The notes under the pieces: generated by a model
What the model was told of the DNA's origin: nothing
The model's database searches: none
The model's input: the letters and a program-made list of their open reading frames with translations, nothing else
Made by a program: the position numbers and the translations under genes
In this document: piece by piece, positions 1-64,000 of the stretch
How the letters are laid out: every line of letters starts with the position of its first letter
How positions within the stretch are numbered: position 1 is the stretch's first letter
NCBI GenBank assembly: GCA_027459645.1
Contig: DAIDHQ010000040.1
Span: forward strand, 124,001 to 188,000
Source: Vulcanimicrobiota bacterium
GTDB lineage: Bacteria > Vulcanimicrobiota > Vulcanimicrobiia > Vulcanimicrobiales > Vulcanimicrobiaceae
Length of the DNA: 64,000 bases
Reading direction: 5' to 3'

Positions 1-1293
1 TGCCCTGGGAAAGTCCGCGGACACCGCGTCGGCTGCCGCGCCGCCGCCCCACGCCGTAGCGGCGGCATAAATCACGGGATACCACGTCGCTTCATAGAGC
101 GTCTCGCCGTCGTCGTGCCAAACGGTTTGAAAGAGCCCAAGCACGTGCGATGCGATGCCTTCGGTGATAAAGCGGCGCTCGTTCGGCAGCGCGGTCTTCA
201 GATCGGGAAAGATCTCGTTCCAATTGTTCGCGCCAGGCGCGACCATTTGATCGAAGCCGCCCGAAGCGATAAGGTCGATGAACCGCCGGTAGGACGGGCG
301 CGAGTCGTAATGCCAGTTCACGATCACCGCGTTCTTCGGGATCGATTTCATGATCGACGGATCGTTTTCGATGCCGTCGTCCCAAAGCATGACGCGCGAC
401 GGCGCGACGAGCTTGGCCATCGCGCGAACGTGCGCCGCATACACCGCCGAACGGCCCCCGTGCTGCGCGACGTAGGCGGCAGTGGTCCCCTCACCGAGCG
501 TCGCCGTTTCGTCGGATCCGATGTGAAAGAACGGCACGCTACCGACGGCCGCGCGTTCTTGCGAGATGATGCGCGCGAGATATGCCTGCCCGAGCGAGCT
601 CGCCGGCGAGATGAGATACCCGTGCGGAAAATCCGCCGCCGAGGCGTATTGCTCGACGCGCAGGGTGTTGTGCATGTGCGCGAACGTCTGCTGTTCGGGA
701 ATGAACGTGACGTGGAATCGCGCGGCATAGACCTTCAGTTCGTGAAGTTGTGCCGGCGTGATGCCGTCCAGCGGCGCGGGCAGCGGATCGGTCGGGCTCA
801 AAAACACGTGTTCCATGTACGGTGAGTAGCCGTTCATCTTGAACGCGGCGATCGTACGAATGCGTTCCTTGAAGTAGCGCATCGTCGGCAACGGTCCGCG
901 CGACACGTCGTCGGAGAGCACGCGCCAGCGCATGTGCGGCGCATCGGTAATGGTTGCGCATGGGAGTCGCCACGCGCCGTTCGCGCGTTGCGGAAGCTGC
1001 GCGAGCGTCATCGCCGCGTAAAAAACGCCATCGGCGTCGGAGGCCGCGATCGACGTTCCGGAGGCATCAACGCGCAGACGATAGCCCTGCGGCGCAATCG
1101 AGGCGTCTTTCACGATGCGGATCGGCTGCCGGGACGAAACGACGCCCAGGGCGTGCCAGCGCTCTTCGAGTTCCTCGCGGGCGCCGGCGTCGAGTGCGCT
1201 TACGGCGGGAACCGCGGCGGTGCAGAGACCGGGAACGATCGAAGCTGGACGAGGAACGACCGCGATGGCGGCAAGTGCGATGGCCCCGAGCAT
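1..1293 (-). CDS. Glycoside hydrolase family 20-like (beta-N-acetylhexosaminidase-like) protein, 3' end truncated by window edge
   Basis: Manual minus-strand translation is open from ATG at 1293 to the window edge: MLGAIALAAIAVVPRPAS...; contains SVPFFHIGSDET, matching the GH20 H-x-G-[GS]-D-E motif. Absent from the ORF track because no stop lies inside the window. Confidence 0.8.
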   Translation of the reverse strand, partial: MLGAIALAAIAVVPRPASIVPGLCTAAVPAVSALDAGAREELEERWHALGVVSSRQPIRIVKDASIAPQGYRLRVDASGTSIAASDADGVFYAAMTLAQLPQRANGAWRLPCATITDAPHMRWRVLSDDVSRGPLPTMRYFKERIRTIAAFKMNGYSPYMEHVFLSPTDPLPAPLDGITPAQLHELKVYAARFHVTFIPEQQTFAHMHNTLRVEQYASAADFPHGYLISPASSLGQAYLARIISQERAAVGSVPFFHIGSDETATLGEGTTAAYVAQHGGRSAVYAAHVRAMAKLVAPSRVMLWDDGIENDPSIMKSIPKNAVIVNWHYDSRPSYRRFIDLIASGGFDQMVAPGANNWNEIFPDLKTALPNERRFITEGIASHVLGLFQTVWHDDGETLYEATWYPVIYAAATAWGGGAAADAVSADFPRA

Positions 1294-1365
1294 ATGCCCG
1301 GCGTTAGTCGTGCTTCAAATCACTTCCCGCCAGGTAGCGGACCGGAGCGAACGGAACGAGCAACC

Positions 1366-2187
1366 ATGAAGACGCAGACGGCGATCGCCGCACTTGGCGC
1401 CCTAACGTTGCTGCTTTCCGCCGCGGCGAGCGGCGCGGTCGACAAACAGCTCGAGAACATGCACGGCAGCGTCCGCTATCAAACGGGGAAAGCGATACAC
1501 GCTCTCGCGCCCAACGCCACCACCTCGCTTGCGGACAAGGATTACGCCATCACCGGAAGCGCCTCGCTTGCGGCCGTCGGGCTTCCCGATAGCTCGCGCG
1601 TGCTCGTCGGTTCCGACAGCAAAGTGCAGCTGGCATTTTTCGATCAAGCGGAGGGAACGACCGCGAAGTTCCTGGTGTTCAACGGCAAGGTGCGTTTCAT
1701 CGTCCAGCACCCCGCCGGCGCCAAAGCCGACTATACGTTCAAGACGGCGACCGCGAGCATCGCCGTTCGCGGTACGGAAGGCGACATCGAAACGACCAAG
1801 GACCAAGTGCGCGTCAACGTTTACGAAGTCTGCGACGCAAGCGAGCCCGTCGTGGTGACCACAAAAGACGGGAAGAGCTTCCAATTGATGCCCGGACAGT
1901 CGCTGCTCGCGCAACTCGTTAACGGAGTCGTGCAAACCCAGGTGCAGCAGCTCACGCAGCAGATGATCGATCAATTCTCGCCCGATTTCGGCGTGCCGTC
2001 CAGCTGGGACGCAGCCAAAGGGCAGATCGTTGCCATGGCGCAGTCGCAGGGGCAGTCGGCGCTGGACAGCGCCACGGGCGGCTACGGCAGCCAGATCTCG
2101 AGCGCCCTGGGAGGCCTCTTCGGGAAGAAGAAAGCGACCCCGACGCCTTCACCGACGCCCAAATCGGATAGCTGTACGCATCCATAA
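1366..2187 (+). CDS. FecR domain-containing secreted protein
   Basis: Signal peptide MKTQTAIAALGALTLLLSAAASG, FecR-like core (ATASIAVRGTEGDIE...), Pro/Thr-rich C-terminus. Start taken at ATG 1366, not the longer ORF start. Confidence 0.8.
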   Translation: MKTQTAIAALGALTLLLSAAASGAVDKQLENMHGSVRYQTGKAIHALAPNATTSLADKDYAITGSASLAAVGLPDSSRVLVGSDSKVQLAFFDQAEGTTAKFLVFNGKVRFIVQHPAGAKADYTFKTATASIAVRGTEGDIETTKDQVRVNVYEVCDASEPVVVTTKDGKSFQLMPGQSLLAQLVNGVVQTQVQQLTQQMIDQFSPDFGVPSSWDAAKGQIVAMAQSQGQSALDSATGGYGSQISSALGGLFGKKKATPTPSPTPKSDSCTHP

Positions 2188-2238
2188 CCTAGCCGGACGG
2201 GTAAGCCGGCTGCTCCTGCGCGAAGATAGCCGGACGCC

Positions 2239-3315
2239 ATGGCTGCGCTCCTGATCGTCGTGGTCGCCGTTGCGACCGGGGCCGCGATCTACGCTTACGT
2301 CTACTTCAAGCGGTACGCGCTCGCGCGTCAGGAACACCGCCGGGTTATTGCGCTGTTCAGCCGGTACATGCCCCAGCCGGTTCTGGACGATCTTCTGGCC
2401 CGCAAGGATCCGCGGCTTTTCGAAGCGCGCGAGTATTACGCTACGATCCTTTGCGTGCGCATTCGCAACTTTGCGCTCTTCGCCGAGTCCCTTGCGCCCG
2501 AAGAGACGCTGCGCTATCTCAACGAGTTCTATACGATCGTCGGACAAGCCGTGCAGCGCCATCGCGGCTTCATCGAAAGCCTGCGCGGCGACACGGTCAA
2601 TGCGGTGTTCGGCGTCCTGGTCGAAGAGAAGTTTCAAGAAGAACGTGCGCTGCGCGCTGCGCTGGATATCATGCGGGTCGTGGGAGCTATGCGCGCGCGC
2701 TGGAAAGACCAAGGCCGCAAACCGCTCTCGGTCGGCATGGGGGTGAACTCCGGCAAGATCGTCGCGGGCGACACCGGCTACAAGGACCGGCGTGAATTTG
2801 CGATCATCGGCAATCCCGCGCAGGTCGCGGCTCGGTTGGAAGCGGCCTCTGAGGAGCTCAATGCCGCGATCATCGCATCGGAGAGCACGTACGAGGTCGT
2901 ACGCGAACTCTTCGTCGGCATTCCGACCTCGTCGATTCCGCTCAAGGGATTGCGCCGGTTGCAAAACGCCTACATCATTCGCGGCCTCACGCGCCGCGCG
3001 AGCGAAGACGACTTGCTGACGCTGCCATCGCAGCGCAGCTTTCAAAAAACCATCGTCCGCACGTACGAAACGCCCGAACCGCAAGCGGAACAGGCGACCG
3101 AGTACCTAGCGCCGGAAGCGCCGGCGGAAGCGCCTGCGCGCGTCGAAATCACGGCCGCGCAAGTTCCGGCGATCGACGAACGCGTGCGGGATTTCGGAAC
3201 CGGCTTCACGCATTTCTCGCGTCTCGACGACGACACGCCCGCACTTCCAGACACGCCGCCGATTGCAGGAACCTATGAAGACGATCAAGGCCCCCCCATA
3301 CAACTTCCGCCGTAA
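2239..3315 (+). CDS. Class III adenylate/guanylate cyclase-like domain protein with N-terminal TM segment (probably degenerate)
   Basis: N-terminal hydrophobic segment; cyclase fold signatures GFIESLRGDTVNAVFG and FAIIGNPAQVAARLEAAS. Confidence 0.75.
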   Translation: MAALLIVVVAVATGAAIYAYVYFKRYALARQEHRRVIALFSRYMPQPVLDDLLARKDPRLFEAREYYATILCVRIRNFALFAESLAPEETLRYLNEFYTIVGQAVQRHRGFIESLRGDTVNAVFGVLVEEKFQEERALRAALDIMRVVGAMRARWKDQGRKPLSVGMGVNSGKIVAGDTGYKDRREFAIIGNPAQVAARLEAASEELNAAIIASESTYEVVRELFVGIPTSSIPLKGLRRLQNAYIIRGLTRRASEDDLLTLPSQRSFQKTIVRTYETPEPQAEQATEYLAPEAPAEAPARVEITAAQVPAIDERVRDFGTGFTHFSRLDDDTPALPDTPPIAGTYEDDQGPPIQLPP

Positions 3316-3850
3316 CGCGCTCGTCGCACTCGCGCTCGCATGCGCGCTGACGCCGGCCACGGCGCGTGCTGCAACGATCCACGGAGAAACGACCGCATCG
3401 GTGGTGTGGGTCGACGCACCGTCGGCTGCGCCCGCACCCGGCGAAGCGTCGATGACGAATCACTTTCGTTCGTTCATTCCGCCGTTCATCGTAATTCCGG
3501 CCGGATCGTCGATACGTTTTCCGAATCAAGATCCGTTCTATCACAGCATCTACTCGACGTCGAAGGCCGACCCGTTCGATATCGGCTATTACGGCCCAGG
3601 CCCCGGAAAGCTTGTCACGTTTCAAAATCCCGGCATCGTCGAGGTGCACTGCCACATCCACGCGTTCATGCATGCGACGATCATCGTGGCCGACGGGCCC
3701 TACGCCGTCGCGAGCGGCGGCAGCTACTCGATCGCAAACGTTCCCGCCGGGAAGCTGGAATTGCATTCATGGGACGCTAAACGCGGCGAGCGTACCCGTA
3801 CCATCGACGTGCCGGCGAACGGTTCCGACGTTACGCTGGATCTGCACTAG
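3275..3850 (+). CDS. Cupredoxin/plastocyanin-like secreted protein
   Basis: Signal peptide; IRFPNQDPFYHSIYS and VEVHCHIHAFMHATIIV copper-site-like motifs (H...C-x-H-x-H...M). Confidence 0.75.
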   Translation: MKTIKAPPYNFRRNALVALALACALTPATARAATIHGETTASVVWVDAPSAAPAPGEASMTNHFRSFIPPFIVIPAGSSIRFPNQDPFYHSIYSTSKADPFDIGYYGPGPGKLVTFQNPGIVEVHCHIHAFMHATIIVADGPYAVASGGSYSIANVPAGKLELHSWDAKRGERTRTIDVPANGSDVTLDLH

Positions 3851-5081
3851 CTAGGCGCAGGCCCAAGCGCGGACCGAACTCGGTGACGACGACATCGGGT
3901 TTCGTCAGCACGCCGCCGTCGATCAGCTCGGCCGCGGCGGCGATGCATGTTGCATCCCATTGGACGCCCGCGCCCTCGCACAAGCGCGAACGCGCTTCTT
4001 CGATCGACAGCCCCTTCCGGTAGGGGCGATCCGTCGTCATGGCATCAAACGTATCGGCCACGGCGATAATGCGCGCGAGCAGTGGAATCGTTTCGCCGGA
4101 AAGACCCGCGGGATAGCCGCGGCCGTCCCATCGCTCGTGATGGTGCAGCACGCACGGAACGATGTGCGCCATCGCTTCGACCGGCCCGAGAATCTCTTTG
4201 GCGATGGTTGGATGTTGGCTGATGATCGCGCGCTCTTCCGGATCGAGCGGCCCGTTCTTCAGCAGCACCGCGTCGGGAATGCCGATCTTTCCGAGATCGT
4301 GCAACAGCGCGCTCCAACGCACGCGGTCTATTTCTTTTTTCGTCAAGTTCATGTGCCGCGCGATAAGGACCGAATACTCCGACACGCGCCGCGAGTGGCC
4401 GGCGGTGTAGGGATCGCGCTGATCGACGATGGCCGCCAAGCCTTCCATCGTCTGCAAGAACGTCGTTTCGGCTTGGCGTCGCCGCAAGTTCAGTTCTCGC
4501 TGCGCGGCGATCGCCAACGTCAGCAACGAAAGAAAGATCAGCGCACATGCGGCAACCGTGGCGGTGACGACGAACCGCGTTTCGCTTCCGGTTTGCGTGT
4601 CGAGTTGGCTCTCCGATACTTCGATCGCGGCGACGGCGAGATACCCGTTGCTCGTCGGCGATGCAAGCGGCACAAATACGGGAACGATCGACTCACCACT
4701 CGCCGTCTCTTGCGATCCCTGAACGATGTTCTGCTCGGCGATCGCGCGTTTCACCATCGCGGTTTCATCGGGCGCGAGGATCGGATCGAGCGGCGTGCCG
4801 TCGGGACGATAGAGGCGCACGCCGCGCACGAGCGACTGAAAATTCTCGACGTTGCGCACGGCCGAATCGACGCCGCGGCGGTCCGCTTCCGTGAACTGCC
4901 CCGAAAGCGCGTACTTATCGAGCGCGGGTTGCAGCGTCGCGCTTGCCTGGCCGACCGCGTTGAGAATCAAGTCACTGCGCAGCGCTTCAAGGTGCGTGCG
5001 CGCAAAGAGATACGAAAGCGCCGCCGACATTCCGATGACGGCGACGAGCAGCAAACCGGCAAAGCGCACGAGGAAACCCAT
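3831..5081 (-). CDS. HD-GYP domain protein with N-terminal membrane/sensor region
   Basis: HSRRVSEYS, LLHDLGKIGIPDAVL, HHERWDGRGYPAGLSGETIP, DTFDAMTTDRPYRKG are HD-GYP signatures. Confidence 0.9.
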   Translation of the reverse strand: MGFLVRFAGLLLVAVIGMSAALSYLFARTHLEALRSDLILNAVGQASATLQPALDKYALSGQFTEADRRGVDSAVRNVENFQSLVRGVRLYRPDGTPLDPILAPDETAMVKRAIAEQNIVQGSQETASGESIVPVFVPLASPTSNGYLAVAAIEVSESQLDTQTGSETRFVVTATVAACALIFLSLLTLAIAAQRELNLRRRQAETTFLQTMEGLAAIVDQRDPYTAGHSRRVSEYSVLIARHMNLTKKEIDRVRWSALLHDLGKIGIPDAVLLKNGPLDPEERAIISQHPTIAKEILGPVEAMAHIVPCVLHHHERWDGRGYPAGLSGETIPLLARIIAVADTFDAMTTDRPYRKGLSIEEARSRLCEGAGVQWDATCIAAAAELIDGGVLTKPDVVVTEFGPRLGLRLASADPA

Positions 5082-5090
5082 ATTCTCCCT

Positions 5091-5801
5091 TTATCGGAGC
5101 AATCGCGGCAGCGCGTCAGCGGCCGTGCTGCGAATCACGCAATTCACGCGGTCGCTGATCGCGGTCTCTTCCGGATTGATCTCGGCCACGTATGCCTCCC
5201 GCGAGGCATAGCGCGTGGCAAGGGCGGCCGCAGGATAGACGACGGCGCTCGTTCCGACCACCAGTATGACTTCCGCGCGGGCCGCCGCCTCGGCCGCCTC
5301 GCGCCAGGCCGCTTCCGGCAGCGGCTCGCCGAACCAGACGATGTCGGGACGCAGCATCCCGCCGCAGCCGTGCTCGATTTCCTGCAGGGGTAAGCCGGTT
5401 GCGTCGAGCGGCCGGCGTGCCCCGCATGCGTCGCAGCGCGCGGTACGCAGGCTGCCGTGAAGCTCCAGCAGGCGGCGGCTGCCGGCGCGCATGTGGAGCG
5501 AATCGACGTTCTGCGTCGCAAGCGTGAAATCGCTCGTGCGGCGTTCGAGTTCCGCGAGCGCGTAGTGCCCGGCGTTCGGGGCCGCCCGCCGGTGCGCGCC
5601 GTTGCGCTCGTTGTACCAGGTCCACACCAACTGCGGATTGCGCGCAAAGCCTTCGGGGGAAGCGAGTTCCTCCACGCGATGCGTTCGCCACATCCCGCCG
5701 ACGCCGCGAAACGTCGGCAAGCCGCTCTCCGCCGAAATGCCCGAGCCGGTCAGCACGAAAACCGAGCGAGCGCGTTCGAGGCGTTCGATCAATTCCTCCA
5801 T
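5091..5801 (-). CDS. cobB: SIR2-family NAD-dependent protein deacylase
   Basis: VLTGSGISAESGLPTFRG, TQNVDSLH, ELHGS, Cys-x2-Cys, VVGTSAVVYPAA. Confidence 0.88.
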   Translation of the reverse strand: MEELIERLERARSVFVLTGSGISAESGLPTFRGVGGMWRTHRVEELASPEGFARNPQLVWTWYNERNGAHRRAAPNAGHYALAELERRTSDFTLATQNVDSLHMRAGSRRLLELHGSLRTARCDACGARRPLDATGLPLQEIEHGCGGMLRPDIVWFGEPLPEAAWREAAEAAARAEVILVVGTSAVVYPAAALATRYASREAYVAEINPEETAISDRVNCVIRSTAADALPRLLR

Positions 5802-5873
5802 GAAGAATCCTTCGCGCTCGCGTTCGATCAATCTGCCGGGGGGTCCGGTACGTTGAGCGAGAAGGGGAGGTTC

Positions 5874-6410
5874 GTGGATCTCGATGCCGAGCATTTAATG
5901 ATGCGGGTGCGCGCACGCGACGCAAACGCATTGGAGACGCTCTACGACGCACATCATCGGCTGGTGTACGGCGTTGCGATGCGCATGCTCGGCGAGGTTT
6001 CCGCCGCTGAAGACGTGACTCAAGGCGTATTTCTCAAGGTGTGGTCGTCGCCCGAACTCTTTCGGGGCGGGAACTTTCCTGCATGGATCGTGCGCATGAC
6101 GCGCAATCGCTGCCTGGACGCCCTGCGCTCGCGCAACGCCCACCCGCAAACGGAACTTCCGGAGACGCTTCCGGAAGACACCGCGATCGAGGACGTCGCG
6201 TTTGCAAATCTGGATGCGCGCGCCGTTCGCAGCGCCTTGCAGGCTCTTCCGGCAGAGCAACGGGAGCCCATAGAACTGGGATTCTTCGGCGGCATAACGC
6301 ACGAAGAGATCGCGCGAAAGAGCAACGTTCCGCTCGGCACGATCAAGACGCGCATTCGCATGGGATTGAAAAAGCTTCGCACCGCCTTGGAAGGAGCCGT
6401 CTCGGCATGA
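5874..6410 (+). CDS. ECF-type RNA polymerase sigma factor
   Basis: GTG 5874 preceded by GGGGAGG; sigma-70 region 2 (EDVTQGVFLKVW...) and region 4 (ALPAEQREPIELGFFGGITHEEIARKSNVPLGTIKTRIRMGLKKLR). Confidence 0.9.
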   Translation: MDLDAEHLMMRVRARDANALETLYDAHHRLVYGVAMRMLGEVSAAEDVTQGVFLKVWSSPELFRGGNFPAWIVRMTRNRCLDALRSRNAHPQTELPETLPEDTAIEDVAFANLDARAVRSALQALPAEQREPIELGFFGGITHEEIARKSNVPLGTIKTRIRMGLKKLRTALEGAVSA

Positions 6411-7162
6411 CGGATACCCACGACGAGCTGCTCGACGACGTCGCCCTCTATGCGCTCGGCACGCTTGCCGCAGCAGACGCGCAACGCGTTCGCGATCATC
6501 TGCAAACCTGCGACACCTGTCGCGCGGAATACGAGGCCCTCGTCCCCGTCGTAGCTGCCTTAGGCACGTCGCAGGAAGCCTCTGCGGATGCCTCGTCCGG
6601 TTCGGTCGTGGCTTCACCGTTGATCAAAGCGCGCATCATGCGCGAGGTGCGCAAGAAGAAGCACGTCAGCAGCAACGGCCATCGCCGGCACCTGGTGTGG
6701 CCCGCATATGCGGTCGCAGCGGCATGTTTCGCTCTTGCGACTGCTTCCGTGCTCTATAACATTGCGCTCAACGATCGGCTGCATCAGGCGGAGATTCGGC
6801 TCGCGCACCAGTCGGTCGTGAACGAACGCGACGACTCGATGCTCTCGGACCTTGCGAACGTAAAGGCGCAGCGCGTGAGCGTCCCGGGTGGCGAAGTCGT
6901 CCGTTCGAACGGGCATCTGTATCTTGCAATGCACGACATGCCCGCCGCCCCCGACGGAAAGGTCTATCAAGCCTGGACGCTGCCCAAGGGTGCAAAGAAA
7001 ATGGTTCCCTCGGCGACGTTCGTTCCCGATAACCGCGGCGTCGCGCTCGTGCCGGTATCGAACGATGCGGTCAATACCGTTGCGGTAGCGGTGAGCATCG
7101 AGCCGCCCGGCGGAAGCAAACAGCCGACCAGCGCGCCCGTTTTTGTCGCGCACCTGGAGTAA
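6407..7162 (+). CDS. Anti-sigma factor (zinc-finger plus RskA-like C-terminal domain)
   Basis: ATGA overlap with sigma gene; H-x3-C-x2-C motif (HLQTCDTC), one TM helix, RskA-like C-terminus. Confidence 0.85.
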   Translation: MTDTHDELLDDVALYALGTLAAADAQRVRDHLQTCDTCRAEYEALVPVVAALGTSQEASADASSGSVVASPLIKARIMREVRKKKHVSSNGHRRHLVWPAYAVAAACFALATASVLYNIALNDRLHQAEIRLAHQSVVNERDDSMLSDLANVKAQRVSVPGGEVVRSNGHLYLAMHDMPAAPDGKVYQAWTLPKGAKKMVPSATFVPDNRGVALVPVSNDAVNTVAVAVSIEPPGGSKQPTSAPVFVAHLE

Positions 7163-7986
7163 TGATTCGCACGGAACCGCTTGCCGGCGGCCGCGAAGCC
7201 GTCGCGCTTGAATTTCTCGCGCGTGCGCCGTACGACAACGTCTTCCTGACCTACTTGGTGCTCTTCGATCGCGCCCCCACGACGCGTAAGGCGATCGTCG
7301 TCGCATCGGACGACCACGGGTCCGTCACCGGCGTAGCCTATTTCTCGCGGCAGGTCGTGCTTGCGGCCCATGACGACGCAACGATCGAAGCATTTGCGGC
7401 GATCGGACGGACGCGCGGTGACGAAAAGATGATCGTCGGGCCGAAGGAGCCGGTTGCAAAATATTGGGAACTCGTCGCCCGAGGACACGTTCCCCCGCGA
7501 GCCGTGCGCGAACGTCAATTCGTGATGAAACTGGATCGCTCGTCGCTTCGGCCGCATCCGGGAGACGTGATTGCCCGGCGCGCGCGTTTGGACGAATGGA
7601 CCGCAGTCGCCGATAATTCCGCGATGATGATCGCTCAGGAGCTCGATTACGACCCTCTGCGCACGTCGCCGGAGTTTACCTCCAACGTTCGTACGATGAT
7701 CGAGCGCGGGATGTGGTGGGTCGGTGAATCGCTCGGCCGCCTATGCTTCTTCTGCAACATCGGACCTTGGAGCGCGCAAACGGCGCAACTGCAAGGCATC
7801 TGGACGCCTCTGGAGTTGCGCGGCAAAGGACTCGCGACGGCCGCTCTCGCCGCCGTCTGCGAACGGCTGCTGCCGATGACGCCGACGCTCTCGCTCTACG
7901 TCAACGATTTCAACGAGCGCGCGATCGCGCTCTACGAACGCGTCGGCTTTTCGACCGTTTCCGAGTTTCGAACGCTGCTGTTTTAG
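7162..7986 (+). CDS. GNAT family N-acetyltransferase
   Basis: LQGIWTPLELRGKGLATAALAAVCERLL acetyl-CoA binding motif; LYVNDFNERAIALYERVGF. Confidence 0.85.
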   Translation: MIRTEPLAGGREAVALEFLARAPYDNVFLTYLVLFDRAPTTRKAIVVASDDHGSVTGVAYFSRQVVLAAHDDATIEAFAAIGRTRGDEKMIVGPKEPVAKYWELVARGHVPPRAVRERQFVMKLDRSSLRPHPGDVIARRARLDEWTAVADNSAMMIAQELDYDPLRTSPEFTSNVRTMIERGMWWVGESLGRLCFFCNIGPWSAQTAQLQGIWTPLELRGKGLATAALAAVCERLLPMTPTLSLYVNDFNERAIALYERVGFSTVSEFRTLLF

Positions 7987-8177
7987 CTTTCGTCCGGCCC
8001 GCGATGGTGAAGGTGGTCGCCGACGCTGTGAACTTCAGCCTCGACGGCCTGTTCGCCACGGGTAAGCATGGCGACGATCCAGCGAATCGTCGCGACGACC
8101 CCGATGACCGCAAAGACGAAGACGATGAAGAACAGCCACGCCGCGGTTTCGGCCACGTGTACGAGTGTGTGTTCCAT
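7983..8177 (-). CDS. Small membrane protein, hypothetical
   Basis: 64 aa with one strong hydrophobic helix. Confidence 0.45.
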   Translation of the reverse strand: MEHTLVHVAETAAWLFFIVFVFAVIGVVATIRWIVAMLTRGEQAVEAEVHSVGDHLHHRGPDES

Positions 8178-8218
8178 GCCGACCGCTTAGCGGCCGGAAG
8201 GTTACTTCCCTGGGTGCG

Positions 8219-8476
8219 CTACTGGCGAACGAGGTTCTTGCGCACGATCGCGTAGAGGATGCACAAGAAGGCCGCGAGGCGCAGCAAGTAGACCGCGGGC
8301 GTGCTTTCTTCCGGCGTGTTCATCCAGCTGAGCACGAAACGCTCGAGCGCCAAGATCAGAAATGCCAGTCCGAAGAATACGAACAGACCGTCCCTCGTGC
8401 GTCTGAACATCTGGAGGAAGAAAAACGCCGCGACCAGACACCCGGCCGCGATAACGCCGTTGAGAAAAAGATACAT
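8219..8476 (-). CDS. Small membrane protein (DUF5985-like)
   Basis: 85 aa with three hydrophobic segments; adjacent paralogue-like gene. Confidence 0.6.
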   Translation of the reverse strand: MYLFLNGVIAAGCLVAAFFFLQMFRRTRDGLFVFFGLAFLILALERFVLSWMNTPEESTPAVYLLRLAAFLCILYAIVRKNLVRQ

Positions 8477-8739
8477 CAGCGCACCGCCTCCGAGACCAGG
8501 CCGTAACAGAGGAGCAGGACGCCGACTGCTGCCGGAATCCCGCGCACCGGCGAAAGATCGGTATCCGTGGCGATCTTCAGATCGATGAAGAGCAGCGCAT
8601 TATTGATCGCGAAGCATCCAAAGCAAATCGCGCTCCACATCAAGAGGGGCACTCGGTTTCGAGCATAGGCGCGAGCGAGCAAGATCATGCAGATAAAGCT
8701 GGTCAGCATGCAGAGTAAATAGACGGCTTCAGCGATCAT
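8476..8739 (-). CDS. Small membrane protein (DUF5985-like)
   Basis: MIAEAVYLLCMLTSFICMILLARAYARN...; overlaps neighbour by 1 nt. Confidence 0.6.
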   Translation of the reverse strand: MIAEAVYLLCMLTSFICMILLARAYARNRVPLLMWSAICFGCFAINNALLFIDLKIATDTDLSPVRGIPAAVGVLLLCYGLVSEAVR

Positions 8740-9106
8740 TCTCGTCCTCCCACAGGCGAAACGCGTCGGCAAAGGAGCGGGCCGAATCGACGGCCGGCAT
8801 GTAAATGGCTTCGATCAAACGGACGCGCCGCACCGCGAACTCCCGCTCGAGTTCCTCGACGACTTCATCGTGCGGACCGGAGAGATAGGCGTACTCCTGC
8901 CGCTCGTCGCGCGCAACGAGTTTCGAACGTTCCAGATCCTGCAAGCGCGAGCAGGCCGAACGCGAGGAACGGCGCAGCTCTTCAGCAACCGCCTCGGCGC
9001 TCCATCGCTGCTCCGCATGGCCCTTCAATAGCACGAGAATCTCGACGTGCTCGACGCTTGGAATCGAGCGGCGCAGAAATGCTCGCAAACGTGGTGAGAG
9101 TTGCAA
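8729..9106 (-). CDS. Winged-helix DNA-binding-like protein
   Basis: WSAEAVAEELRRSSRSACSRLQDLERSKLVARDE resembles a wHTH; upstream gene of the small membrane pair. Confidence 0.55.
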   Translation of the reverse strand: MQLSPRLRAFLRRSIPSVEHVEILVLLKGHAEQRWSAEAVAEELRRSSRSACSRLQDLERSKLVARDERQEYAYLSGPHDEVVEELEREFAVRRVRLIEAIYMPAVDSARSFADAFRLWEDENDR

Positions 9107-9209
9107 AACTCCGTTACCCTTCGCGATGCCGCCAATGTTCCTTTTAACGCGGGGAAGGTCACAATTCGTCCGGAATTACTACTGTACTCATTGTAAGGAG
9201 CAAAACACC

Positions 9210-9914
9210 GTGCCGGCTCTCGCCCACATCCTCATGCATCTCTCGCTGTGCACCGCGATGGCCCACGCGCCGTCCGGAACGCACATGCAGGTAGAACTGC
9301 ACGCCCAGGATCGCACGGGGCGCTTGACGTTCGACCGGCAATTCACGCTGACGCACGAGGACAGCCGGACCCAGACCGTCGAGTTCGACGCGCCCTACGG
9401 CACGTATCGCGTTGCGATAACGGCGCCGCAATATGGTTGCAGCGCGGGAGACTTTCTCGTCTTTCTGCCGCCGCACTCGCGCAATATCAAGGAAACCCTG
9501 GTTCCCGGGCCGCCGCGCTGGCGCGAGCAAACGATCCTCTTGGGCACCGCTCCGCAATCATTTTTGTATTCCGAACCCACGTTCGTGCTGCTCGATGCAA
9601 AGACGAAATGCGGTCAAGAAATCGATTCGACCCAACAGTCGGACATCGATGTGGAATACGATCCCGATTCGTTCTACGTCAAGGTCTATCCGATGCCGGG
9701 CCAACAACCGAACTCATCGCTCGTCGCGCTGCAGATCGCGAGCAGCACCGGCGATTATCAGTACGTCAGCTTGAGAACGACGTATCCCGAGCCCTGGGCC
9801 GGCTGGCCGTACGAATACCAATTCAATTTGCCGCAAGGCGTGTTCGACAGCCTCGCAACGATGCACAAAGGCGTACTGCTCTGTCCGAAACTCTTTAAAA
9901 CCAGCGCCGGCTAA
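9210..9914 (+). CDS. Hypothetical secreted protein
   Basis: GTG 9210 preceded by TAAGGAG; N-terminal hydrophobic segment. Confidence 0.6.
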   Translation: MPALAHILMHLSLCTAMAHAPSGTHMQVELHAQDRTGRLTFDRQFTLTHEDSRTQTVEFDAPYGTYRVAITAPQYGCSAGDFLVFLPPHSRNIKETLVPGPPRWREQTILLGTAPQSFLYSEPTFVLLDAKTKCGQEIDSTQQSDIDVEYDPDSFYVKVYPMPGQQPNSSLVALQIASSTGDYQYVSLRTTYPEPWAGWPYEYQFNLPQGVFDSLATMHKGVLLCPKLFKTSAG

Positions 9915-9925
9915 CGGCGAGAATG

Positions 9926-10019
9926 TGGCGGGAGCGTGTAGGAATCGAACCTACCAGTCGCCTTACGGCGACCTCAGCGATTTTGAAGACCGTGCGGACC
10001 ACCAGACCCGTACGCTCCC
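9926..10019 (-). tRNA. selC: tRNA-Sec (UCA anticodon)
   Basis: GGGAGCGTACGGGTCTGGTGGTCCGCACGGTCTTCAAAATCGCTGAGGTCGCCGTAAGGCGACTGGTAGGTTCGATTCCTACACGCTCCCGCCA: 8-bp acceptor stem GGGAGCGT/ACGCTCCC, anticodon loop CTTCAAA (TCA), long extra arm GTCGCC-GTAA-GGCGAC, T arm with TTCGATT, encoded CCA. selA/selB are in the same window. Confidence 0.96.
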
Positions 10020-10553
10020 ACGAACCAACAGCAGTAGCACGATGCTGCATACGAGCGCAATACCTGCGACGATAAACGGTACGACGAACGAGAGCACTCC
10101 TCCGCCGAGCGCCGCCCCGTCTTCGACCGTACTGACGATGGGGTTGCCCAGCCCGGCGGTCGTCGTGGTCGACGCGGCCCGAACCGTCGCGATGCCGGCG
10201 TGAATGCCCAGGGCGTTGAGCGCACCCACGATCATCAAAAAGACCAACGCTTCGTGCGACTGCGGATGTACCGTTCCGCCCACGATAATGGCCGCGGCGG
10301 CCGGCTTGACCACGACTTGCACGACATGGAGCGCGTGGTCGAGAAAGGGCACTTTGTCGGCGAGGATTTCGAGGACACCCACCGCGACCAAGATCCACAT
10401 CACCGCGACCGAATCGAGCCATGCGAAGGCGCCGGAGGGGTGCAGGACGCCGAAATGCGCCGCGATCGAGACCAGCGCCAGCGCCACGACCGCGCGCAGA
10501 CCGGCGGTCGTCGTGAGAGCGTAGGCGAGCGCGTACTGCGAGGCGGCATCCAT
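9963..10553 (-). CDS. DUF4126-like membrane protein
   Basis: Hydrophobic protein MDAASQYALAYALTTTAGLRAVVALALVSIAAHFG...; the 3' end runs into selC and stops inside its extra arm. Confidence 0.7.
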   Translation of the reverse strand: MDAASQYALAYALTTTAGLRAVVALALVSIAAHFGVLHPSGAFAWLDSVAVMWILVAVGVLEILADKVPFLDHALHVVQVVVKPAAAAIIVGGTVHPQSHEALVFLMIVGALNALGIHAGIATVRAASTTTTAGLGNPIVSTVEDGAALGGGVLSFVVPFIVAGIALVCSIVLLLLVRGSVRVWWSARSSKSLRSP

Positions 10554-10632
10554 GGTCGGCTCTATCTTAACATGGTGACTCCAGTAATCGCAGGACGCGA
10601 CGGCTCCCCGGATAAGCTCAAGAGCACGGCCC

Positions 10633-11916
10633 ATGATGTTCTACGAAACTCCGGCCACCGGTGACGGCGGCCTGCTCGCGCGGCTGCTCGGCATTACCTA
10701 TGAAATCTTGCACGCGCAAGAGATCTCGCCCGCGCTGGAATCGATCGCTCGCGCCGTATCGGAAATCTTCGGATTCAAGTACGTCACGATCGTTGCCGCC
10801 GACGCCCCCGGAGGCGAACTCTACCGCCGGGTGCTGTTGGGCTTTTCCGACGACGTCGTTCGCGAACGCCTGGGGGAACATATCCGCCGCGAAGCGGTCA
10901 TGGAGATCTTGCCGGCGGAATCCGAAGTCTTACCGTACTGCTTCTACAACCCCGCCGAACGCGAGATCAACTGGAAGCAGGCAATTTACACGGGCTATCG
11001 CCCGCTGAACGAACCGCGGTCCGCTCCTGACGCGTGGCACGAACGCGACACGTTGACGCTCGTGCTTCCCGATCGCGACGGCAACATGCTCGGCTACCTT
11101 TCGATCGACGCCCCCATCGACGGGAAAGTACCCTCGATCGAAACGCTGCGCCGCATGCAGCTCTTCGTAAATCTCGTCGGCCTCGCACTCGCGAGTTCGC
11201 GCGCGCACCGCGTCGAAGTCGAGCAGCGCCAAGTGCTCGAAGAAAACGTGCGCCTGCAAAACGAGTTCTTCAGCATGGTCTCGCACGAGGTTCGTTCGCC
11301 GCTCGCCGCGATTCGCGGCGCGACCGCTCTGCTGCAAACGCATTTCGAAACGCTCGGCATCGAACGGCGCAAAGAGCTGCTCGGCGTGCTTTCGAGTGCG
11401 ACCGGCCGCCTGTCATCGATCTTCGAAGATTTTCTGCTGCTCTCGCGCATGGACGCGGGACATCTCGCGCTGCGTATCGAGCCGATTTCGCCGGTCGGCG
11501 TCATCGAAGAATCGCTCGCCCGCATCCGTAGCGAGCATCCCGACCGCAGCTTCAACGCGGCCTACTTGGATCCGGTCCCCTACGTGATGGCCGACGAAGG
11601 GCGCACGGTTCAGGTCATGATCAACCTGCTTTCCAACGCCGTAAAGTACGGCGACCCGGCGAGCCCCATTCTGGTTGACGTCAAGCCGACCGCGGAGTTG
11701 GTGACCGTCAGCGTGGTCAACGACGGGCCGGGAATCCACGAACGCGACCACGAGAAGCTCTTCACCCGCTTCGGCCACCTTTCGACGGGCGAGGGGTCGA
11801 CGGGGCTCGGCCTCTACATCTGCCGGGAGCTGGTCGGCAAGATGAACGGAGCCATCGGCTTCGAGAGCGAGCCGGGGAAAAAGACGAGCTTTTGGTTCAG
11901 CCTTCCCCGGGCGTAA
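10633..11916 (+). CDS. GAF-like sensor histidine kinase
   Basis: H-box FFSMVSHEVRSPLAAIRGA, N-box NLLSNAVKYG, G-boxes VVNDGPGIHERDHEKLF, GSTGLGLYICRELV. Confidence 0.9.
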   Translation: MMFYETPATGDGGLLARLLGITYEILHAQEISPALESIARAVSEIFGFKYVTIVAADAPGGELYRRVLLGFSDDVVRERLGEHIRREAVMEILPAESEVLPYCFYNPAEREINWKQAIYTGYRPLNEPRSAPDAWHERDTLTLVLPDRDGNMLGYLSIDAPIDGKVPSIETLRRMQLFVNLVGLALASSRAHRVEVEQRQVLEENVRLQNEFFSMVSHEVRSPLAAIRGATALLQTHFETLGIERRKELLGVLSSATGRLSSIFEDFLLLSRMDAGHLALRIEPISPVGVIEESLARIRSEHPDRSFNAAYLDPVPYVMADEGRTVQVMINLLSNAVKYGDPASPILVDVKPTAELVTVSVVNDGPGIHERDHEKLFTRFGHLSTGEGSTGLGLYICRELVGKMNGAIGFESEPGKKTSFWFSLPRA

Positions 11917-11975
11917 GCACCCTCCGGCCCCGTAAGCGCTAGCTAAATACCCGTCGGTATGGTACAACGGGCGGC

Positions 11976-13802
11976 GTGAAGACTCGCCCCGATATCCGTA
12001 ACGTTGCCATCATCGCCCACGTCGACCACGGCAAAACGACCCTCGTGGACGCCATGCTCAAGCAGAGCGGCGTCTTCCGGGAAGGCCAGCAGGTCGAGAC
12101 GCGCGTCATGGATTCCAACCCGCTCGAACGCGAGCGCGGCATCACCATTTTGGCGAAGAATACCGCCGTTCGTCACGGGGACGTGAAATTCAACATCGTC
12201 GATACGCCCGGACACGCCGACTTTGGCGGCGAGGTCGAACGCGTGCTGCAGATGGTGCAAGGCGTGCTCCTGCTCGTCGATGCGGCCGAAGGCGTGATGC
12301 CGCAGACGCGGTTCGTGCTGCGCAAAGCGCTCGAACTGGATTTGAAGGCCCTGGTCGCCATCAATAAGATCGACCGCAAAGACGCTCGCGCGAAGGAGAT
12401 CGTCAACGAAGTTTTCGACCTCTTCATCGAACTGGGCGCGAACGACGAACAAGCCGACTTTCCGGTCGTCTTCACCAACGGCCGCGCCGGCATCGCCAAG
12501 CGCACGCTCGAAGACGAAAGCAGCGACCTCGAACCGCTCTTCGAGATCATCAAGAATCACGTTCCGGAAGCGCCGGCCGAAGACGGTCCCTTCCAACTGC
12601 TCATCTCGGCGATCGATCACAACAAGTACGTGGGACGCATCGGTATCGGCCGCATCTTCCGCGGCGGTTCGCGCTTGAACATGCCGATCGCGAAAGTCGG
12701 TCGCGACGGTAAGGTCGCCGCCGGGCTGCGCCTCACGAAGCTGCTGACGTTTCAAGGCCTCGAGCGCATCGAGGTCGACGAAGCTTCCGCGGGCGACATC
12801 GTCTGCGTTTCGGGCATCGAGGATTTGAACATCGGCGACACGATCGCGGACGCGCAAGCACCCGAAGGCATCCACGCCGTCGCGGTCGACGAACCGACGG
12901 TTTCGATGTTCTTCTCGGTCAATAACTCGCCGTTCGCTGGCAAAGAAGGCAAGTATCTAACCTCGCGGCAGATCCGCGAGCGTTTGATGCGCGAACTCGA
13001 ATCGAACGTGGCGCTGCGCGTCGAGGACACGGAATCGGCCGACACGTTCGAAGTGCGCGGTCGCGGCGAACTGCATCTTTCGATCCTGATCGAAACGATG
13101 CGTCGCGAAGGCTACGAGCTCGCCGTTTCGAAGCCGCAGGTCATCATCACCGAACGCGACGGCAAGAAGTGGGAACCGGTCGAATACGTCGTGGTGGACG
13201 TTCCCTCTGAGTACGAGGGGCCGGTCATCGAGGCGCTCGGCAAGCGCAAAGCCGTGATGTCGAACATGATCAACGTCGCAGATTCGCGCCGTTTGGAATA
13301 CACGATGCCGACGCGCGCGATCTTCGGTCTGCGCGGCGAACTGCTGACGCTCACGCGCGGCACGGCCGTCATGTCTCACACGTATTACGACCATCAGGAA
13401 TGGCAGGGCGAATTGCCGGGCCGCAGCGTCGGCGCGCTCGTCGCAACCGATACGGGACGCGCCACCGCCTACGCGCTGGCGGGCGTCGAACAGCGCGGAC
13501 GCTTCTTCGTGGATCCGGGTACCGATATCTACGAAGGCATGATCGTCGGCCGGGCAAACGACGACAAGGACGTCGGACTCAACGTCGTGCGGGAAAAGAA
13601 GCTTACGAACATGCGGGCATCCGGTTCGGACGAGAACGTCAAATTGCCGCCGGCGGAAGACATGTCGCTCGAACGCGCGATCGAGTTCATCGAAGACGAC
13701 GAACTCGTCGAGGTCACGCCGCAATCGATCCGCTTGCGCAAGCGCATTCTGAACGAAGGCGAGCGTCTCAAGGCGCGGAAGCGCGAGAAGTCGACGGCAT
13801 AA
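11976..13802 (+). CDS. typA: Translational GTPase TypA/BipA
   Basis: GTG start; [48 protein letters not shown]-like domains, [11 protein letters not shown]. Confidence 0.96.
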
Positions 13803-14655
13803 CGTTTCCGCGTTCGGCTTTGACGTGCGTGGATGCTTTGCTGCCGAAGGCGTTGGCATAGGCTTTGGTGATCTCGGCGCCGATCAAGAAGATCATCGCC
13901 GAATAATACAGCCATAGCAGGATCGCCGCGAGCGATCCGGCCGCGCCGTAAATCGACGTCGTACTGGCACGTCCGAGATAGAGTCCTATGAGGTACTGGC
14001 CGACGACGATGAGCAGCGCCGTCACGGCAGCGCCCCCGAACACGTCTCTCCACGAAATCTTCGTCTTCGGCAGCCACTTATAGAGCACGGCAAAGAGCGC
14101 GGTTGCAATAACGACGTCGAGCACCGCGTTGACGATACGCGCGGCGAGCGCATTGCCGATCGCGTTCACCCATGCCGAAGCAAACAGCATGGCAACCAGT
14201 ACGATCGCAACGCCGGCGATGATCGCGAACGATTTAACGCGCAGAAGGATCGTGAAAAGCAAGCCCGTTTGCGCCTTCGCGTCCCAGATTCGATCGAGCG
14301 CGGTTTCGACCGACGCAAGTAACCCCGTGGCCGCGACGGCGAAGAGAACCCACGAAATGGTCGCGGCCAGCGGGCTGCGCGTGGCGTGATCGAACGCGGC
14401 CTGGACGATGCCGGAGATCGTCGTTGCACCGGCTTTTCCGATCGCCGGTTGCAGTTGATTCAAGATTTGATTCTTGATCTGGTGATGGTGGCCGTTTCCG
14501 CCCAGCATCGCGGCGCCGATTTCGATGACGATGATCAGTAACGGTGCGATCGCAAACGTCGCGTAAAACGCAAGCGCTGCCGCGAGCATCGGCACTCCGT
14601 CCTTGCTATAACCTCCAGCCGACGACTTAGCAACCTCGACCCACCGCGCACTCAT
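13768..14655 (-). CDS. YihY/UPF0761 family inner membrane protein
   Basis: DGVPMLAAALAFYATFAIAPLLIIVI...; SWRDVFGGAAVTALL; multi-TM. Confidence 0.88.
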   Translation of the reverse strand: MSARWVEVAKSSAGGYSKDGVPMLAAALAFYATFAIAPLLIIVIEIGAAMLGGNGHHHQIKNQILNQLQPAIGKAGATTISGIVQAAFDHATRSPLAATISWVLFAVAATGLLASVETALDRIWDAKAQTGLLFTILLRVKSFAIIAGVAIVLVAMLFASAWVNAIGNALAARIVNAVLDVVIATALFAVLYKWLPKTKISWRDVFGGAAVTALLIVVGQYLIGLYLGRASTTSIYGAAGSLAAILLWLYYSAMIFLIGAEITKAYANAFGSKASTHVKAERGNVMPSTSRASAP

Positions 14656-15164
14656 GCGCGAGTCGTACCCATATCGTCGACTTTTGCTGCCGCTTCGCGC
14701 ACGTCGGTCGCTTCCGCCATTGCTTCGGCTTCTTTGTCGCGGCGATGCGGAAGCGACGGCGCATCCCGGCGCAGCTCTTCCAACAACTCGATCGTTTTGG
14801 CAACCTTTTGTTCGGTTACCAGCGCCATCTGCAGCGTGATTTCAGCGCGCCGATGCGCGATGCGGTTTTGGCGATTCTGGGTGATCAAGATGAAAATCGC
14901 CATCATCAGCGACGTCAGCGATGCGATCGCCTTTAAGCCTTGAAACGGCGGCCGATCGAAGGGCCGCCGTCCGCTCAGCATCTCCCAAAGATTGACCGCA
15001 ATCCACGTAACGATAAAGAGGCCGGCGACCCACGCGAACCACGGACGGCCGAGCGTTCGCGTCACGCGCTCGATGCCGAGCTGCATGCCCGGCGCATCCC
15101 GGTCGTGCGTTTGGTGCATCTCGTCGAGGGTCTTGAGCGCCTGCTCGACCGGATCCCTGTTCAT
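14652..15164 (-). CDS. DUF1003 domain-containing membrane protein
   Basis: LGRPWFAWVAGLFIVTWIAVNLW...PPFQGLKAIASLTSLMMAIFILITQNRQ. Confidence 0.85.
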   Translation of the reverse strand: MNRDPVEQALKTLDEMHQTHDRDAPGMQLGIERVTRTLGRPWFAWVAGLFIVTWIAVNLWEMLSGRRPFDRPPFQGLKAIASLTSLMMAIFILITQNRQNRIAHRRAEITLQMALVTEQKVAKTIELLEELRRDAPSLPHRRDKEAEAMAEATDVREAAAKVDDMGTTRA

Positions 15165-15236
15165 GGCGCCGTTATACCCGCGGCTCGCGCCGGCATCGCA
15201 AAAAGGAAGCGACGGAGCGCGAGCAAAGCAGGCGGC

Positions 15237-15962
15237 ATGAAGCAACGTATGTTTGCGGTGGCGGCTCTTGCGGCACTGGTGGCGGCAGTACCGGTCGCGC
15301 CGTTTCACATCTCGTCGTTCAAAATCGGCAAGCCGGCGAGCGGCATCGTAACGAACGGCAAGCCCGTCGTCGTAGTCGCATTCGCTTCGTGGTGCGCGGC
15401 ATGTCTGAACGAGATGCCCGAAGTGATCGGCGACTACGAGCGTCTGAAGGATCGCGTTAGGTTCATCGGCGTGGATTACATGGATAATCCGAAAGCCGCG
15501 AAAAAGACGATCGCGCAGTATAAGATTCCGTTCGACGTCGTGATGGATCGGCCGAACGAGTCGATGCCTACGACTCCGGCGGATCCGAACGAACAGATCG
15601 GGGCGCTCCGGCTGGAAGGCATAACGCCGAAGATGTTTGCGAAAATGACGAACGGCATCAAGAACATGCCGGCGGCGCTCAATGCGAAGGTCAAGAATGC
15701 CGCGGCGTACTGCGCCTCGCATGACGATGCGGCCTGTATCGCCTATGCGAAATCCAAAGGCATCGAAATCGGCCCGGCTCCCGGCGCGGCCTCTTCGCCC
15801 GCGCCCAAGGCGTCGTCGAAAGCGCAGGCCCGCACCACATCCCTCGCGTTACCCCGGTCGTTCATCATCGATTCGACCGGCACGGTACGCGCGGTCGTGG
15901 AGGGCTACAGCCCACAAATGGATTTGATCGGGGCACAGCTCGCGAAGCTCAGCATCAAATAA
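15237..15962 (+). CDS. TlpA-like periplasmic thioredoxin-fold protein with a large internal insertion
   Basis: Signal peptide; FASWCAACLNEMPE (CxxC); cis-Pro region LALPRSFIIDSTGTVR. Confidence 0.8.
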   Translation: MKQRMFAVAALAALVAAVPVAPFHISSFKIGKPASGIVTNGKPVVVVAFASWCAACLNEMPEVIGDYERLKDRVRFIGVDYMDNPKAAKKTIAQYKIPFDVVMDRPNESMPTTPADPNEQIGALRLEGITPKMFAKMTNGIKNMPAALNAKVKNAAAYCASHDDAACIAYAKSKGIEIGPAPGAASSPAPKASSKAQARTTSLALPRSFIIDSTGTVRAVVEGYSPQMDLIGAQLAKLSIK

Positions 15963-15964
15963 AG

Positions 15965-15993
15965 AACGCCGCCTCTCTCGAGGCGGCGTTTTT
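15965..15993 (+). terminator. Rho-independent terminator
   Basis: AACGCCGCCTC-TCTC-GAGGCGGCGTT followed by TTT, 3 nt after the preceding stop codon. Confidence 0.85.
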
Positions 15994-15997
15994 GCGC

Positions 15998-18631
15998 TTA
16001 TACCGGTGCCGGCGTTTTGGCTTCGGCGTTGAAGGTGAGTTCGCCGGTGATATCGTTGAAGCCGACGTCGACCGTGTCGCCGTCGCGAACGTCGCCCGCG
16101 AGAATTTTTCGGCCGAGCGGCGTTTCCAGCTCTTTCTGAATCGTCCGCTTGAGCGGTCGGGCGCCGTAATTCGCATCGTAGCCCGCTTTGACCAGATGCC
16201 GTTTAGCCGCGTCGTCCAGAACGAGCGTGATGCGCCGTTCTGCCAAGCGCGCGCGTAAACGCGCGAGCTGGATGTCGACGATTTCCATCAATTGCTCTTC
16301 GCTGAGCGCATGGAAGACGATGATCTCGTCTACGCGATTGAGGAACTCCGGCCGGAAGTGTCCGCGCAGTTCTTCCATCACGGTAGCGCGCACGATCGCT
16401 TCTTCGGCACCACCCGGCGCGCCGCGATATTCCAAGATGCGATGGCTGCCGATGTTCGAGGTCATGATGATGATCGTGTTGCGGAAGTCCACGGTACGGC
16501 CTTGGCCGTCGGTCAAGCGCCCGTCGTCGAGTATTTGCAACAGAATGTTGAAGACATCGTGATTGGCCTTTTCGATCTCGTCGAAGAGCACGACCGAATA
16601 CGGACGGCGCCGCACCGCTTCGGTGAGCTGGCCGCCCTCTTCGTATCCGACGTATCCCGGCGGCGAACCGATCAGGCGCGCAACCGTATGCTTCTCTTGA
16701 TATTCGGACATGTCGATCCGTATGAGCGCGCGTTCGTCGTCGAAGAGATACTCCGCGAGTGCGCGAGCGAGTTCGGTCTTTCCCACGCCCGTCGGGCCGA
16801 GGAAGATAAACGAACCGATCGGGCGATTCGGATCGGCCAGCCCCGAACGCGAACGAAGCACCGCCTCTGCGACGGCGTCGACCGCTTCGTCTTGGCCGAC
16901 GACGCGCACGTGCAGCTCTTCGGCGAGGTTGAGCAACTTCTGCTTCTCACCTTCCAGCAATTTCGAAACGGGAATGCCCGTCCAGCGCGCGATCACCTCG
17001 GCGATGTCTTCTTCGTCGACTTCCTCTTTGGCAAGCCGGCCCGCGTGGCCGTCGTGAAGCCGGGCTTCTTCGGCGGCGAGCTGCTTTTCGATTTGCGGAA
17101 GCGTTCCGTACTTTAATTCGGCGACGCGGTTCAGATCGTATTGGCGTTCCGCCTGCTCGATCTGCACTTTGATCTGCGTGAGTTGCTCGCGCAGTTCGCT
17201 CAAGCGCACCGACGCGTTTTTCTCCGCATCCCAGCGCGAACGCAGCGTCGTCTGCTCTTCGCGCAGACCCGCAAGCTCGCGTTCGAGCGCGTCGAGCCGC
17301 TCGCGGCTCGGGACGTCGCTCTCTTTACGCAGCGCTTCGCGTTCGATTTCGAGCTGCATCACGCGGCGCGAGACTTCGTCGAGCTCTTGCGGCATCGAAT
17401 CGATCTCGGTGCGCAGCTTCGCCGCCGCTTCGTCGACGAGATCGATCGCCTTGTCCGGCAAAAAGCGGTCGGCAATGTAACGGTTGCTCATCGTCGATGC
17501 GGCGACCAGCGCGCTGTCTTTGATGCGCACGCCGTGATGCGCTTCGTACTTCTCGCGCAGTCCGCGCAGAATCGAAATCGTATCTTCGACGTTCGGCTGC
17601 TCGACGACGATCGGCTGAAAGCGCCGTTCGAGCGCGGCGTCCTTTTCGATGTACTTCCGGTATTCATCCAGCGTCGTCGCGCCGATCATATGGAGTTCGC
17701 CGCGCGCGAGCATCGGCTTGAGCAGATTGCCCGCATCCATCGCGCCCTCGGCTTTCCCCGCGCCCACGACGGTGTGCAGTTCGTCGACGAAGAGCACGAT
17801 CTGGCCCTCGGAGTTCGCGACGTCTTTGAGCACCGCTTTGAGCCGCTCTTCGAATTCGCCGCGATACTTCGCGCCTGCAATGAGCGCGCCCATGTCGAGC
17901 GAGACGACGCGCTTGTTTTTCAAGCCCTCCGGAACGTCGCCGCGCACGATGCGCTGCGCGAGTCCTTCGACGATCGCCGTCTTACCGACGCCGGGTTCGC
18001 CGACGAGTACCGGGTTATTCTTGGTGCGGCGCGAGAGCACTTGAATGACGCGACGGATCTCCTCGTCGCGTCCGATGACCGGATCGAGTTTGCCGCGTTC
18101 CGCATCGAGCGTTAAATCGCGTCCGTAGCGTTCGAGCGACTTATACGTGCCCTCGGGGTCTTTCGTCGTCACGCGCTGGTTGCCGCGCACTTGACGCAGG
18201 GCGGTCAGCAGTTTGTCGCGGGTCAGGCCGCTTTCTCGAAAGATGCGTCCGACGACGCCGGCGCCTTCCGCCATCGCGAGCAGCAGATGCTCGACCGAGG
18301 TATAGTCGTCTTGCAGCAGCTTCGCTTCGTTCTCGGCCGTCGACATCAGCCGCGAGAGCTCCGGCGAAAGCGTGACCTGCGCGTTATCGGCGTTGGAACC
18401 GGTGAGGCGCGGCAGGTTTCCGATCGCCTGCTCGGTCTTGGCTAGCACGGCCTTCGGATCGGCGCCGGCGGCGGCCAGGATGTCGGGCGCGATGCCGCGT
18501 TCTTGCTCGAGCAACGCCGCCAGCAAATGTTCGGGGGTGGTTTGGGTGTTGTGTTCGTGGAGGGCGCGGCTGTAGGCGGCGTTGAGCCCCTCACTCACGC
18601 GCTCCGTCATCTTGTCTACGTTCATGCTCAC
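15998..18631 (-). CDS. clpB: ATP-dependent chaperone ClpB
   Basis: Clp N domain, two AAA modules ([39 protein letters not shown]), middle coiled coil. Confidence 0.97.
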
Positions 18632-18764
18632 CCCTTACTACCCGCGGTCCCATCCAATAGTTGCAGACCTACCCATCCAATGCAAGGGCGGTCTCGCTCG
18701 GAGGCGACCCGGCCCGCCCCACCATGGTACCGCGTAGCGTCCGCTTTGGAACGGGCTGAGGCAG

Positions 18765-19772
18765 CTACGCCCGGGCGGCGTCGGTGGCGCTTTCCAGTTC
18801 TTTGAGGTACCGGCGTTTGCTGACGTCGTCGATGAACGAGGCTTCGAACGAGTTGCGCGCGACCGTGACGAGCTCTTCGTCGCTCAGTTTAAGCGCCGCA
18901 GCCGTCTGGAAAAAATTGTCGCCGACGTAGCCGCCGAAGTAGGCCGGATCGTCGGAGTTGATCGTCGCAACCAAGCCCAGATCCAACATGCGCTTGAGCG
19001 GATGATGCGCGAGATCGGGAACGACGCGCAAGCGCACGTTCGAGAGCGGACACACCGTCAACGGCACGCGTTGGCGGCGCAAACGATCGACGAGTTGCTG
19101 ATCTTCGATGCATCGAACGCCGTGGTCGACGCGTGCGACGTGCAGCACGTCGAGCGCCTCCCAGATAAATTCGGGCGGCCCTTCCTCGCCGGCGTGCGCC
19201 ACGGTGAGAAATCCCTCGGCGCGCGCGCGATCGAACACGGTCGCAAATTTCGTCGGAGGATTCCCAACTTCGGCCGAATCGAGACCTACGCCGACGATCC
19301 GTTCGCGATAGGGAAGCGCTGCATCGAGCGTGGCCATCGCCGACTGCGCGGAAAGATCGCGTAAGAAACACATGATGAGATGCGACGTGATCCCGAACCG
19401 CCGCTCCGCTTCACGAGCGCCTTCCCAAATGCCGTCGAGAAACGTTTCGAACCCCAAGCCGCGATCGAGATGCGCTTGCGGATCGAAGAATAGCTCCGCA
19501 TGACGAACGCCCTGCGTGGAGACGCGCTCGAAATAGGCGATGGTGAGATCGCGAAAGTCCTCGGTCGTGCGGAGCACGCGCATGCCTTCGTAATAGACGT
19601 CGAGAAACGATTGCAGATCGGTAAAGTCGTAGGCTTTGCGCAACGCCTCGATAGTCGGATACTTCGGTTTCACGCCGTTGCGTTCGGCCAGCGTAAAGAG
19701 CATCTCGGGTTCGAGGGTGCCCTCGATATGCAAATGAAGCTCCGCTTTGGGGAGCGCGCGGGAATCGAGCAT
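18765..19772 (-). CDS. Adenosine deaminase family protein (sequence pattern closest to adenine-deaminase-type members)
   Basis: LPKAELHLHIEGTLEPEM, HAGEEGPPEFIWEALDVLHVARVDHGVRC, SNVRLRVV, INSDDPAYFGGYVGDNF. Confidence 0.85.
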   Translation of the reverse strand: MLDSRALPKAELHLHIEGTLEPEMLFTLAERNGVKPKYPTIEALRKAYDFTDLQSFLDVYYEGMRVLRTTEDFRDLTIAYFERVSTQGVRHAELFFDPQAHLDRGLGFETFLDGIWEGAREAERRFGITSHLIMCFLRDLSAQSAMATLDAALPYRERIVGVGLDSAEVGNPPTKFATVFDRARAEGFLTVAHAGEEGPPEFIWEALDVLHVARVDHGVRCIEDQQLVDRLRRQRVPLTVCPLSNVRLRVVPDLAHHPLKRMLDLGLVATINSDDPAYFGGYVGDNFFQTAAALKLSDEELVTVARNSFEASFIDDVSKRRYLKELESATDAARA

Positions 19773-19782
19773 TCGCGCCTGG

Positions 19783-21660
19783 TTATACGTTCGGCGCTGC
19801 GACGCCTGTACGGCGACGCAGCATTCGGTAATCGCCGCTGCGCACGGTAATTCCGCGGCCGTCGAACCACTCCAGGAGCGGCACCGCATACTTGCGCGAG
19901 GTGCCGATCAGATCGCGAAATTCGGCCATCGTCATCCGGCCGTTGGCTTCGATAAACGCTTCGAGCATCTGGTGCATCCGTTCGATCTGGGTTCCCCGGT
20001 AGACGTACTCGCCGACGCGAACCAGCACGCCGCGTGCGAGCAGCGTCTCGAGCGCACGCGCAAGGCCGGCGATCTTCGAACTCTTGACCGCGGCGGCCAC
20101 GGCGTTATAATCTCCCGGCACGAACGGATCGTCGGGATTCGAGGGAACGTGCGTTTCGAAAAATGTTCGTTGTTCGGCGGTGAGCTTGGGCGTGAAGCCG
20201 GTCGCCGCGTAATAGCCGCTACGATGCACCAGCCGTCCGTCTTCGGCGAACGCATGGAGCAGCCGCACGAGATTTGGCTCGGGAACCTGCAGCGTTCGCG
20301 CGAGCAGCAGCGAGGTTAGCCCCATCGCCCACGGTTCGCGCTCGTGCGCGGCTGCCAAAGCCTCGTCGACGCGCGCCAGCACTTCTTCCGCGGCGCGCAT
20401 CGAAACGTACGCCTCCGGACGCACGACGCGCATCGCGTCACCCGTCTCGACAAGCTGCGCGAGCGCGCGGGCGGCAACGTCTTCGCGGACGTTCGCGGCA
20501 AAGGCGATCGACGCAGCATCGGCCGGTTCCGCGCCGCGCGCCGTCAAGATCGTCAGCACGACGCTCGCGGCCGCGTCGCGGACGTCCGCAGGCGCAGCCG
20601 GCGCATCGCCCGCAACGATCTCACCACCGCCGAGTAACGTCTTCGGCGAAACGCGCCGAACCACGAAGCGCACGCCGGGAAACGCAAGCACGGGGCTCTT
20701 CAGAAAGAGTTCGCCGTGCACGGCTTCGTCTTTATCGGGCACGAGCGGAAGCACCAGCGTGCCGAGAAGTTCGGCCGAGCCGATATACGCGCGAACGGCG
20801 TTGCGCCGCCGCAACAACGGCAACGCATCGGGCAACGGCCGAAACGCGACGCTAATCGTGCTGCGTGCCGAAAATTGCGGATCGGCCAGCACCTCGCCGC
20901 GGACGATCTCGTGCTTCTCGATTCCAGGCAGATTGATCGCGACTCGGCTGCCGCCCGCAGCTTCGTCGCGGGGGGAACCGAAGACTTGCAAGCTGCGCGC
21001 CCGCACGCGCTTTCCGCTCGGTTCGAGCGCGAGCCCGTCGCCGATGCGAAGCCGCCCTTGCATCAACGTGCCCGTCACGATCGTCCCGCGTCCGGGCAAG
21101 CTAAAGACGCGATCGATCGGCAGATATACCGGCGCATCGGCATCGCGCGCGTCGAGCGCCGCAAGCGCGTCGTGGAGCGCGGCCGTCAATGCATCGAGAT
21201 TTTCGCCGGTCGTGGTCGACACCGGAAAGATCGGCGCGCCCTCCGCGAGCGTCCCGAGCAGTTCGTCGCGGATCAGCCGCAGCGTTTCGTCGCGTCGCTC
21301 GGGCGCAATCAGATCGATCTTGGTGAGCGCGACGATCGTGCGCCGGACGTTCAAGAATCGCAGGATGTTCAGATGCTCGACCGTCTGCGGCATCACGCCT
21401 TCGTTCGCGGCAATGACCAGCAGCAACAACTCCATTCCGGCCGCGCCGGCGAGCATATTGTGCAGGAAACGTTCGTGTCCGGGAACGTCGACGATGCCGG
21501 CTTCCAGACCGTCTTCGAAACGCAAATGCGCGAAGCCCAGATCGAGCGTCATGCCGCGCACTTGTTCCTCGACCCAACGGTCAGGATTCGTACCGGTCAG
21601 CGCTTGGACGAGCGACGACTTTCCGTGATCGACGTGGCCCGCCGTTCCGACGACGTGCAT
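19783..21660 (-). CDS. selB: Selenocysteine-specific translation elongation factor SelB
   Basis: MHVVGTAGHVDHGKSSLVQALTGTNPDRWVEEQVRGMTLDLGFA; DVPGHERFLHNMLAG; TKIDL; C-terminal winged-helix region. TGATG overlap with selA; longer ORF start at 21912 rejected. Confidence 0.95.
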   Translation of the reverse strand: MHVVGTAGHVDHGKSSLVQALTGTNPDRWVEEQVRGMTLDLGFAHLRFEDGLEAGIVDVPGHERFLHNMLAGAAGMELLLLVIAANEGVMPQTVEHLNILRFLNVRRTIVALTKIDLIAPERRDETLRLIRDELLGTLAEGAPIFPVSTTTGENLDALTAALHDALAALDARDADAPVYLPIDRVFSLPGRGTIVTGTLMQGRLRIGDGLALEPSGKRVRARSLQVFGSPRDEAAGGSRVAINLPGIEKHEIVRGEVLADPQFSARSTISVAFRPLPDALPLLRRRNAVRAYIGSAELLGTLVLPLVPDKDEAVHGELFLKSPVLAFPGVRFVVRRVSPKTLLGGGEIVAGDAPAAPADVRDAAASVVLTILTARGAEPADAASIAFAANVREDVAARALAQLVETGDAMRVVRPEAYVSMRAAEEVLARVDEALAAAHEREPWAMGLTSLLLARTLQVPEPNLVRLLHAFAEDGRLVHRSGYYAATGFTPKLTAEQRTFFETHVPSNPDDPFVPGDYNAVAAAVKSSKIAGLARALETLLARGVLVRVGEYVYRGTQIERMHQMLEAFIEANGRMTMAEFRDLIGTSRKYAVPLLEWFDGRGITVRSGDYRMLRRRTGVAAPNV

Positions 21661-22988
21661 CAGTCTTGCAGCGCTTCGAGGGCTGCGATCAACTCGCGGT
21701 CTTCGTTCGAAGCGACGGTGCGCATATCGAGCATCACCCGTTCGCGCTCCACGCGCGCAACGATGGGAACGCGCCACCGACGCAAGCGCTCCGCGAGATC
21801 GTCGGCGTGCGGCGTACGAATCGCGACGCCCGCCGAAGGAATGCGCGCGTCGGGCAAGCTTCCGCCGCCGACGTAGGCTTGCGTTTCGATCGCGCGCGCT
21901 TCCGGAACGCATTGCGCGATCGTTCGCGCGCGCTCGAGGAGCGATTCGAGCGGCTGCGCGAGCATGCGAAAGAGCGGTATGGACTCGCGCGTCTGCGGGC
22001 TGCGGTACAGCCGCAGGGTTGCGGTCAAGAGCGCGAGCGTCACCTTATCGACGCGCAACGCACGCACGAGCGGATTCGCGCGAAGCCGGGCGACGTGTGA
22101 ACGGCGTCCGACGACGATGCCGGCCTGCGGGCCGCCGAGCAATTTATCACCGGAACACGTAACGAGATCGATTCCGTCGCAGACTGCTTCGGCGACCGTG
22201 CGTTCGTGCGAAAGGCCGTACTCCGAAAGATCGACGATCGCGCCCGTCCCCAAGTCTTCGACGACGGCGACGCCCGCGCTGCGGCCGAGGGCCGCCAATT
22301 CCTCGCCGCTCACGTCGGCGACGAATCCTTCGAGCGTGAAATTCGAACGGTGCGAGCGCAGCAGCAGCGACGTCCGCGGCGTCAGCGCCCGCGCGTAATC
22401 GCCGGCGTAGACCTTGTTGGTCGCGCCCACTTCGACGAGCGTCGCACCGCTGCGTGCGAGCACGTCGGGAAGACGGAAACCGCCACCAATTTCGACGAGC
22501 TGATTGCGTGCGACGACGACTTCGGAACCGCGCGCGAACGTATCGAGCACCAGCAATATCGCCGCGGCGCAATTGTTGACGACGATCGCGTCTTCGGCGC
22601 CGGTGAGTTCGCACAAAATCGCGGTCGCGCGCGCGTAGCGCGACCCGCGCTCGCCGGCGGCGAGATCGTATTCAAGGTTCGAGTAGCTCCGCCCAATCTG
22701 CCAGGCGGCGGCAAACGCCGGCTCCGCGATCGGCGCGCGGCCGAGGTTGGTATGCAAGAGCGTACCGGTCGCATTGATCACCGCGCGCAGTTCCTGCGAT
22801 GCCTGCGCTTCGATGCGTTCCACTACGTGTTCGACGATCAGTTCCAGTGGAAGGGCCACGGCGCCGGCTCGGACGCGATCGAGTTCGGCATCGATCGCCG
22901 CGCGCAAAGCAGCGCGCCCCACGAGAGGCTCGTAGGGCGCGACGGCCGGATGTTCCAGAATCGAATTTACAGGCGGAACACTACGCAC
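21660..22988 (-). CDS. selA: L-seryl-tRNA(Sec) selenium transferase
   Basis: INATGTLLHTNLGRAPI, NNCAAAILLVLDTFARG, TCSGDKLLGGPQAGIVVGR (PLP lysine region). GTG start. Confidence 0.95.
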   Translation of the reverse strand: MRSVPPVNSILEHPAVAPYEPLVGRAALRAAIDAELDRVRAGAVALPLELIVEHVVERIEAQASQELRAVINATGTLLHTNLGRAPIAEPAFAAAWQIGRSYSNLEYDLAAGERGSRYARATAILCELTGAEDAIVVNNCAAAILLVLDTFARGSEVVVARNQLVEIGGGFRLPDVLARSGATLVEVGATNKVYAGDYARALTPRTSLLLRSHRSNFTLEGFVADVSGEELAALGRSAGVAVVEDLGTGAIVDLSEYGLSHERTVAEAVCDGIDLVTCSGDKLLGGPQAGIVVGRRSHVARLRANPLVRALRVDKVTLALLTATLRLYRSPQTRESIPLFRMLAQPLESLLERARTIAQCVPEARAIETQAYVGGGSLPDARIPSAGVAIRTPHADDLAERLRRWRVPIVARVERERVMLDMRTVASNEDRELIAALEALQD

Positions 22989-23000
22989 TACAAGTGCGTT

Positions 23001-23327
23001 TTAGGCGACGTGTTTGGCGAGCATCGACGAGATGACGTTCTCCGGAACGTATCCTACGATGCGATCGACCGGCTGGCCGTTTTTGAAGAGAATCAGGCAC
23101 GGAATGCCGGAGACCTGATACTGTCCGGCGATGTTCGGATTCTCGTCGGTGTTGAGCTTCACGAACTTCGCTTTGCCGGTGTTGGCCGAAGCGACTTTTT
23201 CGACGACGGGCGACAGCATACGGCACGGGCCGCACCACGGGGCCCAAAAATCGACGAGCACGGGCTGGCTGGCGCCGAGCACCTCGTCCTGGAAATTGTT
23301 TTGGCTAACGTCTGGCAATGCACTCAT
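23001..23327 (-). CDS. trxA: Thioredoxin
   Basis: VLVDFWAPWCGPCRMLSPVVEK, YQVSGIPCLILFKNGQ. Confidence 0.95.
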   Translation of the reverse strand: MSALPDVSQNNFQDEVLGASQPVLVDFWAPWCGPCRMLSPVVEKVASANTGKAKFVKLNTDENPNIAGQYQVSGIPCLILFKNGQPVDRIVGYVPENVISSMLAKHVA

Positions 23328-23393
23328 GGGTTTCGAACTTCTTCCTCCGTCGATTCAGAACCCTACCGGCCGCCCGGAAGTTGCTCCGGGCGC

Positions 23394-23524
23394 GGTGTCA
23401 TCCTGAGCGGAGGCGTCCGGTAGGACGCCGGAGTCGAAGGATCGCCTCATGCATGAGGTGCGTCACGATCCTTCGACTTCGCGGTTCGCGCCCCGCACGA
23501 AGCCGCTTCGCTCAGGATGACACC
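23394..23524. repeat. Palindromic MITE/REP-like repeat
   Basis: 16-bp perfect terminal inverted repeats GGTGTCATCCTGAGCG / CGCTCAGGATGACACC; inner AGTCGAAGGATCG / CGATCCTTCGACT; also CCTCATGCATGAGG. Related sequence at 30305. Confidence 0.8.
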
Positions 23525-23530
23525 CGGGGC

Positions 23531-26035
23531 CTAGAGTTCCAGTTCCGTCGGTTCGCCGGTGATTCCGGTGACCTGCTCGGCCTGTTTGCCCAGGTTCGTG
23601 ATGGCGATCACTTCGTCGCCTTCGCCTAAGCGCTGCAGGCGAACGCCCTTCGTCGAGCGGCCGGCGCGGCGAATGTCGCTGACCTTCAGGCGAATCACCT
23701 GGTTGCCGCTCGTGATCATCAGCACCTGATCGTCGGGTGCCACCATGATCTGATCGACGACCTGGCCGATATCCTCGCGCTCGCGGGCGAACGCCTTGAC
23801 GCCCTTGCCGCCACGCGACGTATGCCGGTAGTCGTCGATCGGCGTGCGCTTTCCGAACGCCTGCGACGTGACCAGCAGCACTTCGCGCCGTTCGTCTTCG
23901 ATGACGTCCATCGCGATGATGGTGTCGCCGTCTTCGAGCGTCATCGCTTTGACGCCGCGTGCGTTGCGGCCCATCGGACGCACGTGCTTCTCGTTGAAGT
24001 GCACGGCCATGCCTTGGGTGGATCCGAGGATGATATCGCGCGTGCCGTCGGAGAGATCGACCGCCAGCAACTCGTCGCCTTCGTCGAGATTGATGGCGTT
24101 GAGACCGTTGCGGCGAACGTTCGCAAATTCCGAGAGCGAGGTTTTCTTGATGACACCTTGCTTCGTCACCATCACCATGTAGCGGCCTTCCTCGAACTGA
24201 TGGATCGGGAAGACGGCAGTGACGTGTTCGCCCGGCGGAAGGGTGAGTAGATTGACGAGCGCCGTGCCGCGCGCGGTGCGCGTCGTATCGGGAATCTCGT
24301 AGCCGCGCAAACGATACGCGCGCCCCTTGTTCGTAAAGAAGAGCACGTGATCGTGCGTCTTCGTCACGAAGAAGTTTCGCACGACGTCCTCGCGCTTGAG
24401 GTTCGCGATACCGGTCACGCCGCGCCCGCCGCGATTCTGTGTGCGGAACGTGTCGACGGTGACGCGTTTGATGTAACCGCCAACCGTATACGTGACGACG
24501 ACGTCGACGTTCGGAATCAGCTGCTCCATCGAAATTTCGTTCTCAGCCGGAAGCACGTCGGTGCGGCGCTCGTCGCCGAAGCGCCTCTTCAGGTCGAGCG
24601 TTTCGCTCTTGACGATACCGGCGATGCGGACCGGCGAATTCAAGATGTCCTGCAGTTCCGCAATGGTCTTCTTCAACTCGTTGTATTCGTCTTCGATCTT
24701 CTGCCGTTCGAGGCCGACGAGCGTGCGCAGACGCATGTCGACGATCGCTTGGCTCTGAATGTCGGTCAGGCCGAAACGCGACGCGAGTTTCGTCTTGGCT
24801 TCGTCGGTCGTCTGGCTGCCGCGGATGATCTCGATGACTTCGTCGATGTTGTCGAGAGCGATGCGGTAGCCTTCGAGCAGATGCGCGCGCTCTTCGGCTT
24901 TGCGAAGATCGTAACGCGTACGCCGAGTGATGACGTCCTTGCGATAGGCGATGAAGTGTTCGAGAAGCTGCTTGAGGTTGAGGACCTGCGGCTCGAGCGC
25001 GACGCTGCCGTCGGCACGCGGTTCGCCCACCGGCACGAGCGCTAGCATGTTGAAACCGAAGCTCGACTGCAGGGGCGTGTGCTTGAAGAGCTGATTGAGC
25101 ACGACCTTCGGCGTCGCGCTCTTCTGCAGTTCGACGACGACGCGCATGCCCTTACGGTTCGACTCGTCGTGCAGCGCCGAGATGCCTTGAATGCGCTTCT
25201 CCGCGTGCGCTTCCGCAATCGCTTCGACGATGCGGCCCTTATACACCTGATACGGAATTTCGGTGATGATGATCTTAAATTTTCCGCGCTCTTCGACGAT
25301 CTCGGCTTTTCCGCGCATCGCAATCGAGCCGCGGCCAGTCTTATACGCTTCGCGAATCGCTTCTTGTCCGAGAATCTCGCCGCCGGTCGGAAAATCCGGC
25401 CCTTTGACGATGTCGCACAGCTCGTCGTCGGTCGCATTGGGGTTGTCGACTAAGAGTGCGATCGCATCGGCGATCTCGCCCAAATTGTGCGGCGGAATAT
25501 TCGTGGCCATGCCGACCGCGATACCGCTCGAGCCGTTGACGAGCAGCTGCGGCAGCTTGCCGGGCAGCACGCTCGGTTCGGTGCCCTGGTTATCGAAGTT
25601 GGCAACGAACGGAACCGTCTCTTTTTCGATGTCCGCGAGCAGCTCGAGCGACAAGCGTGCGAGGCGGGCTTCCGTATAACGGTAGGCAGCCGGCGGATCG
25701 GGATCGATGGAACCGAAGTTCCCGTGACCGTCTACGAGCGTGTAGCGCAGGGTGAAATCCTGCGCCATGCGGACGAGCGCGTCATAGACGGAGCTGTCGC
25801 CGTGCGGATGGTATGACTTGAGGACCTCACCGATGATACCGGCGCACTTGCGGTGCTGCTTGGTCGGATCCATGCCCATGTCGCGCATCGCGTAGAGGAT
25901 GCGCCGCTGCACGGGCTTGAGGCCGTCGCGAACGTCGGGAAGAGCGCGCGACGCGATGACGGACATGGCATAGGAGAGATAGCTCTCCCGCATCTCGTCT
26001 TCGACGTTTACATGTTGAATGATGTCGTTATTCAT
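23531..26035 (-). CDS. gyrA: DNA gyrase subunit A
   Basis: MRESYLSYAMSVIASRALPDVRDGLKPVQRRILYAM; GyrA C-terminal repeats; RNRGGRGVTGI / TSRGGKGVKAF GyrA-box-like motifs. Confidence 0.96.
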   Translation of the reverse strand: MNNDIIQHVNVEDEMRESYLSYAMSVIASRALPDVRDGLKPVQRRILYAMRDMGMDPTKQHRKCAGIIGEVLKSYHPHGDSSVYDALVRMAQDFTLRYTLVDGHGNFGSIDPDPPAAYRYTEARLARLSLELLADIEKETVPFVANFDNQGTEPSVLPGKLPQLLVNGSSGIAVGMATNIPPHNLGEIADAIALLVDNPNATDDELCDIVKGPDFPTGGEILGQEAIREAYKTGRGSIAMRGKAEIVEERGKFKIIITEIPYQVYKGRIVEAIAEAHAEKRIQGISALHDESNRKGMRVVVELQKSATPKVVLNQLFKHTPLQSSFGFNMLALVPVGEPRADGSVALEPQVLNLKQLLEHFIAYRKDVITRRTRYDLRKAEERAHLLEGYRIALDNIDEVIEIIRGSQTTDEAKTKLASRFGLTDIQSQAIVDMRLRTLVGLERQKIEDEYNELKKTIAELQDILNSPVRIAGIVKSETLDLKRRFGDERRTDVLPAENEISMEQLIPNVDVVVTYTVGGYIKRVTVDTFRTQNRGGRGVTGIANLKREDVVRNFFVTKTHDHVLFFTNKGRAYRLRGYEIPDTTRTARGTALVNLLTLPPGEHVTAVFPIHQFEEGRYMVMVTKQGVIKKTSLSEFANVRRNGLNAINLDEGDELLAVDLSDGTRDIILGSTQGMAVHFNEKHVRPMGRNARGVKAMTLEDGDTIIAMDVIEDERREVLLVTSQAFGKRTPIDDYRHTSRGGKGVKAFAREREDIGQVVDQIMVAPDDQVLMITSGNQVIRLKVSDIRRAGRSTKGVRLQRLGEGDEVIAITNLGKQAEQVTGITGEPTELEL

Positions 26036-26044
26036 TATAAAAAT

Positions 26045-26142
26045 GCCACTACACTTCGCGTAGTGGCACGGCACTACGCCGCACTTTTTGCACTACGCGC
26101 AAAAAACGCGGCTGCGCCCCCACACTGACTTCGCAGTGTGGG
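26045..26142. repeat. Cluster of three hairpins between gyrA and the upstream minus-strand ORF
   Basis: GCCACTAC-acttcgc-GTAGTGGC (26045-26067); TTTTTGC-actacgc-GCAAAAA (26085-26105); CCCACACTG-acttcg-CAGTGTGGG (26119-26142). Confidence 0.75.
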
Positions 26143-26186
26143 ACCCGGAGACCGCGAGCTAAAGTCTTCTTTAATATATACGCCGT

Positions 26187-26528
26187 CTAGAGCGGGTCTT
26201 CCCACACGGGGATACCCTCGTCATCGACATTCCCGCCTCCAAAATCGTCGAAGGAGATCGGGGCGTCGGGGAGCGGGGCGGCCGGCTCTTCGAGGCTGGC
26301 CACGGGCACCTCCGGCAGCGCTTCTTCGGCAAAGAAATCCACTGCGGGGCGGTTCACGTTGGGCGGGCGAACGGGCTCCGGAGCCGGAGCGAAGGCCGGT
26401 TCGGGCAGCATCCGGTCCGGGATCGACGTGCCGATGCGCGCTTTCGCCGCTTTTGCCGCCGCGTGGACGAGCGCAACGTGATCCGCAACGGATTGGCGCA
26501 GCTGCGCTTCGAATTCGGCGCTCGTCAT
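26187..26528 (-). CDS. Hypothetical Pro/Ala/Glu-rich protein
   Basis: [33 protein letters not shown]...; no family recognised. Confidence 0.5.
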   Translation of the reverse strand: MTSAEFEAQLRQSVADHVALVHAAAKAAKARIGTSIPDRMLPEPAFAPAPEPVRPPNVNRPAVDFFAEEALPEVPVASLEEPAAPLPDAPISFDDFGGGNVDDEGIPVWEDPL

Positions 26529-26973
26529 GTCTGCCGGATTCGCCGTTCCGCGCGAAGAGAACTGCCCGTCGCTCGCCTCGTTCGAGGCGCTGGCGCGTGA
26601 TTTTGCGCGATCCTTACGCGCGGGCGACGTCGTGGCGCTTTCGGGCGAACTTGGGGCCGGAAAGACCACCTTCGTGCGCGCCGCCGTGGCGGCGCTGCAT
26701 GGCCACGACCAAACGACGAGCCCGACCTTTACCTTTTGGCACCGCTACCACGGTGATCCGCCGATCGACCACATCGATCTGTACCGCCTCGACGATCCGC
26801 GCGAGGCGCGCGAGCTCGGGCTAGAAGACGCCTTCGACGGAACGTCGATCGCGTTCGTCGAGTGGTGGACGCACGCGCCGCAGCTCTTGCCCGCCGACCG
26901 CTACGAGGTCGAGATCGAAGGGGCCGGCGAGGGGCCTCGGCAGGTGCACCTGCGCAGGGGCGCTCGCGTATGA
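26527..26973 (+). CDS. tsaE: tRNA threonylcarbamoyladenosine biosynthesis ATPase TsaE
   Basis: [21 protein letters not shown] Walker [34 protein letters not shown]. Confidence 0.93.
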
Positions 26974-27641
26974 TCGTGCTGGGGTTGGAAGGCGCCCTGG
27001 GAAGCTTTTCCGCCAGCGTCGTCCGTGGCGACACGATCGCGTCGGCGATTGCGCTGGAAGGCAACGTCGCGCTCGAAGCCGGGCTTGCGGCCCTGCGCGA
27101 CGCGATGGCCGAGGCGGGGGTCGATTCGACGATGCTGGACCGCATCGCCGTCGGCGCCGGCCCGGGCGGGTTCACCGGCCTGCGCATTACGGTGACATAC
27201 GCGAAATCGCTCGCACAAGCATGGTCGCTGCCGGTCGTGCCCGTCTCTTCGTTCGACGCTCTCGAGCATGGACTGGAACTTTCGCGCGCGCTGGCCGTCA
27301 CGAGCGGGCGCCCTGGTGTCATATCGGCCCGGTACCGAGAGAATGCAATCGAGCGAAGGGCCTCGGGCCCGACGGCCGAGGTGCTCGCCGCCTTGCTCCC
27401 CGCTCCCGATGACCGCCCGCTGACAGTCGTCGGCGCCCCGGAGGACGTATTCGCGTCCCTTGCCGAAGCGGGATTCATCGTGCAAAAACGCTCGCCGCTC
27501 GTCACCCCGATGGCCGCCGCCGTGGCCCTCGCGGGCGCGCGCGCGCAACCGGCGTCTAGCGCACACGCGGTGCGCGCCGATTACGGCGAAGCGCCGGCTG
27601 CAAAAGTTCCGACGTTCCGGCCCGCGCCGCGAAACCGATGA
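26970..27641 (+). CDS. tsaB: tRNA threonylcarbamoyladenosine biosynthesis protein TsaB
   Basis: [42 protein letters not shown]; overlaps tsaE. Confidence 0.92.
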
Positions 27642-28171
27642 AAGCGGAGCTTACCCCGTCGCACGCGCAGCCCGAACCGCTCGAAATCGTGCCGATGACG
27701 GCCGCCGACATTCCGGACGTGCTGCGCATCGAACGCGCGTCGTTTACGACCACGTGGCCTTCCGACGCGTTCTACAACGAGTTGACGACCAACAAACTCG
27801 CGCATTATTACGTCGGACGCGCAGACGGCAAGATCGTCGCGTACGGCGGCATCTGGGTGATCTTCGAAGATTCTCACATTACGACGATTGCGGTCGACTC
27901 GGCATATCGCGGAAGGAAGTTCGGCGAGTTGATGTTGCTTCGGCTGATCGACGAAGCGATCGAACGCGGCGCGGCCTGGATGACGCTCGAGGTGCGTGAG
28001 AGCAATGCCGGAGCACAGCAACTCTACCGTAAATATGGCTTTACGACGGTCACCACGCGCAAGGGCTACTACAGCGACAACAACGAGAACGCTCTCGTGA
28101 TGTGGGCCGGCAATATGAAGGGCGAACTCTACCGGCAGCGCCTTCGCGCGCTGCGTTCGCGCGTCGGATAG
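27638..28171 (+). CDS. rimI: Ribosomal protein bS18 alanine N-acetyltransferase (GNAT)
   Basis: GNAT core [43 protein letters not shown]; tsaB-rimI gene order. Confidence 0.9.
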
Positions 28172-28182
28172 CGGAGATCGCG

Positions 28183-28767
28183 CTGACCTTCACCGATCTC
28201 GCGCGGCGCGTCCGCCAGTATTTGGGACAGGAACATCGTTACGCTCACGTCGTACGCGTCGCTCGCTGCGCCGACGTTCTCGCGCAGAAGCATCGTTTGG
28301 ATGCGGACAAAGCGCGAACGGCCGGCATGCTGCACGATCTCGCGCGCTTGTATTCGCACGAGCGGCTGATCGAAGAATGCGAATTGCGGCGCATGCCGGT
28401 GGGCGCGTTCGAACGCAAGAATCCGATCGTGCTGCACGCGCCGCTCGGAGCGCACATCGCGCAAGAAGCCTTCGGCGTGCACGATCCCGAGATTCTCTCG
28501 GCGATCGAAAAACATACCGTGGCGGCCGAAGTGATGTCGCCGCTCGACTGCGTGCTCTATCTGGCCGACGGGCTGGAACCGGGCCGCGATTTCCAAGCTC
28601 GCGCGCCGCTCTGGGAGCTCGCGTGCCGCGACCTGCACGCAGCCACGCGCGAGACGCTCGGAAATACTCTGCGCTATCTCGAAGACAAGGGCTTGGAAGC
28701 CGCACCGCAAACCCTGGCCGCCGCACGGGCGTTCGGCCTACTGGAGGTACGACCATCGCTGACCTAA
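28183..28767 (+). CDS. yqeK: HD-domain protein, YqeK-type
   Basis: HVVRVARCADVLAQKH, AGMLHDLARLYS, NPIVLHAPLGAHIAQEAFG, ADGLEPGRDF; located before rsfS. Start uncertain: CTG 28183 sits 6 nt after GGAG. Confidence 0.82.
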   Translation: MTFTDLARRVRQYLGQEHRYAHVVRVARCADVLAQKHRLDADKARTAGMLHDLARLYSHERLIEECELRRMPVGAFERKNPIVLHAPLGAHIAQEAFGVHDPEILSAIEKHTVAAEVMSPLDCVLYLADGLEPGRDFQARAPLWELACRDLHAATRETLGNTLRYLEDKGLEAAPQTLAAARAFGLLEVRPSLT

Positions 28768-29096
28768 TCGACGTCGTTCGCGACGCCGCGCTCGATCGCA
28801 AGGGCGAGGACTTCACGACGATCGACGTTTCGAACCGGACGATTCTCGCCGACACGTTCGCTCTGGTGACGGGCCGCTCGAAGATTCAGACGCGCGCTAT
28901 TTCCGACGCGATCGTGGAAAAGGCGGAAGCATCCGGCTTTACCGTCACGCGCGTTGAAGGCTATTCCGAAGGGACGTGGATCTTGATCGATCTCGGCAAC
29001 GTGATCGTGCACGTCTTTACGGCCGAGCAGCGGCAGTTCTACAACCTGGAGCGGCTGTGGAGCGAGGTCGAGAAACGGCAGGCGCAGTCGTCATGA
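28755..29096 (+). CDS. rsfS: Ribosomal silencing factor RsfS
   Basis: IADLIDVVRDAALDRKGEDFTTIDVSNRTILADTFALVTG...WILIDLGNVIVHVFTAEQRQFYNLERLW. Start uncertain: ATC 28755, 7 nt after GGAGG. Confidence 0.88.
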   Translation: MADLIDVVRDAALDRKGEDFTTIDVSNRTILADTFALVTGRSKIQTRAISDAIVEKAEASGFTVTRVEGYSEGTWILIDLGNVIVHVFTAEQRQFYNLERLWSEVEKRQAQSS

Positions 29097-29239
29097 GCGG
29101 ACGCGCACGTGCTACCCATGAAACCCGAGCCAAGCGAGCGCGCCGCGAATTCTGGAAGCGCTTCTTCATCTGGGTCTTCATCGTCGTCTTCGGGTTCAGC
29201 GTGGCCGGCGGCATCATCGCCTTTAGCGTCGCCCGTTGA
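29093..29239 (+). CDS. Small single-TM protein, hypothetical
   Basis: 48 aa, basic N-terminus plus one TM; ATGA overlap with rsfS. Confidence 0.5.
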   Translation: MSGRARATHETRAKRARREFWKRFFIWVFIVVFGFSVAGGIIAFSVAR

Positions 29240-29288
29240 AACCTCGACCCCTCGCCCACGATACTAGCCTTCGGAGGAACGAAGCTTC

Positions 29289-30296
29289 ATGAAACGCCTC
29301 GGCGCCATCGCCACCATCCTGATCGCTACCGCCCTGACCACGCTGCCCGCCCTTGCGGCGCAGTTCGTCCAGGACGGCGCGGGCATGTTTTCCAGCGGTG
29401 CGGTGAGCACGCTCGATCAGCGGATCGGTGCGTTCAACCAACAGACCGGCAAACAAATCGTCGTCGTCACCGTCCCCTCGTTGAACGGCGAATCGCTGCA
29501 GCAAGCCGCGCACACGGTCTTCTCGCAGCAGCAGATCAACGGCATCCTGATCTTCATCTCGAAGGGCGATCGCGAAGATATCTTCGTTCCCGGAACGGCG
29601 ACCGCGCAGTTCTTTCCGCCATCGACGCTGACGTCGATCCGTCAAACGATGGAGTCGCAATTCAAAGCCGGCAACTTCGACGACGGCATTACCGGCGCGG
29701 TGAATTCGATCTTCAACATCTTCCGCGCACATCTCAATAGCGCGCCGGGCGCGACGCGCCCCTACAACTATCCCGCGACGCAGAGGACTGCCGTCGCAAC
29801 GTCGCGAGGGGCACATATTTCGATGTTCTGGTGGATCATCATCATCGTGATCGGATTCTTGGTACTCCGATCGGTCATGCGCGCAATGTCGGGCCCGCGG
29901 TACGGACCGCCGGGTGCACCTGGCGGCCCGGTCGCCCCCGGCGCACCGGGCGCGCCCGGCTACGGTGGCTACGGCCCGGGCTATTACGGCGGTGGCGGCG
30001 GCGGATTCTGGAGCGGTTTGCTCGGCGGCCTCGGCGGCGCATGGCTCGGCAACGAACTCTTCAATCGCGGCGGGACGCAAATCATCGATCCGACGACCGG
30101 CGCGCTTTCCCAAGGCGTCGATCAAGGCGGATCGTGGGGTGCCCCCGATGCCGGCGGCTGGGGGAACGACGCGGGCCAAGCCGACATGGGCGGTGCCAGC
30201 GGCGGCGACTTCAGCGGCGGCGGCTTCGGTGACTCCGGAGGCTTCGGCGGAGGCGGCGATTTCGGCGGCGGAGGCGACTCCGGCGGCGGCTGGTAG
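29289..30296 (+). CDS. TPM domain (YgcG/Psb32-like) protein with Gly-rich C-terminus
   Basis: FVQDGAGMFSSGAVSTLDQRIGAFNQQTGKQIVVVTVPSLNGESLQQAA; TM; GGGGGFWSGLLGG...GGGGDSGGGW. Confidence 0.85.
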   Translation: MKRLGAIATILIATALTTLPALAAQFVQDGAGMFSSGAVSTLDQRIGAFNQQTGKQIVVVTVPSLNGESLQQAAHTVFSQQQINGILIFISKGDREDIFVPGTATAQFFPPSTLTSIRQTMESQFKAGNFDDGITGAVNSIFNIFRAHLNSAPGATRPYNYPATQRTAVATSRGAHISMFWWIIIIVIGFLVLRSVMRAMSGPRYGPPGAPGGPVAPGAPGAPGYGGYGPGYYGGGGGGFWSGLLGGLGGAWLGNELFNRGGTQIIDPTTGALSQGVDQGGSWGAPDAGGWGNDAGQADMGGASGGDFSGGGFGDSGGFGGGGDFGGGGDSGGGW

Positions 30297-30304
30297 CACA
30301 GTCC

Positions 30305-30390
30305 TGTCATCCTGAGCGGAGCGAGTGAAACGAGCGCAGTCGAAGGATCGCAACGCGTGTCGCGCTTCGACAAGCTCGGCGTGACACGTG
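30305..30390. repeat. Second, degenerate copy of the 23394-type palindromic repeat
   Basis: TGTCATCCTGAGCG (30305-30318) and AGTCGAAGGATCG (30338-30350) identical to the first copy; right side diverged (CTTCGACAAGCTCGGCGTGACA). Confidence 0.7.
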
Positions 30391-30414
30391 CATGTTCAGC
30401 GTGAGGCGAGTACG

Positions 30415-30924
30415 CTAGCAGGTTGCGTCATATTCAACGGCGCCGACGTCCTCGTACCGGATGTAGCGCGGTCGCGCGAGGCGCGTCGAGGTTTTCGGCC
30501 CGATCTCGACCGTGTCGACCAAAACGCCGACGGCGCTCGGCGACTTGACCGCACACGAGCGGCAGATCAAATAGCCGTCGCGATCGTAGATGTCGAATGG
30601 GAAACGTGCGTTAACGAAAAGTGACGTCCATCTCGTCGGAACGCTTCCACGGAAGAGCGCGCTGATCGGTGCGGCCGGGGTGAATTGCGGTTTGCCAAGC
30701 GTCGTATAGCCGGCGATGACGTCGGGCGCCACGAAGATGGGGCGGCACGCGTTTTTTTCGTCGGCGCGGACGGCGAGAAAGTCCTTAGAGACGACCAGTA
30801 GCGTCTGTGGCCCCACGATGATATTCTTCACCAGCCGCGCGTGCAGCTGGAGCGTCACGTTGCCGCCGATGTGCGATTGCAGTGCCGACGTGACCGCGAT
30901 GGCGAAGACGAAGATCAGGTGCAC
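30415..30924 (-). CDS. Hypothetical protein
   Basis: 169 aa, N-terminal hydrophobic segment; no family recognised. Confidence 0.5.
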   Translation of the reverse strand: MHLIFVFAIAVTSALQSHIGGNVTLQLHARLVKNIIVGPQTLLVVSKDFLAVRADEKNACRPIFVAPDVIAGYTTLGKPQFTPAAPISALFRGSVPTRWTSLFVNARFPFDIYDRDGYLICRSCAVKSPSAVGVLVDTVEIGPKTSTRLARPRYIRYEDVGAVEYDATC

Positions 30925-30963
30925 GCGAAAGGCCCTCCTTCGCTAACCGCGTAAATCCGACGG

Positions 30964-33900
30964 ATGCGACGTTTTCTATTCGGGCTGCTTTGCGCCGCCG
31001 TAGTAAGTACCTGCGTTCCCGTGCAGGCCGCCGCCCCCGCGCACGTCGATCCCGCCGCACTCAACGCGCTCTCGTGGCGGCTCATCGGCCCCTTCCGCGG
31101 AGGCCGCGCGCTCGCCGTCACCGGCGTTCCGGGGCATCCCGAACGCTATTATTTCGGAGCCGTGGATGGCGGCGTCTGGGAGAGCGACAACGCCGGCCGC
31201 ACCTGGAATCCAATCTTCGACGCCGAGCACGTCGGTTCGATCGGTGCGATCGCGGTCGCGCCCAGCAACCCGAACGTGATCTACGTCGGCAGCGGTGAGG
31301 CCGACATGCGCTCGGACATCGCCTACGGAAACGGCATGTACAAGTCGACCGACGGCGGCAAGACGTGGTCGCACATCGGGCTCGACGACACGATGCAAAT
31401 CGGATCGATCGTCGTCGATCCGACCAACGCGGATATCGCCTACGTCGCAGCACTCGGACACGCCTACGGACCGAACGCCATGCGCGGCGTCTTTAAGACG
31501 ACCGACGGCGGCAAGACGTGGACGAAGGTGCTCTACAAAAACGCGAACACCGGTGCGATCGATCTTTCGATCGATCCGCAACATCCCGAAACGATCTACG
31601 CCGCACTCTGGCAGACGCGCCGTCCGCCGTGGAACATCTACCCGCCGTCGAACGGCCCCGGCAGCGGACTCTACAAATCGACCGACGGCGGTAAAACGTG
31701 GTCGCAACTGACGAACGGTTTGCCGAAGCACGTCGGACGCATCGGCGTTGCCGTCGCACCGTCGCAACCGTCGACCGTCTACGCGCAAGTCGATACGCCG
31801 ACGAACGTTGCAACCGGCGGCCTCTACCGCTCCGACGATGCCGGCGCAACTTGGACGCACGTGAACGGCGGCAAGAAGCAGGTTCGCTTGTGGGAACGCG
31901 GTTGGTATTTCGGCGGCGTCACGGTCGATCCGAAAAATGCGAACGTCGTCTATCTGATGGACACGGCAACGTACCGATCCAACGACGGCGGCAAGACGTT
32001 CGTTGCGATCAAAGGCTCGCCGGGCGGCGACGACTATCACGCGCTGTGGATCAATCCGAACGATCCTTCGCACATGATTCTCGGCGGCGACCAAGGCGTC
32101 GTCGTTTCGGTCGATAACGCAAAGACGTGGAGTTCGTGGTACAACCAGCCGACGGGGCAGTTCTACCACGTCGCCACCGACGGGAAATTTTTCTACCACG
32201 TCTACGGCGCGCAGCAAGATTCCGGCGCCGAGGACGTCGCATCGCAGAGCATTCATCAAAACATCACCGCGCTAAACTGGCGTCCCATCGACGTCGGCGG
32301 TGAAAACGGCTATGTCGCGCCCGACCCGGCACACCCGGGCTACGTGTACGGCGGCAGCGATACCGTTACGTACGAGCAGATCAAGACCGGTTGGGAGCGC
32401 TCGATCGATCCGCAAACGGCATACACGACGAGCGTGTGGCGGCACGTGTGGACGCTGCCGCTGGTCTATTCTCGAATCGACAACGCCGTGTATACGGCGC
32501 GCCAAGAGATTTTTCGCTCCACCGACCGCGGAAGTTCGTGGAAGATCATCAGTCCCGATCTCACGCGCGGCGCGGGGGAAAATCGTCCCTCCAATCTGGA
32601 CCCGGCGACGCTCGCAGATTCCAGCGGCTTGCCGCGCCGCGGCGTCGTATACGCGCTCGCACCGTCGCAGCGTCAACGCGGCTTGATCTGGGCGGGCACC
32701 GACGACGGCAAGATTTGGATCACGCGCAACGGCGGCAAGCACTGGAGCGATGTGACGCCCAAGGCGTTGACCGCGTGGAGCAAGGTCGGCGTCATCGAGG
32801 CCTCGCATTTCGATACGAACACGGCCTACGCCGCGATCGATCGGCATCGCCTCAACGATTACAAGCCGTACATCTATGCAACGCACGACGGCGGTCGTAC
32901 CTGGTCGCCGATCGCAAGCGGCATCCCGAACGGCGCGTTCGTCAACGTCGTACGCGAAGATCCGACCGTTCGCGGATTGCTCTATGCGGGAACCGAACTT
33001 GGAATGTACGTCTCGTTCGACGACGGCGCACATTGGCAATCGTTGCAACGCAATCTTCCGGTTACATCGATTCGAGACATCGACGTGCACGGTAACGATC
33101 TCGTCGTAGCCACGCACGGCCGCGCGTTCTGGATCATGGACGACGTCGCGCCGCTGCGCCAGCTGGCGCAAGCGTCGATCACGACGAACCATCTGTTTGC
33201 ACCGCCGGTCACCTACCGCGCGCGACGCGCGGGCGGCGTCGGCGGAGGCATCGCCGATGAAGGTACGCCGATCCAGCCCGACGATCCCCAAGCGCCGAAT
33301 CCGCCGCTCGGCATGTACATCGACTACTATCTTGCGCGCGCCGCATCGACGCCGGTCGTCATCGATATTCTCGATGCATCCGGACATTCGGTACGCCGTT
33401 TTTCGAGCGCCGATAAAATCCAAGCGCCCGATCCGTCGAAAGCCGACGTCGCGCCACGCTGGCTCGTGACGCCGCCGGCCGTAGCGACCGGCGCCGGCTC
33501 GCATCGCTTCGTGTGGGATTTCACGACCCGGCACGACGGCGGTCCGCTCGCCCCGCCGGGACGCTACACCATTCGTCTCACCGTCGACGGCAAGACCTAT
33601 CAACAGACGGCAACGTTGCGGCGGGATCCGCGCATCAACGTGACCGACGCACAACTTCGCGAGCAGTACGCGCTAGCCAGTGCGATCGAAGATCGTCTGG
33701 CGCAGATCGCCGCGGCGCGCAAGCGCGCCCAAGCGCTGCTCGAGGGCGGCAAGCTCTCCGCCGCGCAAGCAAAGCACGTGCGCGTCGACGTTCTCGGCGA
33801 ATCGTCGGGCGGTAATCCCGACAACTCCGTCGGTTCACCGGTCGTGCGTTTTGACACGCTGCGCGCGTTGGATAATGCCTTCTCCGGGCTGGAATACGCG

Positions 33901-34020
33901 GTCGAGAGCGCGGATGCGCCCCCGACCGCCGATCAACGCACGGCGTACGGCAAACTGCAGAAGATGCTCAATGGGACCCTGGCGCGGCTGAATCGTACCA
34001 GCGCGAAAGGTCGGCCTTGA
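30964..34020 (+). CDS. Sortilin/BNR (Asp-box) repeat beta-propeller secreted protein
   Basis: Signal peptide; many S-x-D-x-G-x-T-W-type repeats (STDGGKTWSHI, TTDGGKTWTKV, STDGGKTWSQL, THDGGRTWSPI and others). Confidence 0.88.
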   Translation: MRRFLFGLLCAAVVSTCVPVQAAAPAHVDPAALNALSWRLIGPFRGGRALAVTGVPGHPERYYFGAVDGGVWESDNAGRTWNPIFDAEHVGSIGAIAVAPSNPNVIYVGSGEADMRSDIAYGNGMYKSTDGGKTWSHIGLDDTMQIGSIVVDPTNADIAYVAALGHAYGPNAMRGVFKTTDGGKTWTKVLYKNANTGAIDLSIDPQHPETIYAALWQTRRPPWNIYPPSNGPGSGLYKSTDGGKTWSQLTNGLPKHVGRIGVAVAPSQPSTVYAQVDTPTNVATGGLYRSDDAGATWTHVNGGKKQVRLWERGWYFGGVTVDPKNANVVYLMDTATYRSNDGGKTFVAIKGSPGGDDYHALWINPNDPSHMILGGDQGVVVSVDNAKTWSSWYNQPTGQFYHVATDGKFFYHVYGAQQDSGAEDVASQSIHQNITALNWRPIDVGGENGYVAPDPAHPGYVYGGSDTVTYEQIKTGWERSIDPQTAYTTSVWRHVWTLPLVYSRIDNAVYTARQEIFRSTDRGSSWKIISPDLTRGAGENRPSNLDPATLADSSGLPRRGVVYALAPSQRQRGLIWAGTDDGKIWITRNGGKHWSDVTPKALTAWSKVGVIEASHFDTNTAYAAIDRHRLNDYKPYIYATHDGGRTWSPIASGIPNGAFVNVVREDPTVRGLLYAGTELGMYVSFDDGAHWQSLQRNLPVTSIRDIDVHGNDLVVATHGRAFWIMDDVAPLRQLAQASITTNHLFAPPVTYRARRAGGVGGGIADEGTPIQPDDPQAPNPPLGMYIDYYLARAASTPVVIDILDASGHSVRRFSSADKIQAPDPSKADVAPRWLVTPPAVATGAGSHRFVWDFTTRHDGGPLAPPGRYTIRLTVDGKTYQQTATLRRDPRINVTDAQLREQYALASAIEDRLAQIAAARKRAQALLEGGKLSAAQAKHVRVDVLGESSGGNPDNSVGSPVVRFDTLRALDNAFSGLEYAVESADAPPTADQRTAYGKLQKMLNGTLARLNRTSAKGRP

Positions 34021-35485
34021 GTTTCGGCAGCGCCGCCGGATTGATATAGATCATGTGCCCTGAAGCGTAGTATCCGTACGTGATATTACGCTGAAGGGCC
34101 GGCGAGAGCCCAAGGTGGCGCAACGTGTAGTCCGTCGCAAAGAACGGCGTTGCGAAATCGTAGTACCCGCTCGCCTGGAAGACTTTCAAATGCGGGTTCT
34201 GCGACATGGCCGTCGCGAGATCCGGCGCGACGTTCGCCGGCGGATCGTTGCCTTGGTGCTTGAAATCCCACCGCGCTCCGAGCGCGCCGTATGCCGTCGG
34301 CCGGTACGGAATTCCCGCATGATAGTGCAGCACGTCGCGCACGTACGCGTTGAACGCCGCCGAGAACGCGCCCGAGAAGCCTACGTCGCTTGCGTCCCAG
34401 TCGATCGTATCGGCCATCGGGTCGATGCTCGCGGTCGTATAGCGCGCATCCAAACGGCCGACGATTTTATTCTCGGGCCGCAGCAGCTCTTTTAAATAGC
34501 GAATGTACGGCACGCGAAGGTGCGATTCGCTCAAAAACGCGCTCGGCAATCCCATATAGTCGTGGAGGCGCGCGACGTCGGCGTTGAACTCGGCCTGCGG
34601 CAGGTTCGCGCCGAGCGCGAGATCGTGCAGGTACGTCGTCGAAGCGAAAGTTTCGACTTCGTGCATGAACGCCCCAAAGCTCTTGCCGTGCGTGTTGGCC
34701 AAATGATAGTAGTACGCCGTCGCCGCTTCGGTCGGCAGATACAGGACGAAGCTCCAATCGCCGCCTGCGACGGGGCCGGCGCCCAAACCAAAATCGAGGA
34801 TGCTCGATTGCATGACGACGCCGTTCATCGTGACGCCCGCCTGTTGCAACATATTCACGAGCACGGCATCGCGCGTCGTACCGTAACTCTCGCCGTACAG
34901 AAACTTCGGCGACTGCCAGCGGCCGAATTTTCCTAAATACCGCTCGATGAACTGCGTGAAGGCGCGGCCGTCTTCGTCGACGCCCATGAATTGCGCGGGC
35001 TTTCCGGCGCCGATCACGCGGCTGTATCCCGTGTTCGGAGCGTCGATAAAGACCTCGTCCGTCTTATCGAGCAGCGAGTATGGATTGGCCACCAGCTTGT
35101 ACGGAGCTGGACCGCTCGGCACGCCGTTCGGCAGCACCAGATGCACCGGACCGAAGGAGCCCATGTGCAGCCAAATCGTCGAGCTTCCCGGGCCGCCGTT
35201 GTAGAAGAAGGTTACCGGGCGCTTACGCGCGTTCGTTCCGTCCTTTGTATAGGCGACGTAGAAGATCCGCGCGGTGACGGCATTACTCGTCGGGTCGTGC
35301 AGATCGATCGTGCCGGCGCGCGCGGTGTACGCGATGCGCGCGCCGTTTATCCTGATGCTGTGATGCGTCACGCCGTCGGGCGGCGCGCCGGCCGGAGGCT
35401 TCGCCGCCGGATGGTGGGCCGGTGCCGCCGCGAGCAGCATGAGGGCGCCGGCGAGAGCTGCGGCTAAGCGTTGTGTGGTCTTCAT
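33968..35485 (-). CDS. S10 family serine carboxypeptidase-like protein
   Basis: FFYNGGPGSSTIWLHMGSFGPV, FLYGESYGTTRDAVL, ASGHMIYINP. Confidence 0.88.
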   Translation of the reverse strand: MKTTQRLAAALAGALMLLAAAPAHHPAAKPPAGAPPDGVTHHSIRINGARIAYTARAGTIDLHDPTSNAVTARIFYVAYTKDGTNARKRPVTFFYNGGPGSSTIWLHMGSFGPVHLVLPNGVPSGPAPYKLVANPYSLLDKTDEVFIDAPNTGYSRVIGAGKPAQFMGVDEDGRAFTQFIERYLGKFGRWQSPKFLYGESYGTTRDAVLVNMLQQAGVTMNGVVMQSSILDFGLGAGPVAGGDWSFVLYLPTEAATAYYYHLANTHGKSFGAFMHEVETFASTTYLHDLALGANLPQAEFNADVARLHDYMGLPSAFLSESHLRVPYIRYLKELLRPENKIVGRLDARYTTASIDPMADTIDWDASDVGFSGAFSAAFNAYVRDVLHYHAGIPYRPTAYGALGARWDFKHQGNDPPANVAPDLATAMSQNPHLKVFQASGYYDFATPFFATDYTLRHLGLSPALQRNITYGYYASGHMIYINPAALPKLKADLSRWYDSAAPGSH

Positions 35486-35486
35486 G

Positions 35487-36986
35487 CTATTTCCCGAGCG
35501 CGCTGTCGTACCAGCGCGCGAGATCGGCCTTGTATTGCGCAAGCGCCGGAGTGCTGAGATAAATCATGTGGCCCGACTGATAAAAGCCGAAGGTGATGTT
35601 GTTTTGCAGCGCGTGCGCGAGTTGTAAATGCTCGAGCGTGTACTGCGTGGCGAAGAACGGCGTCGCAAAGTCGTAGTAGCCGTTCGCCGAAAAGACCCGG
35701 AAGTTCGGATGCTGGTTCATCGCGTCGGCCAGATCGACCGCAACGTTGGTCGGATAGCGCCCGTTGTGCGAGAAATCCCAGGAGCTACCGTTAGCGTAGA
35801 TGATGCCGTAGATGTTCGCGCGGTAGCGAAGCGGCGGATTGTATTTGAGATCCTGACGGATGTATTCGTTGACAGCAGCCGTATAGGCACCGTCGATGGA
35901 GGAATCGGTGGGATCCCACGGCGGCCCTTCGTAACTGGAACGGTCCGTGGTGTGCGTCGTATAGCGCGAGTCCAGGCGCCCGAAGACCAGTCCCCGGTCG
36001 CGCAGTAACTCCGATTGGTAGCGGTTATACGGAATGCGCAGGTTCGACTCGCGAACGTAACTCTGCGGAATGCCGAGATATTGGCTGAGCTTGCGCACGA
36101 CGTCGTCCTTTTCCGATGCCGGAACGTTGTCGCCGCGGTAGAGCGCGTCGAGATACTCCCCGAGCGCGAACGTTCGCACCTGATCCACGAAGGTCGCGAC
36201 ATCCGAGGGTGCATTTTGCGCGCGATGATGGTACCACGCGGTCGCCGCCTCGGTTGGAAGGTAGAGCGCGTACGCCCAGTCACCGCCTCCGATGGGCGCG
36301 CCGTTGTTGAAGTCCAGACCGAAATTCAAAATCGACGATTGCAGCACCACCCCGTTGAGCGCAATGCCGTGATTGAACAGCCAATCCGAAAGCGCCGCCG
36401 AACGCGTCGTGCCGTAGCTTTCGCCGAATAAAAACTTCGGCGAGTTCCAGCGGCCGTACGTCGAGATATACCGCGTGATAAACTGTCCGAATGCCGCGAC
36501 GTCTTGATCGACGCCGAAGTACTCTTTATCTTTGCCAGGAAGAATGCGACCGAAGCCGGAGTCCGGCATGTCGATAAAGACGAGATCGCTCTTATCCAGC
36601 AGCGTGTAGGGATTGTCGACGATCCGGTACGGCGGAGGGCCGGTCGGCGTACCGTCGCCTGCGAGAACGCGAACCGGTCCCACCGATCCCATGCGAAGCC
36701 ACATGCTCGAGCTGCCCGGACCGCCGTTGTAGAGGAACGTCACGGGCTGGGTTGCGGGATTGGCACCGTCGACGGTATATGCGGTGTAAAAGACGTCGGC
36801 GGTCTTCATGCCGCGCGCGTCGCTCAAAGCAATCGTGCCGGCACGCGCCGTATAGTGAATCGGGCGTCCGTCGACGGTGATCACGTGAGCGGTCACGGCG
36901 TCGGGAATGGTCGTGAGCGTCGCCGGCGGCGACGGCGGCGGCGCGGGCGCAGCGGCGACCAACGCAAAGAGAACGGCGAGGATCAT
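35487..36986 (-). CDS. S10 family serine carboxypeptidase-like protein (tandem paralogue)
   Basis: FLYNGGPGSSSMWLRMGSVGPV, FLFGESYGTTRSAAL, YQSGHMIYLS. Confidence 0.88.
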   Translation of the reverse strand: MILAVLFALVAAAPAPPPSPPATLTTIPDAVTAHVITVDGRPIHYTARAGTIALSDARGMKTADVFYTAYTVDGANPATQPVTFLYNGGPGSSSMWLRMGSVGPVRVLAGDGTPTGPPPYRIVDNPYTLLDKSDLVFIDMPDSGFGRILPGKDKEYFGVDQDVAAFGQFITRYISTYGRWNSPKFLFGESYGTTRSAALSDWLFNHGIALNGVVLQSSILNFGLDFNNGAPIGGGDWAYALYLPTEAATAWYHHRAQNAPSDVATFVDQVRTFALGEYLDALYRGDNVPASEKDDVVRKLSQYLGIPQSYVRESNLRIPYNRYQSELLRDRGLVFGRLDSRYTTHTTDRSSYEGPPWDPTDSSIDGAYTAAVNEYIRQDLKYNPPLRYRANIYGIIYANGSSWDFSHNGRYPTNVAVDLADAMNQHPNFRVFSANGYYDFATPFFATQYTLEHLQLAHALQNNITFGFYQSGHMIYLSTPALAQYKADLARWYDSALGK

Positions 36987-37023
36987 AGCCCGTTTAGTAT
37001 ACGGGCAACATGTCCGTTACGCT

Positions 37024-37302
37024 TCAGAAGTTTCTCAAAACGGCATCGCGCGCGACCGGCGCATCTTCGGGCGTATAGAGCGTCTCTTCTGCAGAGATTT
37101 CGTTTGGAACGTAGAGCAGGTTCTCATGGCCGTTCGGACAGACGATCGCAGCTGCCATCTCGTCGGGCGGCTCGCTTTCCGAGAAGTTTATCGCCTCGCC
37201 GCGCTCGTCGACCACGAAGGACCGCGCGCCGGCCTGCGCGAGCAGCACGTTGCACTGCCCGCAGCGCAGCTCACGAAGATGAACGAGAGAGAGAAACGGC
37301 AT
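37024..37302 (-). CDS. Small hypothetical protein with Cys-x2-Cys motif
   Basis: LRCGQCNVLL...AIVCPNGHENLLYVPNEI; overlaps the padR-like gene. Confidence 0.55.
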   Translation of the reverse strand: MPFLSLVHLRELRCGQCNVLLAQAGARSFVVDERGEAINFSESEPPDEMAAAIVCPNGHENLLYVPNEISAEETLYTPEDAPVARDAVLRNF

Positions 37303-37684
37303 GCTCGGGTTCGTAGAGTTCGTGCTTCAAGCGGCCGACGGCGCGTTCGATCGACTCCAGATACGGCAGCATCGATCCCTTGATGCGCTTGAGCCGCTCG
37401 TCTCCCTCGGGCGTGATCGAATACACGCGTCGCGAGCGCTTCGTGGGATGATCCCACGAAGCGGTGACAAACCCGCGCTCTTCGAGCCGCCGCAGCAATG
37501 GGTAGATCTTGTTGGTATTGACGGCAACGAGATCGCCGCAGATCGTTTCGATCCGCTGCATCAAGCCGTATCCGTGGTCGGGCTGCTCCTTGATCAAATG
37601 CAAGAGCAACACGGGAAAGAGGGTCTTGCTCTTGATTGGCCCGCGAAGAACTTCGTCGACGCGACGGCTGCTCGCTGCTGCCAT
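37271..37684 (-). CDS. PadR-family transcriptional regulator
   Basis: FPVLLLHLIKEQPDHGYGLMQRI...NTNKIYPLLRRLEERGFVTASW...RVYSITPEGDERL. Confidence 0.88.
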   Translation of the reverse strand: MAAASSRRVDEVLRGPIKSKTLFPVLLLHLIKEQPDHGYGLMQRIETICGDLVAVNTNKIYPLLRRLEERGFVTASWDHPTKRSRRVYSITPEGDERLKRIKGSMLPYLESIERAVGRLKHELYEPEHAVSLSRSSS

Positions 37685-37691
37685 CGTGCGG

Positions 37692-39497
37692 CTAGGCAAC
37701 GCCGTGCGCGTGGAGATCGACGGCATAAGCATCGTCGATCGCCTGCTTATAATTTTGCTCGACCACCCGCCGCTTGATCTTCATCGACGGCGACAATTCG
37801 CCGCTCTCGACCGTGAACTCGTGCGGGATGACGATAATGCGCCGGATCTGCTCGTAGCTCGCAAGATCGGCCGTTTGCTTGCGCACTTCGTTCGTCATGA
37901 ACTGGCGCACGTCGTCGCGTTTTACGAGTTCTTCGGGCGCGAGCGACGGCAGCGACAATTCGGCGCGCAACGGTTCCCAGTTCGGCGCGATCAGGGCCGC
38001 GGGATGCGGACGCCCGTCGCCGACGACCATCGCTTGCGCGACGAACATCGAGCGTTTGATCGAACTCTCGACGCGTGCGGGCGCGACGAACTTTCCGGTT
38101 GCGGTCTTAAAGACTTCTTTCTTGCGATCGGTGATGCGCAGGAATCCGTCGGCATCGACCTCGCCGATGTCGCCGGTGTGAAACCAACCGCCCTCGAGCG
38201 CAACCCTGGTCGCTTCTTCATCGTGATAGTACCCCATCATGATGTTGCGGCCGCGTGCGAGCACTTCACCATCTGGCGCAATCTGCACTTCGCACCCCGG
38301 GATTGGAAGCCCGACGGCACCGTAGCGGTTCGCGCGATGCGTGCTCGTCGTAATGACGGGCGAGGTTTCCGTCAACCCGTAGCCTTGCAGGATCGGCACC
38401 CCGATGCCCAGGAACGTCATCGCGACGTCGGTGTGCAACGCCGCACTTCCGCTCAAAAATTGCTGCATGTTGTCCAGTCCCAACACGACGCGCAACTTGT
38501 CGAGCACCAGACGCCTCGCGAGCGCGTACTGCATCGAGAGCGCGGGATTCGCTCCGGCACCGAAGGTTTTTGCAGTCGCGTATTCGCGTCCGATACGCAG
38601 CGCCCACGGCACGAGCTTCGCTTGCAGTCCGCCGTGCGCGAGGGCCTTTGCCTGCACGCCCGCGAGCACGCGATCGAAGATGCGCGGCACCGCCGTCATG
38701 ACGGTGGGACGAATGTCTTGCAAATCGGTAAGCAGGTCGTTTGCATCGTGGCAAATGTGATAGCGCATATTCGCGAGCAGATAGATGTAGACCATCGTGT
38801 GCTCGTAGATATGCGAAAACGGCAGAACCGACACGCAATTCGACCCTTGCCGCATCTCGTCGAGTCCAAATTCGAGCGACGACTGCGCGTCGAAACTCAA
38901 ATTGTCGTGCGAGAGCATGACGCCTTTGGGAACGCCGGTCGTTCCGGACGTGTAGATCAGCACCGCCAGATCGTCCGGCGTGATGCCTTCTTCGTAGGCG
39001 CGCGGCAGTTCGGGATGCGCGGCGCGAATCGCAGCGCCTCGGCGCTCGAACGCTTCGAGCGAATCGTCGCCTTCGACGTCGAAGATCACCGCGTGAGGCA
39101 GCGTCATGCGGGCGTCCTGAAAGCGTGCGAGCGATGCGCGCGTATCGATGAAGAGTAATTTCGAGTCGGAATGCTTGAGGATGTATTCCGTCTGATCGAT
39201 CGCCTGCGTCGGAAAGATCGGTACGACGACGCAACCCGCAAAGAACGTCGCGAAATCGCAGACGACCCAATCCACGCAATCGTGCGCGATGAGCGCCACC
39301 CGGTCGCCTTTTTGCACGCCCGCGTCGCGAATGGCGCACGCGAGGTTTTCCGCGCGTTCCATCAACTGGCCGGTCGAGGTCGCGCGCCACACGCCGCCGC
39401 GGTCGCGTTCGACAAGCGCCTCCGTCCGGGGCAGCGCGAGAGCGCGGCGGATCAAACTCGGCAGCGTCTCTTTGGCGGGAAGCTCGACGGAGGGCAT
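37692..39497 (-). CDS. Long-chain fatty-acid-CoA ligase-like AMP-binding enzyme
   Basis: LIYTSGTTGVPKGVMLSH, QGYGLTETSPVI, GWFHTGDIGEVDADGFLRITDRKKEVFKT. Confidence 0.93.
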   Translation of the reverse strand: MPSVELPAKETLPSLIRRALALPRTEALVERDRGGVWRATSTGQLMERAENLACAIRDAGVQKGDRVALIAHDCVDWVVCDFATFFAGCVVVPIFPTQAIDQTEYILKHSDSKLLFIDTRASLARFQDARMTLPHAVIFDVEGDDSLEAFERRGAAIRAAHPELPRAYEEGITPDDLAVLIYTSGTTGVPKGVMLSHDNLSFDAQSSLEFGLDEMRQGSNCVSVLPFSHIYEHTMVYIYLLANMRYHICHDANDLLTDLQDIRPTVMTAVPRIFDRVLAGVQAKALAHGGLQAKLVPWALRIGREYATAKTFGAGANPALSMQYALARRLVLDKLRVVLGLDNMQQFLSGSAALHTDVAMTFLGIGVPILQGYGLTETSPVITTSTHRANRYGAVGLPIPGCEVQIAPDGEVLARGRNIMMGYYHDEEATRVALEGGWFHTGDIGEVDADGFLRITDRKKEVFKTATGKFVAPARVESSIKRSMFVAQAMVVGDGRPHPAALIAPNWEPLRAELSLPSLAPEELVKRDDVRQFMTNEVRKQTADLASYEQIRRIIVIPHEFTVESGELSPSMKIKRRVVEQNYKQAIDDAYAVDLHAHGVA

Positions 39498-39536
39498 AGG
39501 CGCCGTTTTTCGCCGGGCCGAGGGTTGTTCATTCTA

Positions 39537-40136
39537 TCATAGGTACAAAAACGGAGCAGCGCGGTCCAATCGGGCGGGCGTCATCCCGGCAACGTCGAGG
39601 AGCTGGTCGAGCGTCTCGTAGGCTCCGTCGCGTTCGCGGAGCTCGACGATTCGCGCGGCCAGCGCCGCACCAATGCCGGGGACGCGGGCGAGCTGCGATG
39701 CGCTCGCGGCATTGAGTTCGACCGGCGTCGACGTCTTGGCGCGGCTCGCCGCGGGGCGGCGCGATCGAATGACGCCCGCCCGGGAGCGGCTCGTACGCGC
39801 GGCACCCGCGACCGGCACGCGGACCTCGTCGCCGTCGTTCAGCGCTGCTGCGAGATTGACGCCGGCCGGATCGGCGTCGGGACGGAAGCCGCCCGCAAGC
39901 CGAACCGCGTCGTTCGCGCGCGATTTTGCGGCGACGGTGTAGAGCCCGGGACGTCGTACCGCTCCGGCTACATAGACGACCAGCGTGGCCGGCGGGGCCG
40001 GCCGGCGGTGCCCCCGCGGCGTGTGAGACGCGAACGGTGCGGCGGTTGCGATCGCCACCGGCGGCGCGGCGGCCGGCGGATGCCACACCAAGAGCGCGGC
40101 AACGACGACGGCGCCCACGGCCAGCAGACGTTTCAT
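39537..40136 (-). CDS. comEA: ComEA-like helix-hairpin-helix DNA-binding protein
   Basis: SLBB-like VYVAGAVRRPGLYTVAAKSRANDAVRLAGGF and HhH LNAASASQLARVPGIGAALAARIVELRE. Confidence 0.88.
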   Translation of the reverse strand: MKRLLAVGAVVVAALLVWHPPAAAPPVAIATAAPFASHTPRGHRRPAPPATLVVYVAGAVRRPGLYTVAAKSRANDAVRLAGGFRPDADPAGVNLAAALNDGDEVRVPVAGAARTSRSRAGVIRSRRPAASRAKTSTPVELNAASASQLARVPGIGAALAARIVELRERDGAYETLDQLLDVAGMTPARLDRAAPFLYL

Positions 40137-40208
40137 ACCGCCCGATCACGACGGCCCGTACGACCGGAAAGGTAGCCGGGGGCACCGGCGTCGAGTACCA
40201 TGCCTTCT

Positions 40209-42686
40209 ATGGCCGAGACCTACGAGTTTGCCGACATCGAACGCGCCTGGCAGCAACGCTGGGAACGCGAGGGCCTCTACCGCGCCGACGCTGCCGATCC
40301 GCGCCCGAAATACTACGTGCTCGAGATGCTGCCGTATCCGTCGGGCGATCTGCACGTGGGTCACGCGAAGAATTACACGCTCGGCGATGCGATCGCGCGC
40401 ACGATGCGGATGCTCGGCTACAACGTGCTGCATCCGATGGGCTGGGACGCATTCGGTCTTCCGGCCGAAAACGCGGCGATTCAACGCGGCATCCCGCCGG
40501 CCGAATGGACGAAATCGAACATCGCCAACATGCAGCGCCAGTTACGCTTGATCGGCACGAGCTACGACTGGAGCCGCGAGATCGCCACCTGCGATCCGGA
40601 ATACTATCGCTGGAACCAGTGGCTCTTCTTGCGCCTGTACGAACACGGCTTGGCGTACAAGCGCGAAGCGCCGGTCAATTGGTGTCCGCAAGATCAAACG
40701 GTTCTTGCGAACGAGCAGGTGATCGACGGCCGCTGCTGGCGGTGCGGTCACGCGGTCGAACGCCGCAATCTTTCGCAGTGGTTTTTGAAGATCACCGATT
40801 ATGCGGAGCGTTTGCTGCAGGGTCTCGACGAACTCGAAGGCTGGCCCGAGCGCACGCGCACGATGCAGCGGAACTGGATCGGCAAGAGCACGGGCGTACA
40901 ATTGCGCTGGAAGATCGAGCAGTCCGATGCATCGTTCGAAACGTTCACGACGCGCGTCGATACGATCTTCGGCGTCACCTTCGTCGTGCTCGCCCCCGAA
41001 CATCCCGCGGTCGGGGCGATCAAAAGCATCGTTTCGAAGAAGAACGCCGCCGCGATCGAAACCTTTGCCGAAAGCCTGAAATCTAAATCCGAGCTCGAGC
41101 GCACGAGCTTGATGGAAAAGGAAGGCGTCTTTACCGGCGCCTATGCGATCAACCCGCTCTCGCACGAGCGCGTCCCGATCTACGTTGCGAACTACGTGCT
41201 CGCCGACTATGGCACGGGCGCGGTACAGGGCGTTCCCGCGCACGACGAGCGCGATTTCGAATTCGCAAAGAAATACGCGTTGCCGATCGCGCAAGTAATC
41301 GCGCTTCCGGACGGCGAGATCGAAGTGCCGCTCTCCAAAGCGTACACGGGCGAAGGGCGTCTGATCGCAAGCGGTGACTACACCGGCATGCGTTCCGAAC
41401 GCGCGCGCGACGTCATCGCCAAGCATTTGGAAGCGAGCGGAATCGGCGGCGCGACCACCAACTATCGCTTCCGCGATTGGCTCGTGTCGCGTCAACGGTA
41501 TTGGGGAACGCCGATTCCGATCGTCTACTGCGAGCGTTGCGGCGAAGTCCCGGTACCCGACAATCAACTCCCGGTGCTCCTACCGCCCGACGTACCGATC
41601 ACAGGCGAAGGATCGCCGCTCGCGCGCGATCCGGCGTTTATCAACACGACGTGTCCGTCGTGCGGGGCACCCGCGCGTCGCGAGAGCGATACGATGGACA
41701 CGTTCTTCGAGTCGTCCTGGTATTATTTGCGCTATCTCGATCCGCACAACGGCGCCGCTCCGTGGGCGGTCGACAACGCCAAGCATTGGATGAACGTCGA
41801 TCAGTACATCGGCGGAGCCGAGCACACCGTGCTGCATTTGCTCTACTCGCGGTTCTTCTATAAATTCTTCCACGACCGTGGCTGGGTGACGGGAAGCGAA
41901 GAGCCGTTCCAGCGTCTGTTCCATCAGGGCATGCTGCTTTCGAACGGCGAGAAGATGTCGAAGTCGCGCGGCAACGTCGTCGGTATCGACGAGACCGCCA
42001 GAACCAACGGCGTCGATGCGATGCGCCTCTTTCTGCTCTACGTGACGCCGCCCGAAGATACGAGCGACTGGACCGACGAAGGAATCAGCGGGCGCGTACG
42101 CTTCCTCAATCGCGTGTGGCGCGCCTCCGAGCCGTTCTTGCAAGCGGCCGCGCGCGTTTCGCCGCGCGAGCTTCCGCCCATGTCGACGAGCGACGAAAAG
42201 GCGCTCGTACGCGCGGTCCACGTTGCGGCGAAATCGGCAATCGACGAAGTTTCGTCGCGCCGGTTCCATTTCAACACGGCGATAGCAAGGCTGGACGAGC
42301 TCGTCAACGCGATAACCACGGCGGCGCAGCAGATGCCGCAATCGTCCGCATTTCTCTACAGCGTGCACGCGTTGCCGCTGCTGCTCGCCCCGTATGCGCC
42401 GCACATCGCCGAAGAGCTATGGTCGCGCTTGGGTCACACGACGTCGGTGCATCTGGAGCGCGTGATCGAACCCGACGACGCCGCGCTCGAAGTCGACCGG
42501 ATCACGCTCGTGGTTCAAGTCAATGGCAAGATTCGCGCGCGCATCGACGCGGCGCCCGGCATCGGCGAAGACGACGCGTTCGCGCTCGCACTCGCCGAAC
42601 CGAACGTGCTCGCGCAGATCGACGGCAAAGAGGTGCGCAAGCGCATCTACGTGCCCGACAAGCTGGTGAACCTGGTCGTCGCGTAG
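40209..42686 (+). CDS. leuS: Leucyl-tRNA synthetase
   Basis: MLPYPSGDLHVGHAKNYTLGD (HIGH-type), GMLLSNGEKMSKSRGNVV (KMSKS); ATG 40200 or 40209 possible. Confidence 0.97.
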   Translation: MAETYEFADIERAWQQRWEREGLYRADAADPRPKYYVLEMLPYPSGDLHVGHAKNYTLGDAIARTMRMLGYNVLHPMGWDAFGLPAENAAIQRGIPPAEWTKSNIANMQRQLRLIGTSYDWSREIATCDPEYYRWNQWLFLRLYEHGLAYKREAPVNWCPQDQTVLANEQVIDGRCWRCGHAVERRNLSQWFLKITDYAERLLQGLDELEGWPERTRTMQRNWIGKSTGVQLRWKIEQSDASFETFTTRVDTIFGVTFVVLAPEHPAVGAIKSIVSKKNAAAIETFAESLKSKSELERTSLMEKEGVFTGAYAINPLSHERVPIYVANYVLADYGTGAVQGVPAHDERDFEFAKKYALPIAQVIALPDGEIEVPLSKAYTGEGRLIASGDYTGMRSERARDVIAKHLEASGIGGATTNYRFRDWLVSRQRYWGTPIPIVYCERCGEVPVPDNQLPVLLPPDVPITGEGSPLARDPAFINTTCPSCGAPARRESDTMDTFFESSWYYLRYLDPHNGAAPWAVDNAKHWMNVDQYIGGAEHTVLHLLYSRFFYKFFHDRGWVTGSEEPFQRLFHQGMLLSNGEKMSKSRGNVVGIDETARTNGVDAMRLFLLYVTPPEDTSDWTDEGISGRVRFLNRVWRASEPFLQAAARVSPRELPPMSTSDEKALVRAVHVAAKSAIDEVSSRRFHFNTAIARLDELVNAITTAAQQMPQSSAFLYSVHALPLLLAPYAPHIAEELWSRLGHTTSVHLERVIEPDDAALEVDRITLVVQVNGKIRARIDAAPGIGEDDAFALALAEPNVLAQIDGKEVRKRIYVPDKLVNLVVA

Positions 42687-42698
42687 ACGCGCGAGGAC

Positions 42699-43634
42699 TT
42701 AGACCGGTACCGCGAGACCCTTGAAGTAGTCGTAGGTCTGGCGCATGCCGTCGATCAGCTTGGTCGACGGCAGCCAGCCCAGCTCTTTTTTCGCGAGCGA
42801 CGGATCGAATTGCGCGTCCCGCGCGTCGCCCGAGCGTTTGGGACCGTTCGCAACCGGCGCTTCGAAACCGCTGATCTCCACGAGCGCGCGATAGATTTGA
42901 TTGACGCTCGTCTTGACGCCGGTACCGATGCAGTAGATCCCGCCGCTGCCCTTCTCGAGGGCCAGCACGTTCGCGCCCGCGACGTCCTTCACGAAGACGT
43001 AATCACGCGTCTGCTCGCCGTCCCAATCGATGCGAATCCCTTCGCGTTTGAGGAATTTGCCGATGAAGATGGAGATGACACCGGCTTCGCCGTTGGGATC
43101 TTGACGCGGTCCGTAAACGTTGCCGTACCGTAACGCCGTGAAATCGAGCCCCTTTTCGCTCTTGTAGAAGCGCAGGTAGTGTTCGGCGACCATCTTCGTG
43201 ATGCCATAGGGCGACGTGGGAAACTGCGGCGTGCGCTCGTCGATCGGGAAGCGCTCCGGCGTACCGAACGTTGCGCCGCTCGATGCGAAGATCACCTTCT
43301 TCACGCCGTTCTTCACCGACGCTTCGAGTACGTTGAGCAATCCCGTCACATTGACGTCGGCGTCGAATTTCGGATCGCGCGACGATATCGCAACGGAATG
43401 TTGCGCCGCGTGGTGGCTGACGATCTCGGGTTTGAATTCCTTGAAGATCCGGTCGACGTTTTCATCGCGGATATCCATGTGCACGAAGCTCGCGCGGTCG
43501 GGCACGTTCGCGCGCCGGCCGCCGCCGTGTTCCCACAGCGAATCGAGCACGAGCACGTCGTGTCCGAGCGCCAAATAGCTGTCGACGATATGCGAGCCGA
43601 TGAAACCGGCGCCGCCCGTCACGATGATACGCAA
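42699..43634 (-). CDS. NAD-dependent nucleotide-sugar epimerase/dehydratase
   Basis: MRIIVTGGAGFIGSHIVDSYLALGHDV; SSGATFGTPERFPIDE; YGITK; YGNVYGPRQDP. Confidence 0.92.
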   Translation of the reverse strand: MRIIVTGGAGFIGSHIVDSYLALGHDVLVLDSLWEHGGGRRANVPDRASFVHMDIRDENVDRIFKEFKPEIVSHHAAQHSVAISSRDPKFDADVNVTGLLNVLEASVKNGVKKVIFASSGATFGTPERFPIDERTPQFPTSPYGITKMVAEHYLRFYKSEKGLDFTALRYGNVYGPRQDPNGEAGVISIFIGKFLKREGIRIDWDGEQTRDYVFVKDVAGANVLALEKGSGGIYCIGTGVKTSVNQIYRALVEISGFEAPVANGPKRSGDARDAQFDPSLAKKELGWLPSTKLIDGMRQTYDYFKGLAVPV

Positions 43635-43687
43635 TCCGGGATCCCCTTTGCTCTAGCGCGCGGCGATCCGCGTCGCAGAAGCGACAT

Positions 43688-45994
43688 ATGCTACGTTGGG
43701 TTGCGGCCGCAGGCGTTGCAGGTGCACTCGTCGTGCTGCCGCTCTCGTTCGCAGACCGCATGCTGCTCGCCGTCACCCTCGCGGTGGGAGGCGTGCTTCT
43801 GCTGCGCGAGAGCCCTCTGCTTCGCGCGAGCGCACTCGCCGCCCTCGTCGCATCCGCCGCATACACGCACGTTCGCGCCGAAAACGCGCCCACCGTCACG
43901 CCGACCCGTACCCAGCGCTTCCAGGCAACGGTTCTTTCGGAGCGGAGCGAAAGCGGCGACCTGCACACCTACGTGCTCGCACTCGATCGCGGGCCGCACG
44001 CGCTTGCGGCATTTCCCCGCCCTTTGCCGCTCGGTGCTCGCGTTCTGGTTCGCGGGCGCTTAGCGCCGCTCGACGAAGCTCGCAATCCCGGCGAACCCAG
44101 CGAGCGATCGATGCTCGCCGAGAGCGGCATCGACGCGCGTCTCGAATCGCCGAACCTGCTTGCCGTTACGCCGTCCTCGAACGATATGGCGAGCGCGCTT
44201 GCGCGGCTGCACGCATTCGCGCTCGATGCGTTGCGATCGCGCTTACCGGAGCCGGCTTCGTCGATCGTTGCGGGCGAATTATGGGGTGAACGCGCCGCGC
44301 TGCCGCCGGATTTACGCAAGGAGTTTCAAGAGACGGGCACCGTGCACGTGCTCGTCACCGCAGGGCTGCATGTGGGGTTGATCGCGTGGCTGGTCGTGTT
44401 TGCGGGAATGCGACTCACGTTGCCGCGCGCGTTCACATGCGGTCTTGCGATCCTGGCCGTTTGGGCTTTCGCGGGGTTCAGCGGCTTGCACGTGCCGGCG
44501 CTGCGCGCCGCGTCGATGGCGACGGTGATGCTCTGCGCGCGCGCTTGCGGGCGCGCGACCTTTAGTTGGGACACGCTTGCGCTTGCGTCCCTCGCGATCG
44601 TTGCGTGGTTTCCGCAGAGCGTCGCGACGCCGTCGTTCTGGCTTTCGTTCTGCTGCGTCGGCGCGATTTTCGCGTGCACGCCGTGGCTCGAACGCGCACT
44701 CGAGCCGCTGCAGATGCCGGAGCGTCTGCGCGAGCCGCTGCTCCTTACGCTTGCGACGCAACTCGGCACGTGGCCGATCACGGCAGCGGTGTTCTTGCAG
44801 TTTTCGACGTACGCGCCTGCGGCAAATCTCGCCGTCGTGCCCTTCGTGCCGGTGACGATGACGCTCGGCATCGCGCAGTTGCTGCTGAGGCCGCTCGCGC
44901 CGCTCGCGCAAGGCGCCGCCAACTTAAACGCATGGGCGATCGCCTGGATTATCGGCGTCGTTCACACGTTGGCAACGCTACCGATGGCGATCGTGCGCAT
45001 GACGCCGGCGCCCACATGGTGCCTCGCACTCTACGAAGGCGCGCTGCTGGTCACCGCGCCGCTTGCCGCGCGTGGCGCGCTGACGCTCGCACTCGCGCTG
45101 CTGATCGAGGCGACGTCACTCGTGCTATTGCCGCCGCAGAGGCTTCATCGCGAACTGCGAATTACGGTACTCGACGTTGGCCAAGCGGATTCAATCGTGA
45201 TACAAACGCCCGGCCACCATACCATTCTCGTCGACGCCGGAGGCCGGCTGGAACGCGGCGGCAGCGGGAATGATTCGGTTGCGGAGATGGTCGGCGAACG
45301 CATCGTCGTGCCGTTTCTTTTGCGGGAAGGCATCCATCGCTTAGACGCGCTCGTCGTTTCGCATCCTCATGGCGATCACGTCGGCGGTTGCGCGCCCGCT
45401 TTACGCGCGATCGTGATCGCCGAAATTGCGGATAGCGGTCAGACGTACGGCGGCCACGCATATCACGATTGTTTGAATACGGCGACGTCGGATCGCGTGC
45501 CGATCGTGCATCCGCGCGCCGGTGACATCTGGCGATTGAACGACGGCGTTACGCTTACATTTATCGGACCGTCGCTCCCGTTTATTACCGGCAAGAACGC
45601 GATCAACGACAACTCGATCGCGTTCGTGCTGCAGTACCGTGCGTTTCGCATGCTCTTCACGGGCGATGCAGGCGTCGCGGCAGAACGGCGATTCTTACGC
45701 GAAGGTATCGATCTATCCGCGGCGGTCCTCAAGGTGGGACATCATGGTTCTGCCTACAGTTCGTCGCAGGAGTTCATCGCCGCGGTTCACCCTGGCTACG
45801 CGATCATCTCGGTTGGTCGCCACAATATGTTCGGTCACCCGGCTCCGTCCACAATCGAGCGCCTGAGGAACGACGGTATCCGCATCTTCCGAACCGACCA
45901 AAACGGCGCGGTCATCGTTGAGTCACAAGGGGCGCGCGACCCAGAGACGATCCACAACGAACTTGAAACGGGGCAATACACTGGTCTGCCCTAG
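43688..45994 (+). CDS. comEC: ComEC/Rec2 family DNA internalisation protein
   Basis: Competence domain (VHVLVTAGLHVGLIAW), multi-TM, C-terminal metallo-beta-lactamase domain (VSHPHGDHVGG, LKVGHHGSAYSSSQEFIAAV). Confidence 0.92.
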   Translation: MLRWVAAAGVAGALVVLPLSFADRMLLAVTLAVGGVLLLRESPLLRASALAALVASAAYTHVRAENAPTVTPTRTQRFQATVLSERSESGDLHTYVLALDRGPHALAAFPRPLPLGARVLVRGRLAPLDEARNPGEPSERSMLAESGIDARLESPNLLAVTPSSNDMASALARLHAFALDALRSRLPEPASSIVAGELWGERAALPPDLRKEFQETGTVHVLVTAGLHVGLIAWLVVFAGMRLTLPRAFTCGLAILAVWAFAGFSGLHVPALRAASMATVMLCARACGRATFSWDTLALASLAIVAWFPQSVATPSFWLSFCCVGAIFACTPWLERALEPLQMPERLREPLLLTLATQLGTWPITAAVFLQFSTYAPAANLAVVPFVPVTMTLGIAQLLLRPLAPLAQGAANLNAWAIAWIIGVVHTLATLPMAIVRMTPAPTWCLALYEGALLVTAPLAARGALTLALALLIEATSLVLLPPQRLHRELRITVLDVGQADSIVIQTPGHHTILVDAGGRLERGGSGNDSVAEMVGERIVVPFLLREGIHRLDALVVSHPHGDHVGGCAPALRAIVIAEIADSGQTYGGHAYHDCLNTATSDRVPIVHPRAGDIWRLNDGVTLTFIGPSLPFITGKNAINDNSIAFVLQYRAFRMLFTGDAGVAAERRFLREGIDLSAAVLKVGHHGSAYSSSQEFIAAVHPGYAIISVGRHNMFGHPAPSTIERLRNDGIRIFRTDQNGAVIVESQGARDPETIHNELETGQYTGLP

Positions 45995-46533
45995 TGCGGC
46001 GATTCGCCTTCATTACCCGGATCTGCAGCGCGAGTCTTTGGGAGAAACCACGGGCCCGGTGTCGGAGCGTCCTCGCCAGGCACGGCCCGTAGCACGAAAG
46101 GGTTCTCCCCCGGCTGATAAAAGGCGCTCGTTCGTGTGTTGAGTACTTGGTAGCCTGGAGCCGCATCGATACAGGGACCGTGGTCTGCGTTAAATACCAC
46201 GAAACCGTCAGGGAGTTCTCTGCTCGGCAGAAACGCGAAGCGAAGATTTCCGAGCACGTAATATTTGCTGATACGCTGTATCATCGACTTCTGTAACGCC
46301 GTTAATACGGGAACACCAGGCTTACCGACGTCACGCGTTGAGTAGCTCGGTGGTCCAACTTTCTCAGGCATCTCATAGCTTACGCACCCCACGCCGAAGG
46401 TACCAACCTTGGCCGCTCTTGGTACTGGCTGCCCCGGCTTTTCCTTTGCAGAACACCCAACACACGAGAGAAGAGCTATAGCTACAGCACTAGTTAATTT
46501 CCGAAAGGAGCGCCTAAGGTAGATTCGCGTCAT
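45991..46533 (-). CDS. Putative lipoprotein, hypothetical
   Basis: MTRIYLRRSFRKLTSAVAIALLSCVGCSAKE with lipobox-like cysteine. Confidence 0.55.
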   Translation of the reverse strand: MTRIYLRRSFRKLTSAVAIALLSCVGCSAKEKPGQPVPRAAKVGTFGVGCVSYEMPEKVGPPSYSTRDVGKPGVPVLTALQKSMIQRISKYYVLGNLRFAFLPSRELPDGFVVFNADHGPCIDAAPGYQVLNTRTSAFYQPGENPFVLRAVPGEDAPTPGPWFLPKTRAADPGNEGESPH

Positions 46534-46584
46534 TGTACATAACGGGGATCTCTCCGGGATTTCGAACGTTCGGCCGTACACAGC

Positions 46585-46710
46585 TTGTGCTAAATTCCGT
46601 AACCCGATCGTCAACGAAGCTCGAAGCCATTTATTGCCACCGTGCACCGGCGCCACGCGATCATCTCCGTTCATCGGCACAATCTCTCCGGCCATGCCGC
46701 GCGGTCATAA
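46585..46710 (+). pseudogene. Degenerate fragment of a ComEC/metallo-beta-lactamase C-terminus
   Basis: Plus strand, across frames: TQLVLNSVTRSSTKLEA + FIATVHRRHAIISVHRHNLSGHAA, compared with ComEC SAAVLKVGHHGSAYSSSQEFIAAVHPGYAIISVGRHNMFGHPA. Confidence 0.6.
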
Positions 46711-46740
46711 TGGCAAGCGACGGTTGGTCGGACGTTTTCC

Positions 46741-47382
46741 TCACGGCGTTGATTTCAGGTAACTGAGGAACAAGCGTTGTAGTTCTATGCAAAGCTCGTC
46801 ATCGGACATCGGAAGCATCGCGTGCCATAACGAGTAGTCCTCTAACGCGCGCGTTTCAACGATATTCGCAATTGCAAGCGACGCAAACGTTACCGCACGA
46901 CGCGGATCGGGATCGGCAATTTCATCTCGGCATTGTTCGACGATCGCATCAACGATAATGCCTGTGTTAGCCGCGACGAGCGACATTGCATGGGCCTTAA
47001 ATGCGTCGTCGTTGTCATTTTCAGCGAACCGGATAATCGCTCGCATAAGGCCGGGGCGAAGGCGATATTGAGCGATGATCGAGCGGGCGAAGGCGCCCGC
47101 GATCCAGTCCAGCGTTCGGCCAGTTAAGAGCGCCGGAACTGCAGCGACATTGGTGGCGTTGGAGCGCTCTAGTACGTCGATTATGGCCGCCCGAAGAAGC
47201 GACTCTTTGTCCCGGAATCGCCGATAGATGCTCGCCGGCGCGACTTTCGCGGCCTCGGCTATTCGCGGGATCGTTGTTCCCGGGAGACCGTGCCGCTCCA
47301 GGGTCTCGATAGTCGCCTCAAGCAGACGAGCCAGGGTCTCTCGACTGCGCTGTTGCTTTGGGGGATGCACCTGGTCGCTCAC
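46741..47382 (-). CDS. TetR/AcrR-family regulator
   Basis: LARLLEATIETLERHGLPGTTIPRIAEAAKVAPASIYRRFRDKESLLRAAI; GTG start; divergent from an MFS gene. Confidence 0.9.
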   Translation of the reverse strand: MSDQVHPPKQQRSRETLARLLEATIETLERHGLPGTTIPRIAEAAKVAPASIYRRFRDKESLLRAAIIDVLERSNATNVAAVPALLTGRTLDWIAGAFARSIIAQYRLRPGLMRAIIRFAENDNDDAFKAHAMSLVAANTGIIVDAIVEQCRDEIADPDPRRAVTFASLAIANIVETRALEDYSLWHAMLPMSDDELCIELQRLFLSYLKSTP

Positions 47383-47404
47383 GCAGACCAGTATAGCCGA
47401 GGGG

Positions 47405-47440
47405 TTGACATAATGCGAATGTGAATATACATTCGCATTA
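47405..47440 (+). promoter_or_regulatory. Promoter and TetR-type operator of the MFS gene
   Basis: TTGACA (47405-47410), 17 nt, TACATT (47428-47433); perfect 12-bp inverted repeat TAATGCGAATGT-gaatat-ACATTCGCATTA (47411-47440) reaching the ATG. Confidence 0.85.
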
Positions 47441-48657
47441 TGGACTTGTTATGTATCGCCGGCTTCCGCAACTTCGTTCTCGGCGCCCTACTCTCGCAAT
47501 TGGGCGACGTTTGCTTCACGATAGCGCTTCCTTGGCTGGTGCTTCAGATGACGGGCTCCGGCCTCGCGCTCGGGTCGATTCTGCTCACCCTCGCGATCCC
47601 AAGAGCCGCACTGATGCTTGTAGGAGGCGCCATCTCCGACCGCATGCCGGCGCGAACCATCTTGATCGCCGCGAATCTCGCGCTCACCCTGTGCGTCGCG
47701 GCCGTCGCGATGCTCGCCGCGGCCCACGCTCTAGCGCTCTGGATGCTGTATGTCGTTGCCGTCGTTTTCGGTGTGGCCGACGCATTCAGCAATCCAGCGA
47801 TAAAGGTCTTGGTACCGGGTCTCGTCCCGGCGGACGACATCGTTAGAGCCAATTCGCTGCTGCAATCCGCAACGCAATTGTGCTTATTGACAGGCGCCGC
47901 GCTCGCGGGGCTTTTGATCCAGCGTTTCGGTCTGGTTTCAGCGTTTGCCGTCGACGCTTTCAGCTTCGTGTTCCTCATTTTCGCGCTGCTTACCATAGCG
48001 GCTCCCGAAGACGCTCTGGTACAGACAAATAGCATTCTTGCTGCTGTCCGCGACGGTATCGCCTACGTGGCGCGAGACCCGTTGCTACGCATGTTGCTTC
48101 TGGTTGTCGCAAGCGTCAATTTCTGCCTAACGGGTGCGTCGCAAGTCGGCATCGTGACGCTTGTGCACGCCCGCTTTGGATCTGCCGGATACTTCGGCGC
48201 GCTCGTAACGGCTTCGGCGATCGGATCGCTCTTAGGCATCGTGCTAGCCGGCGTATGGAAGCGACGGCGCGCATTGCTGCTCGATGTTTTAGGCGGCGCG
48301 GCGCTACTCGGGCTATGCCTTGCTTCGCTCGCGCTTCCTCTGCCGATCGCATACATCTTTATCGCGTTGGCACTCGGCGGCGCCATCGCCGGTTACCTTA
48401 ATGTATATATTCTTTCTTCGCTGCAAACCGGCGTGCCGCGGGAGATGCTCGGGCGCGTCATGAGTCTCGTTACGCTCTCTTCGATCGGCATTGCACCCGC
48501 GTCGCTCGCTCTGAGCGGTCTGATCGCGCAGCCGCATATAGAGCTGCTCTTTTTGATCGCCGGAGGCGCGCTCGTAGTGGTCTCCATCGTCGGCGTACCT
48601 CTCACCTGGGGCCTGAGCAAGACCATCGTCGCATCCGTAGAGCAGCCCAGCATGTGA
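47440..48657 (+). CDS. MFS transporter
   Basis: Twelve-TM-like hydrophobic protein, NFVLGALLSQLGDVCFTIALPWLVLQMTGS...AISDRMPARTILI. Confidence 0.9.
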   Translation: MDLLCIAGFRNFVLGALLSQLGDVCFTIALPWLVLQMTGSGLALGSILLTLAIPRAALMLVGGAISDRMPARTILIAANLALTLCVAAVAMLAAAHALALWMLYVVAVVFGVADAFSNPAIKVLVPGLVPADDIVRANSLLQSATQLCLLTGAALAGLLIQRFGLVSAFAVDAFSFVFLIFALLTIAAPEDALVQTNSILAAVRDGIAYVARDPLLRMLLLVVASVNFCLTGASQVGIVTLVHARFGSAGYFGALVTASAIGSLLGIVLAGVWKRRRALLLDVLGGAALLGLCLASLALPLPIAYIFIALALGGAIAGYLNVYILSSLQTGVPREMLGRVMSLVTLSSIGIAPASLALSGLIAQPHIELLFLIAGGALVVVSIVGVPLTWGLSKTIVASVEQPSM

Positions 48658-48679
48658 GTACACGGTGGGCGCGCGCTGA

Positions 48680-49207
48680 CTACGGTGTATCTGCTGTTAA
48701 TGAAGCTCGGTTTTGTACCGACCGCTGATACCACGCAACGTCGACCCAACGGTCGAATTTGCGGCCGATCTCGGGAAAGATGCCGATTGGTTGAAACCCG
48801 CAGCGCTCATGCAGCGCGATGCTCGCGTTATTCGGAAGTGCGATCCCTGCGAAGGCGCGATGAAGCCCTTGGGTTCGGAGACGCTCGAACAATTCCGCGT
48901 ACAACATGCGTCCGATGCCGCGCCCGCGGGCGCGTTCTGCCAGATAAACGCTCACCTCGACGGAGTGCCGGTAACCCTCGCGCTCGCGATGTCGATGCCC
49001 GTATGCGTAACCGGCGACCACGCCATCGAGCTCTGCAACAAGCCAAGGATATGAACGGAGCACCGCTCCGATTCTGCGCCGCATCTCTCGCGCATCAGGC
49101 GGTTCGTATTCGAACGAAATGACGGTCGATTCGACAATTGGACGATAGATCTCTGCGATCGCATGTGCGTCGTTCAGCGTGACGCATCGGATGTTCGGCG
49201 TATCCAT
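48680..49207 (-). CDS. GNAT N-acetyltransferase (phosphinothricin-acetyltransferase-like)
   Basis: RPIVESTVISFEYEPPDAREMRRRI; VYLAERARGRGIGRMLYAELFERL; GIALPNNASIALHERCGF. Confidence 0.88.
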   Translation of the reverse strand: MDTPNIRCVTLNDAHAIAEIYRPIVESTVISFEYEPPDAREMRRRIGAVLRSYPWLVAELDGVVAGYAYGHRHREREGYRHSVEVSVYLAERARGRGIGRMLYAELFERLRTQGLHRAFAGIALPNNASIALHERCGFQPIGIFPEIGRKFDRWVDVAWYQRSVQNRASLTADTP

Positions 49208-49336
49208 GCTTTGATTCTGCCACGCTCACCATCGAGTGCGCACGGGCCCAATGTCCATTGGTTCTTGAACGAGTGCACAATGCCGATTCCATACCATAGA
49301 CCGTTTTGCTCTCACAGATGAAACACTAATGAAAGC

Positions 49337-50422
49337 TTATCGGAGAAGCAACCGTTCATAGACAGCTACCCCGTGGTCTATGACGTGCGCCCCGTCGAGA
49401 TCAACCGTCAGTTCGAGTTCCGATTTCCAACGGTAGTACCACCCATTACCGGGCTCCACGGGAAACGACTCAATGATGCTCGGCTTGCGCAATGCAAGAT
49501 GCACGCGCCCCTGCGACCCGGACCAATTGAAATCCAGATCCTGCGGATACGTCTGTCCGCCTGGTCCCATCGTTACATCGCCCTCCCGCAGCGTTAGCGG
49601 GATGCCTTGACCGTAGTCCCCGAGCACGATCGAAGTATCGCGAGCCACTAAAAAAGCGGAAATTGGGGCACTCCCAAGCGCCGCCGGGCGCCCGAACACC
49701 TCCGCGAAAACGAGTCGATACTTCTTCGTGTACGCTCGGCCCCAGTACCAATGATCGACGATCTTCGTCATGTCGATATTCATCCAGTTGTGATCGTGAT
49801 AGCCGGTTCCGCGTACGTGATGCACCGTGCCGTCATAGGTGAGCGTGCCTTCGACGCTACCGTATGGAATGAAGGGGAGCCAGGCAAAAACGATCCCGGG
49901 TTTCAATTCGCCATCGCGCGGCCCGGGACGCCAAGCCGGTACTTCGCCGCGAAACACGAGATTTGCCGAGGCGTCTTTTCCGGTGAGGTTGATCTCATAG
50001 CGTCCGAACCCGTCAACCAAAGTGCCCGAAGCGCGATTCGGACCGATACGCACGTCGCAGTGATCGCGTGCAGCGGAAAACTCGTCGGCACGAAAGTCGA
50101 TGACTTCTCGCACCCGACGCAAATCCGGCCTGCCGATATTGATGCTTACTCGCGGCTTGAGGGGACCGGCTAGCTGCGTTGGCGGCCGCGTAAAGAAGTT
50201 GAAGCCGGCGGTCGAGCCATCGTCCAGGACCGTATCGAAATACCAAAACTCCAACGTGCCAGGGTCACCGCCGGTTCGCAATCCGTCTTCCCATGGCTCG
50301 ACAGGAGGCGATGATCGGTCATTCATAGCTAATGCTCTTCGTGGGATTCCGAAACCCGATATGGCGCCTGACGGACCGGCGATTAGACCCATCATGCGAA
50401 CGAAATCGCGGCGGGTGAACAC
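49337..50422 (-). CDS. CrtC/AttH lipocalin-like protein with Tat-type signal
   Basis: MFTRRDFVRMMGLIAG (RR signal); WYFDTVLDDGSTAGFNFF; GTGYHDHNWMN...WYWGRAY. Confidence 0.7.
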   Translation of the reverse strand: MFTRRDFVRMMGLIAGPSGAISGFGIPRRALAMNDRSSPPVEPWEDGLRTGGDPGTLEFWYFDTVLDDGSTAGFNFFTRPPTQLAGPLKPRVSINIGRPDLRRVREVIDFRADEFSAARDHCDVRIGPNRASGTLVDGFGRYEINLTGKDASANLVFRGEVPAWRPGPRDGELKPGIVFAWLPFIPYGSVEGTLTYDGTVHHVRGTGYHDHNWMNIDMTKIVDHWYWGRAYTKKYRLVFAEVFGRPAALGSAPISAFLVARDTSIVLGDYGQGIPLTLREGDVTMGPGGQTYPQDLDFNWSGSQGRVHLALRKPSIIESFPVEPGNGWYYRWKSELELTVDLDGAHVIDHGVAVYERLLLR

Positions 50423-50589
50423 GGCCCCCCGAATTCGCTATGCCGTTGTGGCATCCATCCCTTCGTTCTTCAGATGCGTCGCACGCGGGCTACTCTGTAA
50501 AAGGCGCGCGCGCACTTGATGCAGACGCTTTCGATCACACCCTGGATGCGTAAGGTAGGCATTTTCACGCGATCGCGATCGAGATCGCC

Positions 50590-50625
50590 TTGACATGCTT
50601 TCGCAATAGTTGTAGTCTACAACCG
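50590..50625 (+). promoter_or_regulatory. Promoter with overlapping MarR-type operator
   Basis: TTGACA (50590-50595), 17 nt, TAGTCT (50613-50618); inverted repeat GTTGTAG-t-CTACAAC (50609-50623). Confidence 0.7.
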
Positions 50626-51081
50626 TTGCGTACCTCAACTAAACTTCGCGACCTTCCGTCGGCGCTTTCCTTCCAAGAAGAAATCGTATCCTTGGTCCGC
50701 GCGCTTGGGCTTCACCGCCCCGATCGGACGCCATGCGGCCAGCCGATTTCCGTCGCCGAGGCTCAAACGCTGTTGGAACTTTCGCGCGAACCGGGCATTT
50801 CGCAGAACCGCCTGGCGACAAAACTCAAACTGGAAAAGAGTACCGTCAGCCGCATTTCGGCGCTGCTGGAAAAGCGCGGCTGGCTCGAGCGAACGCGCGA
50901 CAAAACCGATTCACGCATTTTGCGGCTGCGCCTAACCGCACTCGGATCTACGGTCGCACGAAATCTCGCAAAATCACGAGCCGCTAAATTTTCGAAAGTA
51001 TTTGAAGCGATACCTTCCGATCGCCGGTCCGCCGTTCTGGAATCCCTTTCAATCCTGTCCGAGGTCCTAAATGAAAGCTAA
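50626..51081 (+). CDS. MarR-family transcriptional regulator
   Basis: ISVAEAQTLLELSREPGISQNRLATKLKLEKSTVSRISALLEKRGWLERTRDKTDSRILRLRLTALG. TTG 50626 start inferred; the track start lies in the -35 box. Confidence 0.82.
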   Translation: MRTSTKLRDLPSALSFQEEIVSLVRALGLHRPDRTPCGQPISVAEAQTLLELSREPGISQNRLATKLKLEKSTVSRISALLEKRGWLERTRDKTDSRILRLRLTALGSTVARNLAKSRAAKFSKVFEAIPSDRRSAVLESLSILSEVLNES

Positions 51082-51538
51082 ACTCATTATGATTGGTGCC
51101 TTGCTCGTCGCAACGTGCGCGCCTGCGCTGGCCGACACGACGAGCGCGCATCACGATATGGTCATGTCGCACGGTGCGCAGGTGATGCCGTTTGATATGA
51201 AAGTCGCAATGCACATGTTCACGCCAAACAGCGCCGGTGGCACGCTCGAAATAATGGTGCAGAATATGGATCCAAAACAAATTGCTTTGGTACGTCAGCA
51301 TCTTCGGTTTGAAGCTGCGAAATTTGTGCTGGGCGACTATTCCGATCCCGCATACATTCATGGAAAAACCATGCCCGGGCTTTCAGGCATGGAAGCGGAT
51401 CTCGTTGCCGTCCGCTATGCGGATACGGCGATGGGCGGAAAGATTACGTTCGTGGCAACGGATCCCGCCGCGATCGAAGCAATTCATGAGTGGCTTGCCG
51501 CACAAAGCGCCGATCACGCTGCCCCAATGCACACCTAG
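51071..51538 (+). CDS. Conserved periplasmic protein of unknown function
   Basis: Signal peptide; HGAQVMPFDMKVAMHMFTP...IALVRQHLRFEAAKFVLGDYSDPAYIHGKTMPGL; overlaps marR-like gene by 11 nt. Confidence 0.7.
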   Translation: MKAKLIMIGALLVATCAPALADTTSAHHDMVMSHGAQVMPFDMKVAMHMFTPNSAGGTLEIMVQNMDPKQIALVRQHLRFEAAKFVLGDYSDPAYIHGKTMPGLSGMEADLVAVRYADTAMGGKITFVATDPAAIEAIHEWLAAQSADHAAPMHT

Positions 51539-51553
51539 CCGAAACAAGCGCGC

Positions 51554-52144
51554 ATGATTGGGTGGATCTACGACGGCTTGACCCGGGAGATGGAACGAAA
51601 GCTCCTGGCACCAATTCGGGCGGAACTCCTCCGGCCTCTCAGCGGAACCGTCGTCGAACTGGGAGCGGGCACCGGGCTCAACTTTCCGTTTTATCCGGAA
51701 AGCGCGCGCGTTCGCGCGTTGGAACCGAATCGATCGATGCGCGGGAACGCGGTAGCGAGAGCGGAGCATCTGTCCACGCAGATCGAGATCGTGCCGAATG
51801 GCGATGAAGCGCTCGATGCGATCCCGGAAGGCACTATCGATGCCGTCGTTGCAACGCTTGTTTTCTGCAGCGTAGACGATCCGGCGCGGACGTTGCAACG
51901 AGTGTTGCGCGTTCTTAAGCCGGGTGGCCGATTCGTCACCATGGAGCACGTCCGCGATATAGGCGCTTGCCGGCGATTTCAATCGTTTATCACGCCCTTA
52001 TGGTGCCGAGTTTGCGCGAATTGCCACCTGGATCGCGACATGGAGGCTACGATCCGCAGCGCCGGTTTCTCAAGCGTCGATCTGCAAGAGCGGAAAATGC
52101 CGCCGCCCGCTTGTCGCCTGCTCTTTGGGTCGGCAATACTCTAA
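51554..52144 (+). CDS. Class I SAM-dependent methyltransferase
   Basis: GTVVELGAGTGLNFPFYP; AIPEGTIDAVVATLVFCSVDDPARTLQRVLRVLKPGGRFVTMEHV. Confidence 0.88.
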   Translation: MIGWIYDGLTREMERKLLAPIRAELLRPLSGTVVELGAGTGLNFPFYPESARVRALEPNRSMRGNAVARAEHLSTQIEIVPNGDEALDAIPEGTIDAVVATLVFCSVDDPARTLQRVLRVLKPGGRFVTMEHVRDIGACRRFQSFITPLWCRVCANCHLDRDMEATIRSAGFSSVDLQERKMPPPACRLLFGSAIL

Positions 52145-52243
52145 AGGTCGCTCGAATAGCCATCGGCCCAACTTGTTCATCCAGGCTTCCCAGGAAGGTC
52201 TTGCGATTCAAACCGTCTCCGCTCGGCGTCTGATGCTTGGTGC

Positions 52244-52810
52244 TCAAGAAAGCGCGACGGATTTTAAATCCTTGAGCGCCGACCGCACGTGATAGAGCAT
52301 GTCGCGTTGCTTGGCGTCCTCTAGCCACCGTTCGAAGGCAAGTTTAAAGATGGCGATGGCCATCTCCGCGGCGAGAATCGCGCGCGATTCGCTCACTCCT
52401 CGTTCGCGTAGCGCATACGCGAGCGAGACCGATAGGCTCGCAAGTTTGTTGCGCTCCCGTTCCTGAAGTTCCGGGTTCGCGTTGATGATCGCCTGGCGGC
52501 GGCGCGAATGCGGCCTTCGCTCGGCAAAGAATTCCGCGATGCGTTCCAGCGCAGCCATTGCTGCTGCGAGCGGCGATGCATCGGCCGGCGCTTCTTCGAC
52601 CGCCGCAACCATCGCCTGCTCCAACTCATGCGAGCCGGCGAATAGCACCTCGCGTTTGTCGCTGAAATGCCGGAAAAACGTGCGTTCCGTTAGGCCCGCA
52701 CGCTTGGCAATCTCGGCCACGGTCGTTTGTTCGTAACCGCGCCCGCCGTAAAGGTCCATGGCGGCCTCCATCAGGCGATCGCGGGCATTGGGGCCCCAGC
52801 GACTCATCAC
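52244..52810 (-). CDS. TetR-family regulator
   Basis: RLMEAAMDLYGGRGYEQTTVAEIAKRAGLTERTFFRHFSDKREVLF. Confidence 0.9.
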   Translation of the reverse strand: MMSRWGPNARDRLMEAAMDLYGGRGYEQTTVAEIAKRAGLTERTFFRHFSDKREVLFAGSHELEQAMVAAVEEAPADASPLAAAMAALERIAEFFAERRPHSRRRQAIINANPELQERERNKLASLSVSLAYALRERGVSESRAILAAEMAIAIFKLAFERWLEDAKQRDMLYHVRSALKDLKSVALS

Positions 52811-52838
52811 CTGAATGATAGCAGATGATGGCAGTGGT

Positions 52839-52878
52839 TGACATCACCGGATATACTGATGTCAGAAGCTGACATCAG
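52839..52878. promoter_or_regulatory. Operator-like array of three alternating half-sites between divergent TetR and SDR genes
   Basis: TGACATCA (52839-46), TGATGTCA (52857-64), TGACATCAG (52870-78); includes perfect 10-bp inverted repeat CTGATGTCAG-aag-CTGACATCAG (52856-52878). Confidence 0.8.
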
Positions 52879-52892
52879 GGGGATTCGCGATT

Positions 52893-53795
52893 ATGCGCGT
52901 GTTTATAACCGGAGCCTCGGGATTTATTGGAACGCCGCTCACGGCGGAGCTTATCGCAGCCGGTCATCGGGTGATCGGACTCGCGCGCTCGCAATCGGCT
53001 GCCGATGCGTTAGCCGCGGCGGGAGCCGACGTTCATCGCGGATCGATCGCCGACGTCGAGAGCCTGCGCCGGGGCGTTGCTAAAGCCGACGCCGTCGTTC
53101 ATCTGGCGTTCATTCACGACTTTTCGAAATTCCACGAGAATTGCGAGATCGATCGGCGCGCGATCGAAGCAATGGGCGATGAACTCGCCGGTTCGGATCG
53201 TCCGTTCGTCGTGACCGCTGGAATCGGCGCCCGCACTCCCGGGCGTCACACAACGGAAAACGACGTGCACGGCTCGAGTGCGGAATTTCCGCGCAATGCC
53301 TCGGAAGAAGCCGCCGACGCCGTTGCCGCACGCGCCGCACGGGTTTGCGTCGTGCGCCTTCCGCAAGTACACAACCCGCTCAGAGCCGGATTGATTACGT
53401 TTCTCATTGCGATTGCGAAGCAGCAGGGGTTCGCTGCGTACGTCGGTGACGGCGCGAATCGTTGGCCTGCAGTGCACGTGCTCAATGCCGCATATCTCTA
53501 CCGTCTTGCACTCGAGACGCGTGCGGAAGCCGGAACGCGCTATCACGCGATAGCCGAAGAAGGCGTGCCATTGCGCGATATTGCCGAAGCGATCGGGCGA
53601 CGCGCCGGCGTCCCCGTGAAATCGATGGCTCCCGAAGACGCTGCAAGCTATTTCGGATGGATGGCGTCGCTGGCTTCCGCCGACATACCCGCTTCGAGCG
53701 CGCTCACGCGCGAACGTCTCGGATGGAATCCGGCCGGACCAGGGCTGATTGCCGACCTCGACCGCATTCGCGAGCACGAGCCGGCGATAAATTAG
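52893..53795 (+). CDS. SDR-family NAD(P)-dependent epimerase/reductase
   Basis: MRVFITGASGFIGTPLTAELIAAGHRVIGLARS; extended SDR-like. Confidence 0.88.
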   Translation: MRVFITGASGFIGTPLTAELIAAGHRVIGLARSQSAADALAAAGADVHRGSIADVESLRRGVAKADAVVHLAFIHDFSKFHENCEIDRRAIEAMGDELAGSDRPFVVTAGIGARTPGRHTTENDVHGSSAEFPRNASEEAADAVAARAARVCVVRLPQVHNPLRAGLITFLIAIAKQQGFAAYVGDGANRWPAVHVLNAAYLYRLALETRAEAGTRYHAIAEEGVPLRDIAEAIGRRAGVPVKSMAPEDAASYFGWMASLASADIPASSALTRERLGWNPAGPGLIADLDRIREHEPAIN

Positions 53796-53803
53796 AAATC
53801 TAA

Positions 53804-53849
53804 TTGACACGGCGGCTCACGTCTGCTAGAGTTCAATTACATTTGTAAT
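53804..53849 (+). promoter_or_regulatory. Promoter with BlaI/CopY-type operator
   Basis: TTGACA (53804-09), 17 nt, TAGAGT (53827-32); ATTACA-tt-TGTAAT (53836-53849) contains the TACAnnTGTA core. Confidence 0.8.
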
Positions 53850-53864
53850 CGTACGGAGGCAGCC

Positions 53865-54248
53865 GTGTCACGCAAAAAGGCGCTCGTTTTGACGGATCAT
53901 GAGCTTCGGCTCATGGAAGTACTGTGGGAGCGCGGCCGCGCGACGGTCGCCGACGTCGTCGACGTATTGCCGCCGCCACCGCTGGCATACAGCACCGTTC
54001 TCACGACCCTGCGTACGCTCGAAACCAAGGGCTATATCGCGCACGAAGAGGACGGACGGGCGTACGTGTACCATCCGGTCGTCGCTAGAAACGACGCGGC
54101 GAAATCGGCGATGGACCACGTGCTCCATCGATTCTTCGGAAGTTCGCCCGGGAATATGGCCGTCGCGCTGATCGGCGACGGCCGGCTGAGCGACGCGGAA
54201 GTCGAACAAATAAAGCGTTTGCTGCAAAAGCGCAAGGGCACGAAATGA
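53865..54248 (+). CDS. BlaI/MecI/CopY-family repressor
   Basis: LTDHELRLMEVLWERGRATVADVVDVLPPPPLAYSTVLTTLRTLETKGYIAHEEDGRAYVYHPVV; GGAGG before GTG. Confidence 0.92.
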   Translation: MSRKKALVLTDHELRLMEVLWERGRATVADVVDVLPPPPLAYSTVLTTLRTLETKGYIAHEEDGRAYVYHPVVARNDAAKSAMDHVLHRFFGSSPGNMAVALIGDGRLSDAEVEQIKRLLQKRKGTK

Positions 54249-55429
54249 TCTCGTTCTTGCTCACCACGCTATGGCAAGGCGCATTCGTCGTCGGGATCAC
54301 GTTTGCGGTAACGACGGCGATACCCAAAGGTCAGGCGGCAACACGTTATGCCGTATGGTTCGCGGCCCTCGTCGCGCTCGCACTGCTGCCGTTGACTGCG
54401 TTGCTTTCGATCGCTTCACCCTCAGCGATACCGAGTTCGATCGTGCACACGACGACGGTTGCGACGAAGGTAACGCAACAAGCCGCTCGCACTAGCGGGT
54501 CCTGGCTAAGCATCGCTTGGATCGCAGGCGCGCTGTTAAGTCTACTGCGGATCGTCGTAAGCTACGCCCGCATAGCCGCAATTCGTCGTTCCGCCGTTCC
54601 CGCAGATGCGCTCGGGCCACGCGTGATGACTTCCGATCGCCTCGAGATTCCCATCGTGGCCGGCATTATTCGTCCGGTTGTCATCATTCCGGCCCGCTTG
54701 TTACGCGATCTCGACTCAGCCGATCTCCGCTGCATTCTTATTCACGAACGCGCGCACATCTCGCGCCGAGACGTTCTCGGCAACCTGATTCAACGCGTAT
54801 TTGAAGCAGCATTGTTCTTCAACCCATGGGTGTACCTCATCGGCCATCAACTGGTCAACGAACGCGAAGCCGCCTGCGATGATTGGGTCGTGTGCAACGC
54901 CGGCGACCCCGTGCGTTATGCTTCGTGCCTTGCCGCGCTCGGGGGGCAGCAGCGCCCCTTCACGCCTCCTCTGCTCACTCCAAGCGCGATCGGCTCCGGC
55001 CGCATGTTGATCGGTCGCATCGCGCGCATCTTAGACGGAAAGTCGGTCTCCATGAAAACCAATTATCTCGTCGTTTCCGCCGCGGTCGCGCTCTTTGCGT
55101 TGCTCGCATTTGCATTCCAGACGCCTCCCACGATCGCGGCCGTTCGTTCCAGCGCGTGTCCCACGCTACTCGCGTCGGTCGTGAACGCGGTACCGCCCAA
55201 GCTTCCCGACATGTATGCCGCCGCCCATCCGCATGGCTCGGCAGAAGTCGAGGTTACCATTGGAACCAACGGCAAAGCGTCGAACGCTCGCATTCTTAAG
55301 GCCACCGACGCGACCATCGGAAAGGCGGCAGTTAAAGCCGCATTGCAATCCACCTATTCCCCCGCGCGTCGTGACTGCAAAACCGTCTCCGGCAACTTCG
55401 TCTATCACGCCCAATTCGAGTCTCCATAG
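54245..55429 (+). CDS. M56 (BlaR1-like) membrane metallopeptidase with TonB-like C-terminal domain
   Basis: ILIHERAHISRRDVLGNLIQRVFEAALFFNPWVYLIGHQLVNEREAACDDWVV (HExxH); C-terminal AEVEVTIGTNGKASNARILKATDATIGKAAVKAALQSTYSPA. Confidence 0.88.
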   Translation: MISFLLTTLWQGAFVVGITFAVTTAIPKGQAATRYAVWFAALVALALLPLTALLSIASPSAIPSSIVHTTTVATKVTQQAARTSGSWLSIAWIAGALLSLLRIVVSYARIAAIRRSAVPADALGPRVMTSDRLEIPIVAGIIRPVVIIPARLLRDLDSADLRCILIHERAHISRRDVLGNLIQRVFEAALFFNPWVYLIGHQLVNEREAACDDWVVCNAGDPVRYASCLAALGGQQRPFTPPLLTPSAIGSGRMLIGRIARILDGKSVSMKTNYLVVSAAVALFALLAFAFQTPPTIAAVRSSACPTLLASVVNAVPPKLPDMYAAAHPHGSAEVEVTIGTNGKASNARILKATDATIGKAAVKAALQSTYSPARRDCKTVSGNFVYHAQFESP

Positions 55430-55459
55430 CATAAAGCGTGCCGCCGGCTACGGCAGGCG

Positions 55460-55488
55460 TTGACAGCCGGTGTGCGCTCTGCTATAAC
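55460..55488 (+). promoter_or_regulatory. his operon promoter
   Basis: TTGACA (55460-55465), 17-nt spacer, TATAAC (55483-55488). Confidence 0.88.
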
Positions 55489-55497
55489 AGCCGGTAC

Positions 55498-55560
55498 ATG
55501 TTCTTCGTTCACGTCGCCTCGCATCATCACCATCACGGACCGCCCGGTCGCGTGCGATGA
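55498..55560 (+). CDS. hisL: his operon leader peptide
   Basis: ATG..TGA encoding MFFVHVASHHHHHGPPGRVR, five consecutive His codons (CAT CAT CAC CAT CAC), between the promoter and a terminator upstream of hisG. Confidence 0.9.
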   Translation: MFFVHVASHHHHHGPPGRVR

Positions 55561-55593
55561 TCGCTTGACGTAACGAGTCCATCCCAGTTTGGA

Positions 55594-55627
55594 CGAGGTC
55601 GCGATCTTCGCGGCCTCGTTTTTTTTT
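55594..55627 (+). terminator. his attenuator terminator
   Basis: CGAGGTCGCGA-TCT-TCGCGGCCTCG (11 bp, one G-T pair) followed by nine T. Confidence 0.92.
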
Positions 55628-55649
55628 GTTTTTCTCCCAGGATGATTGC

Positions 55650-56219
55650 ATGATTATCGTCGTTCCGAAAAATCGCGGTTTGGCCGAGCGGGCGGAAAAA
55701 GCTCTCACGAGTGCGGGGATCTCCGCCGGTGCAAAGCGCTGTCGTGTCCGCGGCGAGGACGTTCCCGCGATCGCATCGATGCTGGCGGCACAGGGCGATG
55801 CCGTTCTCGCATTCACCGGCGAGGATCTGCTCGCGGAGTGGCTCGCGGGCGGTTCCGTCCTCGACGGACGCTTGCGGCGCCGAACGGTCGAGTGGTTCGA
55901 CCGCAAAGCGATCTTCGGGAAGCCGTCGCTCTGCCTGGTCACGCCGCCCGACGCCCCGCTTTCGCAAAACCGGCGGCGCGTCGCCATCTGCGCGCGCTAT
56001 GCGAAACTCGCCGAGCCCGAGTTACAACGCATCGAACGCGATCTCGGCATTTCGCTCGAGCGCTCGTATCACCACGGCGCGCTCGAGATTCTCCTCGAGC
56101 ACGGCCTCGCCGACGCCATCGTCGACATCGTGGTCACCGGCTCGACGATCCGCGAACGCGGCTTGCGCATCGTCGACCTCTTTTTTCGCAGCGATCTCGC
56201 TGTGTTGGAGACCGCATGA
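55650..56219 (+). CDS. hisG: ATP phosphoribosyltransferase, short form (divergent)
   Basis: MIIVVPKNRGLAERAEKAL...RRVAICARYAKLAEPELQRIERDLGISLERSYHHGALEILLEHGLADAIVDIVVTGSTIRERGLRIVD; first gene of the his operon. Confidence 0.85.
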   Translation: MIIVVPKNRGLAERAEKALTSAGISAGAKRCRVRGEDVPAIASMLAAQGDAVLAFTGEDLLAEWLAGGSVLDGRLRRRTVEWFDRKAIFGKPSLCLVTPPDAPLSQNRRRVAICARYAKLAEPELQRIERDLGISLERSYHHGALEILLEHGLADAIVDIVVTGSTIRERGLRIVDLFFRSDLAVLETA

Positions 56220-57271
56220 GCGCCGTCGCCTACGCGCCGTACGAACTTTCCGACGAAGGCGTGCTGTGGCGCCTGCACCGCAATGAAGCGCCGCTTGCGG
56301 TTCCCGATCACGTGGTGCGCGCGCTTCGCGCGTTAACGCCCGATCAGATTCGCTGGTATCCGGCGGAGGCGCAAGAACGGCTCGCGCGCACGCTTGCGGC
56401 GCGCCTTGGCACTCGGCCGGAACGGCTGGTGCTTGCAAATGGGGCGGACGAGTTGCTCTGCGCGCTCGCGCGTTCGCTCGCCGTCCCCGGCGACGAGATC
56501 GTCTTTGCCGATCCAAGCTTCGGCATGTACGAACGGGCGGCGCTCCTTGCACGAGCCCATGCGATCGCGGTTCCCTACGAGCGCCGATGGCAGTTGGATG
56601 TCGACGCGATCGCTGCGCGCTGCAGTACGCGCACGAAGCTCATCGTTCTCGGGAACCCGAACAATCCGACGGGCGAGTCGCTCGCGCTCGACGACGTTAT
56701 CGCGCTCGCGCGCGCTTTCCCCGAAGCGGCCGTTGCCGTCGACGAAGTCTACCTGGCGCTCTCCGACCGCTCGCTGCTGCGCGCATTGGAAGGCGTACCC
56801 AACGCCGTCGTGATCGGTTCGTTTTCGAAATCGGCCGGACTTGCCGCGCTACGCGTGGGCTATGCCGTAGCCCCAAAAACACTGGCTGCAACGTTGCGCG
56901 CGCAGATCACGCCCTTTCCACTGAGCGCGCCATCGATCGCGGGCGCGCTCGCCTATCTCGACGACGCGGCGGCCTCCGCGGCATATGCCGTCGCACTCCG
57001 CGCGCAGACGATACGCAGTCTCGACGCCGTCGAAAGCGCGTTCGCGCCGTACGCGTCGAACGTCTGGCGCGGATGCGCGCCCTTCGCGCTCTTCGAGCTG
57101 CGCGATGCGCAAGAGATCGCTCGACGTCTTGCCGCCCGCGGCATCGCCCTCCGGCGCTTCGAGCACGCCGCACTGCGCACGTGCCTGCGCGTGAGCGCCG
57201 CGGGGGAACGCGAGACCGATGCGCTGCTTTGCGCGCTACCGGAAATCATGCGCGAGGTGCGTGGTGCGTAA
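56216..57271 (+). CDS. hisC: Histidinol-phosphate aminotransferase
   Basis: RLHRNEAPL, VLANGADELL, LGNPNNPTGES, VDEVYLALSD, GSFSKSAGLAALRVGYAV. Confidence 0.93.
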   Translation: MSAVAYAPYELSDEGVLWRLHRNEAPLAVPDHVVRALRALTPDQIRWYPAEAQERLARTLAARLGTRPERLVLANGADELLCALARSLAVPGDEIVFADPSFGMYERAALLARAHAIAVPYERRWQLDVDAIAARCSTRTKLIVLGNPNNPTGESLALDDVIALARAFPEAAVAVDEVYLALSDRSLLRALEGVPNAVVIGSFSKSAGLAALRVGYAVAPKTLAATLRAQITPFPLSAPSIAGALAYLDDAAASAAYAVALRAQTIRSLDAVESAFAPYASNVWRGCAPFALFELRDAQEIARRLAARGIALRRFEHAALRTCLRVSAAGERETDALLCALPEIMREVRGA

Positions 57272-57848
57272 CGGTACGTGCGAACGCCGTACGACGGAAA
57301 CCTCGATATCGGTCGCGCTCTCGCTGGATGCTAACGGCGAGCGGCAGATCGATACCGGCATCGCGATGTTCGATCACCTGCTCGCTCAATGGGCGTTCTA
57401 CGCTCGCGTCGCGCTTGTCGTGAACGCTCGTTCGCTGGATCGGATCGAACATCACCTCATCGAAGACGCCGCAATCGCCGTCGGCAGAGCGTGCGCGCAA
57501 GCCCTCGGCGACCGGCGCACCATCGCGCGTTTCTCGACCATCGTGCTGCCGATGGACGACGCGCTCGTGCGCTGCTCGCTCGATTTCGGCGGCCGCCCCT
57601 ATGCGCGCATCGAACTCGGCCCGCTTCCGGAACGAATCGAAGATCTCGCCGCTCCGATGATCGCGCACGTTTTAACGACGTTCGCGATGGAATCGGGCTG
57701 CGCGTTGCACGTCGACCGCCTTGCGGGCGCCGACCCGCACCACGTCATCGAAGCCGCCTTTAAGGCCTTGGGCCGCGCGTGCCGGGAAGCCTGGCAACTC
57801 GACGCATCGTTCGACGGCTATCTCTCCACGAAAGGAATGTTGGCATGA
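57264..57848 (+). CDS. hisB: Imidazoleglycerol-phosphate dehydratase
   Basis: RRTTETSISVAL, DTGIAMFDHLLAQ, HHLIEDAAIAVGRA, ADPHHVIEAAFKALGRA. Confidence 0.95.
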   Translation: MRNGTCERRTTETSISVALSLDANGERQIDTGIAMFDHLLAQWAFYARVALVVNARSLDRIEHHLIEDAAIAVGRACAQALGDRRTIARFSTIVLPMDDALVRCSLDFGGRPYARIELGPLPERIEDLAAPMIAHVLTTFAMESGCALHVDRLAGADPHHVIEAAFKALGRACREAWQLDASFDGYLSTKGMLA

Positions 57849-58453
57849 AGGCCCAGCGTGTCGCGGTCGTCGACTACGGCGCCGCTAACCGCACGAGCGT
57901 CCTCATCGCCCTCGAGCGCGCCGGCGCGGCGCCGTTTCTCGCGAGCAGCGCCCCAGCGATCGCGAGCGCGGATGCGATCGTGTTACCCGGGGTCGCGCAT
58001 GCGGGATACATTCTTCGCCGCAGCGAGCAGATGGGCGTACGCGACGAGATCGCGCGGGCGTGCTCCGAAGGCAAGCCGATTCTCGGCATTTGCGCCGGTT
58101 TTCAGATCCTGTGCGAAACGAGCGACGAAGCGCCCGAGGAACGCGGCTTCGGCATCTTCGACGGCGCGGTACGCGCGCTCCGGGGGCCCAGACGTCTGCA
58201 CGTCGGATGGAGCCGCATCGAAGCGGGCAGCGCAATCGTGCCCGCTGGGTGGGCGTACTTTACGCACGGCTATGCGTTGCACGATTCACGCGCAAGCGTC
58301 GCGACCGCGTCGTTCGGGACGCAAACGTTTTGCGCTGCGGCTCGCACGGGCAATACCATCGGCGTGCAGTTCCACCCCGAACGCAGCGGCGCATACGGTC
58401 AACGATTTCTCCAACAGTTTCTCTCGTTGAAAGGCGTTGCTCATGCCGGCTAA
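57845..58453 (+). CDS. hisH: Imidazole glycerol phosphate synthase, glutamine amidotransferase subunit
   Basis: VVDYGAANRTSV, LPGVAHAGYILRR, GKPILGICAGFQILCETSDE, VQFHPERSG. Confidence 0.94.
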   Translation: MKAQRVAVVDYGAANRTSVLIALERAGAAPFLASSAPAIASADAIVLPGVAHAGYILRRSEQMGVRDEIARACSEGKPILGICAGFQILCETSDEAPEERGFGIFDGAVRALRGPRRLHVGWSRIEAGSAIVPAGWAYFTHGYALHDSRASVATASFGTQTFCAAARTGNTIGVQFHPERSGAYGQRFLQQFLSLKGVAHAG

Positions 58454-59195
58454 GCGCATCGTCGCCTGCCTCGATATCGACGACGGCCGCGTGGTGAAAG
58501 GACGCCGCTTCGAAGCTCTTCGCGATGCCGGTGATCCGGTGGAACTCGCGCGGCGGTACGACCGCGAAGGAGCCGACGAAATCGTCGTTCTCGACATCTC
58601 CGCAACGACGGCGGGCCGCGATTTTTCGGCTTCGACGATTGCCGCGGTGGCGCGTGCGATCTCGATACCGCTCACCGCCGGTGGCGGCATTCGCAGCATC
58701 GACGACGTCGCGCGCATGCTGGATGCCGGCGCCGACAAAGTGTCTATCAATAGCGCGGCATTTTCGGACCCGGCGTTACTCACGCGCGCCGCCGAGCGAT
58801 TCGGATCGCAATGCGTGGTGCTCGCGATGGACGTGCGGAAGCGCGAGTCCGGCTATGTGGTGGCCTCACATGGCGGAACGCGCGAGTTACCGATCGATGC
58901 GGTCGCGTGGGCGCGTATCGGCGAGCGCTACGGTGCCGGCGAATTGCTCGTCACGGCCGTCGACCGCGACGGCACGGCCGCGGGCTTCGACTTGGACTTG
59001 CTTCGCCTGATCGGATCGAGCGTTTCGATTCCGTTGGTTGCCTCCGGCGGCGCGCGCGACGCTGCCGCATTCGCCGATGCTTTTCGCGCGGGCGCCGATG
59101 CGGCGCTCGGCGCGTCGATCTTTCACTACCAGCGCACGGGAATACGCGAGGTTAAAGACGCGTGTTCGCAAGCAGGGTTTCAGGTGCGGCCGTGA
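58443..59195 (+). CDS. hisF: Imidazole glycerol phosphate synthase, cyclase subunit
   Basis: KRIVACLDIDDGRVVKGRRFEALRDAGDPVELARRYDREGADEIVVLDI; LTAGGGIRSIDD; GADKVSINSAAF. Confidence 0.96.
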   Translation: MPAKRIVACLDIDDGRVVKGRRFEALRDAGDPVELARRYDREGADEIVVLDISATTAGRDFSASTIAAVARAISIPLTAGGGIRSIDDVARMLDAGADKVSINSAAFSDPALLTRAAERFGSQCVVLAMDVRKRESGYVVASHGGTRELPIDAVAWARIGERYGAGELLVTAVDRDGTAAGFDLDLLRLIGSSVSIPLVASGGARDAAAFADAFRAGADAALGASIFHYQRTGIREVKDACSQAGFQVRP

Positions 59196-60418
59196 TCGTT
59201 TGCAGCATCGATTTGATCAACGGCAAGGCCGTGCAGTTGCAACAAGGGCAACGGCTGGTGCTCGAACGGGATGACGTCGTCGCGATCGCAGAACGCTTCG
59301 GGCGTTTGGGTGAGGTCGCCGTGATCGATCTCGACGCAGCGATGAATCGCGGAAGCAACCGCGAGCTGATCGAAGCGCTATGCCGCATCGCACCGTGCCG
59401 CGTGGGGGGCGGCATCCGTGATGCGGAGACGGCCCGGCGATACATGCGCGCGGGCGCACGGCGCGTGATCTTGGGAACCGCGGCGACGCCGGAACTGCTG
59501 CGCTTGCTTCCACGCGATCGAACGATCGTCGCCATCGACGCACGCGGTAATCGCGTCGCAACCCACGGGTGGCGAGTTCTCCAGAACGAGTCGCCCGAAG
59601 AACGCGCGGCGCGTCTGGCACCATACTGCAGCGGCTTTCTCTTCACCGACGTCGAGCGCGAAGGTATGCTCGGCGGAATCGATATCGATCGGATGCGCGC
59701 TTTGCGTGGCGCGATCGACGGAACGCTCACCGTCGCCGGCGGCATCCGTTCGGTTGCGGAAATCCGCGCGCTCGACGCACTCGGCATCGACGCGCAGGTC
59801 GGCATGGCGGTGTATACGAGCGTGCTCGATCCCATCGAAGCGTTCGTCGCGCTGGTCGATTTCGAAAAAGGCGACGGACTCGTTCCCACGGTCGTCTGCG
59901 ACGACGAAGACGGCTCGGTCCGCATGACCGCCTATTCCAGCGCGGATTCGCTTCGCGTCGCGCTGCGCGAAGGTATCGGCGCGTACTGGAGCCGTTCGCG
60001 ACGCGAACTGTGGCGCAAAGGCGAAACTAGCGGAAACCGGCAACGGCTGCGGCGCGTGCAGATCGACTGCGATCGCGATGCGCTGATCTTCCGCGTCGAA
60101 CAAGCCGGGCCGACGTGCCACTCCGGCGAAGCGCGCTGCTTTTCACAGACCACCTTTTCGTGGAACGATCTTCTCGGCCGAATCGCGCAACGCGCGCGCA
60201 GCGGCGGCACGGATTCATACACGAACGCGCTACTCGCCGATGCGAAATTTCTCGAAGTGAAATTGCTGGAAGAGGCGCAAGAGGTCGCCGACGCACGGAC
60301 GCGCGACGAGGTTGCGTGGGAATGCGCCGACCTGCTGTACTTTATGTCGGTGAAGATGCAGGCGTCCGGCGTCGGCATCGACGACGTCATGTATCAATTG
60401 GCGGCACGCGCGCGATGA
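59192..60418 (+). CDS. Predicted trifunctional HisA-HisI-HisE fusion (ProFAR isomerase / PRA-CH / PRA-PH)
   Basis: HisA part VIVCSIDLINGKAVQLQQG...VGGGIRDAETARRYM...VAGGIRS; HisI part YWSRSRRELWRKGETSGNRQRLRRVQIDCDRDALIFRVEQAGPTCHSGEARCF; HisE part SYTNALLADAKFLEVKLLEEAQEVADARTRDEVAWECADLLYFMSVKMQASGV. One continuous frame; GTG overlaps the hisF stop. Confidence 0.92.
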   Translation: MIVCSIDLINGKAVQLQQGQRLVLERDDVVAIAERFGRLGEVAVIDLDAAMNRGSNRELIEALCRIAPCRVGGGIRDAETARRYMRAGARRVILGTAATPELLRLLPRDRTIVAIDARGNRVATHGWRVLQNESPEERAARLAPYCSGFLFTDVEREGMLGGIDIDRMRALRGAIDGTLTVAGGIRSVAEIRALDALGIDAQVGMAVYTSVLDPIEAFVALVDFEKGDGLVPTVVCDDEDGSVRMTAYSSADSLRVALREGIGAYWSRSRRELWRKGETSGNRQRLRRVQIDCDRDALIFRVEQAGPTCHSGEARCFSQTTFSWNDLLGRIAQRARSGGTDSYTNALLADAKFLEVKLLEEAQEVADARTRDEVAWECADLLYFMSVKMQASGVGIDDVMYQLAARAR

Positions 60419-61650
60419 CGCGCATCTCGCTGCGGCGCATCGCTCCGGGACACGCCATCGCGGCACGGCCACCGGCATTGCCGGATGTATCGAAGATTCT
60501 GAATGACGTTCGGCGGGACGGCGACGCGGCGGTCGCGCGTTATGCCGAACGCTTCGGCGATCCGGCGCCTCGCGTGGCGAGCGCGCAAGAGTTAAGCGAC
60601 GCCTATCGGACGCTCGATGCCGGCCTTCGACGAGCGCTGGACGGCGCCGCGCAGCGTATCGAGCGGTTCGCTCGCGCGCAGCGTGGCGCGTTTTCCGATT
60701 GCACGATCGCCACGCCCTGGGGGCGCATCGGACACGAGCTGCAGCCGCTCGAGCGTGCCGGCGCGTACGTTCCCGCCGGGCGGTATCCGCTGCCGTCGTC
60801 GCTGCTCATGGCGGTCATTCCCGCGCGCGTTGCGGGCGTAGCTTCAATCACCGTCGCGTCGCCACGGCTTACGCCCGTCGTACTTGCCGCCGCATCGATC
60901 GCGAAAGCCGATTGCGTCGTGCAAATCGGCGGCGCACAAGCGATTGCCGCGCTCGCCTATGGTACGGAAAGCATCCCGCCGGCCGATATCATCGTGGGAC
61001 CGGGTAACGCGTATGTTGCTGCGGCAAAGCGGGCGGTCTACGGTGTATGCGGAATCGACGGTGTGGCAGGGCCGAGCGAAGTGTTGATCGTCGCCGGCGG
61101 CGATGCAGACCCGCGTCTGGTTGCGGCAGATTTGCTCGCTCAAGCCGAACACGACGTCGATGCACGCGCGCTCTTACTGACGGATTCAGAACGTCTCGCG
61201 CGCGACGTCGACGTGGAACTCGCAGAGCAGTTGACCGCGCTCCCAACGCGCGAAATCGCTCGCATCGCACTCGAACGCAATGGGTGGTGTTGCATCGTGC
61301 CGCTCGAGCGCGCGCCGGAGATCGTCAATTCCGTCGCTCCCGAACACCTCGAATTGCACGGGCATAGCGCTCGAACATTGCGCCCTGCGCTGCGCGCGTA
61401 CGGCGCGCTCTTCGACGGTTCCACCGCAGCCGAAGCGCTCGGCGATTACGGGGCCGGTCCAAATCACGTGCTCCCGACCGGCGGAACCGCGCGTTTTTCG
61501 TCGGGCCTTTCGGTCCTCACGTTCATGACGGTGCGCACGTTTCAGGAAGTCGATCGCCCCGATAGCGAGCTTCTGCGCGATTCCGCACGTCTGGCGCGCG
61601 CCGAGGGCCTCGAGGCGCACGCGCGCGCGCTCGAGCGGCGATCCATTTAG
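60415..61650 (+). CDS. hisD: Histidinol dehydrogenase
   Basis: ERAGAYVPAGRYPLPSSLLMAVIPARVAGV; IGGAQAIAALAYGTESIPPADIIVGPGNAYVAAAKR; GVAGPSEVLIVA; LSVLTFMTVRTFQ. Confidence 0.96.
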   Translation: MTRISLRRIAPGHAIAARPPALPDVSKILNDVRRDGDAAVARYAERFGDPAPRVASAQELSDAYRTLDAGLRRALDGAAQRIERFARAQRGAFSDCTIATPWGRIGHELQPLERAGAYVPAGRYPLPSSLLMAVIPARVAGVASITVASPRLTPVVLAAASIAKADCVVQIGGAQAIAALAYGTESIPPADIIVGPGNAYVAAAKRAVYGVCGIDGVAGPSEVLIVAGGDADPRLVAADLLAQAEHDVDARALLLTDSERLARDVDVELAEQLTALPTREIARIALERNGWCCIVPLERAPEIVNSVAPEHLELHGHSARTLRPALRAYGALFDGSTAAEALGDYGAGPNHVLPTGGTARFSSGLSVLTFMTVRTFQEVDRPDSELLRDSARLARAEGLEAHARALERRSI

Positions 61651-63764
61651 GTTCCCGTCGCACCGCCGACGTGAAAGACGTATTTCACGATGAAGCGATG
61701 CAGCGTCTGCGGCGCGGCCGGCGTGCCGTATTCCAGATACAACATGTCCTGATTCGCGAAGCGCTGCTGATACAAGAGCGCGACGTTCGTACCGGGCGTT
61801 GCAAAGCCGCCCGTGCCGTTGATGGAACGCAGGTTGATCGCAATCGAAGCGTTGCGCCCAAACGTACGCGAGAAGGCGACGCGGCGCAACCATTGCGAAT
61901 CCCGAATCGGTCCGCCCGCACCGAGCCGTTCGACATTGCCGTCGTATTCGAACGAGATGCCATAGGGCCCGATGACGCGCGTGATCGATGCAGCGGTTTG
62001 CTGAACGTAGAGGCCACCGAACGGCCCCCACGTGTACGAAACGCTCATCGGCGAAGGCGTGTTGTCGCCGTACCCGAGCGAAACCTGGCGGCGGTTGTAC
62101 GTGTATTGGCCGAGTTCGCTCGGACCGGCAAACCCGCTGATGGAAAAGAGATTCTTGAACGATAGCCGGTAGAACGCGTTGACGTCAGCTTCGTGAACGT
62201 TTCCGAGGCGGTCGAGATAGCGATCTCCGAAGACCGAAAGGCTGTACGACTGGATGCCGCTGCGTGCCGAGCCGACTCCGGAATACTGTGCGATGGCACC
62301 GGGGCCACGAATGTCGTTGATCGCCGTATACCCGTCGATCGGCGCATAACCCGAGCCGACGTTTTGATAGATTCCTTCGATCAAAATATGCGCGTTGCGC
62401 AAACCTTCTGCGAAGATGGTCGCACGCGACGGGCCGGCATTCACGACAGCCATCCCGCTCTCGGAACCGAAGAATGCATCGGTGAATTGGCCTGAATGCC
62501 GGTTGGTTTGAGATGCGCCGAAGCCCACGGTATCGTCGTTTAACGCATCGTGGCGGGCAAAGACGCCTTCGCTGCTCAGCGTCAACGCATTATCGGGCGT
62601 CGTATAGGCGTAGCCGTACGCCGCATCGTCGAACGAAGGGCCGGCAACGTTGAGCGCGCCGATTGCATTGCGCCCGATGGTGCCTTCCGCTTTTAAGCCG
62701 CTATTGAAGATGCCGATCGACGGCGTATAGAACATCGAGTCGCCACCTCCGAAGAGGGAGATCTGCGGAACGGCGTTGATGTACTGCGCACCCTGCGCGA
62801 AGAACGGCCGGTACTCATTGTAGACGCGGGCGAACTCTTGAGGCGAGATCGCCGTTTGATCTTCCTCGACGTTCGAAAAATCGGGATTGTACGTTCCCAC
62901 CAGCGCCAACGTGTCGGTGACGGGATAGGTAACGTCGATCCCGGCAACTCTTGGGCTGATCCGTTTGAATTGACCGATGCCGTTTTGAAACCGGTCGCGG
63001 TCGGATCCGGCACTCTCGAGCGCATACACGTCGGCATACGGGTGCGGACGCGTCGCGTTCGCCGCGAGATGAATTCCCGTGAGCAACGGCCAGTTCTGCG
63101 GCGTCGACGCATTGGTTTGCGACGGCTCGAATGCCCACGAATAATCGCTGTTCGTCGCCGCGACATAACGCTCGAAATTGATGCGCCAGCGTTCGTTCGG
63201 TCCCGCTTGAGAGCGTAGATCCGAAAGCGGGATCACCATCATGACGGTGTATCCGCCGTCGTACGCTGCGGCGACCGAACGCCACGGCGGCGCGTACCGC
63301 GCGTTTTCGCTCGACGATTCGCTGTGGACGCCGTGCGGCGTCGCGCTAAACGCGTAGGTTCTCGCTCCGGTTCCCGACGTGTCGATCCATATGGTGACGT
63401 GGTCGTCGGTGCTCACGCTCGCGTTGTCGATGGTCTGCGACGCGGTGATGGGTACGCGTTGCTCGCAACGGAATGCGACGTAGAGATTGCGGTCGTCGTA
63501 GAGTAAATACGCGGTCGTCGTCATCGACGCAGCGCGCAGCGTCGAAAAGTCGATGAAATCGCGCGCCGTTACGGCTTTTTGCCAGAGCGGCGAGCGCAGC
63601 GACGGGTCGAGCGGCGGCGCGACCGCCGTTTTTACAGCCGGAATCTCGGTTCGATGCCCCACCGCGCCAAACGCGTATGCCGTGGCCGCGCCGAACGCGA
63701 GCACGCCGAGAAGCGCTCGACACATGCGGGCGATAAGGTCTGTAGCTCGGGGATGTTCGTTCAT
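61647..63764 (-). CDS. Outer-membrane-type protein with N-terminal CBM9-like domain (DUF5916-like)
   Basis: Start MNEHPRATDLIARMCRALLGVLAFGAATAYA; CBM9-like LYDDRNLYVAFRCEQRVP...DDHVTIWIDTSG; beta-rich C-terminal region with DFSNVEEDQTAISPQEFARVYNEYRPFFAQGAQYI. Confidence 0.8.
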   Translation of the reverse strand: MNEHPRATDLIARMCRALLGVLAFGAATAYAFGAVGHRTEIPAVKTAVAPPLDPSLRSPLWQKAVTARDFIDFSTLRAASMTTTAYLLYDDRNLYVAFRCEQRVPITASQTIDNASVSTDDHVTIWIDTSGTGARTYAFSATPHGVHSESSSENARYAPPWRSVAAAYDGGYTVMMVIPLSDLRSQAGPNERWRINFERYVAATNSDYSWAFEPSQTNASTPQNWPLLTGIHLAANATRPHPYADVYALESAGSDRDRFQNGIGQFKRISPRVAGIDVTYPVTDTLALVGTYNPDFSNVEEDQTAISPQEFARVYNEYRPFFAQGAQYINAVPQISLFGGGDSMFYTPSIGIFNSGLKAEGTIGRNAIGALNVAGPSFDDAAYGYAYTTPDNALTLSSEGVFARHDALNDDTVGFGASQTNRHSGQFTDAFFGSESGMAVVNAGPSRATIFAEGLRNAHILIEGIYQNVGSGYAPIDGYTAINDIRGPGAIAQYSGVGSARSGIQSYSLSVFGDRYLDRLGNVHEADVNAFYRLSFKNLFSISGFAGPSELGQYTYNRRQVSLGYGDNTPSPMSVSYTWGPFGGLYVQQTAASITRVIGPYGISFEYDGNVERLGAGGPIRDSQWLRRVAFSRTFGRNASIAINLRSINGTGGFATPGTNVALLYQQRFANQDMLYLEYGTPAAPQTLHRFIVKYVFHVGGATGT

Positions 63765-64000
63765 ATTCTGCTCGGCGCTCGTAGACCGACGCCCGTGCCG
63801 GCGCTTGCGTCCGTCTCCCACCCCCCCCCGGTTCAGGCTGACGGCCTCGCGAGCCTCGCCGGTAGGGCCGAAGCGATATTTGTCTGATGAAGGATGCAAC
63901 TCTTCGTGTATCGTGGGGTTTTGAGCCATAGTCCCCCTCAGCGCGATCTTTCGAGTGGTCGATAAATTGCGCCCACTTGATAAAGATTGGTCCACATCAG

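Follow-up and report, generated by a model that had tools for sequence, protein, structure and literature searches.

A candidate histidine attenuator whose leader peptide is predicted to be translated from a nearly leaderless transcript in a Vulcanimicrobiota genome

The stretch of DNA analysed here (64,000 nucleotides, hereafter the window) comes from a 3.14 Mb MAG; among its named relatives, the closest bear the label Candidatus Eremiobacterota. It carries a complete his operon, hisG-C-B-H-F-A/I/E-D, which runs to 61650 and whose other his families were, like hisG, recognized by Pfam. HisA, HisI (PRA-CH) and HisE (PRA-PH) are fused in a single 418-aa ORF (59162-60418, plus strand). Directly upstream, the his promoter is adjoined by genes for a BlaI-type repressor and for a BlaR1-like M56 peptidase that has a C-terminal TonB domain (53865-55429, plus strand). 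Elsewhere, the window holds a selenocysteine tRNA gene (9930-10019, minus strand, 69 bits). The following features lie between the peptidase gene and the operon, up to and including its first gene:

55460-55465, plus strand: -35 box TTGACA, a perfect match to the consensus
55480-55488, plus strand: extended -10 element TGC TATAAC (hexamer TATAAC at 55483-55488), with TG one base 5' of the hexamer
55495-55497, plus strand: putative start of transcription (T55495 or A55496) with a 5'UTR of 2-3 nt, deduced from the -10-to-start spacing
55498-55560, plus strand: ORF of the his leader peptide, MFFVHVASHHHHHGPPGRVR*, with its His run at 55522-55536 and homologous leaders in eight other loci
55534-55541, plus strand: arm 1 of hairpin 1:2, CACGGACC, overlapping the last His codon, with covariation across nine loci
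55546-55554, plus strand: arm 2 of hairpin 1:2, GGTCGCGTG (GGTCgCGTG), just 5' of the leader stop codon and a possible arm of the antiterminator
55592-55627, plus strand: intrinsic terminator, a 13-pair hairpin (55592-55620) followed by a T run
55650-56219, plus strand: hisG, first gene of the operon (Pfam PF01634)

The -35 and -10 boxes are separated by a spacer of 17 nt, and together they match TTGACA/TATAAT at 11 of 12 positions, the runner-up within about 310 nt reaching 7/12. The full promoter pattern occurs without mismatch once in the window, at the his promoter, and with up to two mismatches three times against 1.27 expected by chance. Our generic promoter scan skipped the his promoter solely because it required a T at position 6 of the -10 box. 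A preliminary description of this DNA had placed the end of TATAAC at 55488 and the beginning of the leader ATG at 55498; both positions are borne out, and the nine nucleotides AGCCGGTAC lie between the hexamer and the ATG (55498-55500). Transcription usually begins 7-8 nt past the end of the -10 box, so the start would fall at T55495 or A55496 and leave a 5'UTR of 2-3 nt. For comparison, the mean spacer in Streptomyces lividans is 6.3 nt (PMC8079986).

The same arrangement recurs in relatives. In all, nine leaders were found in five genera of one family, each located before the hisG of one divergent lineage, and all nine loci are from MAGs. The window and four further loci were found through HisG homology alone, with neither promoter nor leader used in the search, and all five share the geometry; the remaining four were added by a covariance model built with the promoter in it. 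The nine loci have 9, 11, 11, 9, 9, 9, 12, 12 and 11 nt between -10 and ATG, the -35 and -10 boxes are 17-18 nt apart, and the start codon is ATG in 9/9. The -35 box reads TTGAC[A/G] in eight of the nine (TTGCAT in the ninth), TG and TATA are invariant, and TATAA is present in 8/9. Three nucleotides 5' of the ATG, eight loci have Y|A, and the window has T|AC there. Because the flank upstream of the -35 box is not conserved (mean 0.31 bit over the nine loci), the promoter itself is taken to be under selection. As far as can be read from these alignments, we consider the promoter-leader layout confirmed as real and conserved, the 5' end itself being a prediction.

No Shine-Dalgarno sequence was detected in the 30 nt 5' of the leader ATG, nor in the predicted UTRs of any of the nine loci. 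The best pairing of the 16S 3' end within the 25 nt 5' of the ATG amounts to -3.1 kcal/mol, compared with -7.1 for the hisG of the same genome. The UTR of about 3 nt lacking a Shine-Dalgarno that had been proposed earlier is therefore in line with our prediction of 2-3 nt, with this weak pairing and with the shared geometry of eight further loci. We also looked for another start codon. There is no in-frame start codon between the promoter and the leader ATG; the sole in-frame upstream candidate, a GTG at 55438, precedes the promoter, and in the G031 locus a stop codon stands immediately 5' of the leader ATG. A different start was rejected, and the ATG at 55498 is kept as the predicted initiation codon of the leader.

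A short UTR is not the sole way to read this region. The leader of an ordinary his attenuator could be translated mostly from a longer RNA, one supplied by a cryptic upstream promoter or by readthrough out of the M56-peptidase gene; the UTR would then be long and initiation Shine-Dalgarno-independent, without being leaderless. The peptidase gene is co-directional and ends at 55429, 30 nt before the -35 box, and we found no terminator between it and the his promoter. Against such a longer RNA stand the lack of a Shine-Dalgarno over the last 30 nt ahead of the ATG, the poor match of other nearby promoters (at most 7/12) and the absence of anything conserved 5' of the -35 box in the nine loci, and we judge this reading quite improbable.

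The leader ORF of the window contains a run of five His codons, and the other eight leaders have 4-6 consecutive His. These in-frame runs lie about 8-11 codons past the ATG, their flanks have diverged, and they are always found directly before hisG. Downstream, two structures covary, hairpin 1:2 and the terminator. Taken together, 94.6% of their cells are paired in the nine loci, both sides have changed in nine pairs, and no shuffle or slid register equals their pairing score; for the terminator, compensatory change is seen at 7/13 pairs. The fold of the leader RNA is far better than that of shuffled sequences (z -4.6), and its first 9 nt, including the AUG, are unpaired. The alternative 2:3 antiterminator appears weaker: 71% of its cells are paired in the nine loci, which is the best among slid registers, without double changes. 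This pairing is strong in G077 and weak in the window, and folding without constraints prefers the terminator over the antiterminator. A single 2:3 register derived from G077 fitted the window poorly and was discarded; GATCGC/GCGATC is another possible pairing there. From this we infer that a switch between the two states may exist.

With arm 1 at the last His codon and arm 2 before the stop codon, the two arms sit at the points at which a ribosome would act on stalling or on finishing. This bears on another explanation, that the His-rich ORF is untranslated and the region works as some other RNA switch or simply as a terminator. No Rfam family matches the region, and translation of the leader is itself predicted from sequence. 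Nevertheless, in-frame runs of 4-6 His codons at nine loci with diverged flanks, directly before hisG, and a placement of the two arms that is the one attenuation needs make it highly implausible that the ORF goes untranslated.

We think it likely, instead, that the region is a ribosome-mediated his attenuator with a leader peptide made from an mRNA that is nearly leaderless. In such a system, RNA polymerase would start 2-3 nt, or at most a few nt, before the leader AUG, and a ribosome would load at the 5' end with no help from a Shine-Dalgarno. Under a shortage of charged His-tRNA, this ribosome would stall at the five His codons and cover arm 1, which would release arm 2 for pairing with the terminator's 5' arm and so allow transcription of the operon. 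With plentiful histidine, the ribosome would reach the stop codon beside arm 2, the terminator would form, and transcription would end before hisG. If no ribosome initiated, hairpin 1:2 and the terminator would both form, so that loading at the 5' end would be needed for induction.

Leaderless starts are probably not confined to this operon. In about 369 kb of the genome, comprising 273 genes by simple gene calls, TANNNT stands 6-7 nt ahead of the start codon in 18 cases where 3.5 are expected (P 3e-8), and strong -10 boxes at 9-12 nt, as in the his leaders, occur 7 times against 1.5 expected in the same sample. A Shine-Dalgarno peak is also present in the same genome, and leaderless starts seem, from these counts, to form a real minority class. 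The only other strict TTGAC-TATAA-ATG match of the genome (L029, G000:C39:41276) drives an FmdB-like zinc-ribbon ORF, also with 9 nt from -10 to ATG. A leaderless candidate lies within the window (47405-47442, plus strand), where TTGACA is followed by TATACATTCGCATT-ATG. In this case an inverted repeat, AATGCGAATGT/ACATTCGCATT, occupies the spacer and the -10 box, and a leaderless-like GTG start diverges on the other strand; the region looks like an autoregulated divergent promoter.

Since the 9-12 nt spacing of the his leaders exceeds the strict-leaderless peak at 6-7 nt, a UTR of 2-5 nt is likelier than one of zero. This leaves room for a transcript that is nearly leaderless and whose AUG is found by ordinary 30S binding, aided by downstream sequence, with no true 70S mechanism. 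The predicted UTR of 2-5 nt rather than zero, set beside strict leaderless genes with their -10 at 6-7 nt, is what speaks for it, yet such a UTR would offer the 30S subunit nearly no upstream contact. The leaderless route prefers AUG. This codon starts all nine leaders, a point against 30S binding that sequence alone does not make decisive. On balance, 30S recognition of the leader AUG seems unlikely to us. A bolder extension of the near-leaderless attenuator is that the start is itself part of the control, the attenuator sensing not only charged His-tRNA but also the ease of 70S loading at a bare 5' AUG, which would account for the retention of the near-leaderless start despite the divergence of the leaders. 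If that were so, hairpin 1:2 and the terminator would close the operon whenever loading failed, and stress favouring 70S loading could induce it; we regard this extension as speculative and unlikely.

The window shares a short leader ORF with a His run, an adjoining hairpin 1:2 and a terminator before hisG with the hisL leaders of E. coli and Salmonella (RF00514). The Rfam model RF00514 (His_leader) nonetheless gave no match in the window, either at the gathering score or at E 5. The preliminary description contrasted the locus with the textbook system, and this contrast stands with respect to distance: by our reading, 38 nt separate the -10 box (TAGGTT) of E. coli hisL from its ATG, versus 9 here. 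As a general departure from known attenuation it was overstated, because leaderless leader peptides have already been reported, and leaderless initiation at our locus is a prediction. LeuL, TrpL (TrpL1) and IlvL of S. lividans are leaderless (PMC8079986), as are the leader peptides of ilvBNC in C. glutamicum (PMC11857589) and of ilvB in C. diphtheriae (PMC5784534). Like the his leader, these trp, leu and ilv leaders of Streptomyces and Corynebacterium have the peptide at or very near the 5' end of the RNA, no Shine-Dalgarno and an attenuator downstream; they differ in serving other amino acids and in belonging to the Actinobacteria. In Sinorhizobium meliloti, the AUG of the trpL (rnTrpL) leader peptide is the very start of the attenuated RNA (PMC7298713); this system differs in responding to Trp, in being alphaproteobacterial and in being strictly leaderless. 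In mycobacteria, leaderless poly-Cys short ORFs are described as controlling the downstream operon (Canestrari et al., 2020, cited in PMC9031893). Like our predicted leader, they are short leaderless ORFs in which codons for the sensed amino acid follow one another in a run; they differ in sensing Cys and, by that review's account, in acting on translation of the downstream genes.

Among his systems, the Firmicutes attenuators described in PMC9413887 have a His-rich leader, a terminator and an antiterminator before his operons and are unmatched by RF00514; going by that description, they share the layout and the RF00514 mismatch with the window and differ in phylum. A His leader peptide is lacking in C. 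glutamicum (PMC3896937), and in a comparative survey no conserved RNA structures turned up ahead of actinobacterial his operons (PMC1262725). We found no report of a leaderless his attenuator in the literature searched, where subscription papers were thinly covered. What is new, then, is a his attenuator with a near-leaderless leader in this phylum, leaderless leaders for other amino acids being known already and the leaderless reading being likely rather than proven. It extends classic amino-acid attenuation, in a form whose sensor peptide is nearly leaderless, to a phylum that has hardly been studied experimentally, and the amino acid concerned, histidine, is that of the textbook system. If confirmed, it would mean that his attenuation needs no Shine-Dalgarno and that leaderless sensing arose or spread in one more lineage.

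A HisG profile search separated two clear classes, the nine loci of this lineage versus 49 genomes with weak matches (<40 bits). The leader is present at all nine loci (one HisG is cut by a contig end), and none was found in the 49 genomes; within the class, no HisG of this lineage was found to lack a leader. Searches of the phylum for his leaders that have a Shine-Dalgarno or a longer UTR gave many matches, and none of the loci fetched held a genuine one. The two short in-frame His ORFs at these loci were set aside: by our reading, one is an apparent out-of-frame coding stretch and the other the last part of a Fur-like protein. We saw no short His-rich ORFs close to the divergent HisG genes that relatives carry. 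In the genome of the window, neither trpE nor a leuA-like gene has an obvious attenuator in front of it.

The divergent-lineage HisG is patchy in the family (L121, L003, L122, L002, L123, L124 and L125 versus L127-L148) and always accompanied by a His leader, whereas most relatives have a very different HisG without one. A genome of the same genus, G001 (83% complete), gave no match. This pattern suggests that the his operon moves, or is lost, along with its attenuator. One genome, G103, has two different His leaders with hisG (L057, L062), and the hisG behind the second seems frame-shifted near its N-terminus.
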